From: Streptomyces venezuelae | Lineage (GTDB): Bacteria > Actinomycetota > Actinomycetes > Streptomycetales > Streptomycetaceae | Direction: 5' to 3' | DNA: 64,000 nucleotides | Assembly (NCBI RefSeq): GCF_008642315.1 | Contig: NZ_CP029192.1 | Location: forward strand, 5,146,001-5,210,000 | Program-made: the position numbers and the translations under genes | Notes under the pieces: generated by a model | The model's input: the letters and a program-made list of their open reading frames with translations, nothing else | What the model was told of the DNA's origin: nothing | The model's database searches: none | Part shown: positions 1 to 64,000 of the stretch, in pieces | How the letters are laid out: each line of letters begins with the position of its first letter | Numbering within the stretch: position 1 is the first letter of the stretch

Positions 1-662
1 ACCCCAGCGGCCTGGACAAGACGACCGTGTCGACCGCCGAGGACCTGGTGAAGCTGGGCCGCGCGGCCATGGAGAACCCCGTCTTCAACGAGATCTCCCG
101 CCAGCCGAGCTACACGGACCTCAACAACGAGAAGCAGACGAACTTCTTCAAGCTCGTCCCGACCGTGGCCATCGGCATCAAGACCGGCACCACCACCGCG
201 GCAGGCGGCAACATCCTCTTCGCCGCGGAGAAGAAGGTCGGCGGCGAGACGCAGACGATCATCGGTGCCGCCCTCGGCCAGTACGGCAGCAACGGCGTCG
301 CCAACATCGACAAGGTCACCGACGTCACCAAGAACCTGATCGCGGCCGGTCAGGACGCGCTGAAGGCCAAGACGATCGTGAAGAAGGGCGACGTCGTCGG
401 ACAGGTGGACGACGGGCTCGGAGGTACGACTCCGGTCGTCGCCACCAAGGACGTCTCGGCCGTCGGCTGGTCGGGCCTGACCGTCAAGCTGGAGCTCGAC
501 GACATCAAGGGCAAAACCATCCCGAACACCGCCAAGGCGGGCACCGAGGTCGGTGTGCTGCACGTCGGCGACGGCAAGGGTGATGCCGTCGAGGTGCCGG
601 TGGCACTGCAGAAGGACCTCGCGGAACCGGGCTTCGGCGCGAAGCTGACCCGGATCGGCTGA
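1..662 (+). CDS. D-alanyl-D-alanine carboxypeptidase (peptidase S11), 5' end missing
   Basis: C-terminal part of a low-molecular-weight penicillin-binding protein that trims the terminal D-Ala from peptidoglycan stem peptides outside the membrane. The frame is open from the left edge, so the signal peptide and the SxxK and SxN motifs lie outside the window. About 219 residues are visible. The conserved KTG triad is seen as IKTGTTTAAGGN, followed by a long beta-rich C-terminal region. No membrane anchor follows, so it may be secreted or anchored at its N-terminus. A strong hairpin terminator starts a few bases after the stop. The family is clear from the KTG context. The subtype (DacA/DacC) cannot be fixed without the N-terminus. 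Confidence 0.85.
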   Translation, partial: PSGLDKTTVSTAEDLVKLGRAAMENPVFNEISRQPSYTDLNNEKQTNFFKLVPTVAIGIKTGTTTAAGGNILFAAEKKVGGETQTIIGAALGQYGSNGVANIDKVTDVTKNLIAAGQDALKAKTIVKKGDVVGQVDDGLGGTTPVVATKDVSAVGWSGLTVKLELDDIKGKTIPNTAKAGTEVGVLHVGDGKGDAVEVPVALQKDLAEPGFGAKLTRIG

Positions 663-667
663 GCCCC

Positions 668-700
668 GCGAGGGGAGGCCCGCCCCGGGCCTCCCCTCGC
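668..700 (+). terminator. Rho-independent-type hairpin after the carboxypeptidase
   Basis: Perfect 15-bp inverted repeat, GCGAGGGGAGGCCCG (668-682) and its complement at 686-700, with a 3-nt loop. It starts 5 bp after the stop codon at 660-662. There is no U-tract, which is common for Streptomyces terminators. It separates this gene from the next one on the same strand. Confidence 0.75.
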
Positions 701-774
701 GCGTGCGTGCTAGCGTCACAAGCTCGGGGACCCGGGGTACTCCGGAAACATGGACGACACGGGGAGAGCCTCCA

Positions 775-2625
775 GTGGCAACAGCGGAGCCGACGCGCGC
801 CGACGACGCCGCCGCACCTGACACGGGCGACGGCCCCCGCACCGGTGGGCGGGTCAAGCTGCCGGCCCAGCGCCGCACGACCGAGAGCGGTCCCGAGCAG
901 CCGTGGCAGCAGCGCTTCCTGCGCCACCCGGTGACGATCACGACGGCGGTCGCCGCCGTGCTGCACGTCGTCTGGTTCCTGGTCTTCGCCAACAGCGGCG
1001 GAGACCTGGCGGCGCAGGACGCCTGGGCCGAGTTCGTCGGGCGGCACCCGGCGTCTGCGTACAACCTCGGCTGGTACGGCGGCATGCACCCCGTGTCATA
1101 CAGCGTGATCTCGCCGTACCTCATGTCGGTGCTCGGCGTGCGCACCACGATGATGATCGCGGGCACCGTCTCCGCGGCGCTGCTCACCATGATCCTCATG
1201 CGCAGCCGTGCGGTGCGGGGCAGGCTGCTGTGGCCGGTCGCCGCGGGTGTCTTCGCGCTCCTGGCCAACGCCGTGTCGGGCCGCGTGACCTACGGCCTCG
1301 GCCAGATGTTCGCGCTCGCGGCCGTCGCCGCCGTCTTCTGCTGGCCGCACCGCTGGCGCTACAAGCGGTGGGCGAAGGCCCTGGTCGCCGCCCCGTTCGC
1401 GGCGCTCGCGACGATGGGCAGCCCGGTCGCGGGCCTCTTCGTCGGGCTCGTCGCCGTCGCGCTGTTCCTCAGCAAGCGGTACCCGGGGGCGTACGCGCTG
1501 GGCATCGCGCCCGCCATCGTCGTGGGTCTCTCCGCGTGGCTCTTCCCGTTCTCCGGCACGCAGCCGATGTCGTTCGGCTCGGCGTCGCTGCCCCTGATCG
1601 CCTCGATCATCGTCTACTTCGTCGTGCCGAAGCAGTGGAAGACCGTCCGGATCACCACGGCCGTGTACGCGGCGTTCGTGCTCGGCGTCTGGCTGATCAG
1701 CTCGCAGATCGGCTCCAACATCTCGCGGCTCGCGATGTCCTTCGCGGGCGTCGCGCTGATCGCCGCGCTGCCGTACGCGGTGCCGAAGTCCCGTACCTGG
1801 TACGTGATCATCGTGGCGTTCGTGGGCTTCACCGGGTGGATCGGCTTCAAGGCCGTCGACGACATCGTGCACACCCGCTCGGACGCCTCCTGGACGCGCG
1901 AGGTCGCGCCGCTGGTCAACGAGTTGAAGGAGAAGGGCGCCGCGAAGGGCCGCCTGGAAGTGGTCCCGGCCCGCAGCCACCGCGAGGCGTCCGCGCTCCC
2001 CGCGTACGTGCAGCTCGCGCGGGGCTGGAACCGGCAGGCCGACATGGAGCGCAACCCGCTCTTCTACGACGACACCCTGAACTCGGCGAACTACCACGAG
2101 TGGCTGCAGCGCTGGTCCGTGCATTACGTGGCGCTCCCCAAGGGCGAGCCCGACGGCGACGGCGGCAAGCGCGAGGCGCAGCTCATCACGGACGGCCTGC
2201 CGTACCTGAAGAAGGTGTGGGTCGACGACAACTGGCAGCTCTACGAGGTCACCGACCCGCGGCCGCTCGCCGAGCCGAACGCCGTGGTGACGCGCGCCGA
2301 GCAGGGCGAGATGACGCTGCGCGTCGACAAGCCGGGCCGGATCCTGATCCGCATCCCGTACTCGCCGTGGCTGAGCGTCGTCGACGAGCACGGCAAGGGC
2401 CTGAAGGCGCCGCAGGAGACCGAGGCGTCCAAGCGGCAGCGCGAGCTGAACGAGAAGCGCCCCAAGGTCTACGAGAACGTCAACGGCTGTCTGTCCGAGG
2501 CGCGGGAGGACCGGGCGGGCGACAAGTGGGTCGAGCTGCTCGCCCCCAAGGCAGGCGTCTACCGGCTCGGCTCGCCCTACCAGATTCCCCGCGGCACGCC
2601 CTGCCCGGAGGAGCTGGCCCGCTGA
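775..2625 (+). CDS. Polytopic membrane protein with C-terminal soluble domain (GT-C-like?)
   Basis: A 616-residue integral membrane protein of unknown function. A disordered Asp/Pro/Arg-rich N-terminal tail of about 50 residues leads into about ten hydrophobic helices over roughly residues 60-375. A C-terminal hydrophilic region of about 240 residues follows and is probably extracytoplasmic. The first loop after helix 1 carries acidic residues (GGDLAAQDAW), which resembles the first loop of GT-C glycosyltransferases, but I cannot confirm a catalytic family. I chose GTG at 775 because GGGGAGAG lies just upstream; an in-frame start at 703 would fall in the terminator region. It sits alone downstream of a cell-wall gene on the same strand, which weakly suggests an envelope role. 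Confidence 0.7.
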   Translation: MATAEPTRADDAAAPDTGDGPRTGGRVKLPAQRRTTESGPEQPWQQRFLRHPVTITTAVAAVLHVVWFLVFANSGGDLAAQDAWAEFVGRHPASAYNLGWYGGMHPVSYSVISPYLMSVLGVRTTMMIAGTVSAALLTMILMRSRAVRGRLLWPVAAGVFALLANAVSGRVTYGLGQMFALAAVAAVFCWPHRWRYKRWAKALVAAPFAALATMGSPVAGLFVGLVAVALFLSKRYPGAYALGIAPAIVVGLSAWLFPFSGTQPMSFGSASLPLIASIIVYFVVPKQWKTVRITTAVYAAFVLGVWLISSQIGSNISRLAMSFAGVALIAALPYAVPKSRTWYVIIVAFVGFTGWIGFKAVDDIVHTRSDASWTREVAPLVNELKEKGAAKGRLEVVPARSHREASALPAYVQLARGWNRQADMERNPLFYDDTLNSANYHEWLQRWSVHYVALPKGEPDGDGGKREAQLITDGLPYLKKVWVDDNWQLYEVTDPRPLAEPNAVVTRAEQGEMTLRVDKPGRILIRIPYSPWLSVVDEHGKGLKAPQETEASKRQRELNEKRPKVYENVNGCLSEAREDRAGDKWVELLAPKAGVYRLGSPYQIPRGTPCPEELAR

Positions 2626-2631
2626 CGGCGC

Positions 2632-3882
2632 TCAGCCGCCGGGCGGAGCGCAGACCTCGGACTCCGGCAGGTGCCCGGGGGCCGCGTCCTTCGCGGCTTC
2701 GGTGCGCACGGTGTCCAGTTGGGCGAGGAGCTCGTCGAGGCGCTTCTCCGTCGGGTCGCCGAAGTACTGCAGGACGGCCCGGTGGAACGCGTCGCGCACG
2801 CCCGGCGGCATCACGTCCGACGCGTCGAAGCAGAGCGTGCGCGCCTTCGCGGTGAGGATGTCCGCGATGCGGCGGCCGGTCGGGTCGGTCGGCTGGGGGT
2901 CGGACGCGTCGGGGAAGAACGGCTGCAGCCCGTCCGCGGCCCGGGCCCGCCAGAGCGTGCGGGCCCGCTCGCCGGAGAGGCGGTCGACGAGGGCGCGCGC
3001 CGCCGGGTCGTCGCTGAACACGGCGGCCATGTCGCCCGCCACCTCGTACGCGCCGTCGTGCTCGTCCCGGCCGCCCAGATAGCCCGCCGCGGGTTCGACG
3101 CGGACCCGGTCGTGCGCGTACACGTAGCGGACGAAGGCGCCCTGGTGCTCGTGTGTGCAGCGCGGTCCGAGGGAGTCGAGGAGGCCGCGCGGGCCGACGT
3201 ACGGCGTCGTGAGGGACCGGTCGATCGACGCCGTGGTGCGCTGGCCGAGGAGCTCGGCCCAGGTCGTCCACGCCTTGCGGACCCGCGGGTCGCGCCAGTG
3301 CACGTCCCCGGTGGCCCACCGCGTGTACGTGGCGGGGCCCGCCTGGTGGAGGAGGATGTCCTCGATCCAGTCGGTGCCCGGCCAGCCGGACGTGGCCTGC
3401 GAGGCCAGCCCCACGCACCACGCGGGGCGGTCACCGGTGCGGCCCTCCTTGCTCCACACCAGGCTCTTCAGGTCGACCTTCAGCGGCACCCAGTAGGTGC
3501 GGCGTCCGCCGTCCACGTCGAGGCGGGGCGCCCAGGGCGGATAGGCGCGGGCGGTGGCGGCGCGGTCGAGCGGGGTGAGGTGTCCCGCGCGGGCGTGCTC
3601 CACGAGCTCGCCGATGCTGTTGAGGATCGCCACGTCCGGCGGGTCGCCCGCCTCCAGCTGCGCGCCGAGCGTCTCCCGCAGCGAACGGGTCCCCTGGTAG
3701 GTGTACGACTTTCCGGTGCCGTCGTCGAGGCGGTGCAGCATCGCCTCGAAGGCCTTGCCCTCCGGGCCCGTCCAGGGGCCGAGCACGACGAGGGTCTCGG
3801 GCCGCTCGCTCGTGCAGGCGCCCGCGGTGACGGCCAGCAGGCAGGCCGCGAGGAAGGCGCGGAGGGCGGTGCGGCGCTTCAT
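2632..3882 (-). CDS. Extracellular solute-binding lipoprotein (GlnH-like sensor subunit)
   Basis: A 416-residue secreted lipoprotein of the periplasmic-binding-protein fold. The N-terminus has MKRR, a hydrophobic stretch and a lipobox-like TAGAC with Cys23. The mature part begins ETLVVLGPWTG, typical of family-1 sugar or polyamine binding proteins, and has four or more further Cys residues. No permease or ATPase genes are nearby. It is the last gene of a minus-strand operon, and its ATG overlaps the preceding stop (ATGA at 3879-3882), with AGGAG upstream. By analogy with the mycobacterial glnX-glnH-pknG operon, I infer that it binds a ligand outside the cell and signals through the neighbouring membrane protein rather than feeding a transporter. 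The ligand is unknown. Confidence 0.8.
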   Translation of the reverse strand: MKRRTALRAFLAACLLAVTAGACTSERPETLVVLGPWTGPEGKAFEAMLHRLDDGTGKSYTYQGTRSLRETLGAQLEAGDPPDVAILNSIGELVEHARAGHLTPLDRAATARAYPPWAPRLDVDGGRRTYWVPLKVDLKSLVWSKEGRTGDRPAWCVGLASQATSGWPGTDWIEDILLHQAGPATYTRWATGDVHWRDPRVRKAWTTWAELLGQRTTASIDRSLTTPYVGPRGLLDSLGPRCTHEHQGAFVRYVYAHDRVRVEPAAGYLGGRDEHDGAYEVAGDMAAVFSDDPAARALVDRLSGERARTLWRARAADGLQPFFPDASDPQPTDPTGRRIADILTAKARTLCFDASDVMPPGVRDAFHRAVLQYFGDPTEKRLDELLAQLDTVRTEAAKDAAPGHLPESEVCAPPGG

Positions 3883-5057
3883 GGGGCGGCTCCTGGGCGC
3901 GAGACGAGGACGTACTCGCGGCGGTAGGCGTGGAGCGTGGCCGCGGTCACCGCCGCGCTGAACAGCCCGGCGGGCGCCACCCACGGCGCGACCCCGTCCA
4001 GCGAGGAGAGCCGTCCCGCGGACAGGTCGCGGCCCGCGCGGTCGTCCAGGGACCGGATCAGGAGGGGATGGCGGTCGCCGAACGGCCGCTCGTCGACGGT
4101 CGACTCGATCGCCGGGGTCGTGCGCTCGGCGATCCGCGTCGCCGTCGTCACCACACGCTGCTGCGCCCGGTGGGCGAGGACGGCGTCGGCCGTCAGGAAC
4201 GGCACGGCCAGCAGCGGCAGGGCGGCCACCAGCAGCGGGACGCTGACGTGGAGGTGCAGGCGGTGGTGGAGGAACACCTGGGTGCGCCACTGCCCGAACG
4301 CGAGCAGCCCCAGGGCGAGGACGGACAGGGACCCCGCGGCGAGCACGCGGCCGCCCGGCGCCGCCCGGTCCGCGAGCCTGTCGCGCAGCCGGTCCTCCAG
4401 GGAGGAGATGCGGTCGACGACGGCGGTCGCGTCGGAGCGCGAACCGGTGGCGGGACGGCAGGCCGGATAGCCGTCCGCGTCGGCCTTCGCGGTGGGCGCG
4501 GGCCCGGGTGTCGAGCAGAGCATGCTGCGCGCGTACGAGAGTCCGGCGTCGCGCAGCGCGGGGTCGGCGACGTTGTTCTGCGCGAAGGTGATCCAGGTGC
4601 CGTAGTCGACGACGAGCCCGGAGACGACGTCGAGCTCCTGGCGTTCGGCGGTGGTCAGGGCGCCGCTGCGGGCCACCTGGTTGAGGTTCTGCACGGCCCG
4701 CGTGGTGCGGGTGGTGTACCGCTTGCTCAACCCGCTGAGCTGCACGGCCTCCCCGGCCGCCAGACTCTGTGCGGCCTCGCGGTCGGCGATGCGCAGGGAC
4801 GTCTCGGCCTCGGCGAGCCCGACGAGCGCGGGCAGGAAGCTGTCCCGCAGGGCCGCCGAGTCCTCGCGCACGTCCGCGTACGCCCAGCCGAACGCGACGG
4901 CCGCGACGACGGTGAGCAGCGGCAGCGCGACGAGCCGGTCCCGCAGGTACGCGCGGTTGCGCGGGCGTTCGGTGAGCGGCTCCGGCCACGCGTACCGGCG
5001 CAGGGCGCGCAGCGCGTCACCGGCGAGGGGCGGGACGGCGCGCCACAGGGCCGTCAC
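3879..5057 (-). CDS. Four-helix membrane sensor protein (GlnX-like)
   Basis: A 392-residue membrane protein. Predicted helices lie at about residues 42-60, 236-256, 271-290 and 357-376. The large segment between helices 1 and 2 (about residues 62-235) is likely extracytoplasmic and helical, like a four-helix-bundle sensor domain, and contains two cysteines (C181, C200). A second, smaller external loop lies between helices 3 and 4. This layout matches GlnX of mycobacteria, which relays ligand status from the lipoprotein GlnH to the kinase PknG. Both neighbours here fit those roles. The GTG start overlaps the vWA stop as GTGA (5054-5057), and its own stop overlaps the lipoprotein start, so translation is coupled on both sides. 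The analogy rests on topology and gene order, not on a sequence search. Confidence 0.7.
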   Translation of the reverse strand: MTALWRAVPPLAGDALRALRRYAWPEPLTERPRNRAYLRDRLVALPLLTVVAAVAFGWAYADVREDSAALRDSFLPALVGLAEAETSLRIADREAAQSLAAGEAVQLSGLSKRYTTRTTRAVQNLNQVARSGALTTAERQELDVVSGLVVDYGTWITFAQNNVADPALRDAGLSYARSMLCSTPGPAPTAKADADGYPACRPATGSRSDATAVVDRISSLEDRLRDRLADRAAPGGRVLAAGSLSVLALGLLAFGQWRTQVFLHHRLHLHVSVPLLVAALPLLAVPFLTADAVLAHRAQQRVVTTATRIAERTTPAIESTVDERPFGDRHPLLIRSLDDRAGRDLSAGRLSSLDGVAPWVAPAGLFSAAVTAATLHAYRREYVLVSRPGAAP

Positions 5058-6517
5058 CGGGCGGCTCCGGGCGGGCGGGGGCCGGGCAGGTGGACGCCGG
5101 GCAGGACGGTCGTGCTGGACTGGATGCGGGCGGCCTCCACGTCGAACTTCGCGACGCGGTCCCGGAGTTCGACGACGCCGCTCGCCGAGTCGCGGACGCG
5201 GACGAGGCGCCGCAGATGGTCCTGCATGGCGGTGTCGCCCGTCTCGACGGCGAGCCGCCACGCGGCGCCGAGCAGGGTCTCGGCCGCCGCCCGCCTGCCG
5301 AGCCTCAGCTCCGCGCAGGCCTCCTCGAAGGTGCGGTGCAGCTCCTCCTCCTGCCGGTAGTGGGCGACCTGCGGGTCGAGGCGGCTGTAGAGATCGGGGT
5401 CGTCGGTCCAGCGCATCAGCACGGGCTGGGGCGCGGGCAGCCGCAGCGGCGCCGGGCCCTCCGCGTCCAGTTCGACCTCCGTCAGGAGGAGTTCCTTGCC
5501 GATCTTGGCCGGGTCGTAAGGCGCGCCGACGCAGAGGAGGTAGGCGCGGGTCTCCTCGCCGCACGGACCGAGGTCGTACTCCTCGACGGGGCCGCCCGCG
5601 CCCGTCCCGACGCCCGACAGATCGACGCGGTCGGGGCGGAGCGCGACCCGCGTGGGGTGGACCTGCTCGAAGGCGTGCGGGCGCACCCCTGCACGGTGGT
5701 AGAGGCGCAGGCGCAGGCCCGTGACGTGGCGTCCGGCGGCCCGCCCGGTGAGCGAGGCCAGCTCGTCGGGCAGCCGCGTCAGATCCGCCACGGCCCGGGT
5801 GCGGCCGCTCAACGCGCGCGCGATGAGGAGGAGTTCCTCGGTCTCCCAGGCGTCCCCGATGCCCACGACGTCGCAGGTGAAGGCCCGCGCGCACCGTTCG
5901 ACGCGTTCCTGCAGCTCGGCGCGCGTCTCGTACCCGGGCTCGTTCCTGCCGTCGGTGAGGAGCAGCGCGTGCCGCACCCAGCCGCCGTCGCCCGCGGCGG
6001 GCAGTTCCCGGAAGAGCTGCCGGGCCCGCTCCAGCCAGGTGCCCATCGCGGTGCCGCCGCCCGGGGTGCAGTCGTGCAGGGCGGCCTCGGCGGCGGCCCG
6101 CGACTCGGCGTGCGCGACGGCGAGTCCGGGCCGCCTGGGATAGATCATGGCGGTCCTGTCGCCCCCGGCGACCAGGGCGAACAGCGAGCCGTCGGGAATG
6201 CGGGCCAGCGCGCTGACGGCGGCGGCGCGGGCGGCGCCGAGCCGGCTCGGCGGCATCACCATCGAGGAGGAGTGGTCGATGAGCAGCACCTCGGCGAGCC
6301 GCGCCCCGGCCGTACCCGCACCTGCGTCCGCCGGGTCGCGCTCGGTGGCGGCGGGCGGCGCGTGCGCGACGCCCGTCCTGCGGACCGTCACGGTGAGGAC
6401 GGCGTACATGCGGGCCGTGTCCTGTCCGCCCGGGGTGCGCGGGCGGGGCAGCTCGACGACCTGGCTCACTTCCAGGCCGACCGAAGCGGCCGGTTCTTGG
6501 TCTTCTTGCCCAGCCAT
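5054..6517 (-). CDS. von Willebrand factor type A domain protein
   Basis: A 487-residue, probably cytoplasmic protein with no signal peptide. The vWA domain runs from about residue 75 to 260. Its metal-ion adhesion site is seen as DHSSS (D81, S83, S85), with a later GTAMG (Thr) and LLTDGRN (Asp). The C-terminal half is a beta-rich region and then a helical tail. vWA domains bind a partner through a divalent metal. The gene starts inside the kinase gene (52-nt overlap, 6466-6517) and ends overlapping the membrane-protein start, so all three are coupled. In this operon it could be an adaptor or a kinase substrate. Its partner cannot be read from the sequence. Confidence 0.85.
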   Translation of the reverse strand: MAGQEDQEPAASVGLEVSQVVELPRPRTPGGQDTARMYAVLTVTVRRTGVAHAPPAATERDPADAGAGTAGARLAEVLLIDHSSSMVMPPSRLGAARAAAVSALARIPDGSLFALVAGGDRTAMIYPRRPGLAVAHAESRAAAEAALHDCTPGGGTAMGTWLERARQLFRELPAAGDGGWVRHALLLTDGRNEPGYETRAELQERVERCARAFTCDVVGIGDAWETEELLLIARALSGRTRAVADLTRLPDELASLTGRAAGRHVTGLRLRLYHRAGVRPHAFEQVHPTRVALRPDRVDLSGVGTGAGGPVEEYDLGPCGEETRAYLLCVGAPYDPAKIGKELLLTEVELDAEGPAPLRLPAPQPVLMRWTDDPDLYSRLDPQVAHYRQEEELHRTFEEACAELRLGRRAAAETLLGAAWRLAVETGDTAMQDHLRRLVRVRDSASGVVELRDRVAKFDVEAARIQSSTTVLPGVHLPGPRPPGAAR

Positions 6518-8880
6518 GGGAAGTCCTTGCCGATGCGTGCGTGCAGGAAGCCGAAGGGGCGTACCGCGTAGGCGCGGTCGAGGAGGATCTCGGCGAGCGG
6601 TACGCCGTCGTCCGGCGTCGGCGCGTCCCGGGCGGCCTGGTGGGCCAGGATCCGGTAGAAGCGGGAGAGGTCGGTGCGCAACGCCCTTATGTCCGCGGGG
6701 AATTCGAGCAGCGGGTCGGCGTGCGCGGCGACGGCTCGCAGCTGGGCAGCGGTGATCGCGCCACCTCTCCCACCGCCGTCTTCTTCTCCCAGGAGCCGGT
6801 GCGCCGCACCCCACACCTCCGCCTTCATCCGTACGCGCGACGGTTCGTCGGTCAGGCCGTGCGCGGAGAAGAGCTGGGCCAGCGCGCGTACCGCCGCGCC
6901 CAGTCCTTCGGCGTCCCGCGCGTGGTCGACGCGGATGCGCACGGCGGCCGTGCGGGCGGCGGTGCGGTGCCGGGAGTGCTGTGGCACGGTGTCGAGCGCG
7001 GCGATTGCGTCGGTGAGGGCGTCGGGGCCGCCGAGGGCGAGCCGCGCCCGGACGGCGCCGAAGGCCGCGCTGCCCAGCGAGGGGTTCCGCAGCCGGACGG
7101 CCTCGTAGAAGGTGAGGGCCTCGTGCGGCCGCCCGAGCTGTTCCGCGCAGTGGCCGAGGGCCAGCTTCGGCGCGTACTCGCCGGGGATCGCGGCGTAGAC
7201 CCGGTCGAAGCGGCCGCGGGCCTCCGGCACCCGGGAGCGGGCCAGCGCGAGCAGCCCCCGGTGCCAGTCGAGCCGCCAGTCGTGCGGCCCGTTCGCGGGC
7301 CCTATGGCGTCCTCGGCCAGGGCGAGCGCGGTCTCGGCGCCGGTGAGGTCCTCCGCGCGCAGCGCCACCCGCAGCCGCAGCCTGCACCGCAGCAGGTGCA
7401 CCTCGGGGGAGTCCCGCCAGTCGCCGGTGTGCTGGAGCAGCGCCTCGGGGTCGTCGTCGCTGAGCCTGCTGAGCTCGCCGTGGTGGTCGTCGTCCGGGTC
7501 GGGGCGCGGTACGGGGAGCCGTCGGGCCACCTCGGGCGGGGCGGGGGCGGGGTGGTGGGGCGCGGTCCGCGGGGCGGCCCAGTGCCGGACCTCGGGGGCG
7601 GCGCCGAGCCCGCCGTCGAGGGCGTACGCGGACTGGAGGAAGAGCGGCGAGGGTTCGAACGTCTCGGCGCCCGTGCGCAGGGACCGCAGTTCGCGGAAGA
7701 CGCCGCGGAGCTGCTCCTCCATCTCGCGCGCCGTGGCGAAGCGTTCGGCGCGCGCGGTGCGGGTGGCGCGGCGCAGGGCCCTGGCGAGGGAGACGAGGCC
7801 GAGTCCGCGGTGGTGCCCGGTGGCGTCGTCGAGCGGGGCGAGCGCCGCGAGGTCCGCCAGGTCGTGGCGGGTCGCCCCGAGCCCGCACAGGGTGCGCAGC
7901 GTCTCGCCGAGGCTGAACAGGTCGTCCTGCGGCGCGGATTCGCCGTGGGGGCCGACGCTGGGCGCGCGGTAGAGGGCGGTGGTGAGGCCGGGTGCGCCCG
8001 CGCGGCGCACGCTGCCGACGTCGACGAGCTTGGTGGTGGAGCCGTCGTGCATGACGTTGGGCGGCTTCAGGTCGCCGTACACCTTGCCGCGCTCGGGGGC
8101 GTGCAGGTGCGCGAGCGCGGCGAGGATCCGCACGCCGTACGCGAGGACGAACTCCGGGAAGCGGTCGCCGCCGAACTCGTCGGGGTGCTCGTGGGCGCGG
8201 GCCCGCACCTCTTCGAGGTTGAGCCCGTCGACGTACTGGAGGACGAGGAAGTCCCCGACCCCGGCGTGGTGCCCGTAGTTGAACACCCGGATGAACCCGT
8301 CGTGGTTGAGCTCGACGAGCTCCCTGCGTTCGCCTTCCAGGAGGCGGTACGACTCCGTGGCGAGCTCGGCGTGCAGCATCTTCACGGCGACCGCGCGGTC
8401 GTCGACCTTGGTGTCGTGGGCGAGGCAGACCTCGCCCATCCCGCCGTACCCGAGCGGCCGCACCAGGCGGTACTGGCCGGCGAGGAGCGTGCCGGGCGGC
8501 AGAGGCAGGCCGCTGAGGGCGACGGGGGCGCCACCCGCGTTGTCCGCCCGGTCCAGGAGCGTGATCTCGGGCAGGACGGTGGGGTCGGGGTGTTCCGGGG
8601 GGAGGGCGACGCGGGCCGGGCGCGGTGGGTCCGCGGTGACGCCGAGGTCGACGATCCAGTGCTGGGAGGACTCCTCGACGGATGCCGGGCCGGGGCGCGA
8701 CGGCGGTTCGGGGGGCGTCGGTTCAGGCCCCGGCTCGGAGACCGGTGCCGCGTGCCCCGTGTCCGTGGCGGAGTGCAGCCCGGTCTCGGCGTCCACGCGC
8801 TCGCCGCTGGCCAGGCAGTACCCGGTCGGCGACACGGTTCCGGAACAGCCCGGGTGCGGGCACGACTTGCCCTTCGTCAC
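6466..8880 (-). CDS. PknG-like serine/threonine protein kinase with TPR region
   Basis: An 804-residue cytoplasmic kinase. Residues 1-30 form a degenerate zinc-ribbon (C7, C12, C22); Ser25 sits where a fourth Cys of a YCxxC knuckle would be expected. The kinase domain runs from about residue 136 to 390. It has the glycine loop GYGGMGEV, K167 (VAVK), a catalytic loop YGDLKPPNVM (D270) without the usual HRD arginine, and DVG (D287) instead of DFG. Both changes are typical of PknG. The C-terminal half is TPR-like helical repeats, also as in PknG. PknG adjusts glutamate and central metabolism in response to amino acids. The GTG start overlaps the protease stop as GTGA (8877-8880). The kinase assignment is firm; the PknG role is inferred. 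Confidence 0.88.
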   Translation of the reverse strand: MTKGKSCPHPGCSGTVSPTGYCLASGERVDAETGLHSATDTGHAAPVSEPGPEPTPPEPPSRPGPASVEESSQHWIVDLGVTADPPRPARVALPPEHPDPTVLPEITLLDRADNAGGAPVALSGLPLPPGTLLAGQYRLVRPLGYGGMGEVCLAHDTKVDDRAVAVKMLHAELATESYRLLEGERRELVELNHDGFIRVFNYGHHAGVGDFLVLQYVDGLNLEEVRARAHEHPDEFGGDRFPEFVLAYGVRILAALAHLHAPERGKVYGDLKPPNVMHDGSTTKLVDVGSVRRAGAPGLTTALYRAPSVGPHGESAPQDDLFSLGETLRTLCGLGATRHDLADLAALAPLDDATGHHRGLGLVSLARALRRATRTARAERFATAREMEEQLRGVFRELRSLRTGAETFEPSPLFLQSAYALDGGLGAAPEVRHWAAPRTAPHHPAPAPPEVARRLPVPRPDPDDDHHGELSRLSDDDPEALLQHTGDWRDSPEVHLLRCRLRLRVALRAEDLTGAETALALAEDAIGPANGPHDWRLDWHRGLLALARSRVPEARGRFDRVYAAIPGEYAPKLALGHCAEQLGRPHEALTFYEAVRLRNPSLGSAAFGAVRARLALGGPDALTDAIAALDTVPQHSRHRTAARTAAVRIRVDHARDAEGLGAAVRALAQLFSAHGLTDEPSRVRMKAEVWGAAHRLLGEEDGGGRGGAITAAQLRAVAAHADPLLEFPADIRALRTDLSRFYRILAHQAARDAPTPDDGVPLAEILLDRAYAVRPFGFLHARIGKDFPWLGKKTKNRPLRSAWK

Positions 8881-10679
8881 GCCTCACCGCCCGCGTCCGC
8901 GTCGGCGAGCCGCCGCACCACCCGCGCGAACGCCGTCACCGCCCGTTCGGCGTCGGCCAGCGGGCAGGGTCCGGCGAGCAGGAGCCGCTGTGCCGCGCGG
9001 TAGGGCCCGACCGCGTCCGGGTGCTCGGCGAGGCCGCGCCGGGCGAGCCGCGCCAGGTGGTCGCGGAGCAGCCCGCGCAGCCGCAGGTGCTCGTCGAGCA
9101 CGGTGCGCAGCTCGCTCTCGGCGCGTTCGGCCCGCAACAGGTAGGTGTCCACGGCCTGTTCGGCGTACGAGAGCTTCTCCAGGAGACGAGGACCGCCCCG
9201 GCCGGTCAGCGGGCGCATCTCGTTGCTGAGCTGGACGGTCCACAGGGCGGCCCGCGCGGCGTACCCGGTCGCGACCGGCGGGTCGACGACGTGCGGTTCG
9301 ACGCGGTGGAAGAGGCGCCGCGCACTGCGCTCGGTGTCGGCGAGGGCGTCGACGCGGGAGCCGATCCGCAGCAGCCACTGGGCGGCACGCTCGGCGGGCA
9401 GCAGCTTCTCCGCGAGGGCGTAGGTGAAGCCGTGCGTGCTGGAGCGGACCACGAGCAGCAGGCGGGCGCCGGAGGCGGCCAGTTCGCCGAGTGCCTTGGC
9501 CGCGGCGGCCGGTTCGGTGGCGGAGCGGTCGGCATAGAGCACGGCGACGGCGGGGCGCCGCCGCGGGGCGGCGCGCCTTCCTGCGGCGTGCCGCAGTTCG
9601 TGCCGCAGGACGGCGAGGGCCTCGCGGAGCTCCGGCTGGCCGGGGTCCTCCAGGGCGGCGCCCTCCAGGTCGAGGACGAGGCCGATGCTGCCGACGCGGG
9701 GTGCGATGCCGGCGCGCGAGAGGAGCGAGTCGCCGCCGTCCCGCGGCGCGTCGGTGCCGGGTCCGACGGGCCGCACCGCCAGTTGCGGGGACTGTTCGCG
9801 GTCGGCCATGTTCAGGACGACGTACAGGGCCTGGCGTGCCCGGTCGTCGTCCTCGGCGATGAAGAGGACCTCGGTGTCCCAGGCGTCCGCGTCCCCGTTG
9901 AGCCAGCGGGTGACGGTGCGCTGGAGGCCGTGCGGGCGGGCGGTGCGGGCGGCGTCGGCCGAGACGACGCGGTGGCCGGGGATGGCGTGCGGCCCGGTCA
10001 CGTACCGCTCGGCGAAGCGGCGGAAGTACTTGGCGACGGTGGCCGCCGGGATCATGTACCCGTGCTCGCCCCGCTCGTCGGCCTGCGCCAGGATCCCGAG
10101 CAGCCGGTCGCTGCCCTCCTCCCGTACGCCCGCCCCGCTGAACCCGCCCCGCAGCCGCTGCCCGGAGTCGGCGCCCGCCCCGGTGAGGTCGATCTGCACC
10201 CGCTCGTCGCCCTCCCCGCCGGGCCCCCGGCAGACCCCGGTGAGCCACTGCCCGCCCGACTGGTGCTCGGGGAATCCGTCGACGAGGACCGTGGCGCCCC
10301 GGTAGTCGAGCGTGCGGTGCAGCGCGACCGGCGAGGGGAGGGGCGCGGGGTCGTCGAGGACGAGGACCGCGAGGTCGCCCTGCGCCTTGCCGAAGGGCGG
10401 CACCCAGTGGCCCGCCGCGACGGTCGCGGTGCGGTGCGGGGTGCGGGTGAGGCCCTGGAGCAGCGGGAACTCGACCTGCACGCGGTCGGGCCGCTGGCCC
10501 GTCGCGGGGTCGCGGATCACATGGGCGCAGGTGAGGACGCGGTCGGCGCCGAACAGCACCCCGGCACCCAGCACGTCACCGCTGCCCGAGGCCGCCCAGC
10601 GCCGCAGACGGACCCGCCAACTCGCGTGGTCCACCGGCAGGTTGACGCCCCCGCCCGCGTGTGCCGCGTCCCCCTCCAT
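8877..10679 (-). CDS. Trypsin-like serine protease with long helical C-terminal region
   Basis: A 600-residue protein and the first gene of the five-gene operon. Residues 20-240 form a chymotrypsin-fold protease with a complete triad: H53 (TCAHV), D102 (GDLAV) and S181 (GGFSGAG). No signal peptide is seen, so it likely acts in the cytoplasm, unlike most secreted trypsins. Residues 250-600 are an Arg/Ala/Leu-rich region with no family I recognise, probably a helical or effector-associated module. Intracellular trypsin-like domains joined to vWA proteins occur in predicted bacterial signalling or conflict cassettes (vWA/protease ternary systems), and this gene fits that pattern. Target and activation are unknown. 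About 140 bp separate it from the upstream PBP gene, so the operon promoter is probably there. Confidence 0.8.
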   Translation of the reverse strand: MEGDAAHAGGGVNLPVDHASWRVRLRRWAASGSGDVLGAGVLFGADRVLTCAHVIRDPATGQRPDRVQVEFPLLQGLTRTPHRTATVAAGHWVPPFGKAQGDLAVLVLDDPAPLPSPVALHRTLDYRGATVLVDGFPEHQSGGQWLTGVCRGPGGEGDERVQIDLTGAGADSGQRLRGGFSGAGVREEGSDRLLGILAQADERGEHGYMIPAATVAKYFRRFAERYVTGPHAIPGHRVVSADAARTARPHGLQRTVTRWLNGDADAWDTEVLFIAEDDDRARQALYVVLNMADREQSPQLAVRPVGPGTDAPRDGGDSLLSRAGIAPRVGSIGLVLDLEGAALEDPGQPELREALAVLRHELRHAAGRRAAPRRRPAVAVLYADRSATEPAAAAKALGELAASGARLLLVVRSSTHGFTYALAEKLLPAERAAQWLLRIGSRVDALADTERSARRLFHRVEPHVVDPPVATGYAARAALWTVQLSNEMRPLTGRGGPRLLEKLSYAEQAVDTYLLRAERAESELRTVLDEHLRLRGLLRDHLARLARRGLAEHPDAVGPYRAAQRLLLAGPCPLADAERAVTAFARVVRRLADADAGGEA

Positions 10680-10821
10680 GCTTCCTCAGGGTAGGTGCGG
10701 GGACGGTCAAAGGCTCCTGGGCTGCAAGGTGGAGCAGGGGGAGGACCGCGCACGCAGGGAGCGCGGGGGAGCACACGCGGCGCACCGGCCCCACGGTCAC
10801 CTGACGGCGTGCGGCCGGGGC

Positions 10822-12765
10822 CTACCCCTCGTACTCTTTCCAGATCCGCGGCGGCAGCACGTTGCCGCGCTCCGACTTCTTCCCGGCCACCCCCGAGAGC
10901 GGCAGCAGCTGTGGCGTGCCGGGCCGCAGCCGGAACAGTGTCACCGCCGTCGACAGGTCCTTCGAGAAGCCCGTGAACCAGGCGGACCTGAGCCGGTCCT
11001 GGTCGCCCGTGCGGCCCGCCGCGACGTCCACGCCGAGGCGCCTGCCCGCCGAGCGCAGGGCGTCGGCGACTTCCTGGGCCACCTGCGGGTCGAGGGCGCG
11101 GCGGGCCGAGGGCGGGGTGAGGCCGGGCAGGGTCTCGCCGTTCCTGACGACCTTCGTCACCGAGTACGGGTCGCGCCGCAGGCCGTCGTCGGCGAACGTC
11201 CCGTACGCGGTGGCCATGCGGATGGCGCTCGGTGTCGACGTGCCGATGGAGAACGTCGGCTCCAGACGGGCCATGCTCTGCCGCAGCAGCCCGGCCGCGA
11301 CCGCGGTCCTGCGCACCATGTCCTGCCCGACGTCCTTGCCGAGGCGTACGTACGTGGCGTTGCCGCCGGACGCCAGCGCCTCCCGCAGCGTCGGCCGGTC
11401 CGGGTCGGGCTCGCCGCCGGCCCGGCGCAGCACACCGTCCGCCTCGTACCGGCTGTCGGCCAGGACGCTCCGGACCGCCCCGGCCGCGCGATCCCGCACG
11501 GGCGCCACCCCACCGGCCGCCGCCTCGTGCCCGGACACTCCGTGCTGCAACGCCGCGGCCAGCACGAACGGCTTGAACGCCGAGCCCACGGGGACGCCCG
11601 AGGTGTCGGCGTTGTTGGTGAAGTGCGTGGTGGCGTCGGGTCCGCCGTACAGCGCGACGAGCGCCCCGTCGGAGGGCCGCACGGACGCCGCGCCCACCTG
11701 CACGTGCCGGTCGGCCGACCGCTTCTTCGGGTCGAGGTCGCGCGCGACGACGCGGCGCACCGCCCGCTCCAGACGGCGCACCTTGCTCTTGTCGAACGTG
11801 GTGTGGATCTCGTGGCCGCCGTGCGCGAGGTCCTCGTCGGTGAGGCCGGTCTGCTGCTTGAGGTACCGGTTCGCGACGTCGACGAGGTAGCCGGTCTGGC
11901 CGCCGAGGCTGGTGGAGCGCGACCGGCTGCGGGGCTCGGGGAACGTCCGGTACTTCGCCCGCTCCTTCTCCGTCATCAGCCCGACCGCGACCTGCCGGTC
12001 CAGGATCCACGCCCAGCGCTGCCGCGCCCGCTCGTGGTTGGCGGCACTGACCGCCGGGTCGTACAGGTCGGCGCCCTTCAGCATGGCGGCGAGCATCGCC
12101 CCCTGGCTGGGGTTCAGCTCCTTCGCGGGGATGCCGTAGTAGGCGCGGGCGGCCGCCTCGATGCCGTTGGCGCCGCGCCCGAACCAGCTGGTGTTGAGAT
12201 AGCCCTTGAGGATCTCGCCCTTGCTCTTCTTGCGGTCCACCTTCAGGGCGATGACGAACTCCTTGACCTTCCGCGTGACCGTCTGGTCCTGCGAGAGGTA
12301 GGTGTTCTTCACGTACTGCTGGGTGATGGTGGAGCCGCCCTGCGTCTCCCGCCCGCGCGCCATGTTCACGGCGGCACGGGCCAGGCCCGTGAGGGAGACC
12401 CCGGCGTCCTCGTAGAAGGTCTCGTTCTCGGCGGCGATCACCGCGGCCACGGCGGAGGGCGCGATCTGGTTCAGCTCCACGTTCTGCCGGTTGACGGCCC
12501 CGGTGCTGACCATCTGCGAACCGTCGGACCAGTAGTAGACGTTGGCCTCGCGGCGGGCCGCCGCGTTCTCGTCGGGAATGTCCACGCTGACGTACACGCA
12601 GACGAAGAGCGTGGCGACGGCGATGGCGAGAAGGCCCGTCGTGCCGAGGAGCTGGCGCCACGACGGGAGCCAGCGCCGGACACCGCTCCTCCCGGCGCGC
12701 GGGTAGTCCACGAACCGTCGCCGGCCGCGGCGACGCGTCTTCTTCCCCTGAGCATGTGTACCCAT
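10822..12765 (-). CDS. Class A penicillin-binding protein with altered transpeptidase motifs
   Basis: A 647-residue bifunctional peptidoglycan synthase. A basic cytoplasmic tail is followed by one membrane helix (about residues 39-61). The GT51 glycosyltransferase domain has E113 (AENETFYED), QGGSTITQQ and E169 (KVKEF). The transpeptidase domain starts near residue 350 with SAFK (S395, K398). The other two active-site motifs deviate: the SxN position reads GGN (N469) and KTG reads RTG (R585). Glycosyltransferase motifs are intact, so chain polymerisation is expected; cross-linking may be weak or specialised. The ATG at 12765 has no clear ribosome site. It could be a sporulation-type PBP of Streptomyces, but nothing nearby proves that. 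Confidence 0.9.
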   Translation of the reverse strand: MGTHAQGKKTRRRGRRRFVDYPRAGRSGVRRWLPSWRQLLGTTGLLAIAVATLFVCVYVSVDIPDENAAARREANVYYWSDGSQMVSTGAVNRQNVELNQIAPSAVAAVIAAENETFYEDAGVSLTGLARAAVNMARGRETQGGSTITQQYVKNTYLSQDQTVTRKVKEFVIALKVDRKKSKGEILKGYLNTSWFGRGANGIEAAARAYYGIPAKELNPSQGAMLAAMLKGADLYDPAVSAANHERARQRWAWILDRQVAVGLMTEKERAKYRTFPEPRSRSRSTSLGGQTGYLVDVANRYLKQQTGLTDEDLAHGGHEIHTTFDKSKVRRLERAVRRVVARDLDPKKRSADRHVQVGAASVRPSDGALVALYGGPDATTHFTNNADTSGVPVGSAFKPFVLAAALQHGVSGHEAAAGGVAPVRDRAAGAVRSVLADSRYEADGVLRRAGGEPDPDRPTLREALASGGNATYVRLGKDVGQDMVRRTAVAAGLLRQSMARLEPTFSIGTSTPSAIRMATAYGTFADDGLRRDPYSVTKVVRNGETLPGLTPPSARRALDPQVAQEVADALRSAGRRLGVDVAAGRTGDQDRLRSAWFTGFSKDLSTAVTLFRLRPGTPQLLPLSGVAGKKSERGNVLPPRIWKEYEG

Positions 12766-12873
12766 GCCGGAGGAGAGCGCGCCGCACGCGGCCGGGTTGG
12801 TCCGCGGCCGGTCAGCGGTACGTAACAGACCGCTCGTGAGCGCGGTGGGGAGACCGCGCGCGGCCGACGGGGG

Positions 12874-13554
12874 TCAGCGGACCTTGGTCAGCGCACCCTT
12901 GTTCTTGAGGACGGCGAGGCCGTTCGCCCAGAGCTGGTTGACGCGGGACCGCTCCTGCGCGTTCGGGTACGCGTTGGTGCAGGACGTGCCGGGGCCGCCG
13001 CCGGACATCAGCTCGCTGCACGGACCCGAGTAGTGGTCGGGAAGACCGAGCACGTGACCCGTCTCGTGCGCCGTCACACGCGTCGAGTTGTACTGCTGGT
13101 TCTGCCGGTAGTCCAGGAAGATGTACCCGCGGCCGTGTCCGTCGGTGGAGGCGTACGAGCCACGCGAGTCATTGCCCTCGCGGTACTGGAAGTTACCGGT
13201 CGAGCTGGTCTCCTGCAGCTTCACATTGCTGACCGAGGAGTTCCAGATCTGCGTGCTCTGGGCTATCTGGCTGCGGAAGCTGGGCGCCCGGCTGGTGTTG
13301 TACGTGACGGTGACGACCTGGATGCCGGGCTTCGCCGCCTGCTTCTCCAGCGCCGACTTCATGACGGCGTCGAAGAACTGCTTGTTGGCGGCCTGCTCCT
13401 CGGCCGACCCGACGTACGACGACGTGGTGTACGCCGACGAGGGCTTGACCGTCTCGGGTGCCGGCGCCGCGAACGCGGAGGGCGCGGCGGCCAGCGAGCC
13501 CACGAGGGCGGCCGAGCCGAGAACGGCGAGGATGCTGGTGCGGGATCTGTTCAT
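12874..13554 (-). CDS. snpA: Snapalysin-type zinc metalloprotease (M7), secreted
   Basis: A 226-residue secreted protease that hydrolyses casein and similar proteins. The signal peptide is [12 protein letters not shown] followed by Ala-rich sequence ending AFAAPA, then a short propeptide. The zinc site [13 protein letters not shown] (HExxHxxGxxD) is typical of the M7 family, where Asp is the third metal ligand. Two Cys pairs near the C-terminus may form disulfides. I chose the ATG at 13554 because GAAGGGA lies about 7 nt upstream; a longer in-frame start would destroy the signal peptide. Known snpA genes are usually flanked by a divergent LysR activator. None is present here, and the next gene is an MFS exporter on the same strand. 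Confidence 0.9.
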
Positions 13555-13759
13555 GGGGGTGTCCCTTCCAGGGAAAGGCCGGTATCCGGTGGGCCCGGGA
13601 TGTCCGGGCCGCCGGGACCGGAGGCCTGCGGGGTGCGACGTCCGGTCGGGGACGAGTATTCGGGGAACGGGGCGCGTTCGTACCGATGCCATTGGGCGAT
13701 AACGTCAAAGCATCAACTGTTAGACGTACGCGCTTGGTTGCGCCGCGCGCGGACGCGCA

Positions 13760-14992
13760 CTACCGCACGCGCCGGATCCGGTGGACGTCCCGCACGCACA
13801 GGTTGAGGAGGGTCGCGGCGACGATGATCCCCGTACAGACGGCGAGGACGGACCGGTCCGTGAACGCGGACGAGGCGAGCGCGACGACCAGGTAGCCGAG
13901 CGGGATCGCGAGGCGCTCGCCCACCTGATTGAAGGAGCTCATCCGGCCCAACTCCGCGTCGGGAACGTTCTGTTGGAACGCGGTCACCCAGGAGACGCCC
14001 GCGACGTCCAGGGTGACGCCCGCCAGCACCGCGGAGAGCAGCAGCCACGGCAGCGGCAGGCCGAGCGCGAGCGCCGCGAGGGGCAGCGCGAGCCCGGAAC
14101 TCGCGGCGACGGCGACGACGAGCAGCCGCTCCGGTCTCCACCGCAGACACACCACGGTCCCCGCGAGGAGCCCCAGCGAGAACGCGCCCTGGACCAGCCC
14201 CCACGTGCGGGCCCCCGCGTACTCCTGCTCGGTGACAACGGGCCCGAGCAGCTGATAACCCGCGAGCCAGGCGGCGACGAGCACGGTCCCCGCGGCGGTG
14301 TACGTCCACAGCCACGTCCGCGACCAGAAGCCCGACCAGCCCTCCCGCAGATCGGCGAGCGCACTGCCCTTGGCGACCGGCGCACCGAGCCGCAGTCCCA
14401 GGAGCAGCAGTGCCGCGACTCCGAACGTCAGCGCGTCGAAGCCGAGCGCCCAGGCGGGCCCGCTCACGGCCACGACGATCCCCCCGGCCACGGGCCCGAC
14501 GACCTTGACGGCGTTGGTGGGCAGCCGGAGCAGGGCGTTGGCCTGCTGCAACTGGTGCGGCGCGACGAGCTGGGTGACCACGCCCTGCGCGGCGGGCGTG
14601 GTGAAGGCGATCGCCACGCCCGACACGAAGCCGCAGACCGCGATGGCCCCGGTGCCCGCGTGCCCGGCGGCGACCACCAGGGCGAGGGCGCCCTGCCCGG
14701 CGGCGGCCAGCAGATTGCCGAGGAACAGCAGCCGGCTCCGGGACAGCCGGTCGGCGAGGACGCCGCCGACGAGCAGGAACACGACGGTCGGCACGGTGCT
14801 GGTGGCCAGCACGAGCCCGAGCGCACCGGCCCCGCCGCCCGCGCCGATCACCGCGTAGGCGAGGGCGAGGGGTGCCATCGCGGAGCCGGTCGCGGAGACG
14901 AGCTGGGCGAGGACGAAGCGGCGGAAGGCGGGGAGGCGGAGGGGGGAGGGGGTGACGGGTTCGGCCGGGGTGGCGGTGTCGTTCGTGGTCAT
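13760..14992 (-). CDS. MFS transporter (EntS/DHA3-like exporter)
   Basis: A 410-residue major facilitator with about 12 membrane helices. After a short Thr/Pro-rich N-terminus the helices begin at PAFRRFVLAQLVSATGSA. The loop between helices 2 and 3 reads GGVLADRLSRSRLL, the MFS motif-A variant seen in EntS-like and macrolide-efflux-like exporters. Substrate is unknown. The gene is about 200 bp upstream of snapalysin on the same strand and divergent from the PPOX gene. The ATG at 14992 is the natural start. Nothing nearby identifies an antibiotic or siderophore cargo, so the broad label is all that is supported. Confidence 0.85.
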   Translation of the reverse strand: MTTNDTATPAEPVTPSPLRLPAFRRFVLAQLVSATGSAMAPLALAYAVIGAGGGAGALGLVLATSTVPTVVFLLVGGVLADRLSRSRLLFLGNLLAAAGQGALALVVAAGHAGTGAIAVCGFVSGVAIAFTTPAAQGVVTQLVAPHQLQQANALLRLPTNAVKVVGPVAGGIVVAVSGPAWALGFDALTFGVAALLLLGLRLGAPVAKGSALADLREGWSGFWSRTWLWTYTAAGTVLVAAWLAGYQLLGPVVTEQEYAGARTWGLVQGAFSLGLLAGTVVCLRWRPERLLVVAVAASSGLALPLAALALGLPLPWLLLSAVLAGVTLDVAGVSWVTAFQQNVPDAELGRMSSFNQVGERLAIPLGYLVVALASSAFTDRSVLAVCTGIIVAATLLNLCVRDVHRIRRVR

Positions 14993-15119
14993 GGTCCCCC
15001 GGGTCTCCTGGCGGTGCTGTGTACGGCCCGGCGGGCAGCATAGGTGGCGGTGCCGCCGTCACAACGCGGCGCCCCCGCGGGGGAATTACTTGACCCGGGT
15101 ACGGCTTGCTGATGACAAG

Positions 15120-15139
15120 GGGCCGCGGAACCGCGGCCC
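15120..15139 (+). other. GC-rich hairpin in the leader of the PPOX gene
   Basis: Inverted repeat with 9-bp arms (GGGCCGCGG, AA loop, CCGCGGCCC), 24 bp before the GTG start at 15163. It lies in the probable 5' untranslated region and could be an operator or an RNA hairpin affecting translation. Confidence 0.4.
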
Positions 15140-15162
15140 GAGCCCACCCTCGGAGAGGCCCC

Positions 15163-15608
15163 GTGTCCAAATCCCGCACCCCCGCCCCGCCTACGACCCG
15201 CGCACGCTGCTCGCGGCCTCCCGTCTCGGCGTACTCGCCACGATCAAGAAGGACGGCCGCCCCCAGCTCTCCCCCGTCATGCCCTTCTACGACGCCGAGA
15301 CGGACCTCCTCCACGTATCGATGACCGAGGGCCGCGCCAAGACGGCGAACCTGCGCAGGGACCCGCGCGCCACGCTGGAGGTCACGAGCCCCGACGGCCG
15401 CTCGTGGGCCACCGTCGAGGGCACGGCGACCCTGACGGGCCCGGGCACCGACCCCGACGGCCCCGAGGTGGAGGCGCTCGTGGCCTACTACCGCCGGGCC
15501 GCCGGGGAGCACCCGGACTGGGACGAGTACCGCGCGACGATGGTGGCCGACCGCAGGGTGCTGATGACGATGACGGTGGATCGCGTGTACGGCGAGAACC
15601 TCGGCTGA
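15163..15608 (+). CDS. PPOX-class F420-dependent oxidoreductase, probable frameshift near the start
   Basis: Encodes a flavin/F420-binding split-barrel protein of about 148 residues (pyridoxamine-oxidase-like), seen from YDPRTLLAASRLGVLATI to the C-terminus. This includes GRPQLSPVMPFYD and the RAKTANLRRDPRA stretch typical of F420-dependent members. The only start with a ribosome site (GGAGAGG, 15152-15158) is GTG at 15163, giving VSKSRTPAP, but that frame does not continue into the body. The interval is 446 nt, not a multiple of three. One extra C in the C-run near 15178-15188 would join them as SKSRTPAPAYDPRTLL. So either the sequence lacks one C or the gene is truly broken. A start inside the body frame with a good ribosome site is not visible. 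Confidence 0.7.
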
Positions 15609-15610
15609 GC

Positions 15611-16930
15611 TCAGTCGCCGACGGCGCGCGGGGTGACGACCATCGGAATGTCGTCGGCGGCCCAGAGCACGAACCGCTCGACGGGCGTCACCTCGTGCCC
15701 CGCCACGGGCCGGAACCGGAACCGCTTCAGCAACACGGCCAGCGTCAACTGGGCCTCGACCATGGCGAGCCCGGCGCCCTCGCAGCTGCGCGGCCCGAGC
15801 CCGAAGGGCACGTAGGCGAACCGCGACCGCTGTGCCACCGCCTCCGGGGTGAACCGCTCGGGCACGAACTTCGCGGGCTCGGGCCAGTGGTCGGGGTTCA
15901 TGTGCACGGCCCAGAAGGGATAGAAGACGGTGGTGCCGGCGGGAATCTCGTACGTGCCGTCGGCGCCGTCGAGGACCATGTCCTCGGTCGCCTCGCGGGC
16001 CCCGTAGGGCCCGGGCGGGTAGAGCCGCATGGACTCCTTCAGGACCATCTCCAGATACGTGAGCTCGCGCAGGTCCCCGTAGTCGGGCGCCGACCGCTCG
16101 CCGAGGACGCGGTCGAGTTCGGCGGCGACGCGCTCGGCGACCTCGGGGTGGCGCCCCAGCAGGTGCAGGGTCCAGGAGACGGCGACGCCGGTGGTGTGGT
16201 GGGCGGCCAGCATGGTCACCATGACGGTGTCGCGGATGCGGGCGGGAGTGGTGCCGGCGGCGAGGAGGGCACCGATGAGATCGCTCCGGTCGGCGCCCGT
16301 GTCGCTCTCCTCCCGGGCGGCGATGACACGGTCGACGGTGGAGCGCAGGTAGTCGAGGGAGGTCTGCTGCTCTGTGCCGTCGTCCCCGCTGAGCACGACT
16401 TCGAAGGCGTCGACGACGTCCTCGGCTCGGACGACCTCACTGCCGACACCGACACCGCCCAGTGCGTAGGCGCAGATCATGCGCAGGGAGAGCGCGGTCA
16501 GATCCTTCTGGAGGAGGACGGCATCTCCGCCCGCACCACCCCACCGCTCGGCGACCTCCTCCACCAGGGAGACGAACTCCCCGAAGTGCCGTTCGTGGGA
16601 CGGCCGTCCGGCGAACACCTCCAACAGCACGCGTCGCCAGGGCCCGTGCTCCTCGGCCCCGATGACCTGAAGGTTCCCGGCTTCGCAGAGGGGCTCCAGG
16701 AATGCGAAGAGGGAGGCGGGACGCTCGTCGATACGGGCGGTCTGCTCCAGCACCAGCGGATCGGAGACGGACACCGCGACCCCCGCGCCCGGCAGCTGGA
16801 ACCGTACGACGCCCCCGTACTCGGCGTGCAGCCGCAGCTGGTGGAGATGCAGCCCGCCCGCGTCCGAGATGGCCCCGGCCCCACCGTCGTCGCACCACTC
16901 GGGCCCTGGAATCGGCAGGACGTTCCCCAT
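15611..16930 (-). CDS. Cytochrome P450
   Basis: A 439-residue heme monooxygenase. Landmarks are the I-helix AAHHTTG (oxygen activation), KESMR (ExxR, K-helix) and the heme-ligand loop FGLGPRSCEG with the proximal Cys. The pattern (PERFTPEA, long K'-helix region) is closer to the eukaryote-like CYP branch than to typical Streptomyces CYP105/107 enzymes. I chose ATG at 16930 because GGAGGT stands 5 nt upstream; an in-frame ATG at 16954 has no such site. The stop lies 3 bp from the end of the convergent PPOX gene. No ferredoxin or biosynthetic genes are adjacent, so the substrate is unknown. Confidence 0.9.
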   Translation of the reverse strand: MGNVLPIPGPEWCDDGGAGAISDAGGLHLHQLRLHAEYGGVVRFQLPGAGVAVSVSDPLVLEQTARIDERPASLFAFLEPLCEAGNLQVIGAEEHGPWRRVLLEVFAGRPSHERHFGEFVSLVEEVAERWGGAGGDAVLLQKDLTALSLRMICAYALGGVGVGSEVVRAEDVVDAFEVVLSGDDGTEQQTSLDYLRSTVDRVIAAREESDTGADRSDLIGALLAAGTTPARIRDTVMVTMLAAHHTTGVAVSWTLHLLGRHPEVAERVAAELDRVLGERSAPDYGDLRELTYLEMVLKESMRLYPPGPYGAREATEDMVLDGADGTYEIPAGTTVFYPFWAVHMNPDHWPEPAKFVPERFTPEAVAQRSRFAYVPFGLGPRSCEGAGLAMVEAQLTLAVLLKRFRFRPVAGHEVTPVERFVLWAADDIPMVVTPRAVGD

Positions 16931-17089
16931 GGCGATACCTCCGTACTCCGACATGGTCCGGCATACTCCGTCGATCACTGTCGCCCTCAGGCCAACGAAC
17001 CGCACGGGTAGGGCGCCAGGACGTTTTCGGCCAGTAAACTGCGCGCGCTCATAGGGATCACGGCAGTCTCGGAAAGGTGAGGAAGACCA

Positions 17090-18034
17090 GTGGCACACGG
17101 GGGATACCAGGGTTGGGGCCCGACGAACGGTCAGCCACAGGGAGGCGGCCCGCCGCCCCCGCACCCGGCCACGAACCACCCCCACGTCCCGCCACCGGCG
17201 TCCCCCTACACACCACCGCCGTCCCCCTACGTGCCACCGGCCCCCCACCCCCGACCGCAACCGCCCCGACGCCGCCGCACACTCTGGGGCTTCCTCTTCG
17301 TCTCCCCCCTCATCCCGGTGATCCGTTCCGCCCGCCGCCGTGCGGAGGCGATCTTCAACCGGCCGGGCCCGGGCCGCGTGGAGGACAGGCTGGTGACGCG
17401 GGTCCAGCTGTGGCGGGCGATCGCGGGCGCGGCGGCGACCCTGTACCTGATCTACACGTACGGGGCGGACGACGGCTGGAGCGGAGTCGCCAACGACGGG
17501 GTGGTGAAGCTGATCCTGGCGCCGCTGCTCCTGATCCTCACGGGCCCGCTGGTGGTGCTCGCCTTCATCCGTTACGCACCGGCCGACCAGCGGCACGTGC
17601 TGCGCTCCCGCCTCGGCGCGCCGCTGAAGGCGGTGGGCTGGTACGTGGGGATCCTGGCCGGCGTCGCCCTGGTCCTGGCGGGCAGCGCCCTGCTCCTCAA
17701 GCAGAACTACGGCACGCTCCTGAACGGCCTGGTGGCCCTGGCCCTCCTCATCGGCCTGATCTGGCTGCTCCCCTTCCTCGCCTTCGCGTCCGCGTACGCC
17801 GCGCGCTACGCCTTCAACACGGCGAACGTGCACGCGGCGCTCCCGGCGGCACTCACCGTCGTACTCGTCTGGGAGCTGATGCTCTGCAGCGTCGCGCTGG
17901 AGGGCGGACTGCCGCACGGCCCGCCGGCGGCGCAGTGGGGTGCGATCCTGGGCGGCCCGGTGTCGGTGACGGCGGTGGCCCTGTGGGAGCTCCACCGGAT
18001 GAGCACCCGGCACGGAGTACGAATTCGCGCCTGA
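17090..18034 (+). CDS. Membrane protein with proline-rich N-terminal tail
   Basis: A 314-residue membrane protein of unknown function. The first 65 residues are a Gly/Pro/His-rich disordered tail (QGGGPPPPHP, repeated SPYxPP) that ends in a basic RRRR. About six hydrophobic helices follow over residues 68-300. Streptomyces encode many such membrane proteins with proline-rich cytoplasmic tails, and no catalytic motif is seen. The GTG at 17090 follows an AGGTGAGGAAG ribosome site. It is divergent from the P450 across about 160 bp, and the following response-regulator gene is about 150 bp away with its own leader. Confidence 0.75.
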   Translation: MAHGGYQGWGPTNGQPQGGGPPPPHPATNHPHVPPPASPYTPPPSPYVPPAPHPRPQPPRRRRTLWGFLFVSPLIPVIRSARRRAEAIFNRPGPGRVEDRLVTRVQLWRAIAGAAATLYLIYTYGADDGWSGVANDGVVKLILAPLLLILTGPLVVLAFIRYAPADQRHVLRSRLGAPLKAVGWYVGILAGVALVLAGSALLLKQNYGTLLNGLVALALLIGLIWLLPFLAFASAYAARYAFNTANVHAALPAALTVVLVWELMLCSVALEGGLPHGPPAAQWGAILGGPVSVTAVALWELHRMSTRHGVRIRA

Positions 18035-18185
18035 ACAAGGGAGTTGAGTGCCGTGAGGGGGCGCTTTTTTCTCTGTTGCTGCTGATACTGCGGGCATGAA
18101 CATAGTTACGGCCCGTGTGGGGACACGGGGATTACGCAACCCGGTGTCGGTTTAGCGTGGTTACTGACAGAGGGGGTCTCGGTCC

Positions 18186-18671
18186 ATGCTGAACAACTCC
18201 GTGATCCTGGTCGTCGACGACCACAAGGACACCCTGTTCGCACTGGAGAGTGCGCTGGCCCCACTCGGCTACCCCTTGGTGAGCGCCTCCAACGGCGACG
18301 ACGCCCTGCGCGTGATCCTCCGCGGGAACGTGGGCCTGATCCTCCTGGACGTCCGCATGCCGGGCGTGAGCGGCCTCGACGTCGTCCGCTACGTCCGCCG
18401 CCTGGAACAGACCCGCGCCATACCGATCGTCCTCCTCACGGGCTTCGACGTCAGCAGGGAGATCTCGGCGGCGGCGTTCCGCCTGGGCGTGGCGGACGTG
18501 GCCCTGAAACCGATCGACCCCCTCACCCTCCGCACGAAGGCGCGCTACCTCTTCGAGACGTACGGCCAGCTCAGATCGATGCAACGGGAGATCGAGGACT
18601 TACGCGCCCAGCTCAAGTCGGGCATCATCACGTCCAGGTCGCTGAACGACGGCGCGAGGGACGAGGCGTGA
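18186..18671 (+). CDS. Stand-alone response-regulator receiver protein
   Basis: A 161-residue protein made of one CheY-like receiver domain and a short coiled-coil C-terminal helix (about residues 120-145, QREIEDLRAQL). The phosphorylation residues are complete: D11/D12, phospho-acceptor D55 (LLDVRMPG), T85 and K108 (LKPID). There is no DNA-binding or enzymatic output domain, so it must act through a partner. No histidine kinase is adjacent. The helix after the receiver may drive dimerisation. The upstream 150 bp contain a CCGTGT...ACACGG hairpin (about 18113-18128) and a T-run at 18065-18070. Confidence 0.85.
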   Translation: MLNNSVILVVDDHKDTLFALESALAPLGYPLVSASNGDDALRVILRGNVGLILLDVRMPGVSGLDVVRYVRRLEQTRAIPIVLLTGFDVSREISAAAFRLGVADVALKPIDPLTLRTKARYLFETYGQLRSMQREIEDLRAQLKSGIITSRSLNDGARDEA

Positions 18672-18731
18672 CCGCACACGACGGGGCCCCTGGCCGTCCC
18701 ACCGCGGGCCCTGGCCGTCCCACCGCGGACC

Positions 18732-19415
18732 CTAGGCGTCCCGCCGGCGCACCATCTCGTTGATCCAGACGGGTGCGAACGGGGACGTGCACCCCGGTGA
18801 CGTCGGGTAGTCCTTGAGCACTTCCAGCCGCTCGCCGATGTCCAGCGCACGGGGACGGTACTCGGCGTGCGTGATGCCGATCTGGGCGAGGCAGGTGTTC
18901 ATCGCCCACTGCGGACGCTCGGGGGCGTCCTTCATCTCTCGCTCGATGACGTCGAGCAACCCAGCGAGGTCGAGCCCTTCGGGCCGCTTCGTGACGCGTT
19001 CGGCGGTCAGTGCCCAGCCGGCGCTCGCGACCACCGGATCCGGATCGTCGAACCAGGCGAGCCGCAGCTCCTCGGCGTGCGGGCTCTTCTTCACCACGTA
19101 GTTCACGAGCCAGTCGTGCACCTTGGGGGTGCGCGCCTCGCGCACCATCGCGTCCAGCTCGTCGTGCCCGAACGCTTTCGGGCGGCAGATCAGGAGCGCG
19201 AGCAGACGCGCCGCGCTGTCCTTGGTCGCCCAGAGCCCGCGTGCGAGCTCCTGCTGCGTCTTGAGCCGCTTGGCGAGGGCACGCAGCTTGCCCAGGTTCA
19301 CACCGTGGTCGTCACCGTGCTTCTCGTTCACCGCGCGCACCTTCGGGTCCGCGAGCGCGCCGAGCTCTGCCATCACCTCGGCGACCGTCACGCCGGTCGA
19401 CCCTGTCCGGTCCAC
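18732..19415 (-). CDS. DNA alkylation repair (AlkD/AlkC-like) HEAT-repeat protein
   Basis: A 227-residue all-helical protein of the AlkD-type DNA glycosylase superfamily, which removes alkylated bases while wrapping DNA in HEAT-like repeats. Supporting segments are the N-terminal VMAELGALADPKVRAVNEKH, then LRALAKRLKTQQELARGLW, and repeated helix pairs such as WFDDPDPVVASAGWALTAER. Streptomyces proteins of this type are commonly annotated as DNA alkylation repair proteins. Activity is inferred from the family. The gene converges on the receiver gene and is alone on its strand; the next gene upstream is divergent. Confidence 0.8.
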   Translation of the reverse strand: MDRTGSTGVTVAEVMAELGALADPKVRAVNEKHGDDHGVNLGKLRALAKRLKTQQELARGLWATKDSAARLLALLICRPKAFGHDELDAMVREARTPKVHDWLVNYVVKKSPHAEELRLAWFDDPDPVVASAGWALTAERVTKRPEGLDLAGLLDVIEREMKDAPERPQWAMNTCLAQIGITHAEYRPRALDIGERLEVLKDYPTSPGCTSPFAPVWINEMVRRRDA

Positions 19416-19507
19416 CTCGGCCCTCCTGTCCGTTCCGTACGGGATCCACCGTACGGCGACACAGGGGCCAGGGTGAGGAAGGCGGGCGGTCAGGGCGGCG
19501 CGGAGGG

Positions 19508-19559
19508 CCCTTAGGCAACGGGAGGACCCCTTAGGGCAACGCGAGGCCCCTTAGGGCAC
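19508..19559. repeat. Three imperfect tandem repeats with core CCCTTAGGGCAACG
   Basis: CCCTTAG(G)GCAACG-like units begin near 19508, 19528 and 19549, spaced about 21 bp (two helical turns). They sit between the divergent AlkD-like and DUF4232 lipoprotein genes. They could be a tandem operator for either gene. No regulator is identified. Confidence 0.5.
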
Positions 19560-19663
19560 CGCCTGTGACGGAACGGAGACGTCGCGGGAGACCGCCCGTA
19601 ACTCCGTGAGAGCTACAAATAGTTCAGACCGCACAGACACCCGCCACTCCCCCGGGGGACACC

Positions 19664-20281
19664 ATGAAGAAGATCCGCCCCACCGCTCTCGCCGCCGTCA
19701 CCGTCGCCGCCGCCCTCTCGCTCACCGCCTGCGGCGGCAGCGACTCGGGTTCCGACACGTCCTCGAAGGGCTCCGCGTCCTCCTCCTCGAACTCGTCCTC
19801 CGCGTCCTCGAAGAACGGGTCCGGCGAGGACATCAAGGCCGAGGCGGCGGGCAGCGCGTCGAAGGCCGGGGCCAGGGTCACGTTCTGCAAGACGGCGGAC
19901 CTGGCGATCGACGCGCAGGACGCCGCGCCGGACGAGAACACGGGCCGGATCGACATCACGATGATCAACCGCGGTTCGAAGACCTGCTCCGCGACGGGCT
20001 TCCCGGGCGTCGACATCAAGGACGAGGACGGCACCTCCAGCCCGATCGAGCGCGGCCAGGCCCAGCCCCGCGTCACCACCCTGAAGCCCGGCGACGCCGC
20101 CGTCTTCAACCTGGCCTACGAGATCGACAACAGCGGCGAGAGCCTCGCGTCCCCGACCCACATCCTGGTGACGCCCCCGAACGAGACCCACACCGTGACC
20201 CTGAACTGGCCGACGGGCGCCGGCGCGATCAAGGGCGCGTACACCGACGTCCAGGTCTACCCGACGCACAACACCAACTAG
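19664..20281 (+). CDS. DUF4232-type lipoprotein
   Basis: A 205-residue exported lipoprotein. It has a signal peptide with lipobox LTAC (Cys near residue 22) and then a Ser/Gly-rich linker of about 35 residues that spans the wall. The folded domain from about residue 70 starts FCKTADLAID and ends with VQVYPT, matching the DUF4232 pattern common in Streptomyces secreted proteins. It has two cysteines (FCK and TCSATGF) that probably pair. Function of the family is unknown. The ATG follows a CGGGGGA ribosome site, and the gene stands alone. Confidence 0.8.
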   Translation: MKKIRPTALAAVTVAAALSLTACGGSDSGSDTSSKGSASSSSNSSSASSKNGSGEDIKAEAAGSASKAGARVTFCKTADLAIDAQDAAPDENTGRIDITMINRGSKTCSATGFPGVDIKDEDGTSSPIERGQAQPRVTTLKPGDAAVFNLAYEIDNSGESLASPTHILVTPPNETHTVTLNWPTGAGAIKGAYTDVQVYPTHNTN

Positions 20282-20306
20282 GCCCGCGAGCGCACGGATC
20301 CGTCCG

Positions 20307-20744
20307 TCAGACCAGATGCTCGATGGTCGCTCCACCCCACCGATCGGCCAGATACTCCGCGACCAGTCGACGGTGACACTCGTGCGGTTCCTTCTCGCTG
20401 CAGAGAAGGACCGCATTGGTGACCAGTTCCTGCGGGACGGTCTCCGACACCCTCCGCTGTGTCATGAGGTCGAGGAACTTCTCCTCGTAGGCCGCCCAGC
20501 CGGAGCCGTGTTTCTTGAGGTCGTCCAGGATGGGCTGTGTCGGAGCCAGGTCGGGACGGTGGACGTACGCCATTCCGCACAGTTCGCGGAGGAAGTACTT
20601 GAGGTCGTCGCGCTTGGCGAAGCCCGCCAGTTGCGACACGTTGTTGAGCCGGACGTCGACGAGGGTCGACGCGCCGGAGTCCCTCAGCAGACCGAAGAAC
20701 TTCTCCGCGGGTTTTTTCGTGAAGCCGATCGTGTAAATCTTCAT
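20307..20744 (-). CDS. DUF488 family protein, short form
   Basis: A 145-residue DUF488 protein, last of a three-gene coupled operon. It begins KIYTIGFTKK, where most members have TIGHS, so the family His is replaced here. VDVRLNN follows, then near the C-terminus a CSEKEPHECHR motif matching the conserved Cys-x-Glu...Cys-His-Arg of DUF488. The fold is predicted Rossmann-like; biochemical function is not established. The ATG overlaps the stop of the upstream DUF488 gene (ATGA, 20741-20744). Having two different DUF488 proteins side by side suggests a heteromeric complex or division of labour. Base composition is less GC-rich than neighbouring genes. Confidence 0.8.
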   Translation of the reverse strand: MKIYTIGFTKKPAEKFFGLLRDSGASTLVDVRLNNVSQLAGFAKRDDLKYFLRELCGMAYVHRPDLAPTQPILDDLKKHGSGWAAYEEKFLDLMTQRRVSETVPQELVTNAVLLCSEKEPHECHRRLVAEYLADRWGGATIEHLV

Positions 20745-21355
20745 ACGTCCGCCGTCCGGTTCGCGGGTGAGTCCTGTCTGACGTAGGCGATGCGTTCTTC
20801 CTGACGGCTCAAGGCCTCGTCCAGACGCTCGGCCGGCGTGCGGAACAGCTCCGGTTCCGCGAGGCCGAACTTGGTCATGAGGCGTTCCATCGCCGCGTCG
20901 TGGCTCTCCACCCGCCCGTCGCCGTGAATGTGGTGGACAGAGGCACCGCCCTCCGCCAGCACTCGCGAGACGAGCACCGTGCGGTGGCAGTTCAGGGGTT
21001 CTCCCTCGGTGCACATCACGGCGATCCGCTCGGTCGCCGCGCCTTTGGTCAGGCGCTCGATGCCCGACCGGAACTTGCGGGTCCGGGCGAGACGGCCGTA
21101 CTGGACCCGCCCGTCGACGTAACAGGTCGCGTCGTCCGTGCGCGCGCCGAGCTCCTCGCCGAGGAAGACGTACTTCATGCCGGCCTCGCGCAGCGCGGGC
21201 TCGATGGACTTCCGGTTGAAGTGCGGCGCGAACTGGCTGGCGGGGACCGACCGCACGTCCGCGACGGCCGTGACGCCGTTGCGGCGCAGCAAGTCGATCA
21301 GCGTGGGGAGTTCGTGGTTGGAGTGACCGATCGTCATCAACATGTCGGAGCTCAT
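20741..21355 (-). CDS. DUF488 family protein, long form
   Basis: A 204-residue DUF488 protein. It has the canonical MTIGHSNHEL start, DVRSVPAS, FNRKSIEPALREAGM and CTEGEPLNCHR (conserved Cys/His/Arg pocket). The C-terminal extra 50 residues are helical (SRQEERIAYV). The ATG overlaps the stop of the dual-OB gene (ATGA, 21352-21355), and its stop overlaps the next DUF488 start, so the three proteins are made together. DUF488 proteins are found in accessory regions of many bacteria and have been discussed as nucleotide- or nucleic-acid-related enzymes. I infer only that it cooperates with its two neighbours. Confidence 0.85.
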   Translation of the reverse strand: MSSDMLMTIGHSNHELPTLIDLLRRNGVTAVADVRSVPASQFAPHFNRKSIEPALREAGMKYVFLGEELGARTDDATCYVDGRVQYGRLARTRKFRSGIERLTKGAATERIAVMCTEGEPLNCHRTVLVSRVLAEGGASVHHIHGDGRVESHDAAMERLMTKFGLAEPELFRTPAERLDEALSRQEERIAYVRQDSPANRTADV

Positions 21356-22056
21356 CCGTCGCTGCCTGGTTCTGTAGTGCGTTCTGTGGTGCGACGTTCG
21401 ATTATGGCCGCCACCATCTTATAGAAGTGTCCCTTAAACTCTTCGCCCAAGCTCACGGTCAGGAAAGACTCGGATAACTCATAACTTCCGACGCCCAGCG
21501 CCCGAAACCTCTCCTCGTACACGGCGTCGGTCACCTTGAGTATGTACGTGGCCCCCGCATGGCGAAACTTTGCCCGTACCTCAAGGTCCCTGTTCGCGTC
21601 ATAGGGCCGATCCACCTCAACGGTGACAGCTTTAACTCTGATCAACTTGAGGGAGTTCAGCAGCGCGAATTCCTGCTCGACGGCGACTCGATCGTTGAGC
21701 CCTTTCCGGGTGCTGTCCTCGCTGTTCACCCACAGATGCTTGGGCCTCTGCTCAAGCCGACGTAAATCGTCCCACCCGACACGCCCCCGCTTCTCCCACT
21801 GGCTGCCGGGGTCGAGTATCCAGTTCTCGGTCTGGAACCCGAACCTCTTGGGCCTGAGGAGCCGCACGGAAACGACGTCGAGTATGCGCGGCTCCGCACC
21901 GTTTCGATACCGTCTTTCCGCCTCCGAGACTTCATGTCCCGGCCGACTGCTCACGGGCCGCACCCACAGATTCGACTGGATGTCGATTCCGGCGATGCAC
22001 CGCCCATTGTGCTTCCGGGAATTCGCCAGACAAACGAGCTCTTTGGTGGTCGGCAC
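21352..22056 (-). CDS. Dual OB-fold domain protein (predicted nucleic-acid binding)
   Basis: A 234-residue protein, first of the three-gene operon. The N-terminal signature LVCLANSRKHNGRCIAGID and the later WVRPVSSRPGHE and ILDVVSVRL match what I recall as the dual OB-containing domain. Its repeated beta-rich halves are thought to sense or bind nucleic acids. GTG at 22056 is chosen for the AGGGGGG ribosome site just upstream. A hand count of 21421-21480 gives about 29 G/C of 60, far below the surrounding genome, and codons such as AAA, TTT and ATA are frequent, so this gene looks horizontally acquired. The domain name is from memory and should be confirmed with a profile search. Confidence 0.65.
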   Translation of the reverse strand: MPTTKELVCLANSRKHNGRCIAGIDIQSNLWVRPVSSRPGHEVSEAERRYRNGAEPRILDVVSVRLLRPKRFGFQTENWILDPGSQWEKRGRVGWDDLRRLEQRPKHLWVNSEDSTRKGLNDRVAVEQEFALLNSLKLIRVKAVTVEVDRPYDANRDLEVRAKFRHAGATYILKVTDAVYEERFRALGVGSYELSESFLTVSLGEEFKGHFYKMVAAIIERRTTERTTEPGSDG

Positions 22057-22324
22057 TCGTCCCCCCTGGGAAATGTAACCTTGACCTTGCCCCACAGTGC
22101 GGCGCCGTTCCGTCCCGATGGGAGAAGGGCCCTCAGCGTTGACTGTCAGCCCACACCGGGAAGCACCGGTTCGGCCCAGCGCCGCGTCAGTATCGCGGCT
22201 GGTGATCCAGACTTTCCAGGTTTCATCTGCCCTGCGCATGGGGGGACTTGAACAGCGCGCCGGACGCGGGTCCAGGGCGCGGCCGACGCCCTCCTCGATC
22301 GCGGGGCGGGCGTACCGTGGCAGC

Positions 22325-23539
22325 GTGGCAAACGACGACCTTGGGCGAACTCTCCGACGTCTGCGCCGCCTGGCCTCCCTGACACAAGAGGAACTGGCCG
22401 AGCGCTCCGACGTATCCGTTGACGTGATCCGGCAGCTTGAGCAACGGCGTAAGCACTCGGCGCGCCTGCCGACGCTGCACGCCCTGGCGAACGGCCTCGG
22501 CGTGGAACTGACGACGCTCCTCGGAGATCCTCCGGCCGTCTCGGCGACAGGAGAGAACGACGGGCCACGCTTCGTGGCGGTGCGCCGCGCCATCATGCCG
22601 GCGCTGTGGGGCCCGGAGCCGAAGCCGCCGGAGCCCGGCTTCTCGCTGGACGCCCTGCGCGAGCGGATCGCGGAGGGATGGACCCAGTATCACGCGGCCG
22701 AGTTCGACACGGTGATGAAGGCACTGCCGGACCTGATCTCGGATGCGCGGGCGGCCGCGGCGTCGAGCAACGACGACGATCGCGGGGCCGGTTTCGCAGC
22801 GCTGGGCAAGGCCCTCCAGCTGGCCGGGCACGTCGCCGTACGCATGGGGAAGACGGACCTCGCGCTCATCAGCCTGGAGCGCGCCATAGAAGCCGCGGGG
22901 CGATCGTCCGACGCCCTGCTGCGCCCCATGGTCGTCAACTCCGTTGCGTGGACGTACCAGCGGCAGGGCCGTCTCAGGGATGCCCTGAGCATCGCCCTGC
23001 ACGCGGCGGACGACACCAAGGACTGCGGGCACACGAGCACGGCCGACGGCTTGAAGGTCTGGGGTGCGCTCACCATGTCCGCCGCCACGTCGGCCGCGCG
23101 CGGCAACGACTATGAACGGGCGGCCGCGTTGATGGCGCAGGCCGAAAGAGAAGCCGCGCGCGTGGGCAAGCTGCCGGAAGGCAGTGACAGCCGCATGGTC
23201 AGCGTGTTCAGCCCGTCCTCGGTGCGTATCGAGCGCGTCCGGCTGGCCGTCCAGTACGGCCGCCCTGAGGAAGCCCTGGAGCTGGCCGCGGGGATGCGGC
23301 TGAGCAAGGACACCCCTCCGTCCTGGCGCACGTGGCTGCTCCTGGACGTGGCCCGGGCCCACACGGACCTCGGGAACGCGGCAGAGGCGGTGAAGTCCCT
23401 GGAGTCGCTGCGCCGGGTGGCTCCGACCTGGATGCAACACCACACGTTGGCCGTAGCCATCGTGCGTGACCTGTGGTCGCTCCCCAACCACCCCGCAGGA
23501 CTGCGCCCGTTGGCCGAGTTCCTTGGGGTCGCTGCGTAG
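22325..23539 (+). CDS. XRE-family regulator with C-terminal TPR-like region
   Basis: A 404-residue transcription regulator. The helix-turn-helix occupies about residues 5-62 (LRRLRRLASLTQEELAERSD and VIRQLEQRRKHSARLP). The remainder is helical TPR-like repeats (ALISLERAIEAAG, AWTYQRQGRLRDALSIAL, DVARAHTDLGNAAEAVKSLE). This layout is typical of Streptomyces regulators that sense a small molecule or peptide through the TPR scaffold and sit beside small DUF397-type genes. It is divergent from the dual-OB operon across 268 bp and followed by two small genes on its own strand. GTG at 22325 opens directly into the HTH. No strong ribosome site is seen, so a leaderless transcript is possible. Confidence 0.85.
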   Translation: MANDDLGRTLRRLRRLASLTQEELAERSDVSVDVIRQLEQRRKHSARLPTLHALANGLGVELTTLLGDPPAVSATGENDGPRFVAVRRAIMPALWGPEPKPPEPGFSLDALRERIAEGWTQYHAAEFDTVMKALPDLISDARAAAASSNDDDRGAGFAALGKALQLAGHVAVRMGKTDLALISLERAIEAAGRSSDALLRPMVVNSVAWTYQRQGRLRDALSIALHAADDTKDCGHTSTADGLKVWGALTMSAATSAARGNDYERAAALMAQAEREAARVGKLPEGSDSRMVSVFSPSSVRIERVRLAVQYGRPEEALELAAGMRLSKDTPPSWRTWLLLDVARAHTDLGNAAEAVKSLESLRRVAPTWMQHHTLAVAIVRDLWSLPNHPAGLRPLAEFLGVAA

Positions 23540-23683
23540 TCGCCGCGTGATCCCCGGTTAACGTCGCAAAAGTAGGACGCCACATCCCTGTCACGCTGCG
23601 TAGTGAGTCGATTCCATAGGCGTGAGATCGCCGATGGCCGCGCGGAGGGCCCTCGGTGCACGGCCGACCGAAATGGAGTCCAC

Positions 23684-24205
23684 ATGGCAGGGATCACGGA
23701 CCGAGCCTGCGACGCGGGAACCAGCGAAGCGCCGAAACTGCTGAGCGCCGCGTTCGACTGGCTGGCGCGCGCTCAGGCCGCGCCGCGCCATGCCCAGCGC
23801 GAGTGGACGGAACGAGGCATCGCGCTCCTGCCTCTGGGGACGCGGTTCAACTCGGTGCATCTGCCCGCCCCGCTCGTGCACCTCGCCGCCGGGACCAGCG
23901 ACCTGCACGTCGTGACCCGCACGTTCGCCGAGCTGCTCGACGGCCCGGTCATCCACAACCACCCTCAGAACGGGTACTACGCGCTCGTGGCGTGCACCCC
24001 GTGGCGGCCCTGGTCGCAGCAGTACCCCGAGGCCCCCATGCTCGGCGCCGGCCACTTCCTCTCCGTCCCGGCCTCCGACCTCACCGGCCCGACCGGCCTG
24101 TACTGGACGGTGCGCCCCCGCATCGTCGGCGACCTGTGCGCCGTGCCGTCGGTCGCGGCGCTCGTCCACATGGCCCGCGACCCGCGACGGGCGGGCGCAC
24201 GATGA
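23684..24205 (+). CDS. Conserved hypothetical protein linked to the XRE regulator
   Basis: A 173-residue soluble protein that I do not recognise as an enzyme. It contains AFDWLARAQAAPRHAQREW, GIALLPLGTRFNSVHLPAPL and a C-terminal GLYWTVRPRIVGDLC. The WxxxGIALLPLG...NSVHLP pattern is reminiscent of the N-terminal part of bifunctional primase/polymerase-like proteins, but the acidic catalytic residues are not visible, so I do not call it that. ATG at 23684 has GGAG 6 nt upstream. The stop overlaps the next gene's ATG (ATGA, 24202-24205), so the two are co-translated, probably under the upstream XRE regulator. Confidence 0.7.
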   Translation: MAGITDRACDAGTSEAPKLLSAAFDWLARAQAAPRHAQREWTERGIALLPLGTRFNSVHLPAPLVHLAAGTSDLHVVTRTFAELLDGPVIHNHPQNGYYALVACTPWRPWSQQYPEAPMLGAGHFLSVPASDLTGPTGLYWTVRPRIVGDLCAVPSVAALVHMARDPRRAGAR

Positions 24206-24759
24206 ATGCCCCCAGCGGACGGGCGGTCTTCGCGATGTCCAGCCCGGAGGCGACAGTGGCTCTGCTGACCAGCCGACTCCGTGGGCACACACCGGGCTGC
24301 CCCGACTGCCGCACCGAGGAGTGCGAGGAAGGCGTACGCATGCGCCGCGCGCTGCGGGCCGTGCGGTCCCTGCTCAAGGAACCCGAGCCCCCCGCTCCAC
24401 CCCGACCCGACAGGAGACGCCCCATGGGCACGCTGACCAACGGCCGCACCACGATCCCCTACGACAACTGGACCGCCCCGCACCTCAACTGGCGCAAGGC
24501 GGGCCGCACCGACCTCGACCCGATCCTGAAGGACTGCGTGATCCTCGCCGAGGCCCCGCCCGCCAAGAACCACCCGCATCACGGCATCCCGGACGGGACG
24601 CGGATGATCGCGATCAGCGACGACAAGGACCCGGCCGCTCCGGTGCTCCTCATGAGCCGCGTGGAGATGACCGAGTTCTTCGACGGGGTGATCGCGGGTG
24701 ACTTCGACGAGTTCCGGGCGACGAAGGACGAGCTCGACGCGGCAGCGGCCACAACCTGA
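24202..24759 (+). CDS. DUF397-type protein with N-terminal Cys-containing extension
   Basis: A 185-residue protein in two parts. Residues 1-74 contain CPDCRTEECEEG, a possible metal-binding knuckle, then a basic helix and a Pro-rich linker. From residue 75 (MGTLTNGRTTIPYDNW) the sequence fits DUF397: NWRKA, DCVILAEAP, MIAISDDKDPAAP and VLLMSRVEMTEFF. DUF397 proteins normally accompany XRE regulators of the WhiJ type. The internal ATG at 24424 has its own AGGAG site 7-8 nt upstream, so a short DUF397 protein of about 111 residues may also be made, or the two parts may be separate genes in relatives. The first ATG overlaps the previous stop. Confidence 0.65.
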   Translation: MNAPSGRAVFAMSSPEATVALLTSRLRGHTPGCPDCRTEECEEGVRMRRALRAVRSLLKEPEPPAPPRPDRRRPMGTLTNGRTTIPYDNWTAPHLNWRKAGRTDLDPILKDCVILAEAPPAKNHPHHGIPDGTRMIAISDDKDPAAPVLLMSRVEMTEFFDGVIAGDFDEFRATKDELDAAAATT

Positions 24760-24781
24760 CCCGGACACCGAGGCGTACGAC

Positions 24782-25006
24782 GTGCGCAAGGCACCGCCCG
24801 ACAATGGCCGTTCGCTGAGCAGCGGCCCGATCTGCTCCGAGCACGAGGGGCCACCGACGCGCACCATCCGCAGCTCGGCGGGCTCCAGCATCTGCCCGGT
24901 CTGCACCCCCCTCGGACCGACCCCGGCAGGCACCGCCGCGATCGTGCGCCGCCAGAACCTGATCCTCGACAGTCCGTACTGGCGTCACAGCGGACCGTGC
25001 ACCTGA
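24782..25006 (+). CDS. Possible small Cys-containing protein
   Basis: A 74-codon frame starting at GTG 24782, 22 bp after the DUF397 gene. It carries ICSEHEGPPTRTIR and SSICPVC, a possible CxxH/CxxC metal site, and ends at 25006 just before a terminator hairpin. It continues the strand of the XRE-associated genes. Short length and the lack of a clear ribosome site keep confidence low. It may be part of the same XRE/DUF397 module. Confidence 0.35.
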   Translation: MRKAPPDNGRSLSSGPICSEHEGPPTRTIRSSAGSSICPVCTPLGPTPAGTAAIVRRQNLILDSPYWRHSGPCT

Positions 25007-25030
25007 CCGGACGCCCGCAAACGCACACAA

Positions 25031-25074
25031 CGAAGGCCCAGGCCCGGAGACTCACTCCGTGACCTGGGCCTTCG
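25031..25074. terminator. Bidirectional hairpin between the XRE module and tRNA-Arg
   Basis: Perfect 12-bp inverted repeat CGAAGGCCCAGG (25031-25042) and its complement (25063-25074) around a 20-nt loop. It lies 15 bp beyond the 3' end of the minus-strand tRNA and 25 bp after the last plus-strand frame, so it can terminate both. Confidence 0.7.
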
Positions 25075-25088
25075 CCATTCCGATCTTG

Positions 25089-25161
25089 TGCCCCCGGCAG
25101 GATTCGAACCTGCGACACCCGCTTTAGGAGAGCGGTGCTCTATCCCCTGAGCTACGAAGGC
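25089..25161 (-). tRNA. tRNA-Arg (anticodon CCU)
   Basis: A 73-nt cloverleaf on the minus strand. The acceptor stem is GCCTTCG paired with CGGGGGC, with discriminator A. The D-loop contains AGCTCAGGGGATAGAGC, the anticodon stem CCGCT/AGCGG encloses loop CTCCTAA, and the T-arm has GCAGGTTCGAATCCTGC. The CCA end is not encoded. It reads AGG, a rare codon in Streptomyces. tRNA genes of this kind are used by integrative elements, but no integrase or duplicated 3' end is visible here. Confidence 0.95.
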
Positions 25162-25270
25162 GGGGTCCTGCACGGACCGCGGCAGCGGTCCCTGGACAGG
25201 GTAGCGGATGAGGGTGCGGCCGTCGGCCCCCCGGGGGCTGCCGGTGAGGGGCGACGGCCTTGGCGGGGCG

Positions 25271-25807
25271 TCAGGCGGCGGGTGTCGCCGTCGGTGGGGC
25301 GAACTTCATCGGGGTGATCTGCTTGACGTCGTAGCGGGCCCGCATGCGGCGTACCGCCTCCGGGTCCACCGAGTCGCCGCCCGCCGCCCAGATCTCCGCT
25401 ATCTCCTCGAAGTACGCCTCGTGCTCCGGTGACGGGTTGCTCTGGAAGAGCATACGGACCGGGCTGTCCGTGGCGTTGCGGAACGCGTGCGGGGTGTTGG
25501 GCGGTACGAACATGCTGCTGCCCGCCGGGGCGCGGACCACCCGGTCGCCGTCGGACGACTCCCAGTCCAGCCAGTCGTCCGTACGTTCCGTGGGCTCGAA
25601 GGCGAGGAGCTCCAGCTCGCCCTCCAGGATGTAGAAGAACTCCTCCGCACCCTCGTGGTAGTGGCCGCCCGTGTCGAACCCGGGCGGGACCACCACCTCG
25701 AAGATCGACGCGGACGAACCCTGTGCCCCGGTGGCCTTGAAGGTCACTTCCTGCGCTTTCGTGACCAGCTTGCGGCCCTCGCCCGGCAGGCGGATGAGGT
25801 CACTCAT
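25271..25807 (-). CDS. Cupin domain protein
   Basis: A 178-residue soluble protein with one conserved cupin barrel. Metal-ligand motif 1 is GGHYHEGAEEFFYILEGELEL (two His, Glu) and motif 2 is PPNTPHAFRN (His). The C-terminal helix-rich 50 residues (PSPEHEAYFEEIAEIW) are shared with Streptomyces cupins of unknown substrate. ATG at 25807 has AAGGAG 8 nt upstream. It is a monocistronic gene about 110 bp from tRNA-Arg. The substrate could be a small organic acid or quinone-type compound; the sequence does not say. Confidence 0.85.
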   Translation of the reverse strand: MSDLIRLPGEGRKLVTKAQEVTFKATGAQGSSASIFEVVVPPGFDTGGHYHEGAEEFFYILEGELELLAFEPTERTDDWLDWESSDGDRVVRAPAGSSMFVPPNTPHAFRNATDSPVRMLFQSNPSPEHEAYFEEIAEIWAAGGDSVDPEAVRRMRARYDVKQITPMKFAPPTATPAA

Positions 25808-25934
25808 GCGATCGACTCCTTGCGTGAGCAGAGCAGTACGGGAATGTAGTGATCGCTGACAGGGTATGACCCTTACCTCAAGGCTTGCTCGGGTCTGCCG
25901 CAGGTGTGGGGGCGAGGGCGGATACGGGTGCGGG

Positions 25935-26360
<426 letters not shown>

Positions 26361-26426
26361 CCCGTTCTTGTCGTTGTGGCTGCCTGGCCTACGACTGCCT
26401 GGCTACGAGTGTGAGTGTTGCACGCT

Positions 26427-26448
26427 ATTTAGTTGTGCACAACTTAAT
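26427..26448. promoter_or_regulatory. Palindromic OhrR operator
   Basis: The core AGTTGTGCACAACT (26431-26444) is a perfect 14-bp palindrome, extended imperfectly by ATT/AAT on each side. It lies in the 122-bp space between ohr and ohrR, centred about 45 bp before the ohrR start, where a MarR-type repressor would cover both promoters. Confidence 0.7.
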
Positions 26449-26482
26449 TGGGTGCGGGGAGGGTCGATGTAGGCTGGAATCC

Positions 26483-26935
26483 ATGGACGACGAGGACCTT
26501 CTCCGGCTCGATCAGCAGATCTGCTTCTCGCTGCACGCCGCCGCCCGCGCCTTCAACGGGGTATACCGGACCCTGCTCAAGGACCTCGGCCTGACCTACC
26601 CGCAGTACCTGGTCATGCTCGTCCTCTGGGAGCACGACGAGCTGCCCGTCAAGAAGATCGGCGAGCGGCTGCGGCTCGACTCGGGCACCCTCTCGCCGCT
26701 GCTCAAGCGGCTCGAAGCGGCCGGGCACGTCGAGCGGCGGCGGAGCGCCGAGGACGAGCGCTCCGTCACCGTGCGGCTCACGGAGGAAGGGCGCGGCCTG
26801 CGCGAGAAGGCTCTCGCCGTGCCCCGCGCTCTCGCCGACTCCACCGAGCTGTCGGTCGAGGACGTACGGGATCTGCGCGCCCGGCTCGATCAGCTCACGG
26901 CCGCCCTCGACGGGGCCAGGCTCACGAGCTCTTGA
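26483..26935 (+). CDS. ohrR: MarR-family organic hydroperoxide sensor OhrR
   Basis: A 150-residue winged-helix repressor. The N-terminal segment [16 protein letters not shown] carries the reactive cysteine (C14) whose oxidation releases OhrR from DNA. The winged helix spans about residues 55-100 ([33 protein letters not shown]). Only this one conserved Cys is obvious, so it is probably a 1-Cys type sensor. It is divergent from ohr, its expected target, and shares the palindrome at 26427-26448. Its stop region overlaps the 3' end of the convergent isochorismatase gene by about 14 bp. Confidence 0.9.
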
Positions 26936-27566
26936 GCCCGACGGGGAACACCCTCTCCGCCGTCGTCACCACCGCACACTTCCCCGCCGCCCACCGCAGC
27001 GCCATCGCGTGGTCGTCCGCCGAGAAGTCCGCCACCGCGTCGGCCACCACGAACGCCTGGACGTCCTGCATCCACGCGTCGCACGCCGTCATCAGGACGC
27101 CGATGTGCGCGTAGACGCCGGTGATGACCAGCTGGTCGCGGCCCTGCTCGCGCAGGCGCTCCAGGAGGTCCGTGCGGACGAAACCGCTGTACTTCCACTT
27201 GGTCAGGACCGTCTCGGCGGGTGCCGGGCCGATCTCCGCGGCGATCGCCGCCGCCTCCGCGTCGTCGGGCAGGCCCGGCCCCCAGAAGTCCTGCTGGAGG
27301 CCGCGTTCGGCGGGGGACTGGCCGCCGGGCTGCGCGGTGTGCAGCACCGGGATGCCGAGGCGGTCGGCGGATCTCTTCAACTCGGCCACGTGGGAGAGGA
27401 GTTCCGGTACGGGGGAGGCCTTGCGGTCGTACGCCGAGAGGAAGTAGTTCTGCAGGTCGTGCACGAGCAGCACGGCGCGGGACGGGTCGACCTTCCAGTC
27501 GACGCGGTTCGCCGGCAGCTCGTCGGGCGACGGCATCGGGTAGGGGGTGATGGCGGGGAGGGCCAT
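26922..27566 (-). CDS. dhbB: Isochorismatase without aryl-carrier domain
   Basis: A 214-residue hydrolase that converts isochorismate to 2,3-dihydro-2,3-dihydroxybenzoate plus pyruvate. The starting motif ITPYPMPSPDELPANRVDW and VLLVHDLQNYF (catalytic Asp), then KWKYSGF and ITGVYAHIGVLMTACDAWM, are those of EntB/DhbB. The protein stops where EntB would continue into an aryl carrier domain of about 80 residues, so the carrier must be encoded elsewhere if a siderophore is made. It is the last gene of dhbACEB, 58 bp after dhbE. The 3' end overlaps ohrR. Confidence 0.92.
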   Translation of the reverse strand: MALPAITPYPMPSPDELPANRVDWKVDPSRAVLLVHDLQNYFLSAYDRKASPVPELLSHVAELKRSADRLGIPVLHTAQPGGQSPAERGLQQDFWGPGLPDDAEAAAIAAEIGPAPAETVLTKWKYSGFVRTDLLERLREQGRDQLVITGVYAHIGVLMTACDAWMQDVQAFVVADAVADFSADDHAMALRWAAGKCAVVTTAERVFPVGLKSS

Positions 27567-27624
27567 GGTGCGGCGGTTCCGTTCAGGGGTGGGGTGCAGG
27601 GGTGGGGTACCAGGTGCGGGGCTG

Positions 27625-29277
27625 TCAGGACGGCGTCGGTGTCGACGCCGCCGCCCTCAGCGCCTTCTTCGAGATCTTGCCTACGCCCGTCTGCGGGAAG
27701 ACCTCCACGAACTCGACGCGGTCGGGCACCTTGTACGAGGCGAGTCCACGCTCCCGTACGAACTTCCTGATCGCGGCGGGCCGCATCGGCTCCGCGTCCG
27801 CGCGCAGGATCACGTACGCGCAGGTCCGCTCGCCCAGGTATGCGTCCGGCTCGGCGACGACGTTCGCGTCGTGCACGGACGGGTGGGCGAGGATGTGGTT
27901 CTCGACCTCCTCCGCCGCGACCTTCTCGCCGCCCCGGTTGATCTGGTCCTTCGCCCTGCCCTCCACGACGAGGTGCCCGGTCCCGGTCAGGCGCACCACG
28001 TCGCCCGTGCGGTAGAAGCCGTCGTCCGTGAAGGAGCGGGCGTTGTGCTCGGGGGCCCGCCAGTAGCCGCGGATCGTGTAAGGGCCGCGCGTCAGCAGGT
28101 GACCCGTCTCGCCCTCCGGCAGGTCGTTGTCCTCGTCGTCCACGACGCGGATCTCGTCGTCCGGCGAGATCGGGCGGCCCTGCGTGGTGACGATCGTCTC
28201 CGGATCGTCGTCCAGGCGGGTGTAGTTGACCAGGCCCTCCGCCATGCCGAAGACCTGCTGCAACGTGCAGCCCAGCGCGGGCTTCACCCGGCGCGCCGCC
28301 TCCTCGCTGAACTTCGCGCCGCCGACCAGGAGTACGTCCAGGCTGCTCAGGTCGTACGCGGTGGCGGGCGCCGCCTCCGTCCAGAGGAGGGCGAGCGGCG
28401 GGACGAGGCCGGTGATGGTGACGCCCTCGGACTCGATGAGGGGGAACGCCGCCTCGGGGCCGGGCTGCGGGCAGAGCACGACGCGGGCGCCCGCGTACAG
28501 CGCGCCGAGCGAACCCGGCGACGAGAGCGGGAAGTTGTGGGCCGCGGGGAGAGCGACCAGGTAGACGCTGTCCTCGTCGACCGCGCACAGCTCGTTGGAG
28601 CCGCGCAGGGAGTAGATGTAGTCGTCGTGGGTGCGCGGGATCAGCTTCGGTACGCCCGTACTGCCGCCGGAGAGCTGGAGGAACGCCAGGTCGGAGGGGG
28701 CGGGCGGGGAGGCGATCGGGTCGGTCGGGTCCGTGGCCACGTCCGACAGCGCCTCGAACGGGCCCGCGTCGCCCTCCGCCACGAACACGTGCCGCAGCGT
28801 CGGGATCTCGTCGACCAGCTTCGCCGCGAGACCGCGGTGGTCGAAGCCGCCGACCTGGTGCGGGATGACGTACGCGGCGGCCTCGGTGAACTCGCAGAAG
28901 TAGCGGATCTCCGTCTCGCGGTGCGCGGGCAGCGCGAAGACCGGGAGCGCGCCGACGCGGAACAGCGCGAAGACCGTCTCGAAGAACTCGGCGATGTTGG
29001 GCAGCTGGACGACCACCCTGTCGCCCTTGCCGATCCCGCGCGCCAGCAGGCCGGCGGCCAGACGGTCGGCCCTGCGGTCCAGTTCCCCGTACGTCCAGCG
29101 GCGCGCCGGCGTCCCGCCGGTGCCCGGGTCCACGATCGCCACGCGGTCCGGGTGCTCGGCGGCCCGGTCGCGCAGCATCCCGCCGAACGTCTCGCCCCGC
29201 CACCAGCCCGCGGCGCGGTAGCGCTCCGCGAACTCCCGCGGCCAGGTGGGCGCGTCCACCCCATCCGAAAGGCTCAC
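27625..29277 (-). CDS. dhbE: 2,3-dihydroxybenzoate-AMP ligase
   Basis: A 550-residue adenylating enzyme that activates 2,3-dihydroxybenzoate with ATP and loads it on an aryl carrier. Seen motifs are the core [19 protein letters not shown] (P-loop), [11 protein letters not shown] (aryl-acid pocket), [19 protein letters not shown] and the C-terminal Lys region [18 protein letters not shown]-type pockets are characteristic of DHB rather than salicylate-only ligases, though salicylate cannot be excluded. GTG at 29277 overlaps the dhbC stop (GTGA, 29274-29277). Expected to be co-regulated by iron with dhbA and dhbC. Confidence 0.93.
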
Positions 29278-30533
29278 AGCTCCGCCCCCACCGCGTTCAG
29301 GAACGTACGGAACTTCGCGCCCGTCTCCGCGGTCTCCGCCGCCGGGTCCGACGCGGCGACCACGCCCGCGCCCGCGTACAGCCGCAGGCTGCGCTCCTCC
29401 GCCTCGGCGCAGCGGATCGTCACGACCCACTCGCCGTCGCCGTTCGCGTCGCCCCAGCCGACCACGCCGGTGAAGAAGCGGCGGTCGAACGGTTCCGTCT
29501 CGCGGATCACCTCGCGCGCGGTCGCCGTGGGCGTGCCGCACACCGCGGGTGTGGGGTGCAGCGCGCAGGCCAGTTCGAGGGCCGAGGTGTCGGGCGAGAC
29601 GAGGGTGCCGGTGACCGTCGTGGACAGGTGCCACATGGTCGCTGTGCGGACGAGGGTGGGGCGGGCGGGGACCGTCAGATCCGTGCAGAAGGACGCGAGC
29701 GCCTGGTGCACGCCGTCCACCACCACGGAGTGCTCGTGCAGGTCCTTGGCCGACTCCAGGAGCGCGGCGGCGCGGCGCACGTCCTCGGCGAGGTCGTCGC
29801 TGCGCGGCGTCGAACCGGCCAGCGGGTTCGCCACGACCTGGTTGCCGTGGCGCGAGACGAGGAGTTCGGGGCTCGCGCCGATGAGGGTGCGTCCTGGGGC
29901 CGTCGGCAGCGCGAAGGTGTAGCCGGAGGGGTCGCGGCGGGCCAGGCGCTGGAGCATCGCGGGGAGGTCCAGCGGGGCGGGCGCGGTGAGTTCGAGGGTG
30001 CGGGCGAGGACGACCTTGCTGAAGTCGCCGCGCCACATGCGGTCCACGGCGGCGGCGACACCCTCGCCGTACTCCTCGGGGGAGGGCACCGGACGTATCC
30101 GCCAGCCGGTGGCGTCGGCCGTCTCGACGGGCAGCGCGATCAGGGGGTCCGCGGCCAGCGGGGGCGCGGTGCGCAGGGCCGCGGGGACGGTGAGTGCGGC
30201 GGGCGCGGTGTGGTCGAAGGGGACGGCGCCGAGGACGTACGGCTCGCCGACCCCGGTGCGGCGGGCGTCGGCCAGGGTGGCGGCGACGCGCTGCGGCAGC
30301 GGCCGGTCGTCGTGCGGGACGTGCGCGTGCACGCCCTCGGCGAGCAGGGTGCGGGTGGGCGTCGCGAGGAACCGTTCGCCCTGGGTGTAGGCGGCGAGGA
30401 GCGAAGTCGCCGCTCCGACCACGGGGTTGGCCTGCTCGGCGGTCGTGACGGGCGGGGTGGGCTTCTCCTGCGTGGTGGCGTTCGCGCGCGGGGCGTGCTC
30501 GTCGTGCGTGGCGACCTCGGGTGCCGTCGACAC
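29274..30533 (-). CDS. dhbC: Isochorismate synthase
   Basis: A 419-residue chorismate-binding enzyme that isomerises chorismate to isochorismate, the first step of 2,3-dihydroxybenzoate synthesis. The C-terminal half has the family signatures [48 protein letters not shown] and [11 protein letters not shown]. The N-terminal 30 residues ([14 protein letters not shown]) are low-complexity. GTG at 30533 is chosen for GGAG 6 nt upstream. It follows dhbA after 93 bp and overlaps dhbE. Confidence 0.93.
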
Positions 30534-30626
30534 AGTGGCTCCAATTCTCGGGTGGGGCACGGGTGTGTGCGGGGAGGAGGAAAAGGGGGTGGGGGGAGGA
30601 GGGGTGACCACGCTCCCGCCCGGGGG

Positions 30627-31445
30627 TCAGCGCAGCGTTGCTCCGCCGTCCACGTACAGCTCCTGCAGCGTGATGTGGCGGGCGCGGTCCGAGGCGAGGA
30701 AGACCACCGCGTCGGCGATGTCGTGCGGGGTGGCGATACGGCCGAGGGGGATGCCGGTGCGGTACGTCTCCAGGTTGCCGTCGAGCACCCCGGCCGGCGC
30801 CTCCGCCGCCGAGTCGTCGGGCCAGAGCGCGCGCTGCATGGCCGTGTCCGTCGTACCGGGCGCCACGACGTTGCAGCGCACGCCGCTGCGCGCGATCTCC
30901 AGGCCGAGGCATTTGGTGAACGCGGCGGCCGCCGCCTTCGACGCGGCGTACGCGGCCATGCCGGTACGGGGGATGCCCGCGGCGTTGGAGCCGACGGTGA
31001 CGATGCAGCCGGAGCCCCGCGCCGTCATGTGGGAGGCGGCGGCGCGGGACGTGTGGAAGACGCCGGTGGCGTTCACGGCGAAGGTGTCGGCCCAGTCGGC
31101 GTCGGTGAGTTCGGCGACGGCGGAGCCGCGGAGGATGCCCGCGACGTTCACGAGCAGGTCGAGGGCGCCGTGGTCACGGACGATGCCGTCGATCACCGAC
31201 GTCACCGCGGCGACGTCGGTGACGTCCATGACCCGGGGAGTGACCGTGCCGGGGAGGCCTCTCGACGCGGCCGACAGTTCGTCGACGCCGTGCGCGTCGC
31301 GGTCCGTGGCGACGACGTGTGCGCCGCGGGCGGCGAGCGCGGCGGCCACCGCGGCGCCGATGCCCTGGCCCGCGCCGGTCACCAGAGCCGTACGCCCGGC
31401 GAACTCGCCCTCGGCGTGCGGCTCGTTCGGTATGTGCTCAGGCAT
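30627..31445 (-). CDS. dhbA: 2,3-dihydro-2,3-dihydroxybenzoate dehydrogenase
   Basis: A 272-residue short-chain dehydrogenase that oxidises the dihydrodiol to 2,3-dihydroxybenzoate with NAD+. Cofactor motif TGAGQGIG starts at residue 24, NVAG near residue 100, and catalytic S153, Y166 and K170 (YAASK) are present. The sequence [12 protein letters not shown] near the C-terminus is in the substrate lid. ATG at 31445 has GGGGAGGTGG upstream; an in-frame TTG at 31466 is less likely. It is the first gene of dhbACEB, 26 bp from an iron box. Confidence 0.92.
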
Positions 31446-31470
31446 GGTGTGAGCCACCTCCCCCAACTCG

Positions 31471-31489
31471 TTAGGTAAGGCTAACCTAA
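31471..31489. promoter_or_regulatory. Iron box 1 (DmdR/IdeR operator) before dhbA
   Basis: TTAGGTAAGGCTAACCTAA matches the 19-bp palindrome TTAGGTTAGGCTAACCTAA bound by iron-loaded DmdR1/IdeR, with one difference. It ends 26 bp from the dhbA start, so binding would block transcription or promoter clearance when iron is plentiful. Confidence 0.88.
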
Positions 31490-31531
31490 CGTACGAGCTC
31501 TGGGGGGAGGTTTGCGGGGTCGATCTTCGGC

Positions 31532-31550
31532 TTAGGTGAGGCTTACCTTA
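31532..31550. promoter_or_regulatory. Iron box 2
   Basis: TTAGGTGAGGCTTACCTTA is a second DmdR-type site, 61 bp centre-to-centre upstream of box 1. It lies in the shared space between dhbA and the plus-strand Rho gene, about 300 bp before the Rho start, and could serve either direction. The rest of this 401-bp gap (31551-31846) is a C-rich stretch with no gene that I can support. Confidence 0.8.
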
Positions 31551-31846
31551 TAGCGGGAGTGCGTGCCGAGGGGTCAGGACTTTGGGCCTGTCGCCGTCCG
31601 TCGCCCCTGTGCTACCTTCCGAGTGGTACGTGTGAACGCCCAGTCCTGGGTGCCCGTACCGTCCCCCCTTCTCCCGGTTCACCGGGGCCGGGATCTCTCA
31701 GGTCGCCTTCTGTGTGCGGCCCACTCAGTTCTCCGTACCGCTGATCGGACACTCGCGCAGCGGTTTCTCTCCGCCCGCCGTACGGGACGTGGTCAATGCC
31801 GTCCCGCCGGGCCCTCTTCTTCGCATGTCGCGAAAGGACCCTCATC

Positions 31847-33043
31847 ATGACTGCCACCACCGTCGAGCAGCCTTCGCGGGCTGCCACTGAAAGCTCAACC
31901 GACCACGCCTGCACGGGAGTTCTCGACCTCGTCCGTGAAGGGCGCGGGTTCCTCCGGGGCGCCGGCTGCCTGCCGGGCGACGGCGACGTCCAGGTGCCCG
32001 CCTCGCTCGTACGCCAACTCGGCCTGCGCTCGGGCGACTTCGTCGAAGGGGTCTGCGGGAAGCCCCGCGTGCTCGCCGGGGTCGAACGCGTCAACGGGCG
32101 CGCCACCGGAACCCTGCGCGGGCGGCCGCGGTTCCGTGACCTCACGCCGCTGCACCCCCGCGAACGGCTCCGTCTGGAGACCGAGGGCGGGCCCGTCGCC
32201 GGACGGCTCGTCGACCTCGTCGCGCCCGTCGGCAAGGGGCAGCGCGGGCTGATCGTCGCCCCGCCCAAGACCGGCAAGACCGTGCTGCTCCAGCAGATCG
32301 CCGCCGCGGTCGCCCGCAACCACCCCGAGTGCCACCTCATGGTCGTCCTCCTCGACGAGCGGCCCGAGGAGGTCACCGACATGCGGCGCTCGGTCCACGG
32401 CGAGGTGCTCGCCTCGACCTTCGACCGGCCCGCCAAGGAGCACATCGCCCTCGCCGAACTCGCCGTCGAGCGCGCCAAGCGCATGGTCGAGGACGGGCGG
32501 GACGTCGTCATGCTCTTCGACTCGCTGACGCGGCTGTGCCGTGCGTACAACAACGCGGCGACCGGCAGCGGACGCACCCTCAGCGGCGGTGTCGACGCGG
32601 CGGCCGTGCAGGGGCCGAAGCGGCTCTTCGGTGCCGCGCGCCTCGCGGAGGAGGGCGGCTCCCTGACGATGCTCGCGACCGTGCTCGTGGACACCGGGTC
32701 GCGCGCCGACGACTACTACTTCGAGGAGCTCAAGAGCACAGGCAACATGGAGCTCCGGCTCGACCGCACCCTCTCCGACCGGCGCGTCTTCCCCGCCATC
32801 GACATCACTCCTTCCGGTACGCGCAGGGAGGAACTCCTCGTCGACGAGGCCGAGTTGAATGCCGTGCGCGGGCTTCGGCGGGCCCTGCACGGCAGGGAAG
32901 GGCACGGCAGGGAAGGGCAGGGTTCCTTCGAAGCGCTGCTCGACCGGATCCGCAGGACGCCCAGCAACGCCGCCTTCCTGCGGCAGGTGCGGCAGACCGT
33001 GCCCGGGGCGCTGCCCCGCGCCGAGGACGCTACGGCCGCGTGA
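31847..33043 (+). CDS. Short Rho-type transcription termination factor (paralogue)
   Basis: A 398-residue hexameric RNA helicase of the Rho family. The N-terminal RNA-binding cold-shock-like domain is present (GVLDLVREGRGFLRG, LRSGDFVEG). The ATPase has Walker A APPKTGKTVLL, Walker B VVMLFDSLTRL, the R-loop SGGVDAAAVQGPKRLFGAAR and the C-terminal SGTRREELL. Absent is the N-terminal helical domain and the long basic/acidic insert that lengthen housekeeping Streptomyces Rho to well over 600 residues. ATG at 31847 has AAAGGA 8 nt upstream. Its location, beside iron boxes and convergent with an M6 protease, is not the usual rho locus, so I read it as a second, minimal Rho. Confidence 0.85.
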   Translation: MTATTVEQPSRAATESSTDHACTGVLDLVREGRGFLRGAGCLPGDGDVQVPASLVRQLGLRSGDFVEGVCGKPRVLAGVERVNGRATGTLRGRPRFRDLTPLHPRERLRLETEGGPVAGRLVDLVAPVGKGQRGLIVAPPKTGKTVLLQQIAAAVARNHPECHLMVVLLDERPEEVTDMRRSVHGEVLASTFDRPAKEHIALAELAVERAKRMVEDGRDVVMLFDSLTRLCRAYNNAATGSGRTLSGGVDAAAVQGPKRLFGAARLAEEGGSLTMLATVLVDTGSRADDYYFEELKSTGNMELRLDRTLSDRRVFPAIDITPSGTRREELLVDEAELNAVRGLRRALHGREGHGREGQGSFEALLDRIRRTPSNAAFLRQVRQTVPGALPRAEDATAA

Positions 33044-34334
33044 CGTGCACGCGGTAGTCCCCGTCGTCCGTCACCCCGGCCACCGTGACCCGCACCCCCG
33101 TCTTGCGGTCGGTGAAGGTCTCGCCGACGCCGTACGTCGCGTCGGAGAGCTCCGCGTGGACGTTGGGGCGGCGCGTGCAGCCGCCGCTGTCGGGTGTCGC
33201 GTCGGAGACCGTGACCGGGCCGTGGCCGGTATCGACCTCCGCGTCCACGCGGTAGACGAGGACGCCCGGCTTGCAGACCGCCTCGTCGTTGCCGCCGCGG
33301 GTGCGGGCCTCGATCGCGTACCCCGTCTTCTCGCCCAGTGGTGCGAACGCCAGCTTCGTGCCGCCTGGACGGGCCAGCGGGGACAGGACGTGCTCGGTCG
33401 TGCCGGAGCTCGCGGCGCAGCCGACCTGGTCGTCGTCGAGCCAGCCCAGCTTCCACTTGTGCCAGGCCAGCAGGTCGTTGTTGGCGCCCCAGTCCTCGCT
33501 CATGATGTCCCAGTGGCCGACCGCGCCGCCGCCGTCCTGGGTGTACAGGTCGGGCAGGCCGAAGACATGGCCGTTCTCGTGCGGCAGGACGCGGTAGCCC
33601 GTCTCCCCGTAGCTGCCCGAGCCGTCGTCCTGGCGGCTGTAGACGAAGGACGCGTTGGAGACCGGGACGCCGTCCGCGACCGGCGCCTCGTGGTTGCCCG
33701 CGAACGTCACCGACAGGACGGTGTCGAGAGCTGAGGGGCCGGCGTTCGGGGTGATCAGGATGTTCACGAGGTCGTACGTGCGGAAGTCCACGTCGGGGTC
33801 GGCGGCCGCCACGATGTCCTCGACCAGCGTGCGGTAGCCGGGATCGAAGGGGGCGCCGCGCTCTATCCCGTACTCCTTGAACGACTTCGGCATGCGCAGC
33901 CAGTCCGGCAGGGGGGACTCGGGGCGGTAGTCGAGACGCCCGTACGAACTGGTGCGGAACCACTCCGCGGTCTGCGGGAAGAACTCCGCGAGGCGGTCCA
34001 TCGCGCTGCCCTTACCGGGCGCGTCCGAGAAGTCCACCATGAGGTTCAGGGCCCGGACGGTGCCGGTCGAGCGGGAGTAGCCGGGCGGTGTGGGCACGCC
34101 CTCCGACATCTGTACGCCCATCGTGCCGCTGATCATGCAGGGGCCGAGGGTGGTGCCGCGGGCCAGGGAAACCGAACCGGCGGCGCTCTGCGCGCCCTCC
34201 ATCAGGCGTCCGGTGCTCGCCGACGTGGTGATCGCGAGGGCGATCGCCGCGACGGAGCCGAGGGCGATGCCGCGGCGGGCGGGGCCGATGCCCCGGCGGG
34301 CCGGGCGTATCCGGCGCCAGGTGGGCTGCTGCAT
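33030..34334 (-). CDS. Secreted M6-family zinc metalloprotease
   Basis: A 434-residue exported protease. An Arg-rich N-terminus with a repeated GPARRGI/RPARRGI motif precedes a hydrophobic helix (ALGSVAAIALAITTSA) as a long signal peptide. The zinc site HENGHVFGLPDLY is followed by GHWDIMSEDWG, the Met-turn of M6 (immune-inhibitor-A-like) proteases. The C-terminal 120 residues are beta-rich and contain several Cys. ATG at 34334 has GGAAGG 7 nt upstream. Its 3' end overlaps the convergent Rho gene by 14 bp. Likely an extracellular protein-degrading enzyme. Confidence 0.88.
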   Translation of the reverse strand: MQQPTWRRIRPARRGIGPARRGIALGSVAAIALAITTSASTGRLMEGAQSAAGSVSLARGTTLGPCMISGTMGVQMSEGVPTPPGYSRSTGTVRALNLMVDFSDAPGKGSAMDRLAEFFPQTAEWFRTSSYGRLDYRPESPLPDWLRMPKSFKEYGIERGAPFDPGYRTLVEDIVAAADPDVDFRTYDLVNILITPNAGPSALDTVLSVTFAGNHEAPVADGVPVSNASFVYSRQDDGSGSYGETGYRVLPHENGHVFGLPDLYTQDGGGAVGHWDIMSEDWGANNDLLAWHKWKLGWLDDDQVGCAASSGTTEHVLSPLARPGGTKLAFAPLGEKTGYAIEARTRGGNDEAVCKPGVLVYRVDAEVDTGHGPVTVSDATPDSGGCTRRPNVHAELSDATYGVGETFTDRKTGVRVTVAGVTDDGDYRVHVTRP

Positions 34335-34502
34335 GCACGGGCCTTCCGCTCCACGGCAGCCGCCGGTCATGGCTGCACCCTGTTCGATCACCCTCCGCCG
34401 GGGGGTGCGAGGGCGCTCGTTGGGTGCGACCGATCGTGGGTTTCTCGCCCGGGCGAGGTGTGACCCGGCTCACACGAATAAATGCGGGGCGCCGGAAATA
34501 TA

Positions 34503-34519
34503 CGGGGACTCCCTCCCCG
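34503..34519. promoter_or_regulatory. Operator 1 of the TetR/MFS unit
   Basis: CGGGGACTCCCTCCCCG, a 17-bp inverted repeat fitting CGGGGANTNCNTCCCCG. It is centred 40 bp from operator 2 and about 100 bp before the TetR start, and overlaps the space shared with the divergent M6 protease. Confidence 0.65.
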
Positions 34520-34542
34520 TTTAGCACTGTGTCCGCGTGAAA

Positions 34543-34559
34543 CGGGGAGTCACTCCCCG
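34543..34559. promoter_or_regulatory. Operator 2 of the TetR/MFS unit
   Basis: CGGGGAGTCACTCCCCG, a perfect palindrome with 8-bp arms around one central base. Same pattern as operator 1 at an exact 40-bp (about four-turn) spacing, suggesting two dimers bound on one face of DNA. Confidence 0.7.
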
Positions 34560-34610
34560 CATCGCGGAATGACTTCTACGCCGACACGAGCCGACACACG
34601 AGGAGCAGCC

Positions 34611-35267
34611 GTGGACACCGCCACCGCCCCGCAGCGCCGAGTCCCGCGACCGCGGGCCGACGCCCTGCGCAACCGGGAGCGGATCGTCGCCGCCGCACGC
34701 GAGATGTTCGTGGAGTACGGACCGGACGTACCCCTCGACGAGGTCGCGCGCAGGGCGGGCGTCGGCAACGCCACGGTCTACCGTCACTTCGCCGACCGCG
34801 CCGCGCTGGTGCGGCAGGTCGTCCTCCATGTGACGGACCGCGTCGCGGCCCACGCCGAGCAGGGCATCGCCACGGCGGAAGCCGACGCGAGCGCCTCGTT
34901 CGGCGCGCTGCGCACCTTCGTGCACGCCGCGGCCGAGGAGCGCATCGGGGCCATGTGCCCGATCCTCTCGGCCGACTTCGACCCCCACCACCCCGACCTG
35001 CTCGGCGCCCGCGAGCGGCTGGAGCACTCCATCGAGACCCTCATGGAGCGCGCCCGCGAGGCCGGCCAGCTGCGCACCGACATCGCCGTCGGTGACCTGA
35101 TGGTCGCCCTCTCCCAGCTCACCCGGCCGCTGCCGGGCACGGCATGCCCCGGCATGGACGGCTTCATCCACCGCCATCTGCAGCTGTTCCTCGACGGCCT
35201 GATGGCGCCCGCCCGGTCCGAGCTTCCGGGGGCGGCCGCGACGCTGGAGGACCTCCGGCAGAGCTGA
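34611..35267 (+). CDS. TetR-family repressor of the adjacent MFS pump
   Basis: A 218-residue regulator with a TetR helix-turn-helix at about residues 20-65 (RERIVAAAREMFVEYG and ARRAGVGNATVYRHFADR). The C-terminal ligand domain resembles the SCO-type TetR_C subgroup that pairs with multidrug pumps. GTG at 34611 is preferred because AGGAG lies 5 nt upstream; the in-frame ATG at 34569 has no ribosome site and adds only a disordered tail. Twin palindromes just upstream are the likely autoregulatory operators. The pump gene follows after 82 bp on the same strand. Confidence 0.88.
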   Translation: MDTATAPQRRVPRPRADALRNRERIVAAAREMFVEYGPDVPLDEVARRAGVGNATVYRHFADRAALVRQVVLHVTDRVAAHAEQGIATAEADASASFGALRTFVHAAAEERIGAMCPILSADFDPHHPDLLGARERLEHSIETLMERAREAGQLRTDIAVGDLMVALSQLTRPLPGTACPGMDGFIHRHLQLFLDGLMAPARSELPGAAATLEDLRQS

Positions 35268-35349
35268 CCGAGAACCGCGCGCCCGCGCCGCCCCTCACAC
35301 AGTCATTCGCACCTTTTTGATCACTCCGTACCGCTAGGTGGCTACTCCC

Positions 35350-36876
35350 ATGTCTCAAACAGCCCTCAGGCCCGACACCGGGCCCGACGCCAACCGCTGG
35401 AAAGCGCTCGTCTTCATCGCGCTTGCCCAGTTGATGGTTGTCCTCGACGCGACCATCGTGAACATCGCGCTGCCCTCCGCGCAGCAGGACCTCGGCATAT
35501 CCGACGGCAACCGCCAGTGGGTCATCACGGCCTACGCGCTCGCCTTCGGCGGCCTGCTGCTCTTCGGCGGACGCATCGCCGACCTGTGGGGCCGCAAGCG
35601 CACCTTCGTGACCGGCCTGATCGGTTTCGCCGCGGCCTCCGCACTCGGCGGCGCCGCGACCGGCGAGGCCATGATGCTGGGCGCCCGCGCCCTGCAGGGT
35701 GTGTTCGGCGCGCTCCTCGCGCCCGCCGCCCTCTCGCTGCTCGCGGTGATGTTCACCGACGCCAAGGAGCGCGCCAAGGCCTTCGGCATCTACGGCGCGA
35801 TCGCCGGTGGCGGCGGCGCCGTCGGCCTGATCCTCGGCGGCTTCCTCACCGAGTACCTGAACTGGCGCTGGACCTTCTTCGTGAACATCCCGTTCGCGGT
35901 GATCGCCGCCCTGGGCGCGTACTTCGTCATCCGTGAGCCGGCCGGCGGCCGCAACCGCTCGCCGCTCGACATCCCCGGCGTGGTCCTGTCCACCCTCGGT
36001 CTGGTCGCGCTGGTCTACGGCTTCACCCGCGCCGAGTCCGCGGGCTGGTCGGACTCCGTGACGATCACGATGTTCGTCGCCTCCGCCGTGCTGCTCGCCG
36101 CGTTCGTCCTCACCGAGGGCAAGGTCAAGTCGCCGCTGCTGCCGCTGCGCGTCCTGACCGAGCGCAACCGCGGCGGCGTCTACATGTCGCTCGGCCTCGC
36201 GGTCATCGCGATGTTCGGCCTGTTCCTGTTCCTCACGTACTACCTGCAGATCGTGAAGGGCTACTCGCCGGTCAAGACCGGCTTCGCCTTCCTGCCGATG
36301 ATCGTCGGCATGATCACGGGCTCCACGCAGATCGGCGCCCGGCTGATGACCCGCGTCCCGCCGCGGCTGCTCATGGCCCCGGGCTTCCTGCTCGCGGCGG
36401 TCGGCATGCTGCTCCTGACGCAGCTGGAGATCGGCACCTCGTACGCCGGTCTGATCCTGCCCGCGCAGCTGATGCTTGGCCTCGGCATGGGTACGGCGTT
36501 CATGCCCGCCATGTCCCTGGCCACGCACGGCGTCGAGGCCCGTGACGCCGGTGTCGCCTCCGCGATGGTCAACACCTCGCAGCAGGTCGGCGGCGCCATC
36601 GGCACGGCCCTCCTGAACACCATCGCCGCCTCGGCGACCACCGCGTACCTCACGGACCACGCGGCGCTGGGCGCCACCAACCCCAAGCTCCTCCAGGCGC
36701 AGGCCATGGTCGAGGGCTACACCAGCGCCATCTGGTGGGCGGTCGGGATCCTGGTGGTCTCCGCGCTGATCGCGGCCACCCTCATCACCACCGGCCACCA
36801 GGGCGGCACGTCGGCTCCGGCCGACTCGTCGGACGGGGTCGAGGACGAGGTCAAGATTCCGGTGATGGCCCACTGA
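35350..36876 (+). CDS. MFS drug exporter, DHA2 (14-helix, EmrB/QacA type)
   Basis: A 508-residue proton-coupled efflux pump with about 14 membrane helices. Motif A is seen as GGRIADLWGRKRTF, motif D1 as LDATIVNIALPS and motif C-like GGGGAVGLILGGFLTE. The C-terminal 35 residues are hydrophilic (SSDGVEDEVK). ATG at 35350 follows AGGTGG; an in-frame GTG at 35338 is a weak alternative. Its cotranscribed TetR regulator suggests induction by its substrate, which cannot be named. A hairpin over the stop codon ends the unit. Confidence 0.9.
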   Translation: MSQTALRPDTGPDANRWKALVFIALAQLMVVLDATIVNIALPSAQQDLGISDGNRQWVITAYALAFGGLLLFGGRIADLWGRKRTFVTGLIGFAAASALGGAATGEAMMLGARALQGVFGALLAPAALSLLAVMFTDAKERAKAFGIYGAIAGGGGAVGLILGGFLTEYLNWRWTFFVNIPFAVIAALGAYFVIREPAGGRNRSPLDIPGVVLSTLGLVALVYGFTRAESAGWSDSVTITMFVASAVLLAAFVLTEGKVKSPLLPLRVLTERNRGGVYMSLGLAVIAMFGLFLFLTYYLQIVKGYSPVKTGFAFLPMIVGMITGSTQIGARLMTRVPPRLLMAPGFLLAAVGMLLLTQLEIGTSYAGLILPAQLMLGLGMGTAFMPAMSLATHGVEARDAGVASAMVNTSQQVGGAIGTALLNTIAASATTAYLTDHAALGATNPKLLQAQAMVEGYTSAIWWAVGILVVSALIAATLITTGHQGGTSAPADSSDGVEDEVKIPVMAH

Positions 36877-36887
36877 CGCGGGCCATC
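36864..36887. terminator. Hairpin spanning the stop codon of the MFS gene
   Basis: GATGGCCC (36864-36871) pairs with GGGCCATC (36880-36887) around an 8-nt loop. It sits in the 19-bp gap between convergent MFS and MarR genes and may end both transcripts. Confidence 0.55.
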
Positions 36888-36895
36888 GGCAGGCC

Positions 36896-37411
36896 CTAGC
36901 GGAGCCAGGGGAGGTCCGCCCCGGCCTCCTCCGGCTGAAGTCCCTCGGCGACGATCTTCATGATCTCGCCGAGGGACTTCTGCTGTTCCGGGGTGAGCCG
37001 GTCGAAGAGGGCCTGGCGGACGGCGGTGACGTGGCCGGGCGCGGTCCTGCGCAGCACCTCGAACCCGTCGTCGGTCAGGATCGCGAGCTGCCCGCGCTTG
37101 TCGGAGGGACAGTCCTCGCGGCGCACCCAGCCGCTCTTCTCCAGACGCGCGATCGCGTGCGAGAGACGGGACCGGGTGATCTTCATGGTTTTCGCCAGTT
37201 CGGTCATCCGGAGCCGCCGCCGGGGGGCGTCGGACAACTGGACCAATAGGCCGTAGTACATGTGGGGCATGCCCGCGTCGCGCTGCAACTGACGGTCGAG
37301 GAAGTCGTCGAGAAGAGTCGTCGCCTGAAGGTAGACCCGCCAGACGCGCTGCTCGTCGCCGTCCAGCCAGCGCGGCTCGCCGGCCGGGGGAGGGGTCGCT
37401 GCCGTATCCAT
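36896..37411 (-). CDS. MarR-family regulator
   Basis: A 171-residue winged-helix regulator. The DNA-binding region is about residues 60-115 (MTELAKTMKITRSRLSHAIARLEK and RREDCPSDKRGQLAILTDDG). The single Cys in the wing (DCPSDKR) is conserved in many MarR proteins of this subgroup that regulate divergent dioxygenase or quinone-detoxification genes. It is divergent from the LigB-type dioxygenase across about 110 bp that hold an inverted repeat, so this gene is its probable target. ATG at 37411 is used; GTG at 37420 is possible. Confidence 0.88.
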   Translation of the reverse strand: MDTAATPPPAGEPRWLDGDEQRVWRVYLQATTLLDDFLDRQLQRDAGMPHMYYGLLVQLSDAPRRRLRMTELAKTMKITRSRLSHAIARLEKSGWVRREDCPSDKRGQLAILTDDGFEVLRRTAPGHVTAVRQALFDRLTPEQQKSLGEIMKIVAEGLQPEEAGADLPWLR

Positions 37412-37476
37412 GTACCCCACTGTACGAGGTCGTTCCTTGAACTTTGAACAAACCAGTCGTACGCTGATCCTGTAAA

Positions 37477-37492
37477 ACTTGAGCTTTCAAGT
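37477..37492. promoter_or_regulatory. MarR-type operator between marR and dioxygenase
   Basis: ACTTGA-GCTT-TCAAGT, a 6-bp-arm inverted repeat 32 bp before the dioxygenase start, preceded by an A/T-rich stretch (TGTAAAACTTGA). A related TTGAACTTTGAACAA lies at 37437-37451. Positions suit repression of the dioxygenase gene. Confidence 0.6.
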
Positions 37493-37523
37493 AACGCAAT
37501 GGTTCGCTCGCCGGAGGTGCGCG

Positions 37524-38294
37524 ATGTCCCGCATGCCCGCCCTGTATCTCAGCCACGGCGCCCCGCCGCTCGCCGACGACCCGGTCTGGCCCGGCGAGCT
37601 GGCCGCCTGGTCCGCGGGGCTGCCGCGTCCGAAGGCGATCCTCATGGTCTCCGCGCACTGGGAGGAGGCCCCGCTCGCCCTCTCCGCCACCGAGACACTG
37701 CCCCTCGTGTACGACTTCTGGGGCTTCCCCGAGCACTACTACCAGGTGACCTACGCGGCGCCCGGCGCCCCCGAACTCGCCGCCTCCGTACGGAAACTGC
37801 TGCACGCGCCCGGCACGCCCGTCCAGGACGTGCCGGACCGCGGCCTCGACCACGGCGCGTACGTCCCGCTCGTGGAGATGTACCCCGACGCCGACATCCC
37901 CGTCCTCCAGATCTCCCTGCCGACCCTCGACCCGCGCCGACTCATGGACATCGGCCGCAAGCTGGCGCCGCTGCGCGACGAGGGCGTCCTGATCGTCGGC
38001 AGCGGCTTCTTCACGCACAACCTGGCCGCGCTGCGACAGGGCGGCATCCCGTCCTGGTCGGCGGAGTTCGACGCGTGGGGGCACGAGGCGCTGGAGGCGG
38101 GCGACGTGGACGCGCTGCTCGACTTCGGGCACAAGTCCCCGGCCGGACAGCTCGCCCACCCGCGCACCGAGCACTTCGCACCGCTCTTCGTGACGCTGGG
38201 CACGGCGGACGCGACGGGGGACCTGGCCGGTCAGCGCAGCGTGATCGACGGCTTCTGGATGGGGCTGGCGAAGAGGTCGGTGCAGTTCGGCTAG
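37524..38294 (+). CDS. Extradiol dioxygenase, LigB/DODA class
   Basis: A 256-residue non-heme iron enzyme of the YgiD/4,5-DOPA-extradiol-dioxygenase class, which opens catechol rings. Landmarks are LYLSHGAPPLADD (metal His), SAHWEE (His), LDHGAYVPL (His) and GSGFFTHNL (second-shell His). ATG at 37524 has GGAGGT 5 nt upstream, which decides the start. The MarR gene is divergent, so expression should rise with an aromatic or electrophilic inducer. Natural substrates of this class in Streptomyces are mostly unknown. Confidence 0.88.
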   Translation: MSRMPALYLSHGAPPLADDPVWPGELAAWSAGLPRPKAILMVSAHWEEAPLALSATETLPLVYDFWGFPEHYYQVTYAAPGAPELAASVRKLLHAPGTPVQDVPDRGLDHGAYVPLVEMYPDADIPVLQISLPTLDPRRLMDIGRKLAPLRDEGVLIVGSGFFTHNLAALRQGGIPSWSAEFDAWGHEALEAGDVDALLDFGHKSPAGQLAHPRTEHFAPLFVTLGTADATGDLAGQRSVIDGFWMGLAKRSVQFG

Positions 38295-38385
38295 AGGGGC
38301 GCGGGGGCCTGTTCAGGTGCGTGGGAACGCCAGCAGGGTTGCAGGTGGCCTGGGTGGCCTGGGTGGGACGTGGGGGTGCCTGTTG

Positions 38386-38432
38386 AGGGGCGCGGGGAAC
38401 TGCGCGACCAGCCCCCGCGGCCCGCGGACGAA
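38386..38432. repeat. Streptomyces interspersed GC-rich repeat, copy 1
   Basis: The GAGGGGCGCGGGGAACTGCG...CGACCAGCCCCCGCGGCCCGCGG pattern is the common Streptomyces intergenic palindrome found at gene ends. A partial copy of its first part lies just before (38296-38310). It sits between the dioxygenase stop and the convergent questin-oxidase stop and may serve as a terminator. Confidence 0.65.
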
Positions 38433-38455
38433 CTGAACCCGTGAGTGACCCGCGC

Positions 38456-39484
38456 CTAGCCGAGCGGCACGCTCAGCTCGACCGCACGCAACGCCGCCCC
38501 GAGGGCGGGCCCATCGCCGACGTCCAACGCCGTGTCCGCGAACTTGATCACGTGTTCGTCCCCGTGCGCGAGCGCCCGCGCGAACACCTCCTCGGCATCG
38601 AGGTCACCGACCGGCTCGTACGCCACCGGCTCGTCCGGCGCGTACATGGCCGTGACCGCCGCCGACGCGGTCCACGCGGCGCGCAGGCTCGGCACCCACA
38701 GGGCGCGGGGCAACGCGGGAAGCGCGCGCAGCACGGCGTTGGGCGCGGTCGCCGCGTGCACCAGCATCGTCTCCTCGCCGTGGCCGTGCGTGGCGTACCG
38801 GTGCGTGGCCGCCCGCACGAGCTCGGCCAGCCCGCGCCGCGCCTCCTCCGGGTCGTCCACGGCGGCGGCCCACGCCGGGAGTCCCTCGACCCGTGCGAGT
38901 CGCGCGGGGAAACCGCCGTCCGCGCGGTTCGCGATGGGCGGCACCGCGTCCAGGCCGTCGGCGGCAGTGCGGTGGACGCCGGGCAGCACGCTCACGCCGG
39001 CGAGGGGGGAGTGGCGGGCGGCCCAGTAGCCGAGGCCGTGGGCGAGCTCCGAGAGGCGCGGCCCGGTGGCGTCGCCCTCCTCCAGCGTGCGCACGGCGTG
39101 GCCGACGCGGATCACGGGGTGCGTCGAACCGCCGTACAGGCCGGGCAGCAGCCGGGTCCACCACTGAGCCAGCACGTCGCGCCAGGGCCGCTCCGCGATC
39201 TGCCTCTCGAAGTACGCGATCCAGTCCGCCGCGCGGCGCGGGTCACCCAGTGCCTCCGGCCAGTTCGCCTCGGTGACCGGCGCCACGGAGGCGGGAAACT
39301 CCTCCAGCTTCGGGGCGTAGAGATCGAGCCACCGGTGGACGGCGCCGGCCTGCCCGCGCGCGGCGAGCGCCTCGACGGCCATCGGGGCGTGGTTGGTGAG
39401 CCGCCCCAGGCGCTCGGGCCCGGTGCCGTGCAGCCGTTCCAGGGCTTCGTCGAGGGTGCCGGTGGTGTCGCTCCTGTGATCCAT
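38456..39484 (-). CDS. Questin oxidase family protein (DUF4243)
   Basis: A 342-residue protein matching the questin oxidase (AflY/DUF4243) family, Baeyer-Villiger-like enzymes of fungal polyketide pathways with bacterial relatives of unknown substrate. Recognisable segments are LTNHAPMAVEAL near the N-terminus, GLYGGSTHPVIRVGHAVRTL in the middle, and SPLAGVSVLPGVH, with several conserved His residues (N-x-H, STHP, GH). No flavin motif is seen. A DosR-like palindrome lies about 50 bp upstream at 39528-39541. Confidence 0.8.
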   Translation of the reverse strand: MDHRSDTTGTLDEALERLHGTGPERLGRLTNHAPMAVEALAARGQAGAVHRWLDLYAPKLEEFPASVAPVTEANWPEALGDPRRAADWIAYFERQIAERPWRDVLAQWWTRLLPGLYGGSTHPVIRVGHAVRTLEEGDATGPRLSELAHGLGYWAARHSPLAGVSVLPGVHRTAADGLDAVPPIANRADGGFPARLARVEGLPAWAAAVDDPEEARRGLAELVRAATHRYATHGHGEETMLVHAATAPNAVLRALPALPRALWVPSLRAAWTASAAVTAMYAPDEPVAYEPVGDLDAEEVFARALAHGDEHVIKFADTALDVGDGPALGAALRAVELSVPLG

Positions 39485-39527
39485 GGGGGGACGGTAGGCC
39501 GCCGCCCCGGCGCCGGGTAACGGTCTC

Positions 39528-39541
39528 GGGCCCTAGGTCCC
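39528..39541. promoter_or_regulatory. DosR-like palindrome before the questin-oxidase gene
   Basis: GGGCCCTAGGTCCC has the GGGNC...GNCCC layout of the DosR/DevR box (core GGGACTWWAGTCCC) and matches 11 of 14 core positions. It lies 44 bp before the minus-strand start at 39484. Weaker than the copies near 50.1 kb and 56.1 kb. Confidence 0.35.
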
Positions 39542-39730
39542 GGGGCCGAGGACGTACGGACGGAGCGACTTCGGCCGACTGGACATGACTACTCGGCGCG
39601 TAATGGAGCACACGATCAGGGCGGAGGCCGGAGGACCGGAATCGCGCGCCCTGAGCAACCAACAGGGCGTACGGTCCGTCTTCAGGAGGGAAGAGCAGCC
39701 AAGGGCGGCGCGCTCTTCCGGCAGGAGCCG

Positions 39731-39771
39731 GCCACGAGGCCTGGCCCGACAGCCACGAGGCCTGGCCTGAC
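39731..39771. repeat. Tandem 21-bp direct repeat in the hrdD upstream region
   Basis: GCCACGAGGCCTGGCCCGAC (39731-39750) and GCCACGAGGCCTGGCCTGAC (39752-39771) differ by one base. They lie in the 494-bp gap 39485-39978, which otherwise holds the DosR-like palindrome and the hrdD promoter and no gene that I can support. Confidence 0.6.
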
Positions 39772-39857
39772 CTGCATCTCCGAGCCTTCCGACGGCATCC
39801 GGGCGCCCGTGCGGCGCCACAGGGTACTGCACCGTCAAGAAAAAAGATGCGCGGCTT

Positions 39858-39884
39858 GGGAATTCTGTCCGGATTCCAGTCGTT
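39858..39884 (+). promoter_or_regulatory. Sigma-R type promoter of hrdD
   Basis: GGGAAT (39858-39863), an 18-nt spacer and GTT (39882-39884) match exactly the GGGAAT-N18-GTT consensus of the thiol-oxidative-stress factor SigR. Transcription would start near 39890, leaving a leader of about 90 nt. In S. coelicolor hrdD is a known SigR target, so this agrees with the gene. Confidence 0.8.
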
Positions 39885-39978
39885 GTTTCCATCGGATGCA
39901 GGGCACCCGAGGGTGTGCCATCCACCACAGAGGCCCCACGAGTGGGCCGACCAGGACAACCATCGCAAGGGAGCACGC

Positions 39979-40977
39979 ATGGCAACCCGTGCCGTCGCCC
40001 GTCGTAAGTCCGCCACCGGCGAGACCGACGCGGCACGCAGTGTTCGCGCCGTAGGCGGGGAGATCGCCGACCGCGACCTGGTCGGCATGTACCTCGACGA
40101 GATCGCGCGTACGCCGCTGCTGGACGCCGCCAAGGAAGTGGAGCTGTCCCAGGTCATCGAGGCGGGCGTCTATGCCCAAAAGATCCTGGACGGAGAGGTC
40201 GAGGACAGCAAGGTCACCGCGGACCGCGAGGAGCTCGAAGCCCTCGTCGCCGACGGTGAGCGCGCCAAGGACGTCTTCATCCGCTCGAACCTCCGGCTGG
40301 TCGTCGCGGTCGCCCGTCGCTACCCGCGCAGCGGTCTGCCCCTCCTCGACCTGATCCAGGAGGGCAACGCGGGCCTGGTCCGCGCGGTCGAGAAGTTCGA
40401 CTACGCGAAGGGCTTCAAGTTCTCCACGTACGCCACGTGGTGGATCCGCCAGGCCATCACCCGCTCCATAGCCGACCAGTCCCGCACCATCCGCCTCCCC
40501 GTCCACCTCGTGGAGGAGCTGGGCCGGATCCGCCGTGTGCAGCGCGAGTTCAACCGCGAGAACGGCCGGGACCCGGAGCCCGCGGAGATCGCCGCGGAGC
40601 TGTCCTCGACCCCCGAGCGCGTCACGGACGTCCTGGACTGGGCGCGTGACCCCGTCTCGCTGAACATGGGCGTGGACGACGACGGCGACACGCAGTTCGG
40701 CGACCTCCTGGAGGACACCTCCGCAGTCTCGCCCGAGCAGTCCGTCCTCTCCCTGCTGCGCAGCGAGGAGCTCGACGACCTGATCGGCCGCCTCGACCAG
40801 CGCACGGCCTCCATCATCAAGATGCGGTACGGCATAGACGACGGCCGCGAGCGCACGCTGACGGAGGTCGGCAAGGAGCACGGGCTCACGCGTGAGCGGA
40901 TCCGCCAGATCGAGAAGCACGCGCTCCTTGAGCTGAAGAAGCTGGCGCGGGACACGGGGTTCGACGCGGCGGCCTAG
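39979..40977 (+). CDS. hrdD: RNA polymerase sigma factor HrdD (group 2, sigma-70)
   Basis: A 332-residue sigma factor. Region 1.2 is DLVGMYLDEIARTPLL. Region 2 includes FIRSNLRLVVAVARRYP, LPLLDLIQEGNAGLVRAVEK and FKFSTYATWWIRQAI. Region 3 follows, and region 4 ends with EVGKEHGLTRERIRQIEKHALLEL. It lacks the long N-terminal extension of HrdB and has the MATRAVARRKSATGETD start and length typical of HrdD. HrdD is dispensable and induced by oxidative or envelope stress. ATG at 39979 has AAGGGAG upstream. A GAGGCCCC hairpin follows. Confidence 0.92.
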   Translation: MATRAVARRKSATGETDAARSVRAVGGEIADRDLVGMYLDEIARTPLLDAAKEVELSQVIEAGVYAQKILDGEVEDSKVTADREELEALVADGERAKDVFIRSNLRLVVAVARRYPRSGLPLLDLIQEGNAGLVRAVEKFDYAKGFKFSTYATWWIRQAITRSIADQSRTIRLPVHLVEELGRIRRVQREFNRENGRDPEPAEIAAELSSTPERVTDVLDWARDPVSLNMGVDDDGDTQFGDLLEDTSAVSPEQSVLSLLRSEELDDLIGRLDQRTASIIKMRYGIDDGRERTLTEVGKEHGLTRERIRQIEKHALLELKKLARDTGFDAAA

Positions 40978-41006
40978 GCGGCCGGCCTTGGGCGGGATCA
41001 CTCGCC

Positions 41007-41043
41007 GAGGCCCCGGTTCCCGTGCCCGGCGCCGGGGGGCCTC
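41007..41043 (+). terminator. Hairpin downstream of hrdD
   Basis: GAGGCCCC (41007-41014) pairs with GGGGCCTC (41036-41043), with a further 3-bp inner pairing. It lies 30 bp after the hrdD stop, in the gap before the convergent WYL gene. Confidence 0.5.
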
Positions 41044-41114
41044 ATCCCTCGGCGCCGTGGTCTTACTGCGTCGCGCTTCGCGCGTTTTCCCCCCGCCCGC
41101 CCTTGTGATCCGCG

Positions 41115-42254
41115 TCAGGTCACGGATCGGGTCATGCGCGCGCCCATCTCCCGCACGCACTCCACCAGCTCCCGCGGCCCCCGCACGCTGAATTCGCAGT
41201 CCATGACCGCGAGGCGCACCGCCAGCCACTCCACCGAGTCCGAGGCCTCGCAGCGCAGTCGGCAGCTGTGCTCGTCCACGGGCTGCACAGGCCCGAGCGC
41301 CGACGGCAGCCGCGCGGCGACGAACTCGGCGGGCGCCGCGAAGGTGACGTCGAGAGCGTACGAGTGCTGTCGTCCGCGCCACATCGACTCGCGGATGAAC
41401 GTCGCCGCGTCCCCCCGCGGCAGCTCCCTCGGCACGAACCGCGCGCCCGTCGCGAACGGCTCGGAGACCCGGTCCACCCGGAAGGTCCGCCAGTCCTCGC
41501 GGTCGATGTCGTACGCCACGAGGTACCAGCGGCGACCCGTCGACACCAGCCGGTACGGCTCGGTGAGCCGCCGGGACTCCGTGCCGTCCCCCGCGCGATA
41601 GGCGAACCGCAGCCGCTCGTGCCCGGCCGCCGCCGATGCCATCACCGTCAGCGTCTCCGGCGCGATGCTCGCCCCGTCCCCGCTGGTCAGCGGCGTCGTC
41701 GCGATCTGCAGCGTGGAGACCCGGTGCCGCAGCCGCCCCGGAAGCACCTGCTCCAGCTTGGCGAGCGCCCGCACCGACGCCTCCTCCACGCCCTCCACGG
41801 CGTGCCCCGCCCCGGCCCGCAGCCCGACCGCGATGGCCACCGCCTCCTCGTCGTCCAGGACCAGCGGCGGCATCGCCTTGCCCGCGACCAGGCGGTAGCC
41901 GCCGGCCGCGCCCTGGCTGGCCCGCACGGGATAGCCGAGGTCCCGCAGCCGGTCGATGTCCCGCCGCACCGTGCGCCTGCTGACCCCGAGCCGCTCCGAG
42001 AGCTCGGCGCCCGGCCACTCGCGGGGCGTCTGCAGAAGGGAGAGGAGCTGGAAGAGCCGCGCCGGGGTATCGCTACCCGACCCCGCCGCCCGGCCCACGT
42101 CGGTCGTGCCGCCCGCGTTCGTCGTACGGCCCGCGTCGGTCGTGTCGCCCGCGCCCGCCGCACTGCCCGCGCCCGTCGTACTGCCCGCGATCCCCGCACC
42201 GCCCATGCCCTCCGCACCGCCCGCGCCCGTCGTACTGCCCGCATCCGTCGTCAT
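41115..42254 (-). CDS. HTH/WYL-domain regulator (YafY type) with repeat-rich N-terminus
   Basis: A 379-residue transcription regulator. Residues 1-60 are a Gly/Ala/Thr tandem-repeat tail (STTGAG, TTDAGR, TTNAGG units) not seen in most relatives. A DeoR-like HTH follows at about residues 65-115 (LSERLGVSRRTVRRDIDRLRD), then a WYL domain (RRWYLVAYDIDREDWRTFRVDR) and a WCX C-terminal extension. WYL regulators sense a ligand, sometimes nucleic acid. It is divergent from the MFS gene 42317 across 62 bp, its likely target. The true start could be internal, after the repeat, at an in-frame GTG. Confidence 0.85.
   Translation of the reverse strand: MTTDAGSTTGAGGAEGMGGAGIAGSTTGAGSAAGAGDTTDAGRTTNAGGTTDVGRAAGSGSDTPARLFQLLSLLQTPREWPGAELSERLGVSRRTVRRDIDRLRDLGYPVRASQGAAGGYRLVAGKAMPPLVLDDEEAVAIAVGLRAGAGHAVEGVEEASVRALAKLEQVLPGRLRHRVSTLQIATTPLTSGDGASIAPETLTVMASAAAGHERLRFAYRAGDGTESRRLTEPYRLVSTGRRWYLVAYDIDREDWRTFRVDRVSEPFATGARFVPRELPRGDAATFIRESMWRGRQHSYALDVTFAAPAEFVAARLPSALGPVQPVDEHSCRLRCEASDSVEWLAVRLAVMDCEFSVRGPRELVECVREMGARMTRSVT
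42075..42254 (-). repeat. Tandem-repeat coding tail of the WYL regulator
   Basis: Degenerate GC-rich 9- to 18-nt units coding Thr/Ala/Gly (such as GTCGTACTGCCCGC on the plus strand) recur through 42075-42254 and keep the reading frame. This is a candidate length-variable region. Confidence 0.55.
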
Positions 42255-42316
42255 GCCGACCAGAATGCCGGATAACTAGGACACGACCTGGCCTATATGG
42301 CCTCTAGCCTTGCGGC

Positions 42317-43834
42317 ATGACTTCACCCAGCACCACTTCCGCTCCCGGGTCACCGGCCGCCGCCGGCGACCGGCGGCGTTGGTTCGCCCTGGCCATCGTG
42401 ATGACCGCCGCCTTCATGGACCTCGTCGACGTCACGATCGTCAACATCGCCATCCCGTCGATCCAGCGGGACGCGGGCGCCTCGTTCAGCCAGATCCAGT
42501 GGATCACCGCGGGCTACTCGCTCGCGTTCGCCGCGGGCCTCGTCACCGGCGGACGGCTCGGCGACATCCACGGCCGCAAGCGGATCTTCCTCATAGGCAT
42601 CACCGGGTTCACCGTCGCCTCCGCGCTCTGCGGTTTCGCGGCGAACCCGGAGATGCTGGTCGCGTCGCGCATCCTGCAGGGCGGCATGGCCGCGCTGATG
42701 GTGCCGCAGGTGCTGTCCATCGTGCACGCGACCTTCCCGGCCCACGAGCGCGGCAAGGTCTTCGGCCTCTTCGGCATGATCGTCGGGCTCGGCGCGGTCT
42801 CCGGGCCGCTGCTCGGCGCGCTGCTCACCGAGTGGAACATCTTCGGCCTCGAATGGCGGCCGATCTTCCTCATCAACCTGCCGGTCGGCATCGCGGGCAT
42901 CATCCTCGGCCGGAAGTTCATCTCCGAGTCCAAGGCGCCGCGCGCCCTCAAGCTGGACCTCGTCGGCGTCGTCCTGGTCACCGCGGGCCTCCTCATGCTG
43001 CTCTACCCGCTCACCCGCGGCCGCGAGCTCGGCTGGCCCGTGTGGGGTCACGTGATGATGGCCGGGTCCCTCGTCGTCTTCGGCGCCCTCATCGCGTACG
43101 AGAAGAGGAAGGCGGCCAAGGACGGCTCGCCGCTCGTCGAGCTGTCGCTGTTCAAGGTGAAGAGCTTCGCCGCGGGCATCGCGGTGCAGACGGTCTTCGG
43201 CGTCACGCTGGGCATCTTCTTCCTGGTCTGGACGCTCTACATGCAGGTCGGCCTCGGCTGGACCGCGCTGCGCGCCGGTCTGACGGGCGTGCCGTTCTCG
43301 ATCGCCGTCTCGGCGGCGGCCGGCATCTCCGTGCAGAAGCTCGTGCCCCGCTTCGGCCGCAAGGTGCTGCAGACCGGCGCCCTCGCGATGGCCGTGGGCG
43401 TCCTGATCTACATCTGGGAGGCCGGGCGGTACGGGGCGGACATCGCGCCCTGGCAGATGGCACTCCCGCTGGTCGTGATGGGCGTCGGCATGGGGCTGAT
43501 CGTGGCCCCGCTCACGGACGCGGTCCTCTCGGAAGTCCCCCAGGAGCACGCGGGTTCGGCCTCCGGGCTGATCAACACCGTGCAGCAGATGGGCACCGCG
43601 CTCGGCCTCGGCCTCGTGTCGGTGGTCTTCTTCGGCGTCATCGACGAGCACGTGCGCCCGGACCGGATCCCGGCGGAGTTCGTGGACGGGTTCCAGAACG
43701 CGCTGTGGTGGGTGGCTGGCGTGCTCGCCGTCATCTTCCTGGTGATGTTCGCCCTCCCGGCGAAGCCGAAGCAGCACGTCGAGGGCGGCGGGGCGGACGC
43801 AACCGTTCCGGAGAAGGAGCCGGCGCTGACGTAG
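42317..43834 (+). CDS. MFS drug exporter, DHA2 (14-helix)
   Basis: A 505-residue efflux pump with about 14 helices. Motif A reads GGRLGDIHGRKRIF, motif D1 LVDVTIVNIAIPS, and the mid-protein loop KRKAAKDGSPLVELSLF is typical of EmrB/QacA pumps. It ends in a hydrophilic tail (PKQHVEGGGADATVPEKEP). Divergent from the WYL regulator with only 62 bp between the starts, so shared regulation is likely. No ribosome site is obvious before ATG 42317, suggesting a leaderless or weakly led message. The substrate is not predictable. Confidence 0.9.
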   Translation: MTSPSTTSAPGSPAAAGDRRRWFALAIVMTAAFMDLVDVTIVNIAIPSIQRDAGASFSQIQWITAGYSLAFAAGLVTGGRLGDIHGRKRIFLIGITGFTVASALCGFAANPEMLVASRILQGGMAALMVPQVLSIVHATFPAHERGKVFGLFGMIVGLGAVSGPLLGALLTEWNIFGLEWRPIFLINLPVGIAGIILGRKFISESKAPRALKLDLVGVVLVTAGLLMLLYPLTRGRELGWPVWGHVMMAGSLVVFGALIAYEKRKAAKDGSPLVELSLFKVKSFAAGIAVQTVFGVTLGIFFLVWTLYMQVGLGWTALRAGLTGVPFSIAVSAAAGISVQKLVPRFGRKVLQTGALAMAVGVLIYIWEAGRYGADIAPWQMALPLVVMGVGMGLIVAPLTDAVLSEVPQEHAGSASGLINTVQQMGTALGLGLVSVVFFGVIDEHVRPDRIPAEFVDGFQNALWWVAGVLAVIFLVMFALPAKPKQHVEGGGADATVPEKEPALT

Positions 43835-43854
43835 CGGCCGCCGCTCATACGCGT

Positions 43855-43945
43855 GCCCCGCGCCGGGTAGCTCCAGGGGCGCGGGGCCGTGACAATCTGC
43901 GGCTCCGCCGCGGGGCGCGATCAGCCACAACCGGCCCGCAGTGAA
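43855..43945. repeat. Streptomyces interspersed GC-rich repeat, copy 2
   Basis: CCAGGGGCGCGGGGCCGTGA, GCGGCTCCGCCGCGGGGCGCGATCAGCC and GGCCCGCAG are successive parts of the same Streptomyces intergenic family as at 38386. GCGGCTCCGCCGC is itself a hairpin. It separates the convergent MFS and binding-protein genes and may act as their terminator. Confidence 0.65.
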
Positions 43946-43967
43946 GAACCGTCCTACCAGCGGAGCG

Positions 43968-45221
43968 TCAGAGCTCCGCTTGGGCCGCCGCCGCGTCAAG
44001 CCCCTCAAGGACCTCCTTGGGGCTGCCACCCTTCACCACCGCGTCGCCGACGCGCCCCCGCACCGCGCCGCGGACCTCGGGCCAGGACCCGAGGTTCGTG
44101 GGCTGGAACTGCGCCTCCGGCATCTGGTCGATGAAGTCCCACATCGGCCGCTGCTTCGGATCCTTGCGCAGAGCGTCCGACGCGGAGCTCGTCACGGGCA
44201 GCGCGGCCTGGCTCCCGCCGTACGCGAGGGCGGACTTGCGCCCGTACAGGTAGCTCAGGAACGTGCCGCACTGCTCGCGCCGCCCGTTCCGCTTGAACGC
44301 CATCAGCCAGTCGTTGAGCCCCACGGGCGGCGCGGCGCCGCCCAGCTTCCGCGGGAACGGGGCGTGCGCGTAGGGGAACTCGGCCTGGTCCGCGGCGCCC
44401 ATCAGGACCGGGTGTGCGATCAGCATGCCGATCTTGCCGCGCAGGAACTGGGCGTACGCGTCCGTCCTCGTCAGCGACTTGGGGTCGGCGCCCGCGAGCC
44501 CGCGCGTGACGAGGTTGTCGCGCAGCCAGGTGAGGGTGTCGATGTTGCTGGGATTGGCGAAGTCATAGCCGGTGAGGCCCGCGTAGCCGCCGCCGTCCGC
44601 GAGCAGCCAGGCCAGCACCTCGTCCTCGGCGGCCTCGGGGCCGAGCTGCAGGCCGTACGGGGTGGGCACGCCGATCCCCTTCAACGCCACGGCGGCGTCA
44701 CGCAGTTCGGCCCAGGAGCGGGGCGCCTTGACGCGGGCCTGCTTGAACAGCGCCTTGTTGTAGAAGAGCCGCGGCGTGCTGGCGAGGAACGGCAGACCGT
44801 ACTGGACGCGGTCGACCATGCCCGCCTCCGCGTAGGAGCGGATGAAGTCGCCCTCGGTCCGCACGTCGAACAGGTCGGACGCGCCGTACAGCTTGCCGTC
44901 CTCGGCGTAGGGCGCGAAGAGGTTGGACTGGGCGATGTCGGGGGCGTCGCCGTCCTTCACGCGCCGGGCCAGGGTCTGGTCGAGCTTGGCGAAGGGGACG
45001 CGTTCGAGGTCGACGTCGATGCCCGGGTGGGCCTTCTTGAAGGCGCCGATGAGGCTGCCCCACTGGTCGCCGATGGAGGAGCCCACGCTCTTGTCGTAGC
45101 TGGCCACGAGGAGCTTGAGCGGGGTGTCGGTCTCCGCGGAGCAGGCGCTGAGCCCGGCGGCGCCGAGCGCGGTGGCGCCGCTGAGACCGGCCGTGTGGAG
45201 GAGGAACTGCCGACGACGCAC
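43968..45221 (-). CDS. ABC-type sugar-binding lipoprotein, Tat-exported, orphan
   Basis: A 417-residue extracellular substrate-binding protein (family 1). The N-terminus VRRRQFLLHTAG is a twin-arginine signal and LSACS is the lipobox. The mature domain has the family pattern LIGAFKKAHPGIDVDLE, GDAPDIAQSNLF, GLPFLASTPRLFYNKALF and KGIGVPTPYGL, which points to carbohydrate rather than amino-acid ligands. GTG at 45221 has AAGGGTGG upstream. No permease or ATPase genes are adjacent; it is divergent from a TetR regulator. It may use a distant transporter with a shared MsiK-type ATPase, as Streptomyces sugar systems do. Confidence 0.85.
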   Translation of the reverse strand: MRRRQFLLHTAGLSGATALGAAGLSACSAETDTPLKLLVASYDKSVGSSIGDQWGSLIGAFKKAHPGIDVDLERVPFAKLDQTLARRVKDGDAPDIAQSNLFAPYAEDGKLYGASDLFDVRTEGDFIRSYAEAGMVDRVQYGLPFLASTPRLFYNKALFKQARVKAPRSWAELRDAAVALKGIGVPTPYGLQLGPEAAEDEVLAWLLADGGGYAGLTGYDFANPSNIDTLTWLRDNLVTRGLAGADPKSLTRTDAYAQFLRGKIGMLIAHPVLMGAADQAEFPYAHAPFPRKLGGAAPPVGLNDWLMAFKRNGRREQCGTFLSYLYGRKSALAYGGSQAALPVTSSASDALRKDPKQRPMWDFIDQMPEAQFQPTNLGSWPEVRGAVRGRVGDAVVKGGSPKEVLEGLDAAAAQAEL

Positions 45222-45354
45222 CGCTGCTTGCCACCCTTTGCTTGTCCCCGCGCATCCGACGACGACGGATGCGGTTCTGGCGGTGGCAGATTCTGCCATA
45301 CAGGCAGTACGTGCCGATGAGGCCGTTCCGCGGGGCTCGCATAACCTGCCTGGC

Positions 45355-46029
45355 ATGCCTGACATGCCTCCCGTTTCGCTCACGGAGCGACGCAAGAACG
45401 AGACCCGCCTGGACATCGCCCGTACCGCGGCGGCGCTCTTCGTGGCGGACGGGCTGCGGGCCACCCGCGCCGAGGACATCGCGCGGGCGGCGGGCGTCGC
45501 GCCGCGCACGTTCTACCGCTACTTCCCGACCAAGGAGGAGTCCGTCGCGCCGCTCTTCGCGGCCGGCGCCCAGCAGTGGGCGGAGGCGGTGCGCAGGGCG
45601 CCGGCGGAGCTGTCGGTTCCGGACGCGCTGCGGCACGCGGTCAGGGACGCGCTCGGGGCGGAGACCGCGGGGGCGGTCGAGTCCCTGGACTGGGTGCGGT
45701 CGTTGCTGCGCATGTCGGTGGAGAGCGCGGCACTGCGGGCGGTGTGGGCGGACGCGTGCCATGCGTCGGAACAGACGTTGCTGACGGTCCTGGGGGAGCG
45801 GGCGGGCGCCGTGCCCTCCCTCGACCTGCGGCTCGCGGCGGCGGTGGCGAGTGCGGCGGTGCGGGTGGGGGTCGAGAGCTGGGCGGTGGAGGACGCGCCG
45901 CCGAGTGGTGGGGAGGACGCGCGGCCGAGTGGCGGGGAGGGTGCGCCGCCGAGTGGCCGGGGGGACGCGGGTCCGGCAGCGCTCGCGGAGCGCTGTCTGG
46001 CGGCGCTGGACGCGTTCCCCTGGCCGTAG
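45355..46029 (+). CDS. TetR-family regulator with short C-terminal repeat
   Basis: A 224-residue regulator. HTH at about residues 15-60 (RTAAALFVADGLRATRAEDIARAAG, TFYRYFPTKEE). The C-terminal ligand domain resembles the MftR/TetR_C17-like group. Near the C-terminus, three exact-phase 24-nt units encode APPSGGED / ARPSGGEG / APPSGRGD, a probable length-variable linker before the last helix. It is divergent from the orphan sugar-binding protein (134 bp apart). ATG at 45355 is used; 45364 is an alternative. A hairpin terminator lies after the stop. Confidence 0.85.
   Translation: MPDMPPVSLTERRKNETRLDIARTAAALFVADGLRATRAEDIARAAGVAPRTFYRYFPTKEESVAPLFAAGAQQWAEAVRRAPAELSVPDALRHAVRDALGAETAGAVESLDWVRSLLRMSVESAALRAVWADACHASEQTLLTVLGERAGAVPSLDLRLAAAVASAAVRVGVESWAVEDAPPSGGEDARPSGGEGAPPSGRGDAGPAALAERCLAALDAFPWP
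45895..45966 (+). repeat. Three 24-bp tandem repeats inside the TetR gene
   Basis: Units 45895-45918, 45919-45942 and 45943-45966 share GCGCNGCCGAGTGG and keep the frame. Copy-number change would lengthen or shorten the protein by 8 residues per unit. Confidence 0.8.
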
Positions 46030-46042
46030 TCCCGAGGCGGCA

Positions 46043-46066
46043 CGGGCCCAAAGCAACGTGGGCCCG
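46043..46066 (+). terminator. Hairpin after the TetR gene
   Basis: CGGGCCC (46043-46049) pairs with GGGCCCG (46060-46066) around a 10-nt loop, 14 bp after the TetR stop. It touches the DosR-like palindrome upstream of fruR. Confidence 0.45.
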
Positions 46067-46082
46067 GGACTGAAGTCCGTTT
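46063..46082. promoter_or_regulatory. DosR-like palindrome upstream of fruR
   Basis: CCCGGGACTGAAGTCCGTTT contains GGGACT-GA-AGTCC, which keeps the inner GGGACTNNAGTCC of the DosR/DevR box but loses the outer bases on one side. It lies about 100 bp before fruR. On its own it is a weak match; it gains weight from three similar sites downstream in the window. Confidence 0.4.
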
Positions 46083-46180
46083 GTGTCCGAGTCGAGCCCG
46101 AATCTGTTTACTTCCCGGAAATCGGACCGTACTCTGCAAGTGAAACCACAGGCTCGGGCACACGGCGGAGGCAAACGGAC

Positions 46181-46942
46181 ATGTACGCACCGGAGCGGCA
46201 GCAGGAGATCCTGCGGCTCGCACGCGACGGCGGCCGCGTCGACGTGCTGTCGCTGGCCGAGGTGTTCCAGGTCACCGCGGAGACCATCCGGCGCGACCTG
46301 AAGGCGCTCGACCGGGCCGGACTCGTTCGCCGCGTGCACGGCGGTGCCATACCGGCGGGACGCCTCGACTTCGAGCCCGACCTCGCCGAGCGCGAGGGCA
46401 CCGCCGCCGACGAGAAGGACCGCATCGCCCACGCCGCGCTCGCCGAACTCCCCGCCGAGGGCAGCGTCGTCCTCGACGCCGGGTCGACCGTCGCGCGGCT
46501 CGCGGCGGCGCTCCCGCTGGAGTCGACACTCACCGTCGTCACGCACGGCCTGCCCACGGCCGCCCGCCTCGCCGACCACCCCGGCATCCAGCTCCACCTC
46601 ATTGGCGGCAGGGTCAGGCAGCGTACGCGCGCGGCGGTCGACGCGTGGGCCCTGCGGGCGTACGGCGAGATCCGTGCCGACGTCCTCTTCCTCGCCGCCA
46701 ACGGCTTCTCCGCCGAGGCCGGGCTCACCACCCCCGACCTCGCCGAGGCGGCCGTGAAGCGGGCGGCCGTCGCGGCGGCCCGCCGGGTCGTGCTGCTCGC
46801 GGACTCCGCCAAGCACGGCCAGGAGCACTTCGCGCGCTTCGGGGACCTCTCCGACGTGGACCTGCTGATCACCGACACCGGCCTGACCGACGACGACGCC
46901 GCAGCGATCGAGCGCGGCGGCACGGAAGTAGTACGCGCATGA
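46181..46942 (+). CDS. fruR: DeoR-family repressor of the fructose operon
   Basis: A 253-residue regulator. N-terminal DeoR HTH (about residues 6-55: RQQEILRLARDGGRVDVLSLAEVFQVTAETIRRDLKAL split as two helices) and then a sugar-phosphate sensing domain (VVLDAGSTVARLA, LHLIGGRVRQRT, FLAANGFSAEAGLTTPDLAEA). Such regulators respond to fructose 1-phosphate. It is the first gene of fruR-fruK-fruA, with ATG 46181 after GGAGG. Its stop overlaps the fruK ATG (ATGA, 46939-46942). Confidence 0.9.
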   Translation: MYAPERQQEILRLARDGGRVDVLSLAEVFQVTAETIRRDLKALDRAGLVRRVHGGAIPAGRLDFEPDLAEREGTAADEKDRIAHAALAELPAEGSVVLDAGSTVARLAAALPLESTLTVVTHGLPTAARLADHPGIQLHLIGGRVRQRTRAAVDAWALRAYGEIRADVLFLAANGFSAEAGLTTPDLAEAAVKRAAVAAARRVVLLADSAKHGQEHFARFGDLSDVDLLITDTGLTDDDAAAIERGGTEVVRA

Positions 46943-47886
46943 TTCTCACCGTCACCCCCAACCCCTCCCTCGACCGCACCTACGAGGTGCCCGCGCTCGA
47001 CCGCGGCGAGGTCGTCCGCGCCACCGGCGAGCGCGTGGACCCGGGCGGCAAGGGCGTCAACGTCTCGCGGGCCGTCGCGGCGGCGGGCGTGCGGACCGTC
47101 GCCGTACTGCCCCTCGGCGGAGCGCCCGGCGCCCTCGTCGCCCAACTCCTCGACGAGCAGGGCATCGAAGCCGCCCCGGTGCCGGTGGCCGGGCAGACGC
47201 GGTCCAACATCGCGGTCGCGGAGCCCGACGGCACACTCACGAAGATCAACGCGCCCGGCCCCGAACTCTCCGACGCGGAGCGGGAACTGCTGCTCGCCAC
47301 CGTCGGCGAACGGTCGCGCGGCGCCGACTGGATCGCCTGCTGCGGAAGCCTGCCGCGCGGCCTGAAGCCCTCCTGGTACGCGGAGCTCGTGGCCCGCGCG
47401 CACGCGGCCGGCGCGCGGATCGCCCTGGACACGTCGGGGCCCGCACTGCTCGCCGCGCTCGCCGAACGCCCCGACGTCGTCAAGCCCAACGTCGAAGAGC
47501 TCGCCGAAGCGGTGGGGCGCCCCCTCGCCATGGTCGGCGACGCGGTCGAGGCCGCCGAGGAACTGCGGAAGGCGGGCGCCCACGCGGTCCTCGCCAGCCT
47601 CGGCGCCGACGGCCAGCTCCTGGTCGACGTGTCGGGCGCGTACTTCGCGAGCGCCCCCGTCGCCGCCGTACGCAGCAACGTCGGGGCCGGCGACTCCTCC
47701 CTCGCCGGTTTCCTGATCGCGGGCGGCTCGGGACCCCGCGCCCTCGCGTCCGCCGTGGCCCACGGCGCGGCGGCGGTCCAGCTCCCCGGCAGCGCGATGC
47801 CGACCCCGGCGGATCTGGCGCCGGACGCGGTCACGGTGACGGCGGAGGTCCCGCTGACCCGCGCACTGACGGAGCCCGCCGCATGA
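46939..47886 (+). CDS. fruK: 1-phosphofructokinase
   Basis: A 315-residue PfkB-family sugar kinase that phosphorylates fructose 1-phosphate to fructose 1,6-bisphosphate. Seen motifs are TPNPSLDRTYEV, GGKGVNVSRA (substrate), IACCGSLPRG, KPNVEELAEA and the ATP/anion-hole motif VGAGDSSLAGFL with catalytic Asp. The start overlaps fruR and the PTS permease follows after 67 bp. Together they take up and commit fructose to glycolysis. Confidence 0.92.
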   Translation: MILTVTPNPSLDRTYEVPALDRGEVVRATGERVDPGGKGVNVSRAVAAAGVRTVAVLPLGGAPGALVAQLLDEQGIEAAPVPVAGQTRSNIAVAEPDGTLTKINAPGPELSDAERELLLATVGERSRGADWIACCGSLPRGLKPSWYAELVARAHAAGARIALDTSGPALLAALAERPDVVKPNVEELAEAVGRPLAMVGDAVEAAEELRKAGAHAVLASLGADGQLLVDVSGAYFASAPVAAVRSNVGAGDSSLAGFLIAGGSGPRALASAVAHGAAAVQLPGSAMPTPADLAPDAVTVTAEVPLTRALTEPAA

Positions 47887-47953
47887 ACCCGCCTGCCGCC
47901 ATCCCCTCAACAGCCCCCGCCCACCGGGCGATACGCGTGCAAAGGAGCCCGCG

Positions 47954-50047
47954 ATGAGCGAGATGATCACCGCGGATCTGGTCGACCTCGAACTCGACCT
48001 GTCCGCCGAAACCAAGGAAGCCGCGGCCCGCTCCCTCGCCGCACGCATGGTGGCCCTCGGCCGGGTGACCGACCTCGAAGGGTTCCTGGCCGACGTGGCG
48101 GCCCGCGAGGCACAGATGCCGACCGGACTGGACGGCGGCATTGGCATCCCGCACTGCCGCAGCGCCCACGTCACCGAGCCGACCCTCGCCTTCGGCCGCT
48201 CGGCGCGCGGCATCGACTTCGGTGCGCCGGACGGCCCCGCCGACCTGATCTTCCTGATCGCGGCCCCGGCGGGCGCGGACGACGCCCACCTGACGATCCT
48301 GTCGTCGCTGGCCCGGCACTTGATGGACGCGGAGTTCACGGGGGCGCTGCGATCGGCGGAGGACGCGGACGCGGCGGCGGCGCTGATCAGCGGGGAGGAC
48401 CGGGCAGCGTCGGCGCGCGAGGCATCCGGGGCACGTGAGGCACGTGAGGCGCCCGGCACCTCCGCCGACTCGGAAGCCCCTGCGACTCCCTCCGCCACCC
48501 CCGACACCGGCGCCCCCGCCACCCCCGAGACCGCCACCTCCGACGCTCCCGCCACCCCCGCCACCGCGGCCGAGCCCTTCCGCGTCGTGGCCGTCACCTC
48601 CTGCCCCACCGGCATCGCCCACACCTACATGGCCGCCGAGTCGCTGGAGAACGCCGCGCGCGAGGCGGGCGTGGAGATCACCGTCGAGACGCAGGGCTCG
48701 GCGGGCTTCACCCGGCTCGACCCCGCGGTGATCGCCGCCGCGGACGGCGTCGTGTTCGCCCACGACGTCCCCGTACGCGACAAGGAACGTTTCGCCGGGA
48801 AGCCCACCGTCGACGTGGGCGTGAAGGCGGGCATCAACCGCCCCGCGGAACTCCTCACCGAGGTACGGGACAAGGCCGCACGCGGCGAGACCACCGCCCC
48901 CACGGGCCCCACCCCCGTCGACAACGCCGGTGACAGCGGCGACGGCTACGGCACCAAGCTCCGCAAATGGCTCATGTCCGGCGTCAGTTACATGGTGCCC
49001 TTCGTCGCCGCGGGCGGCCTGCTCATCGCGCTCGGCTTCGCCATCGGCGGCTGGAAGATCGACAAGGCGCCGTCGGTCGCCGAGCACTTCATCTGGACGG
49101 ACCACACCAGCTGGGCCGCGCTGCTCTTCCAGATCGGCGGGCTCGCCTTCGCCTTCCTCGTACCGGTCCTCGCGGGCTACATCGCGTACGGCATGGCCGA
49201 CCGCCCCGGCCTGGTCCCCGGCTTCGTCGGCGGTTCGGTGGCCGTCACCATCAACGCCGGCTTCCTCGGCGGTCTCGCCGCGGGCCTGCTCGCTGGAGCC
49301 GTCGTCATGGGCATCCAACGGGTCCGCATCCCCGCCGTGCTGCGCGCCATCATGCCGGTCGTGGTGATCCCGCTGATCTCGTCGGCGGTGGTCGGCTTCC
49401 TGATGTTCCTCGTCGTCGGCAAGCCCATCGCCTCGCTGCAGAGCGCGCTGACCGACTGGCTGGAGGGGCTCTCCGGGGCCAACGCGGTCATCCTGGGCAT
49501 CATCCTCGGCCTGATGATGTGCTTCGACCTCGGCGGCCCGCTGAACAAGGTGGCCTACGCCTTCGCGATCGGCGGGCTCACGCACCCGACCGACGGCAGC
49601 CTGAAGGTCATGGCCGCGGCGATGGCGGCCGGCATGGTCCCGCCGCTCGCCATGGCGCTCGCCACGACGGTCCGCGGCCGCCTCTTCACCAAGACCGAGC
49701 GCGAGAACGGCAAGGCGGCCTGGTTCCTCGGCGCCTCCTTCATCACGGAGGGCGCGATCCCGTTCGCCGCGGCCGATCCGCTGCGCGTCATCCCCGCGTC
49801 GATGGCGGGCGGCGCGGTCACCGGCGCCCTGTCGATGGCCTTCGGCTGCACGCTGCGCGCTCCGCACGGCGGTGTCTTCGTGGTCCCGCTGATCGGCCAG
49901 CCCCTGCTCTACCTGGTCGCGATCGCCGCCGGCGTCTGTGTCTCGACGGCCGTGGTGGTCCTGCTCAAGGGCGCCAGGAAGACGACGCCTTCGGGCCCGG
50001 CCGACGAGGCGGCACCCGCGGAGGAGCGGGTGGCGGCGACGGTCTGA
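47954..50047 (+). CDS. fruA: PTS fructose permease EIIABC
   Basis: A 697-residue phosphotransferase permease that imports fructose as fructose 1-phosphate. EIIA has phospho-His H67 (GIGIPHCRS). A Pro/Ala/Thr-rich linker covers about residues 150-207. EIIB carries phospho-Cys C217 (AVTSCPTGIAHTYMAAESLE). EIIC begins about residue 335 (LMSGVSYMVPFVAAGGLLIAL) with eight to ten helices. ATG at 47954 follows AAAGGAG. EI and HPr are not in the window. A run of 10-bp repeats follows the stop. Confidence 0.95.
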   Translation: MSEMITADLVDLELDLSAETKEAAARSLAARMVALGRVTDLEGFLADVAAREAQMPTGLDGGIGIPHCRSAHVTEPTLAFGRSARGIDFGAPDGPADLIFLIAAPAGADDAHLTILSSLARHLMDAEFTGALRSAEDADAAAALISGEDRAASAREASGAREAREAPGTSADSEAPATPSATPDTGAPATPETATSDAPATPATAAEPFRVVAVTSCPTGIAHTYMAAESLENAAREAGVEITVETQGSAGFTRLDPAVIAAADGVVFAHDVPVRDKERFAGKPTVDVGVKAGINRPAELLTEVRDKAARGETTAPTGPTPVDNAGDSGDGYGTKLRKWLMSGVSYMVPFVAAGGLLIALGFAIGGWKIDKAPSVAEHFIWTDHTSWAALLFQIGGLAFAFLVPVLAGYIAYGMADRPGLVPGFVGGSVAVTINAGFLGGLAAGLLAGAVVMGIQRVRIPAVLRAIMPVVVIPLISSAVVGFLMFLVVGKPIASLQSALTDWLEGLSGANAVILGIILGLMMCFDLGGPLNKVAYAFAIGGLTHPTDGSLKVMAAAMAAGMVPPLAMALATTVRGRLFTKTERENGKAAWFLGASFITEGAIPFAAADPLRVIPASMAGGAVTGALSMAFGCTLRAPHGGVFVVPLIGQPLLYLVAIAAGVCVSTAVVVLLKGARKTTPSGPADEAAPAEERVAATV

Positions 50048-50070
50048 AAGGATCTGAAAGGACCTGACTG
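50041..50070 (+). repeat. Three 10-bp tandem repeats over the fruA stop
   Basis: GGTCTGAAAG / GATCTGAAAG / GACCTGACTG, in exact 10-bp register; the first unit includes the fruA stop codon. Short, but phased at one helical turn, and followed by the DosR-like site at 50105. Confidence 0.5.
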
Positions 50071-50104
50071 GGCAACGGGTCCCGGAGTGTGCGACTTGCG
50101 TCAC

Positions 50105-50124
50105 TTCGGGACCTAAGTCCCATT
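50105..50124. promoter_or_regulatory. DosR/DevR box before the small membrane protein
   Basis: TTCGGGACCTAAGTCCCATT compared with the M. tuberculosis Dos box TTSGGGACTWWAGTCCCSAA agrees at 16 of 20 positions, all 14 core positions but one. It is the best such site in the window. It is centred about 53 bp before the ATG at 50168, a usual activator position. A partial second site, GGGTCCCG, lies at 50077-50084. Confidence 0.7.
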
Positions 50125-50167
50125 GCCCCCTGTCGAAAGACCCCGCCCCTGTTGTCTACTGGGCCGC

Positions 50168-50434
50168 ATGCTCCAGGATGTCTCGATCGTTCAGCAGATA
50201 GGCGTGGCCGTGCTCGCCGTGGCGACCGTCGTCTGGGCCGTCGGCCTGGTGCGGATGATGCGCAGGGACCGATACGAGGGCCCCTTCGACGCCGAGGCGT
50301 GGGGGCAGGCGCCGTCACTCCGCGCGCTGCCCGCCCAGCAGGGGCCGCCGCGCAACGAGACCGTCGAGCTCACGGCGGACGAGCGCGCCGCGTTCGCCGG
50401 TCTCGTACGACAGTTCGGCGAAGGCCGGAACTAG
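50168..50434 (+). CDS. Small single-helix membrane protein, probable hypoxia-regulated
   Basis: An 88-residue protein with one N-terminal helix (about residues 8-30, VQQIGVAVLAVATVVWAVGL) followed by a basic RMMRRDR, so the C-terminal 55 residues are cytoplasmic. That tail ends in a short helix (VELTADERAAFAGLVRQF). I do not recognise the family. Its value is the context: it stands alone behind a near-consensus DosR-type box, so it may be induced at low oxygen or by nitric oxide. The ATG at 50168 is the first that gives a clean membrane start. Confidence 0.7.
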   Translation: MLQDVSIVQQIGVAVLAVATVVWAVGLVRMMRRDRYEGPFDAEAWGQAPSLRALPAQQGPPRNETVELTADERAAFAGLVRQFGEGRN

Positions 50435-50469
50435 CCCGCGGAGCCGGCTCCGCGCGCCGGGGTCGCCTG

Positions 50470-51246
50470 CTAGTTCCGCGCCCGGCGTTCCCGGGTCCAC
50501 GCGAGGGCCCTGCGCTCCATCGCGGCGCGGGCCGCCTCCTCGGTGTCGTACACCTCGCACATGTGCCGCCCGTCGGGCGTGAGCGTGTGCTCGACCTCCC
50601 AGAGGCTGGTCTCGCCGCCGTCGAAGAGCAGGAACGCGTGCTCGTAGAGCGAGAAGCACATCCGCACTTCGCCGGCGAGCTGCGGACGGCCGAAGGCCTG
50701 GGTGATCTGGTGCGCGAACGCGGCACGGAGCAGCCGCGCGACGCTCTTGCCGGGCCGGTCGCCGTCCGGGTTCTCCGCGCGGCGCAGGAGCCTGCGCGCG
50801 TGGTCCGCGGAGTCGTCCGGAACGTACACATGGCGGGGCTCGGAGTCGGGCGGGAGCTCGAGCAGCACGGGCTTGCCGCACGCGGGCGGGTCGGGCGGCA
50901 GCGGCAGCCGCGACGTGGCGACGCCCGCCTCCTCCTCGTCGGCATAGAGCTCGTGCGTCGGGGCGCGGCCCGGCGCGGTGTTGTGGACGAGCTCCCAGAG
51001 CGTGAGCACGGACGCGTCGGCGAGCAGCCAGGTGTGTCTGAACGTCTCGCGGTGCAGGCCCGAGCTGTGGTGCGCGGAGTGCAGCGCGCTGCTGTGGGCG
51101 AGCGCGGTGCCGAGCCGGACCAGCACCTCGTCCGGCAGGTCGAAGGAGTTCATTGCGCGGCCGAGGAGTCGCTCGAGATGCTCCTCCGGAGAGTGTGGCT
51201 CGGGCGACTCGGGTGGCTCGTACGCAGTGTCGTACGGAACGCTCAA
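50470..51246 (-). CDS. DUF6227 family protein
   Basis: A 258-residue soluble protein matching the Streptomyces-restricted DUF6227 family as I recall it: SVPYDTAYEPPE, LERLLGRAMNSFDLPDEVL, SAHHSSGLHRETFRHTWLL and LWELVHNTAPG are typical. Two related halves each contain an LWE motif (TLWELVHNT and SLWEVEHTL). The family is conserved and abundant but has no known function. It converges on the small membrane protein, and a strong terminator stands between it and the next minus-strand gene. Confidence 0.8.
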   Translation of the reverse strand: MSVPYDTAYEPPESPEPHSPEEHLERLLGRAMNSFDLPDEVLVRLGTALAHSSALHSAHHSSGLHRETFRHTWLLADASVLTLWELVHNTAPGRAPTHELYADEEEAGVATSRLPLPPDPPACGKPVLLELPPDSEPRHVYVPDDSADHARRLLRRAENPDGDRPGKSVARLLRAAFAHQITQAFGRPQLAGEVRMCFSLYEHAFLLFDGGETSLWEVEHTLTPDGRHMCEVYDTEEAARAAMERRALAWTRERRARN

Positions 51247-51314
51247 GGCTTCTCCCGGCGTTGCTACATGTCACCTGGTGAGTGCATACCGTAGCCCCTG
51301 GGTCGGACATCATG

Positions 51315-51370
51315 CCCGGGAACCGGAAAACGCGCGAGCGCAAGGCCCGGGAATCGGAAAACGCGCGAGC
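51315..51370. repeat. Direct repeat of 25 bp
   Basis: CCCGGGAACCGGAAAACGCG (51315 onward) and CCCGGGAATCGGAAAACGCG (51346 onward) each continue CGAGC, differ at one base and are spaced 31 bp. They lie upstream of the DUF6227 start and just before a terminator hairpin. Confidence 0.6.
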
Positions 51371-51396
51371 CACGCGGGAAGTTCCCGCGTGGCTCG
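51366..51396. terminator. Strong hairpin downstream of the L,D-transpeptidase
   Basis: Perfect 15-bp stem CGAGCCACGCGGGAA (51366-51380) with its complement at 51382-51396 and a one-base centre. It follows the minus-strand gene whose stop is at 51442 and precedes DUF6227, so it likely ends the former. Confidence 0.7.
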
Positions 51397-51441
51397 CTCA
51401 GTTGGTGTGCGGCGCGCAGGCGGCCGCAGGGGGCGCGTGCG

Positions 51442-52662
51442 TCAGCTCGCGCTACCCGCCGTCCACTCGCTCCAGGACATGTTCCAGCCGTTGAGGCCGT
51501 TGTCCGGGGCGATGGTCTTGTCGGGGGAGCCCTTGACCGTCACGATGTCGCCGATCATGGAGTTGTTGAAGAACCAGGCGCCCTGCGTGTTGGGGTCGCC
51601 CGCGCCGCGCGCGTCCTGGAGGCCGACGCAGCCGTGGCTGGTGTTGGCGCTGCCGAAGATCGAGGGCGAGCCCCAGTAGTTGCCGTGGATGAAGGTGCCC
51701 GACGTGGACAGCCGCATGGCGTGCGGCACGTCCTTGATGTCGTACTCACCGCCGAAGCCCACCGTGTCACCGTTCATCCGGGTCTGGGTGAACTTCTCCG
51801 AGATGACCATCTTGCCGTTGTACGTCGGGTTCGACGGGCTGCCCGCGGAGATCGGCACGGACTTGATGACCTTGCCGTCCCGTTCGACCGTCATCTTCTT
51901 GGCCTGCACGTCGACCGTGGAGACCTGCGCGCGGCCGACGGTGAAGGTGACCGTCTTGTTCTGCACGCCGGTGACGCCGTCCGCGCCCTTCACGCCGTCC
52001 AGGTTGATCTTCATGGTGACCTTGGAGCCGGCCTTCCAGTAGTCCTCGGGACGGAAGTCCAGGCGCTGGTTGCCGAACCAGTGGCCGACGACCTTCTGGC
52101 CGCTGTCGGACGTCACCGTGATGTGCGACTGGACGTCCTTCTTCTCCGTGATCGCCTTGTCGAAGTTGAAGGAGACCGGCATGCCGACACCGACCTTGGC
52201 GCCGCCGTCGGGCGCGTAGGTGCCGATGAAGCTGTTGGCGGAGGAGACCGTGGTGAACGTGGCGTTCTCGGTCGCCGCGTTGCCCTTCGCGTCCTTGGCG
52301 TTCGCCGTCACCTTGTACTTCGTGCCGCGCTCCAGCTGTGCCTTCGGCTTCCAGGAGGAGCCGTCGCCGGAGATGGCGCCCTCGACCGCCGCGCCGGACG
52401 TCACCGACGTCATCTTCACGTCGGTCAGCTTGCCGCCCTTGACCTTGACGCCGGTGGCGTTGATCGAGGCGTCGGTGGCGCCGTCCTTGGACGAGATGGT
52501 GATGTCGGCGCCCTTGGCGGCCGCCGAGTTTCCGCCCTTCTTGTCGTCCTTGGCATCGGCGTCGCCACCGCAGGCCGTGAGGGTCAGCGCGCCCACGGCG
52601 GCGAGCGCGGTGGCGGCCATCAGGGCACGGCGCCGGGGGTTGACTATGACCGACCTTGTCAC
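51442..52662 (-). CDS. L,D-transpeptidase lipoprotein with Ig-like domains
   Basis: A 406-residue exported enzyme that makes 3-3 peptidoglycan cross-links. A signal peptide with lipobox LTAC is followed by a Lys/Asp/Gly linker and two Ig-like modules (about residues 50-250). The YkuD catalytic domain has FIHGNYWGSPSIFG and SANTSHGCVGLQDARG, with the active Cys in SHGC. This layout matches mycobacterial LdtMt2-type enzymes. GTG at 52662 has GGAG 6 nt upstream, preferred over a TTG at 52674. It stands apart from other wall genes. Confidence 0.93.
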   Translation of the reverse strand: MTRSVIVNPRRRALMAATALAAVGALTLTACGGDADAKDDKKGGNSAAAKGADITISSKDGATDASINATGVKVKGGKLTDVKMTSVTSGAAVEGAISGDGSSWKPKAQLERGTKYKVTANAKDAKGNAATENATFTTVSSANSFIGTYAPDGGAKVGVGMPVSFNFDKAITEKKDVQSHITVTSDSGQKVVGHWFGNQRLDFRPEDYWKAGSKVTMKINLDGVKGADGVTGVQNKTVTFTVGRAQVSTVDVQAKKMTVERDGKVIKSVPISAGSPSNPTYNGKMVISEKFTQTRMNGDTVGFGGEYDIKDVPHAMRLSTSGTFIHGNYWGSPSIFGSANTSHGCVGLQDARGAGDPNTQGAWFFNNSMIGDIVTVKGSPDKTIAPDNGLNGWNMSWSEWTAGSAS

Positions 52663-52794
52663 GGGCTGCTCCAAGTACGTGTTCTGACTCAGTACGAGTT
52701 AAGAGCGGCCTGTGCCCGGGCTGGTTCCGGCCCGACGATGTGAGTGTGAGCACATTCGGTGAAGCCAACGTGCCCTGTTGCAGGGCGATTTGGG

Positions 52795-53895
52795 CTACTT
52801 ACCCCGGTTGTTCCGACTGTCCTCCTGCTTCCCGTACAGCTCGACGTACGACGGGAAGATCCCGCCCGGCGTCTCCACGGAGTCCGCCGCCAGCATCGCC
52901 CGTGTGATCGCCTCCGTCACCAGGTCCGCGCCCGCAGCCAGGATCTCGTTGAGGGCGAGCGGGTTCCCGGCGGCCAGGGCGCGCTCGCCCGTCGCGAGGG
53001 CGAAGACCGTGTCGCCGTCGTTGAGGAGGTGGACGGGACGCACCGCGCGCGCCATGCCGTCGTGCGACGTGCCCGCCAGCTTCTGCGCCTGCGCCTTGGT
53101 GAGTTCGGCGTCCGTGGCGACCACGGCGAGGGTGGTGTTCAACGGCTGCGGCCCGTTCTGCGCCGCGGTCTCGGCGAGCCGCCGGTTCGCCTCCTCGTGC
53201 ACCTCGGGCGCCGGGTATCCGACCCGCCGCCCCCTGAAGTACTCCCCGTACAGCACCCCCGTCCCCGGGTCCACCGCCGACCCCGCGGCGTTCGCCACCG
53301 CCAGCGCGGCGACCGTGATCCCCGAGTCCAGGCGCACGCTCGCGCTGCCGACCCCGCCCTTGAACCTGCCGACCAGCGCACCCGTGCCCGCCCCCACGTT
53401 GCCCTCCACGACCGGCGTGAACGGCTCCTTGCGCGCGGCGTCCTCGACCGCGGCGCGGCCCGTCGCCGCGTCGGGGCGGGCCCTGAAGTCGCCGCCCCGG
53501 CCCAGGTCGAAGACGCAGGCGGCCGGGACGACGGGCACGACGTGCGTGGGGTCGGGGCCCACCCGCACGCCCCGCCCCCGCTCCTCCAGCCACGCCACGA
53601 CGCCGGACGCGGAGTCGAGGCCGTACGCACTGCCGCCCGTGAGGACGACCGCCTCGACGCGCTGCACCAGATTGCGCGGGTCGAGGGCGTCCGTCTCGCG
53701 CGTACCGGGCCCGCCGCCGCGTACATCCACGGCGGCGACGGCCCCGCCCTCGGGGGCGAGGACCACGGTGGTGCCGGTGAGCCGGCCGCCGCCGGTCCGT
53801 GTGGCGTGGCCGACCCGCAGGCCCGCGACATCGGTCAGGGAGTCGGACATCGGCCGGAACTCGGCTCCGACCGGACCAGCGGAAGCAGATGTCAT
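52795..53895 (-). CDS. P1/S58 family N-terminal-nucleophile peptidase
   Basis: A 366-residue self-cleaving hydrolase of the DmpA/NylC group (aminopeptidases and nylon-oligomer or cyclic-imide type hydrolases). Recognisable are VAGLRVGHATR at the N-terminus, GGSAYGLDSASGV, GNVGAGTGA and QPLNTTLAVVATDA. The Asn-Thr in the last motif is the expected autocleavage point, leaving Thr as nucleophile. No signal peptide is seen. It is 133 bp from the L,D-transpeptidase start on the same strand. Physiological substrate unknown. Confidence 0.88.
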   Translation of the reverse strand: MTSASAGPVGAEFRPMSDSLTDVAGLRVGHATRTGGGRLTGTTVVLAPEGGAVAAVDVRGGGPGTRETDALDPRNLVQRVEAVVLTGGSAYGLDSASGVVAWLEERGRGVRVGPDPTHVVPVVPAACVFDLGRGGDFRARPDAATGRAAVEDAARKEPFTPVVEGNVGAGTGALVGRFKGGVGSASVRLDSGITVAALAVANAAGSAVDPGTGVLYGEYFRGRRVGYPAPEVHEEANRRLAETAAQNGPQPLNTTLAVVATDAELTKAQAQKLAGTSHDGMARAVRPVHLLNDGDTVFALATGERALAAGNPLALNEILAAGADLVTEAITRAMLAADSVETPGGIFPSYVELYGKQEDSRNNRGK

Positions 53896-53920
53896 GAAGC
53901 AGGCGTACCACGCCCCGCCG

Positions 53921-55141
53921 TCACGAGCGCCGCGCCATCCGGGTGGTGAGCGTCACCCCCGTCGCGACGGTCGCCGCGGTGACAAGGCCCGCCACCAGCA
54001 CCGCCCAGCGGCCCGCGAACGTACTCGCGAGCACCGCCAAGGCGCTCACCGGCAGCACCAGTTGCTGCGCCACCCCCACCTTGAAGTAACGGGAGTGCAG
54101 CGCCCACACCGTCACCAGATAGAGCGCCGTCGGCACGGTCACCGCGGCGGACGCCGCCACCGTCGAGATGTGCGCCTCGCCCACGGCCTGTTCGACCGCC
54201 ACCTCGATCCCGGCCCCGATCGCCGCCGCCGAGCCCAGGATCACGTAGTGGCCGTAGCCCCACAGGAGCGCCTGACGGTTGCTCCGCAGGCGGCCGTGGA
54301 TGGGCACGACGAAGTAGATCCACCACGCGGCGAACACGATGAGCAGTCCGCCCGCCGCGATCGGCAGCAACTCGTCCAGCGCGTCGTTCTCCTTGATGCC
54401 CGACTTCACCGCGACGGTCGCCGCAGCGATGGTCTCGCCGAGCACGATGATGGTGAACAGCCCGTACCGCTCCGAGATGTGATGCGGGTGCCACGCCGTC
54501 GTGTACGCGTGCTCCGCGATGACCGGCACGCTCAGCTCCGCGACCGCCATGACGAGGAACAGCCAGGGCCTGCCGCCCTCCGGCAGGAACAGCAGCCCCG
54601 TCCAGCCGACCTGACAGATCAGCACGCCCGCCGCGTACCGCAGGGCCGTCCCGCGCTCCGCCCCCGTCGCCGCGCGCGCGACGCGCAGCCACTGCGTGGT
54701 GAGGGCGATCCGCATGATCAGGTAGCCGAGCCAGACCAGCAGGAAGTTGTGGTCCTCGAAGGCCCGCGAGACCCCGGCGGCGAAGACCAGGACACCGGCG
54801 ATCTGGATCAGCGTCACCACGCGGTACAGCGCGTCGTCGTTGTCGTACGCCGAGGCGAACCACGAGAAGTTGACCCAGGCCCAGAACATCGCGAAGAAGA
54901 GCATCGCGTAGTTGAGGATGCCCTCGCCCACGTGTCCCTCGGCGACGGCATGCACCAGCTCGGCACCGGCCTGCGCCACCGCCACGACGAAGCACAGGTC
55001 GAAGAAGAGCTCCAGCGGTGTCGCCGCGCGATGCTCCTCGTCGCGGCCGCGGGCCAGGAGCGGCCGCAATGGTTTGGTGAAGGGCGAGGCGGGCGAGGCG
55101 GGCGAGCCGGGCGAGCCGGGTGAGGCGGGTGAGCTGGTCAT
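53921..55141 (-). CDS. Low-temperature-requirement A (LtrA) family membrane protein
   Basis: A 406-residue membrane protein with about 10 to 12 helices. The family motif ATPLELFFDLCFVVAVAQ is at about residue 42, followed by FFAMFWAWVNFSWFAS, and ISERYGLFTIIVLGE in the middle, all LtrA hallmarks. LtrA proteins are widespread, but their transport or enzymatic role is unclear. The N-terminus is a Ser/Pro repeat (SPGSPGSPASPASP) encoded by 9-nt units. ATG at 55141 has GGAGG close upstream. The gene shares its strand with the chelatase gene 33 bp away. Confidence 0.88.
   Translation of the reverse strand: MTSSPASPGSPGSPASPASPFTKPLRPLLARGRDEEHRAATPLELFFDLCFVVAVAQAGAELVHAVAEGHVGEGILNYAMLFFAMFWAWVNFSWFASAYDNDDALYRVVTLIQIAGVLVFAAGVSRAFEDHNFLLVWLGYLIMRIALTTQWLRVARAATGAERGTALRYAAGVLICQVGWTGLLFLPEGGRPWLFLVMAVAELSVPVIAEHAYTTAWHPHHISERYGLFTIIVLGETIAAATVAVKSGIKENDALDELLPIAAGGLLIVFAAWWIYFVVPIHGRLRSNRQALLWGYGHYVILGSAAAIGAGIEVAVEQAVGEAHISTVAASAAVTVPTALYLVTVWALHSRYFKVGVAQQLVLPVSALAVLASTFAGRWAVLVAGLVTAATVATGVTLTTRMARRS
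55079..55141 (-). repeat. 9-bp tandem repeat encoding the Ser/Pro tail of LtrA
   Basis: GGCGAGGCG / GGCGAGCCG-like 9-bp units recur six times on the plus strand from 55085 and code for (Ser-Pro-Gly/Ala). Candidate length-variable tract that keeps the frame. Confidence 0.6.
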
Positions 55142-55173
55142 GTCCTCCAGGACAACAGAGGGAGTGCGCCGAA

Positions 55174-55899
55174 TCAGGCTGCGGCGCCGAGCCGCACGAC
55201 AGGGCCACCCGGGCGATGCAAAGCGCTCTCGTACCGGCGCAGGACCAGCCTCGCGATCTCGGGGTGATCGGCGATCGGGTCGGCCACCGCGTCGGCCCCG
55301 GCTTCGGCGAGCGCCGTCGCGAACCGCCCCGGCGCCAGCAGATGCGCGGCCACCGCCACGTTCCGATACCCGGCACCCCGCAACCGCGCCACCGCCTCCG
55401 GCACGGTGGGCCCGGCCGACGAGCAGTACGCCCCGCACACCGGCACCCCGCGCAGCAGCTGTCGCAGCTGCCGGACGGCGACCCGCGCCCCGCCGTTGCC
55501 CCCGGGCCGCGACGAGCCGGCGGCCGCGAGGACCACGGCGTCGGCCCGCACGCCCGCCCGTCGCTCCGCCTGCTGAAGCCGGTCGCGCAGCGCGAGCGCC
55601 ACGGCATGGTCGCCGCTGAGCCCGTCGGTGAGCAGGCAGTGTCCGGCGTGGCGGTGGACGACGGTGGGGATGTCGACCGTGCGGTGGTAACCGTCGCCGA
55701 GGAGGAGGGGCACGACGACGGCGCCGTCCCGCAGCACCTCGGCGAGGGAGGGGGCCTGGTGGTCGAGGTGGCCGAGGGCGGGCCGCACCCCGCCGAGCTC
55801 CTCGACCCGGTCGCAGAGCCGCTCCAGCGTGAACGCGGCACCGGGCGCCGCACTGCCGTGCACGGCGAGCACCAGCGCTGGAACTGTGTCAGGTCGCAC
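55174..55899 (-). CDS. Sirohydrochlorin chelatase (CbiX/SirB type)
   Basis: A 241-residue enzyme that inserts iron into sirohydrochlorin to give siroheme, the prosthetic group of NirB next door. Two CbiX-like halves are seen: ALVLAVHGSA (metal His), VVVPLLLGDGYHRTVDIP (second metal His) and in the second half VVLAAAGSSRPGG and VAVAAHLLAPGRFATAL (His). Bacterial siroheme chelatases of this form are usually named sirohydrochlorin ferrochelatase. GTG at 55899 follows GGGTGG; an in-frame start at 55911 is equally possible. It is divergent from nirB, supporting a siroheme-supply role. Confidence 0.85.
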   Translation of the reverse strand: MRPDTVPALVLAVHGSAAPGAAFTLERLCDRVEELGGVRPALGHLDHQAPSLAEVLRDGAVVVPLLLGDGYHRTVDIPTVVHRHAGHCLLTDGLSGDHAVALALRDRLQQAERRAGVRADAVVLAAAGSSRPGGNGGARVAVRQLRQLLRGVPVCGAYCSSAGPTVPEAVARLRGAGYRNVAVAAHLLAPGRFATALAEAGADAVADPIADHPEIARLVLRRYESALHRPGGPVVRLGAAA

Positions 55900-56088
55900 T
55901 GTCCACCCCACCCGGAGCCGCAGAACTCAGGACCACGGCGAGCAGGCCCGGGGCGGGACAGTGGTGTCGTCGCACGCCCGCCCCGGAAACCGCATCGCGG
56001 CGGGCTGCGGTGGTGGTCGGGAGGCAGCCCGTCGTTCACGACGCTATGCCCGCGCCCCACGGGCCGACACCGCCAAAAGCCCTGTCCA

Positions 56089-56108
56089 TGAGGGACGTTG
56101 GGCCCGGT
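56089..56108. promoter_or_regulatory. DosR-like box upstream of nirB
   Basis: The core GGGACGTTGGGCCC (56092-56105) matches 11 of 14 positions of GGGACTWWAGTCCC. It lies about 120 bp before the nirB ATG. The remaining part of the 326-bp gap 55900-56225 also has GGTCGGGACC at 56110-56119, repeated exactly before narK (59081-59090), and a long palindrome at 56121. Confidence 0.5.
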
Positions 56109-56120
56109 CGGTCGGGACCT

Positions 56121-56144
56121 TGGCGGCACGGCGCCGTGCCGCCA
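56121..56144. promoter_or_regulatory. 24-bp perfect palindrome upstream of nirB
   Basis: TGGCGGCACGGC followed directly by its complement, without a loop, 82 bp before the nirB start. As DNA it is a symmetric operator candidate; as RNA it would form a hairpin in a leader. It is next to the DosR-like box. Confidence 0.6.
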
Positions 56145-56225
56145 CCGGCCTACCGTCGGAGAGAAGATCCCCTCCCCGGGGCCGCCCGGCAGGGGATTCC
56201 CTCTGCGCGACGGAGTGTGACTCCC

Positions 56226-58976
56226 ATGACCCAGAACCTGGTGCTCATCGGCCACGGAATGGTGGGGCACCGTTTCCTGGAGACACTCGCGGAGCGCGAC
56301 GCGCTCGCCGGTCCCACGGCCCCGGACGGCCCGGGCTGGCAGGTGACCGTGCTCGCCGAGGAGGACAGGCCCGCGTACGACCGGGTCCACCTCTCCTCCG
56401 CCTTCACCGGCGCCACCGACGCGGAACTCGCCCTGTGCGACACCGGGTTCATCGCCCGCCACGGCATCGACCTGCGGCTCGGCGACCCCGCAGAGCGCAT
56501 CGACACCGCGGCCCGCACGGTCACCACGACATCCGGCGCCACCGTCCCCTATGACGTCCTGGTCATCGCCACCGGCTCCTACCCCTTCGTGCCGCCCATC
56601 CAGGGCGCCGACGCGACCGGCTGCTTCACCTACCGCACCCTGTACGACGTCGAGACCCTCTCCGCGTACGCCTCCGCGGAGACCCGGACCACGGGCGTCG
56701 TCATCGGCGGCGGACTCCTCGGCCTGGAGGCCGCGGGCGCCCTGCGCACCCTCGGACTCCGCACTCATGTCGTCGAGTTCGCGCCCCGGCTCATGCCGCT
56801 CCAGGTCGACGACGGAGGCTCCGCCGCCCTGCGGGCCACCATCGAATCGATGGGCGTGTCCGTGCACACCGGTGTCGGGGCGAGCCGGGTCGACATGGAC
56901 GAGGAGGGAGCCGTGCGCGCGCTGTGCCTGAGCGACGGCCGCACCCTCGACACCGACGTCGTCGTCTTCTCCGCCGGCGTACGCCCCCGGGACCGCCTCG
57001 CCCGTGAGGCGGGCCTCGTCGTGGGGGACCGGGGCGGCATCGTCGTCGACGAGCACTGCCGAACCACCGACCCCTTCGTCTACGCGATCGGCGAGTGCGC
57101 CCAGGGTGCCGACGGCCGCGTCTACGGTCTGGTGGCCCCCGGCTACCAGATGGCCGAGGCGGCCGCCGACGCCCTCGCCGGGGACGGCACCGCCGTCTTC
57201 ACCGGGGCCGACACCTCCACCAAGCTGAAGCTGATGGGCGCCGACGTCGCCTCCTTCGGCGACCCGTTCGCGCCCGAGGGCGCGGAGGGCGGCGCCGTGT
57301 CCGTCGTCTTCTCCGACACCCGCGAGGGCGTCTACAAAAAGCTGCTGCTCGGGCCCGAGGGGCAGCTGCTCGGCGGCATCCTCGTCGGCGACGCAGAGGC
57401 CTACGGCACCCTGAAGCCGCACGCCGGCCGCCCCCTGCCGGCACCTCCCGAGGCATACGTCCTGCCCGCCACCGGCGTGGAACTCCCGGGCGCCGACACC
57501 CTGCCCGACGACGCCGTCGTCTGCAGCTGCCACAACGTCACCAAAGGCGCCGTCCGCGCCGCCGTCGCCGAGAACTCCCTCACCGACATCGGCGGCATCA
57601 AGCGGTGCACCAAGGCAGGAACGGGCTGTGGCGGCTGTCTCTCCACCCTGCAGTCCGTGCTCGACGCGGAGCTCACCGCCGCCGGGGTCGAGCGGCCGAA
57701 GGGTTTGTGCGAACACTTCGCGCTGACGCGCGCAGAGATCTACGAGACGGTCCGCACCGAGCACATCCGCTCGTTCGCCGAGCTGATGCGCAAGCACGGC
57801 CTGGGCGGCGAGGGCTGCACCGTCTGCAAGCCGGTCGTCGGGAACGTCCTCGGCACCCTCGCCCCCGAACTGGGACTCGGCCACGTCCTGGACGGCGAGC
57901 AGGCCGCACTCCAGGACTCCAACGACGTCTTCCTCGCCAACCTCCAGAAGGACGGCACCTACTCCGTCGTCCCTCGCGTCCCCGGCGGCGAGATCACCCC
58001 CGCCCAGCTCATCGCGATCGGTGAGGTCGCCCGCGACTTCGACCTCTACACGAAGATCACCGGCGGTCAGCGCATCGACCTCTTCGGCGCCCGCGCGGAC
58101 CAGCTCCCCGCCATATGGCGCCGCCTGGTCGCCGTCGGCCTGGAGTCCGGCCACGCCTACGGAAAGTCCCTGCGCACGGTGAAGTCCTGCGTCGGCGCGA
58201 AGTTCTGCCGGTTCGGGCAGGGCGACTCCGTGCAGCTCGCCATCGACCTGGAGCTGCGCTACCGCGGCCTGCGCACCCCCCACAAGATCAAGGGCGGCGT
58301 CTCCGGATGCCTGCGCGAGTGCGCCGAGGCCCGCGGCAAGGACATCGGCGTCATCGCCACGGCCAACGGCTGGAACCTCTACGTCGGCGGCAACGGCGGC
58401 ACCCGCCCGCGCCACGCCGATCTCCTCGCCGCCGACCTGACCACCGCCGAACTTCTCCGCCTCGTCGACCGGTTCCTCATGTACTACCTGCGCACCGGCG
58501 AGCGCCTGGAGCGCACCGCGCCGTGGTTCGAGCGCATCGGCGGCCTCGACCACCTGAAGGCCGTCCTGATCGACGACTCGCTCGGCATCTGCGGCGAACT
58601 GGAGGCCCAGATGGACCGCCACGCGGCGGCCTACCGTGACGAGTGGCAGGCGGTCCTCGCGGACCCGCAGGCGCTTGCCCGCTTCGAGCAGCACCTCGCG
58701 CAGCCGTCTCCCGAGTTCCTGGAGCCGGGCCGCGGCCGGGCGGCAGTGCTGCCCGACGGCACCGAGGCAGCGCTGTTCAAGGACGGCGAAGGGCGGGTGT
58801 ACGCCGTCGGCAACCGTGACCCGTTCTCGGGGGCCGACGTGATCGCCCACGGCATCCTCGGCACCCGCGGCGGCCGCACCGTCGTGGCCTCGCCGATGTA
58901 CAAGCAGGAATTCGACCTGCGGACCGGGGAGTGCCTGGACGACCCGTCGGTCCGGCTGCCGGTCCACGAGGTCTGA
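56226..58976 (+). CDS. nirB: Assimilatory-type nitrite reductase NirB with fused NirD-like domain
   Basis: A 916-residue enzyme reducing nitrite to ammonium with NAD(P)H. In order: an FAD/NADH oxidoreductase domain (VLIGHGMVGHRF; GGGLLGLEAAG), a [2Fe-2S] BFD-like region (C433/C435 in VVCSCHNVT, GCGGCL), and the siroheme-4Fe4S domain with C655-x5-C661 and C695-x3-C699. The C-terminal 85 residues (GRAAVLPDGTEAALFKDG...ASPMYKQEFDLRTGEC) are a Rieske-like NirD module without cluster ligands, so the usual separate small subunit is fused. ATG 56226 follows GGAG. Divergent from the siroheme chelatase. Confidence 0.93.
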   Translation: MTQNLVLIGHGMVGHRFLETLAERDALAGPTAPDGPGWQVTVLAEEDRPAYDRVHLSSAFTGATDAELALCDTGFIARHGIDLRLGDPAERIDTAARTVTTTSGATVPYDVLVIATGSYPFVPPIQGADATGCFTYRTLYDVETLSAYASAETRTTGVVIGGGLLGLEAAGALRTLGLRTHVVEFAPRLMPLQVDDGGSAALRATIESMGVSVHTGVGASRVDMDEEGAVRALCLSDGRTLDTDVVVFSAGVRPRDRLAREAGLVVGDRGGIVVDEHCRTTDPFVYAIGECAQGADGRVYGLVAPGYQMAEAAADALAGDGTAVFTGADTSTKLKLMGADVASFGDPFAPEGAEGGAVSVVFSDTREGVYKKLLLGPEGQLLGGILVGDAEAYGTLKPHAGRPLPAPPEAYVLPATGVELPGADTLPDDAVVCSCHNVTKGAVRAAVAENSLTDIGGIKRCTKAGTGCGGCLSTLQSVLDAELTAAGVERPKGLCEHFALTRAEIYETVRTEHIRSFAELMRKHGLGGEGCTVCKPVVGNVLGTLAPELGLGHVLDGEQAALQDSNDVFLANLQKDGTYSVVPRVPGGEITPAQLIAIGEVARDFDLYTKITGGQRIDLFGARADQLPAIWRRLVAVGLESGHAYGKSLRTVKSCVGAKFCRFGQGDSVQLAIDLELRYRGLRTPHKIKGGVSGCLRECAEARGKDIGVIATANGWNLYVGGNGGTRPRHADLLAADLTTAELLRLVDRFLMYYLRTGERLERTAPWFERIGGLDHLKAVLIDDSLGICGELEAQMDRHAAAYRDEWQAVLADPQALARFEQHLAQPSPEFLEPGRGRAAVLPDGTEAALFKDGEGRVYAVGNRDPFSGADVIAHGILGTRGGRTVVASPMYKQEFDLRTGECLDDPSVRLPVHEV

Positions 58977-59000
58977 AGTCCCCCCGCTTTTGCGGACTTC
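58975..59000 (+). terminator. Hairpin after nirB
   Basis: GAAGTC (58975-58980) pairs with GACTTC (58995-59000), with inner CGC-TTTT-GCG; four C residues bulge on one side. It begins one base before the nirB stop ends and may limit read-through into narK. Confidence 0.45.
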
Positions 59001-59111
59001 GGCCCGGTCGGGAGGTGTCCTCCGCCTCTGCTCCCGGCCGCCCGTAAGTCGGAAGGTGGACATGTCAGGCCCCGAAGCAAGGTCGGGACCCTGAGCGAAC
59101 GGGAACCCAAC

Positions 59112-60545
59112 ATGAGATCGCCTGCCGCCCAAGCAGCGCCCACCGCGCCCACGGCCACGTCGTACGACCCCGGGCAGTACCGGCCCGGCAAGACCATCAC
59201 CGACTGGGAGCCGGAGAACGAACTCTTCTGGAAGTCCACCGGCAAGAAGGTCGCCGCCCGCAACCTGTGGATCGCGGTCCCCGCCCTGCTGGTGGCGTTC
59301 GTGGTCTGGCAGGTGTGGTCGGTGACGGCGACCAACCTGAAGGACGTCGGCTTCGGCTTCTCCACCTCCCAGCTGTTCTGGCTGACGGCGGTCCCGGGCC
59401 TGACGGGCGGCACGGCCCGCATCTTCTACACCTTCCTCGGCCCGATGATCGGGCAGCGTCGCTTCACCGCGCTCTCCACCCTGGTCCTGGTCGTCCCGCT
59501 GATCTGGCTCGGCATCGCGGTCCAGAATCCCGACACCTCGTACGGCGTGATGATCGCCATCGCGGCCCTCTGCGGCATCGGCGGCGCGAACTTCGCCTCG
59601 TCGCTCGCCAACATCGGCTTCTTCTTCCCGAAGAAGGACAAGGGCAACGCGACCGGCATCAACGGCGGCCTGGGCAACCTCGGTGTCTCCGTCGTCCAGC
59701 TGCTCACCCCCATCGTCATCACCAGCTCGGTCATCGCGGTCGGTTCGGCCCAGCACAAGGCCGACGGCACACCGGTCTGGCTGCAGAACGCGGCGTTCCT
59801 GTGGGTGCCGGTCCTGGTGATCCTGGCCGCCGTCGCCTGGTTCGGCCAGAACGACCTCAAGGTGGCGTCGACCCCCTTCAGCCAGCAGAAGATCATCTTC
59901 AAGCGCAAGCACAACTGGCTGATGACCTGGCTCTACGTCGGAACCTTCGGCTCCTTCATCGGCTTCGCCGCGGCCCTGCCGATGCTCATCAAGACCACCT
60001 TCACCCCGATCGACGCGGCCTACTCCGCGGCCACCTACGCCTGGATGGGCCCGGCCGTGGGCGCGCTCGCCCGCTGGGCCGGCGGCTGGATCGCCGACAA
60101 GATCGGCGGCGCGAGGGTCACCATCATCTCGTTCGTCGGCATGGCGCTCTCGATCATCGGCGTCATCAACTTCCTCCCGTCCGGCGGCGACGACGGCAAC
60201 TTCTGGGGCTTCTTCGCCTGCTTCCTGCTCGCGTTCTTCTTCTCGGGCATCGGCAACGGCTCCACGTTCCGCCAGATCCCGGTGATCTTCCGCAACCAGC
60301 ACCTGAAGGGCCTGTCCGAGGGCACGCCCGAGTACGCGAAGGCGCTGAAGCAGTCGGAGATGGAGGCGGGCGCCGTCACCGGCTTCACCTCCGCCATCGC
60401 GGCGTACGGGTTCTTCTTCATCCCGGCGATGTTCGCCAACTTCGCCGTCACCAGCGCGATGTGGGGCTTCGTGGCCTTCTACGTCAGCTGCATCGCGGTC
60501 GCCTGGTGGTTCTACGCCCGCAAGGGCGCCGAGTCGCCCAGCTGA
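59112..60545 (+). CDS. narK: Nitrate/nitrite transporter, NarK type
   Basis: A 477-residue MFS transporter for nitrate or nitrite with about 12 helices. An N-terminal cytoplasmic stretch of about 55 residues (DWEPENELFWKSTGKK) is followed by the first helices. NarK nitrate-signature motifs are GGANFASSLANIGFFFPKK and GIGNGSTFRQIPVIF, both Gly-rich with conserved Asn. ATG at 59112 lies 21 bp after GGTCGGGACC, a motif shared with the nirB upstream region. It probably works with NirB. No nar nitrate reductase is in the window. Confidence 0.92.
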   Translation: MRSPAAQAAPTAPTATSYDPGQYRPGKTITDWEPENELFWKSTGKKVAARNLWIAVPALLVAFVVWQVWSVTATNLKDVGFGFSTSQLFWLTAVPGLTGGTARIFYTFLGPMIGQRRFTALSTLVLVVPLIWLGIAVQNPDTSYGVMIAIAALCGIGGANFASSLANIGFFFPKKDKGNATGINGGLGNLGVSVVQLLTPIVITSSVIAVGSAQHKADGTPVWLQNAAFLWVPVLVILAAVAWFGQNDLKVASTPFSQQKIIFKRKHNWLMTWLYVGTFGSFIGFAAALPMLIKTTFTPIDAAYSAATYAWMGPAVGALARWAGGWIADKIGGARVTIISFVGMALSIIGVINFLPSGGDDGNFWGFFACFLLAFFFSGIGNGSTFRQIPVIFRNQHLKGLSEGTPEYAKALKQSEMEAGAVTGFTSAIAAYGFFFIPAMFANFAVTSAMWGFVAFYVSCIAVAWWFYARKGAESPS

Positions 60546-60563
60546 CGCCTGGCTCCACACCCT

Positions 60564-60602
60564 CTTCCCGGTCGCTCCGTACCACGGAGCGGCCGGGAAT
60601 TT
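60564..60602 (+). terminator. Intrinsic terminator after narK
   Basis: A 15-bp stem with one G-T pair (TTCCCGGTCGCTCCG, 60564-60578; CGGAGCGGCCGGGAA, 60584-60598) followed by TTTCTT. This is one of the few in the window with a U-tract. Confidence 0.75.
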
Positions 60603-60622
60603 CTTGTGAATGGATTCACAAG
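60603..60622. promoter_or_regulatory. CRP/FNR-type operator upstream of pflB
   Basis: CTTGTGAATGGATTCACAAG is a perfect 20-bp palindrome containing TGTGA-N6-TCACA (60605-60620), the exact CRP-family consensus. It is about 180 bp before the pflB ATG. In Streptomyces, Crp recognises a shorter GTG-N8-CAC form, which this contains. The binder is not certain. Confidence 0.7.
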
Positions 60623-60629
60623 CGAACTT

Positions 60630-60643
60630 AGGTCCAAAGTCCC
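60630..60643. promoter_or_regulatory. Second DosR-like half-matching box upstream of pflB
   Basis: AGGTCCAAAGTCCC agrees with GGGACTWWAGTCCC at 11 of 14 positions, the right half AAGTCCC being complete. It lies 8 bp after the CRP-type palindrome. Confidence 0.4.
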
Positions 60644-60695
60644 GCAAGAAATGCCAGGTCAGGGCAGGTGTGCGGGTTCCAGCTCGAAGGAATCG

Positions 60696-60710
60696 GGGAC
60701 CATCGGTCCC
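60696..60710. promoter_or_regulatory. GGGACC-ATC-GGTCCC palindrome upstream of pflB
   Basis: Perfect 6-bp arms, similar to the DosR box but with a spacer one base longer. It is about 90 bp before the ATG at 60798, and likely the main oxygen- or NO-responsive element of pflB. Confidence 0.55.
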
Positions 60711-60797
60711 TGATCGAGGACCATTGCCGACCCTTTGATCGATCACACAGGAGTGGAATGGAGGTGTACCGAAGAAGCGATACGGAAGGTGCGGGTC

Positions 60798-63068
60798 ATG
60801 ACTGCCACTCCTGCGGAAGCGACTGTGAACGGCGGGGCCTGGGACGGCTTCAAGGGCGGTCTGTGGCGGGACGCCATCGACGTCCGTGACTTCGTGCAGC
60901 AGAACTACACCCCCTACGAAGGCGACGGCTCCTTCCTGGCCGGCCCGACCGAACGCACCACCGGGGTCTGGCAGAAGCTCCTCTCGATGTTCCCCACGGA
61001 GATCGAGCGCGGCATCTACGACGTCGACGTGAAGACCCCCTCGCGCATCGACGCCTTCCGACCCGGCTACATCGACGGCACCGCCGCCGACCACCAGGAC
61101 CTGATCGTCGGCCTGCAGACCGACGCCCCGCTCCGCCGCGCGATCATGCCCAACGGCGGCTGGCGCATGGTGGAAGGCGCCCTCAACGCCTACGGCTACG
61201 AGGCCGACCCCGAGGTCCGGGACATCTACACGCACCTGCGCAAGACCCACAACGAAGGCGTCTTTGACGCCTACACGCCCGAGATCCGCGCCTGTCGCTC
61301 GTCCGGCATCATCACCGGCCTGCCCGATGCCTACGGCCGCGGCCGCATCATCGGCGACTACCGCCGCGTCGCCCTCTACGGAGTCGACCACCTGATCGCC
61401 GCGAAGGAGGCCGACAAGGCCGCACTCGGCGAGGAGTGGGCCACCGAGGACGTCATCCGGGGCCGCGAGGAGATCTCCGAGCAGATCAAGGCCCTCAAGG
61501 AACTCAAGGCCATGGCGATGTCGTACGGCTACGACATCTCGAAGCCCGCCACCACTGGCCGCGAGGCCATCCAGTGGCTGTACTTCGCCTACCTCGCCGC
61601 GGTGAAGGAGCAGAACGGCGCGGCCATGTCGATCGGCCGCATCGACAACTTCCTCGACATCTACCTGCAGCGCGACATCGACGCGGGCCGCATCACCGAG
61701 GAAGAGGCCCAGGAGTTCATCGACGACTTCGTCATCAAGCTCCGCATCGTCCGCTTCCTGCGCACCCCCGAGTACAACGAGGGCTTCTCCGGCGACCCGA
61801 CCTGGGTCACCTGGTCGATGGCCGGCATCGGCGAGGACGGCCGCCCGCTCGTCTCGCGCACCACCTTCCGCGCCCTGCAGACCCTCTACAACCTCGGCCC
61901 CGCCCCCGAGCCGAACCTCACGGTGTTCTGGTCGCAGCAGCTGCCCCAGGGCTTCAAGGAGTTCGCCTCCCAGGTCGCCATCGACACCTCGGCCATCCAG
62001 TTCGAGTCCGACGAGCTGATGCGCCCCAAGTACGGCGACGACACCGCGATCGCCTGCTGCGTCTCCGCGATGGCCGTCGGCAAGCAGATGCAGTTCTTCG
62101 GCGCCCGCGTGAACGTCGCCAAGGCACTCCTCTACGCGATCAACGGCGGCCGCGACGAGAAGTCCGGCAAGACCGTCGTGCAGGGCTTCACGCCCATCGA
62201 GGACGAGTATCTGGACTACGCGACCGTCGTGAAGCAGTACGACGCGATGCTCGACTGGCTCGCCAAGACGTACGTCCACGCGCTGAACGTCATCCACTAC
62301 ATGCACGACAAGTACGCCTACGAGCGCATCGAGATGGCGCTGCACGACCAGGAGATCCTGCGCACCATGGCGTGCGGCATCGCGGGCCTCTCCGTCGCCG
62401 CCGACTCGCTCTCGGCGATCAAGCACGCCAAGGTCAAGGTGATCCGCGACGAGACCGGCCTCGCCGTCGACTACGAGATCGAGGGCGACTACCCGGCCTT
62501 CGGCAACAACGACGACCGAGCCGACGAGATCGCGCGGCGCATCGTGCACGACTTCATGCAGAAGGTCCGCAAGCACCCCACCTACCGCGACGCGGTGCAC
62601 ACCCAGTCGGTGCTGACCATCACCTCGAACGTCGTCTACGGCAAGAAGACCGGCAACACCCCCGACGGCCGCCGCGCGGGCATGCCGTTCGCCCCGGGCG
62701 CCAACCCGATGAACGGCCGCGACGAGCACGGCTACATCGCCTCGGCGATGTCGGTCGCCAAGCTGCCCTACGACGACGCCGAGGACGGCATCTCGCTGAC
62801 CAACACCATCACCCCGGACGCGCTCGGCCGCACCCCCGAGGAGCGGACCGCGAACCTCGCCGGAGTCCTGGACGGCTTCATGGCCAGCAACGGCTTCCAC
62901 ATGAACGTCAACGTGCTGAACAAGGCGACCCTGGAGGACGCCATGGAGCACCCGGAGAACTACCCGCAGCTGACCATCCGGGTCTCCGGATACGCGGTCA
63001 ACTTCATCCGGCTCACCCGCGACCAGCAGCTCGACGTCATCAACCGCACCTTCCACGGCTCCCTCTGA
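60798..63068 (+). CDS. pflB: Pyruvate formate-lyase (formate C-acetyltransferase)
   Basis: A 756-residue glycyl-radical enzyme that splits pyruvate with CoA into acetyl-CoA and formate without oxygen. The catalytic pair C420-C421 lies in [12 protein letters not shown], and the radical glycine G731 in [17 protein letters not shown], both as in E. coli PflB. Length and the N-terminal [14 protein letters not shown] also match. ATG at 60798 has GGAAGGT 7 nt upstream. The radical is destroyed by oxygen, so a role in a hypoxic Streptomyces is implied. The activase follows after 114 bp. Confidence 0.95.
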
Positions 63069-63073
63069 GCCAC

Positions 63074-63093
63074 CGGCTCCCTCCGGGGAGCCG
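63074..63093 (+). terminator. Short hairpin in the pflB-pflA gap
   Basis: CGGCTCC (63074-63080) pairs with GGAGCCG (63087-63093) around a 6-nt loop, a few bases after the pflB stop. It may set the relative amount of pflB and pflA transcript; no U-tract is present. Confidence 0.35.
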
Positions 63094-63182
63094 CCCCCGA
63101 ACCGCGGCCCCGGGGCCAGGCCCTCACCCCGGCCCCGGGCGCCGCGCACTCCGCTTCCTGCCAGTAGTCCAGGAGTCACGCC

Positions 63183-64000
63183 ATGGCTGTCCTGCTCGGA
63201 ACCGACATCCCCGTGCGCCCCCGCACCAGCGACGACGACGCGGTCACCCCCGCCGCGGCCGCCACCCACCGCCCGGTCACCGGCTCGATCCACTCCTGGG
63301 ACCTGTCCACCGGCGTCGACGGACCGGGGTCGCGCTTCGTCACGTTCCTCGCCGGCTGCCCCCTCAGCTGCCTGTACTGCCACAACCCCGACACCTGGCG
63401 GATGCGGAACGGCAAGCGGACCACCGCGGACGCCGTGATCGCGGAGGCCGCCAAGTACACGAAGTTCATCTCCGCGGCCGGGGGCGGGGCCACCGTCAGC
63501 GGCGGCGAACCCCTCCTGCAACCCGTCTTCACCGGCGAGCTGCTCCATCGCCTCAAGCACGAGCTGGGCCTGCACACCGCACTCGACACGTCCGGCTTCC
63601 TCGGCGCACGCGCCACCGACGCCCTGCTCCGCGACGTCGACCTGGTCCTGCTCGACATCAAGTCCTGGGACCCCGACACGTACCGCGAGGTCACCGGCCG
63701 CCCCCTGGAGCCCACCCTCGACTTCGCGCACCGCCTCGCCGACCTGGGCCAGGAGACCTGGGTGCGCTTCGTCCTCGTCCCCGGACTGACCGACGACCCG
63801 GCGAACATCGAGGGCGTCGCCCGGTTCGCCGCCTCGCTCGGCAACATCTCGCGCGTCGACGTGCTGCCCTTCCACAAGCTGGGGGAGGCGAAGTGGGACG
63901 CGCTCGGCAAGGACTTCACGCTGCGCGACACTCCTTCGCCCACCCCGGAGCAGGTGGCCGCTGCCAAGGAGATCTTCGCAGCTCAGGGCCTCAAGGCCGT
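63183..64000 (+). CDS. pflA: Pyruvate formate-lyase activating enzyme, 3' end cut by the window
   Basis: A radical-SAM enzyme that makes the glycyl radical on PflB. At least 272 residues are visible. The 4Fe-4S motif CPLSCLYC (CxxxCxxC) follows FVTFLAGC, and TVSGGEPLLQP (GGE, SAM binding), DTSGFLG and DIKSWDPDTYREVTG are PFL-activase signatures. An N-terminal stretch of about 40 residues precedes the usual start of the family. ATG at 63183 has AGGAG 8 nt upstream. The frame is still open at 64000, and the C-terminus lies outside. Confidence 0.93.
   Translation, partial: MAVLLGTDIPVRPRTSDDDAVTPAAAATHRPVTGSIHSWDLSTGVDGPGSRFVTFLAGCPLSCLYCHNPDTWRMRNGKRTTADAVIAEAAKYTKFISAAGGGATVSGGEPLLQPVFTGELLHRLKHELGLHTALDTSGFLGARATDALLRDVDLVLLDIKSWDPDTYREVTGRPLEPTLDFAHRLADLGQETWVRFVLVPGLTDDPANIEGVARFAASLGNISRVDVLPFHKLGEAKWDALGKDFTLRDTPSPTPEQVAAAKEIFAAQGLKA

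Follow-up and report, generated by a model that had tools for sequence, protein, structure and literature searches.

A remodelled pknG paralogue of Streptomyces venezuelae with a sugar-type binding protein and an attached trypsin-like protease

Few bacterial Ser/Thr kinases have been studied as closely as PknG. In the nutrient-sensing system to which it belongs, GlnH is an amino-acid-binding protein of SBP family 3, and an FHA protein that regulates 2-oxoglutarate dehydrogenase is phosphorylated by the kinase. The GlnH-GlnX-PknG system of mycobacteria and corynebacteria, as outlined in parts of PMC6069109, PMC9769921 and PMC8546545, is the closest described relative of the cassette examined here, and kinases linked to binding proteins are also noted for S. 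griseus (SGR_4432) and S. coelicolor (SCO1468) in a part of PMC6069109. Two other systems combine some of the same domains. In the vWA-MoxR ternary systems, a MoxR AAA ATPase gene lies between the VMAP and vWA genes, as summarized in PMC7159879, and the TerY-P triad, as summarized in PMC11090510, consists of a vWA protein, a PP2C and a kinase carrying either a zinc ribbon or an OB fold. In Streptomyces, as in many other actinomycetes, the genes of the canonical pknG locus are arranged as glnX-glnH-helical-pknG-PP2C-vWA-FHA, and this locus (L003) is present in the genome from which our sequence derives.

Five minus-strand open reading frames, encoding a protease, a kinase, a vWA protein, a GlnX-like membrane protein and a binding protein, were present on S. 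venezuelae contig NZ_CP029192.1 within the window, which is the whole stretch of 64,000 nucleotides that was analysed. The coordinates and the three 4-nt overlaps given in an earlier note on this DNA were borne out by the sequence (GTGA at 8880-8877 and 5057-5054 and ATGA at 3882-3879). The same note described a 52-nt overlap of the kinase and vWA genes (6466-6517), which stands if the vWA protein starts at ATG 6517, where an AAGGA is found upstream; the alternative in-frame start at GTG 6469 would produce a 4-nt GTGA overlap like those of the other junctions.

Table. Features of the cassette, with positions in the window
Feature	Positions	Strand	Size or residues	Basis and remarks
Gene 1, protease	8877..10679	-	600 aa	Trypsin_2 by Pfam, invariant triad, AlphaFold model pLDDT 89
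Trypsin-like domain	10005..10637	-	~aa 15-225	H53, D102, S181
Middle alpha/beta domain	9390..9962	-	~aa 240-430	Model secondary structure, conserved columns
C-terminal helical (HEL) domain	8910..9197	-	~aa 495-590	phmmer and profile matches
Gene 2, PknG-like Ser/Thr kinase with TPR tail	6466..8880	-	804 aa	PknG_TPR by Pfam
Kinase domain	7888..8472	-	aa 137-331	GDLKPPN, DVG; Pfam and alignment
PknG-type TPR domain	6628..7557	-	aa 442-751	Pfam
Gene 3, vWA protein	5054..6517	-	487 aa (or from GTG 6469)	VWA_3 by Pfam
Gene 4, GlnX-like membrane protein	3879..5057	-	392 aa	hhalign to canonical GlnX, hydropathy, relatives
GlnX-like C-terminal tail	3882..3920	-		REYVLV..
Gene 5, exported family 1 (sugar-type) solute-binding protein	2632..3882	-	416 aa	Profile versus PDB, Foldseek

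The kinase mirrored PknG, as had been proposed, in its GDLKPPN loop without an HRD motif, a following DVG and a TPR tail. Pfam matches to Pkinase (3.9e-14) and PknG_TPR (PF16918; 7.1e-39, 134 bits against a cut-off of 27) were obtained, the PDB search matched the PknG entry 2pzi (1.4e-43) with a top row of 7mxb (2.3e-46), titled only Ser/Thr protein kinases, and phmmer comparison with the canonical PknG of the same genome gave 202-207 bits. The catalytic K, E, D, N and D were invariant in 104 of 104 aligned kinases, the residue before D being C, G or N. The rubredoxin domain (PF16919) was matched by Pfam in the canonical PknG of this genome but not in the cassette kinase, and a loose four-Cys pattern was detected in 59 of 94 other kinases having a family 1 binding protein. 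This domain is also lacking from corynebacterial PknG, according to a part of PMC8546545, and is no strict requirement for the PknG family.

A Pfam search of the GlnX-like protein yielded zero matches. Homology with canonical GlnX was nevertheless detected by hhalign (probability 99, E 2.3e-18), so that the relationship to GlnX claimed in the earlier note stood; the four helices of that claim were seen in part, with three membrane segments detected by hydropathy analysis at a threshold of 1.5, compared with four in canonical GlnX, and the fourth helix, expected from relatives, scoring below the threshold. The C-terminal tails of the cassette-type and canonical proteins are similar and add to the case for kinship. 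A C-terminal [DE]YR tail was found in canonical GlnX and in many relatives, and in only 57 of 103 rows of the cassette type; it is absent from the GlnX-like protein of the window itself.

The binding protein did not mirror GlnH. The canonical GlnH of the same genome belongs to SBP_bac_3, whereas the cassette protein matched SBP_bac_1 in Pfam at 7.5e-5, below the cut-off of that model, and its profile gave a best match in the PDB at 2.4e-7. A structure model (pLDDT 90.8) had a glucose-binding protein as its best Foldseek match (E 5.6e-17), and both this search and the PDB profile search placed the fold closest to sugar-binding proteins. Furthermore, a GlnH profile matched 18 binding proteins at an E value cut-off of 1e-5, none of them of the cassette type. 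A GlnH-type sensor was rejected on the basis of this assignment to family 1, by profile and fold, rather than family 3. One membrane segment, at the N terminus, was detected (hydropathy threshold, 1.5). Assignment as a lipoprotein could not be sustained: the sequence AGAC makes a weak lipobox, and in several relatives the Cys is missing from this site. From the fold we infer, weakly, a ligand class: the ligand is probably a small extracellular solute, a sugar or oligosaccharide.

The vWA protein matched VWA_3 (1.2e-10) in Pfam and, under its cut-off, VWA_3_C, and the DxSxS, GGT and TDG motifs were all present. The view that this protein is an addition to the pknG operon was contradicted by the occurrence of a vWA gene in 10 of 17 canonical-type pknG loci examined, including the canonical locus of the same genome, whose vWA protein gave 185 bits with that of the cassette (phmmer); the three-gene loci among the 17 (e.g., L050 and L051) had no vWA gene. 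The presence of vWA in the canonical locus, together with the family 1 binding protein, indicated that the cassette is a second, remodelled pknG paralogue in which the sensor was swapped and a protease attached.

The protease matched Trypsin_2 (E 9.6e-9; Pfam). Its predicted triad of H53, D102 and S181 was confirmed and was invariant in an alignment of 24 proteases; in a larger alignment the triad was intact in 71 of 73 and not intact in two, and it was kept in relatives down to 26% identity with the window protein. No membrane segment (hydropathy threshold, 1.5) or export signal was detected in the protease, the kinase or the vWA protein. These results supported the proposal of an intracellular protease added to a PknG-type module, and the protease is apparently active and cytoplasmic, as judged from sequence. 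Conserved columns of the middle domain comprised A292, D293, G330, D384 and R406. No fold for this domain was found, and as the Foldseek and VIA rows mainly covered the trypsin part of the AlphaFold model (pLDDT 89), we make no claim of a new fold for the middle and helical parts. The HEL domain matched the helical protein of the canonical locus in phmmer searches at E values of 5.6e-9 and 1.9e-9 (24.5 and 26.8 bits) over ~90 residues, more strongly by profile than in these pairwise comparisons, and would thus be homologous to the C-terminal part of that protein. No PDZ domain was matched by Pfam in the window protein or the 24 proteases, and a scan of the latter detected nothing beyond trypsin families, with a Pfam copy that may not include a VMAP-C model.

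The co-occurrence of vWA, trypsin-like and kinase proteins recalls the conflict systems of PMC7159879 and the TerY-P systems of PMC11090510, as presented in parts of those papers, and the earlier note had pointed to the co-occurrence of vWA and trypsin-like domains in predicted vWA-centred conflict or signalling systems. The cassette might accordingly be a conflict or anti-phage system of the VMAP/MoxR or TerY-P-like kind. Weak PADLOC matches of the trypsin part (LmuA, 2e-4; Avs1b, 0.03) and generic matches of the kinase (PD-T4-6 and mad6), which canonical PknG gives too, fit this explanation, but PADLOC was blank for the vWA, GlnX-like and binding proteins, and in our judgement an exported solute receptor would be unusual in such a system. 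Pfam analysis of the five cassette genes and ten neighbours detected no MoxR or other AAA ATPase, and the kinase gene sits between those for the protease and the vWA protein; a VMAP/MoxR system was therefore not supported. Neither was a TerY-P triad, as no PP2C gene was found at any of 95 loci (single-sequence model). Overall, a conflict system is highly improbable.

A search of genome contigs with the binding protein alone gave at least 573 confirmed matches, from which 80 loci were kept. A PknG-like kinase was present at 71 of these 80; at the other nine the contig ends within 3.6 kb upstream of the binding-protein gene, and one of them holds a piece of the kinase. All five genes were in one order at each of the 59 loci holding them (computed check), and the five proteins co-diverged (distance correlations, r of 0.92-0.97; 59 loci), as expected of the single conserved system proposed in the earlier note. 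A chance neighbourhood was rejected on the basis of the conserved order and of the finding of the kinase by a search anchored on the binding protein, and degenerate genes were rejected on the basis of the conserved catalytic residues of kinase and protease. Among 199 Streptomyces genomes, the binding protein was detected at 300 bits or above in 81 (about two in five), at least two PknG_TPR matches were detected in 80 and both were detected in 74 (Fisher p of ~1e-38, relatedness not corrected). The cassette is widespread in Streptomyces and related soil bacteria, and, given also the hhalign similarity to GlnX, the counter-case of that note, with neither GlnX similarity nor conservation, clearly fails.

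Gene content varied among 90 complete loci with a family 1 binding protein (the cut loci L126, L162, L165, L170 and L182 being excluded): 64 had a separate protease and vWA protein, 15 had neither, 10 had a protease-kinase fusion, each without vWA, and one was of another type. The last (L156), with a separate protease and no vWA gene, seemed exceptional, but its sequence is interrupted by two assembly gaps with 551 N in all; across loci the separate protease and vWA protein were jointly present or jointly absent. The three-gene locus L126 begins at a contig end and hence was not counted as an independent loss. In a kinase tree containing 9 of the 10 fusions (eight Streptomyces rows and L137, a Pseudonocardiales MAG), the fusion label required at least two changes, indicating that the fusion arose independently at least twice. 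A weak match to a broad helical model was obtained over the middle domain in 5 of the 10 fusions, and none matched a narrow C-terminal model. Six relatives (L150 type, one of them cut) kept vWA and had a shorter protease without detectable HEL, and the canonical loci L044 and L046 also break the pairing of HEL and vWA.

The three-gene forms (15 of the 90 complete loci) look like the classical operon. Together with the PknG-type kinase and GlnX, they would suit a PknG paralogue of the ordinary sort, which controls nutrient use through a GarA/OdhI-like FHA substrate and for which the protease and vWA protein are minor accessory scaffolds. The different sensor family and the retention of the triad in distant relatives argue against this explanation, as does the absence of FHA and PP2C genes from all 95 family 1 loci with a kinase (one-sequence models, some loci being cut), and we regard it as improbable.

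These findings make it somewhat probable that a paralogous, remodelled GlnX-PknG unit links a ligand outside the membrane to a protease in the cytoplasm, such that an external compound may switch intracellular proteolysis. The exported binding protein would capture its solute and, when loaded, make contact with the GlnX-like protein on its outer side; the latter would signal through its short C-terminal tail to the TPR domain of the kinase. The kinase, with the vWA protein and the HEL domain serving as a docking pair, would in turn hold the protease and control it by phosphorylation or conformational change, and the protease would cut one or more cytoplasmic substrates. The fusions without vWA and the three-gene forms without protease and vWA support this pathway, and it is plausible that the kinase controls the protease, for which the fusions provide Rosetta-stone support. 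The 15 complete loci without a protease indicated that it is not the sole output. A fuller version, in which the cassette is a receptor that converts an extracellular small molecule into limited proteolysis within the cell and whose protease is docked on the kinase by a vWA-HEL pair that becomes dispensable once protease and kinase are one chain, is tentative as a whole and falls short of probable. We infer the direction of the signal, as well as kinase control and any substrate; the opposite direction, with the protease acting on the kinase, could be conceived. The protease might likewise be a feedback or shut-off element cutting the cassette's own kinase, vWA protein or GlnX-like cytoplasmic tail. 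Its tie to the kinase, also by fusion, fits cutting in cis, and three-gene versions without it exist, but nothing specific favours such a target over an outward one, and this role is unlikely.

If the coupling of ligand to protease is right, antibiotic-producing bacteria would contain a ligand-gated cytoplasmic protease system. Signalling from GlnX to PknG could be tested directly in these natural variants with a swapped sensor and a grafted or fused effector, which could also reveal what the vWA and helical proteins do in the many actinomycete pknG loci that contain them.

The cassette was not found described in the open-access literature. It shares a trypsin-like fold and an intact triad with HtrA/DegS-type proteases but differs in having other C-terminal domains and neither a PDZ match nor an export signal. 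Compared with the vWA-MoxR/VMAP systems as given in part of PMC7159879, it likewise has a vWA protein and a trypsin-like peptidase, but it has a separate PknG-type kinase with intact catalytic residues and an exported sensor, and no MoxR was found. TerY-P (PMC11090510, in part) similarly combines vWA and a kinase, as the canonical Streptomyces locus does with PP2C, whereas the cassette, in which no PP2C was found, has a kinase with a PknG TPR domain, a sensor and a protease. With the canonical L003 locus it has in common a homologous kinase, vWA protein and GlnX, along with a portion of the helical protein (202-207 bits for the kinase, 185 for vWA and 25-27 for the protease C-terminal domain); it differs in its gene order, its binding-protein family, the lack of detected PP2C and FHA genes and the joining of trypsin-like and middle domains to a domain that is similar to this helical protein. 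Relative to GlnH-GlnX-PknG, as far as described in the cited parts, the gene order is different, the rubredoxin domain is unrecognised, SBP_bac_1 takes the place of SBP_bac_3 and a protease and a vWA protein are present, while the PknG-type kinase with TPR, the GlnX homologue, the exported solute-binding protein and the tight operon are shared.

The five minus-strand ORFs of the cassette, with the gene overlaps and motifs that the earlier note had claimed for them, were confirmed in the sequence by ORF calls, reading of the overlaps, and domain searches. The sole uncertain point was the start of the vWA gene: the ATG at 6517 implies a 52-nt overlap with the kinase gene, and a start at the in-frame GTG (6469) would make this junction a fourth overlap of 4 nt. 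The genome carrying the window is a single contig of 8.94 Mb whose relatives place it in Streptomyces, and the nearest named relative of the protease was a protein filed under S. venezuelae with 97% identity. At the N terminus of the family-1 binding protein (SBP), members of the window clade show a weak lipobox, and other clades have no Cys at this place.

Coordinates of the cassette and of features beside it or in related loci
Feature	Location	Strand	Observation
Five-gene cassette	window 2632-10679	minus	Protease with C-terminal helical domain (HEL), PknG-like kinase with TPR tail, vWA protein, GlnX-like protein, SBP
SBP	window 2632-3882	minus	C156, C242, and C351 invariant or nearly so in the family; many conserved Trp
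Kinase N terminus	window 8780-8880	minus	Partial rubredoxin-like Cys set (CPHPGC...GYC); four Cys in many relatives
Transglycosylase/transpeptidase gene	window 10822-12765		Adjoins the M7 gene
Snapalysin-type M7 metallopeptidase gene	window 12874-13692		Near the cassette
Canonical pknG locus of the window's genome, outside the window	L003:1256-12170		PP2C, vWA, FHA, and helical protein alongside glnX-glnH-pknG
MerR-family regulator gene	L114:5176-6153		Between PBP gene and three-gene cassette, at the window's protease position

A search of 199 Streptomyces genomes with the protease, in which only six candidates per genome were scored, gave matches in 41 at an E value of 1e-15, some of them to the trypsin part only. 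Surroundings were fetched for 20 of these genomes, picked for long matches, and a PknG-like kinase came after the protease or was fused with it in 19/19 loci having kinase-side sequence; the twentieth (L095) runs out at a contig end. An independent search with the SBP alone gave at least 573 confirmed places, of which 80 were kept for analysis. These were mostly from Streptomyces but also from Actinacidiphila, Amycolatopsis, Kutzneria, Solihabitans, Actinokineospora, Streptosporangium, Actinomadura (a cut contig showing just the binding protein), and a MAG of the Pseudonocardiales. The kinase was present in 71, the other 9 ending too early, and 66 of the 71 were complete, comprising 38 full five-gene loci, 5 with the shorter protease, 14 three-gene loci, 8 fusions, and 1 gapped locus.

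Overall, 122 loci were fetched and 90 family-1 loci were complete, with at least two genomes counted twice (identical kinases in L083/L104 and in L099/L146). All five genes were present in 59 of the 90, and a computed check found the same order (protease with HEL, kinase, vWA, GlnX-like protein, SBP) in 59/59. The remainder comprised 5 with the same set except for a shorter protease without detectable HEL, 15 with kinase, GlnX-like protein, and SBP only, 10 with a protease-kinase fusion, GlnX-like protein, and SBP, and 1 with assembly gaps. A divergent clade (L150, L159, L160, L164, L167, and L170) had a protease of ∼440 aa without detectable HEL and a divergent vWA protein, which ended in a zinc-ribbon-like four-Cys motif in those read out (L150, L164, and L170).

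Several observations linked these parts. The ten fusions, encoding protease and kinase as one polypeptide, constitute a Rosetta stone. A kinase tree of 104 rows, built by a quick method and midpoint-rooted, had several long branches flagged; on it, no fewer than two changes are needed to explain the fusion label, one for L137 and one for a clade of 8 Streptomyces rows. Three-gene forms were found in the window's own clade as well as in Amycolatopsis. The vWA gene was present in 64/65 complete loci with a separate protease, the exception having assembly gaps, and in 0/25 with a fused or absent protease. Two cassettes (L113 and L114) were flanked by a PBP gene ∼63% identical to that of the window; protease and vWA were not found in these loci, and another gene stood in the protease's place. 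Pairwise distance correlations of the five proteins were 0.92 to 0.97 (59 loci), the co-divergence expected for one unit. The SBP was detected at ≥300 bits in 81/199 Streptomyces genomes, compared with ≤190 bits for other binding proteins and three fragments in between. Two or more PknG_TPR matches were present in 74 of these 81; the other seven were all assemblies of at least 540 contigs, and six genomes had two matches without the SBP.

By analogy with GlnH-GlnX-PknG, a ligand signal would pass from the binding protein through GlnX and the TPR domain to the kinase. GlnX ends in [DE]YR (e.g., RRLSEYR) in 13/17 canonical loci; among 103 window-type rows, a few of which are overlapping ORFs rather than GlnX tails, [DE]YR lies within the last 26 residues in 57 and [DE]YRF (as in RIDEYRF) occurs in 49, with YRREYVLV in its place in the window clade. 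We infer that this tail docks on the kinase TPR domain; binding of GlnX to the concave TPR surface is proposed in PMC8546545. The cassette adds a protease, which is joined to the kinase in the fusions and is presumably tied to it via HEL and vWA elsewhere. In the simplest reading, signaling would alter protease activity or its substrate access. The main rival is that the protease cuts a part of the cassette as feedback. As an outline, a ligand-to-protease pathway, every functional step of which we infer, is slightly favored on balance.

The earlier note had regarded vWA as foreign to the pknG operon, and this did not hold: vWA occurs in canonical loci, including that of the window's genome (PknG_TPR, 294 bits), which has the order glnX-glnH-helical protein-pknG-PP2C-vWA-FHA. 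The same extra genes were frequent in canonical loci of other actinomycetes; among 17 loci without a family-1 SBP, HEL, vWA, PP2C, and FHA were all present in 8, all absent in 5, and partially present in 4. Matches of the window proteins to their canonical counterparts scored 202 to 207 bits (kinase), 185 bits (vWA), and 25 to 27 bits (protease C terminus against the helical protein). As judged from these comparisons, vWA is an old partner of PknG (except in three-gene loci) and the cassette a remodeled paralogue of the canonical locus. In two actinomycete genomes (L039 and L041), a second PknG gene is located opposite a glnX-glnH pair, the gene and the pair being on different strands. The operon described in PMC6069109 comprises pknG, a lipoprotein, and a membrane protein, and the words vWA, von Willebrand, phosphatase, and protease are absent from the available portion of that text. 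The kinase, PP2C, and vWA of the canonical Streptomyces locus resemble the TerY-P triad. The kinase and GlnX-like protein of the cassette are members of known families; no account of the whole assembly, in which the sensor is swapped and a protease grafted on, was found among open-access papers.
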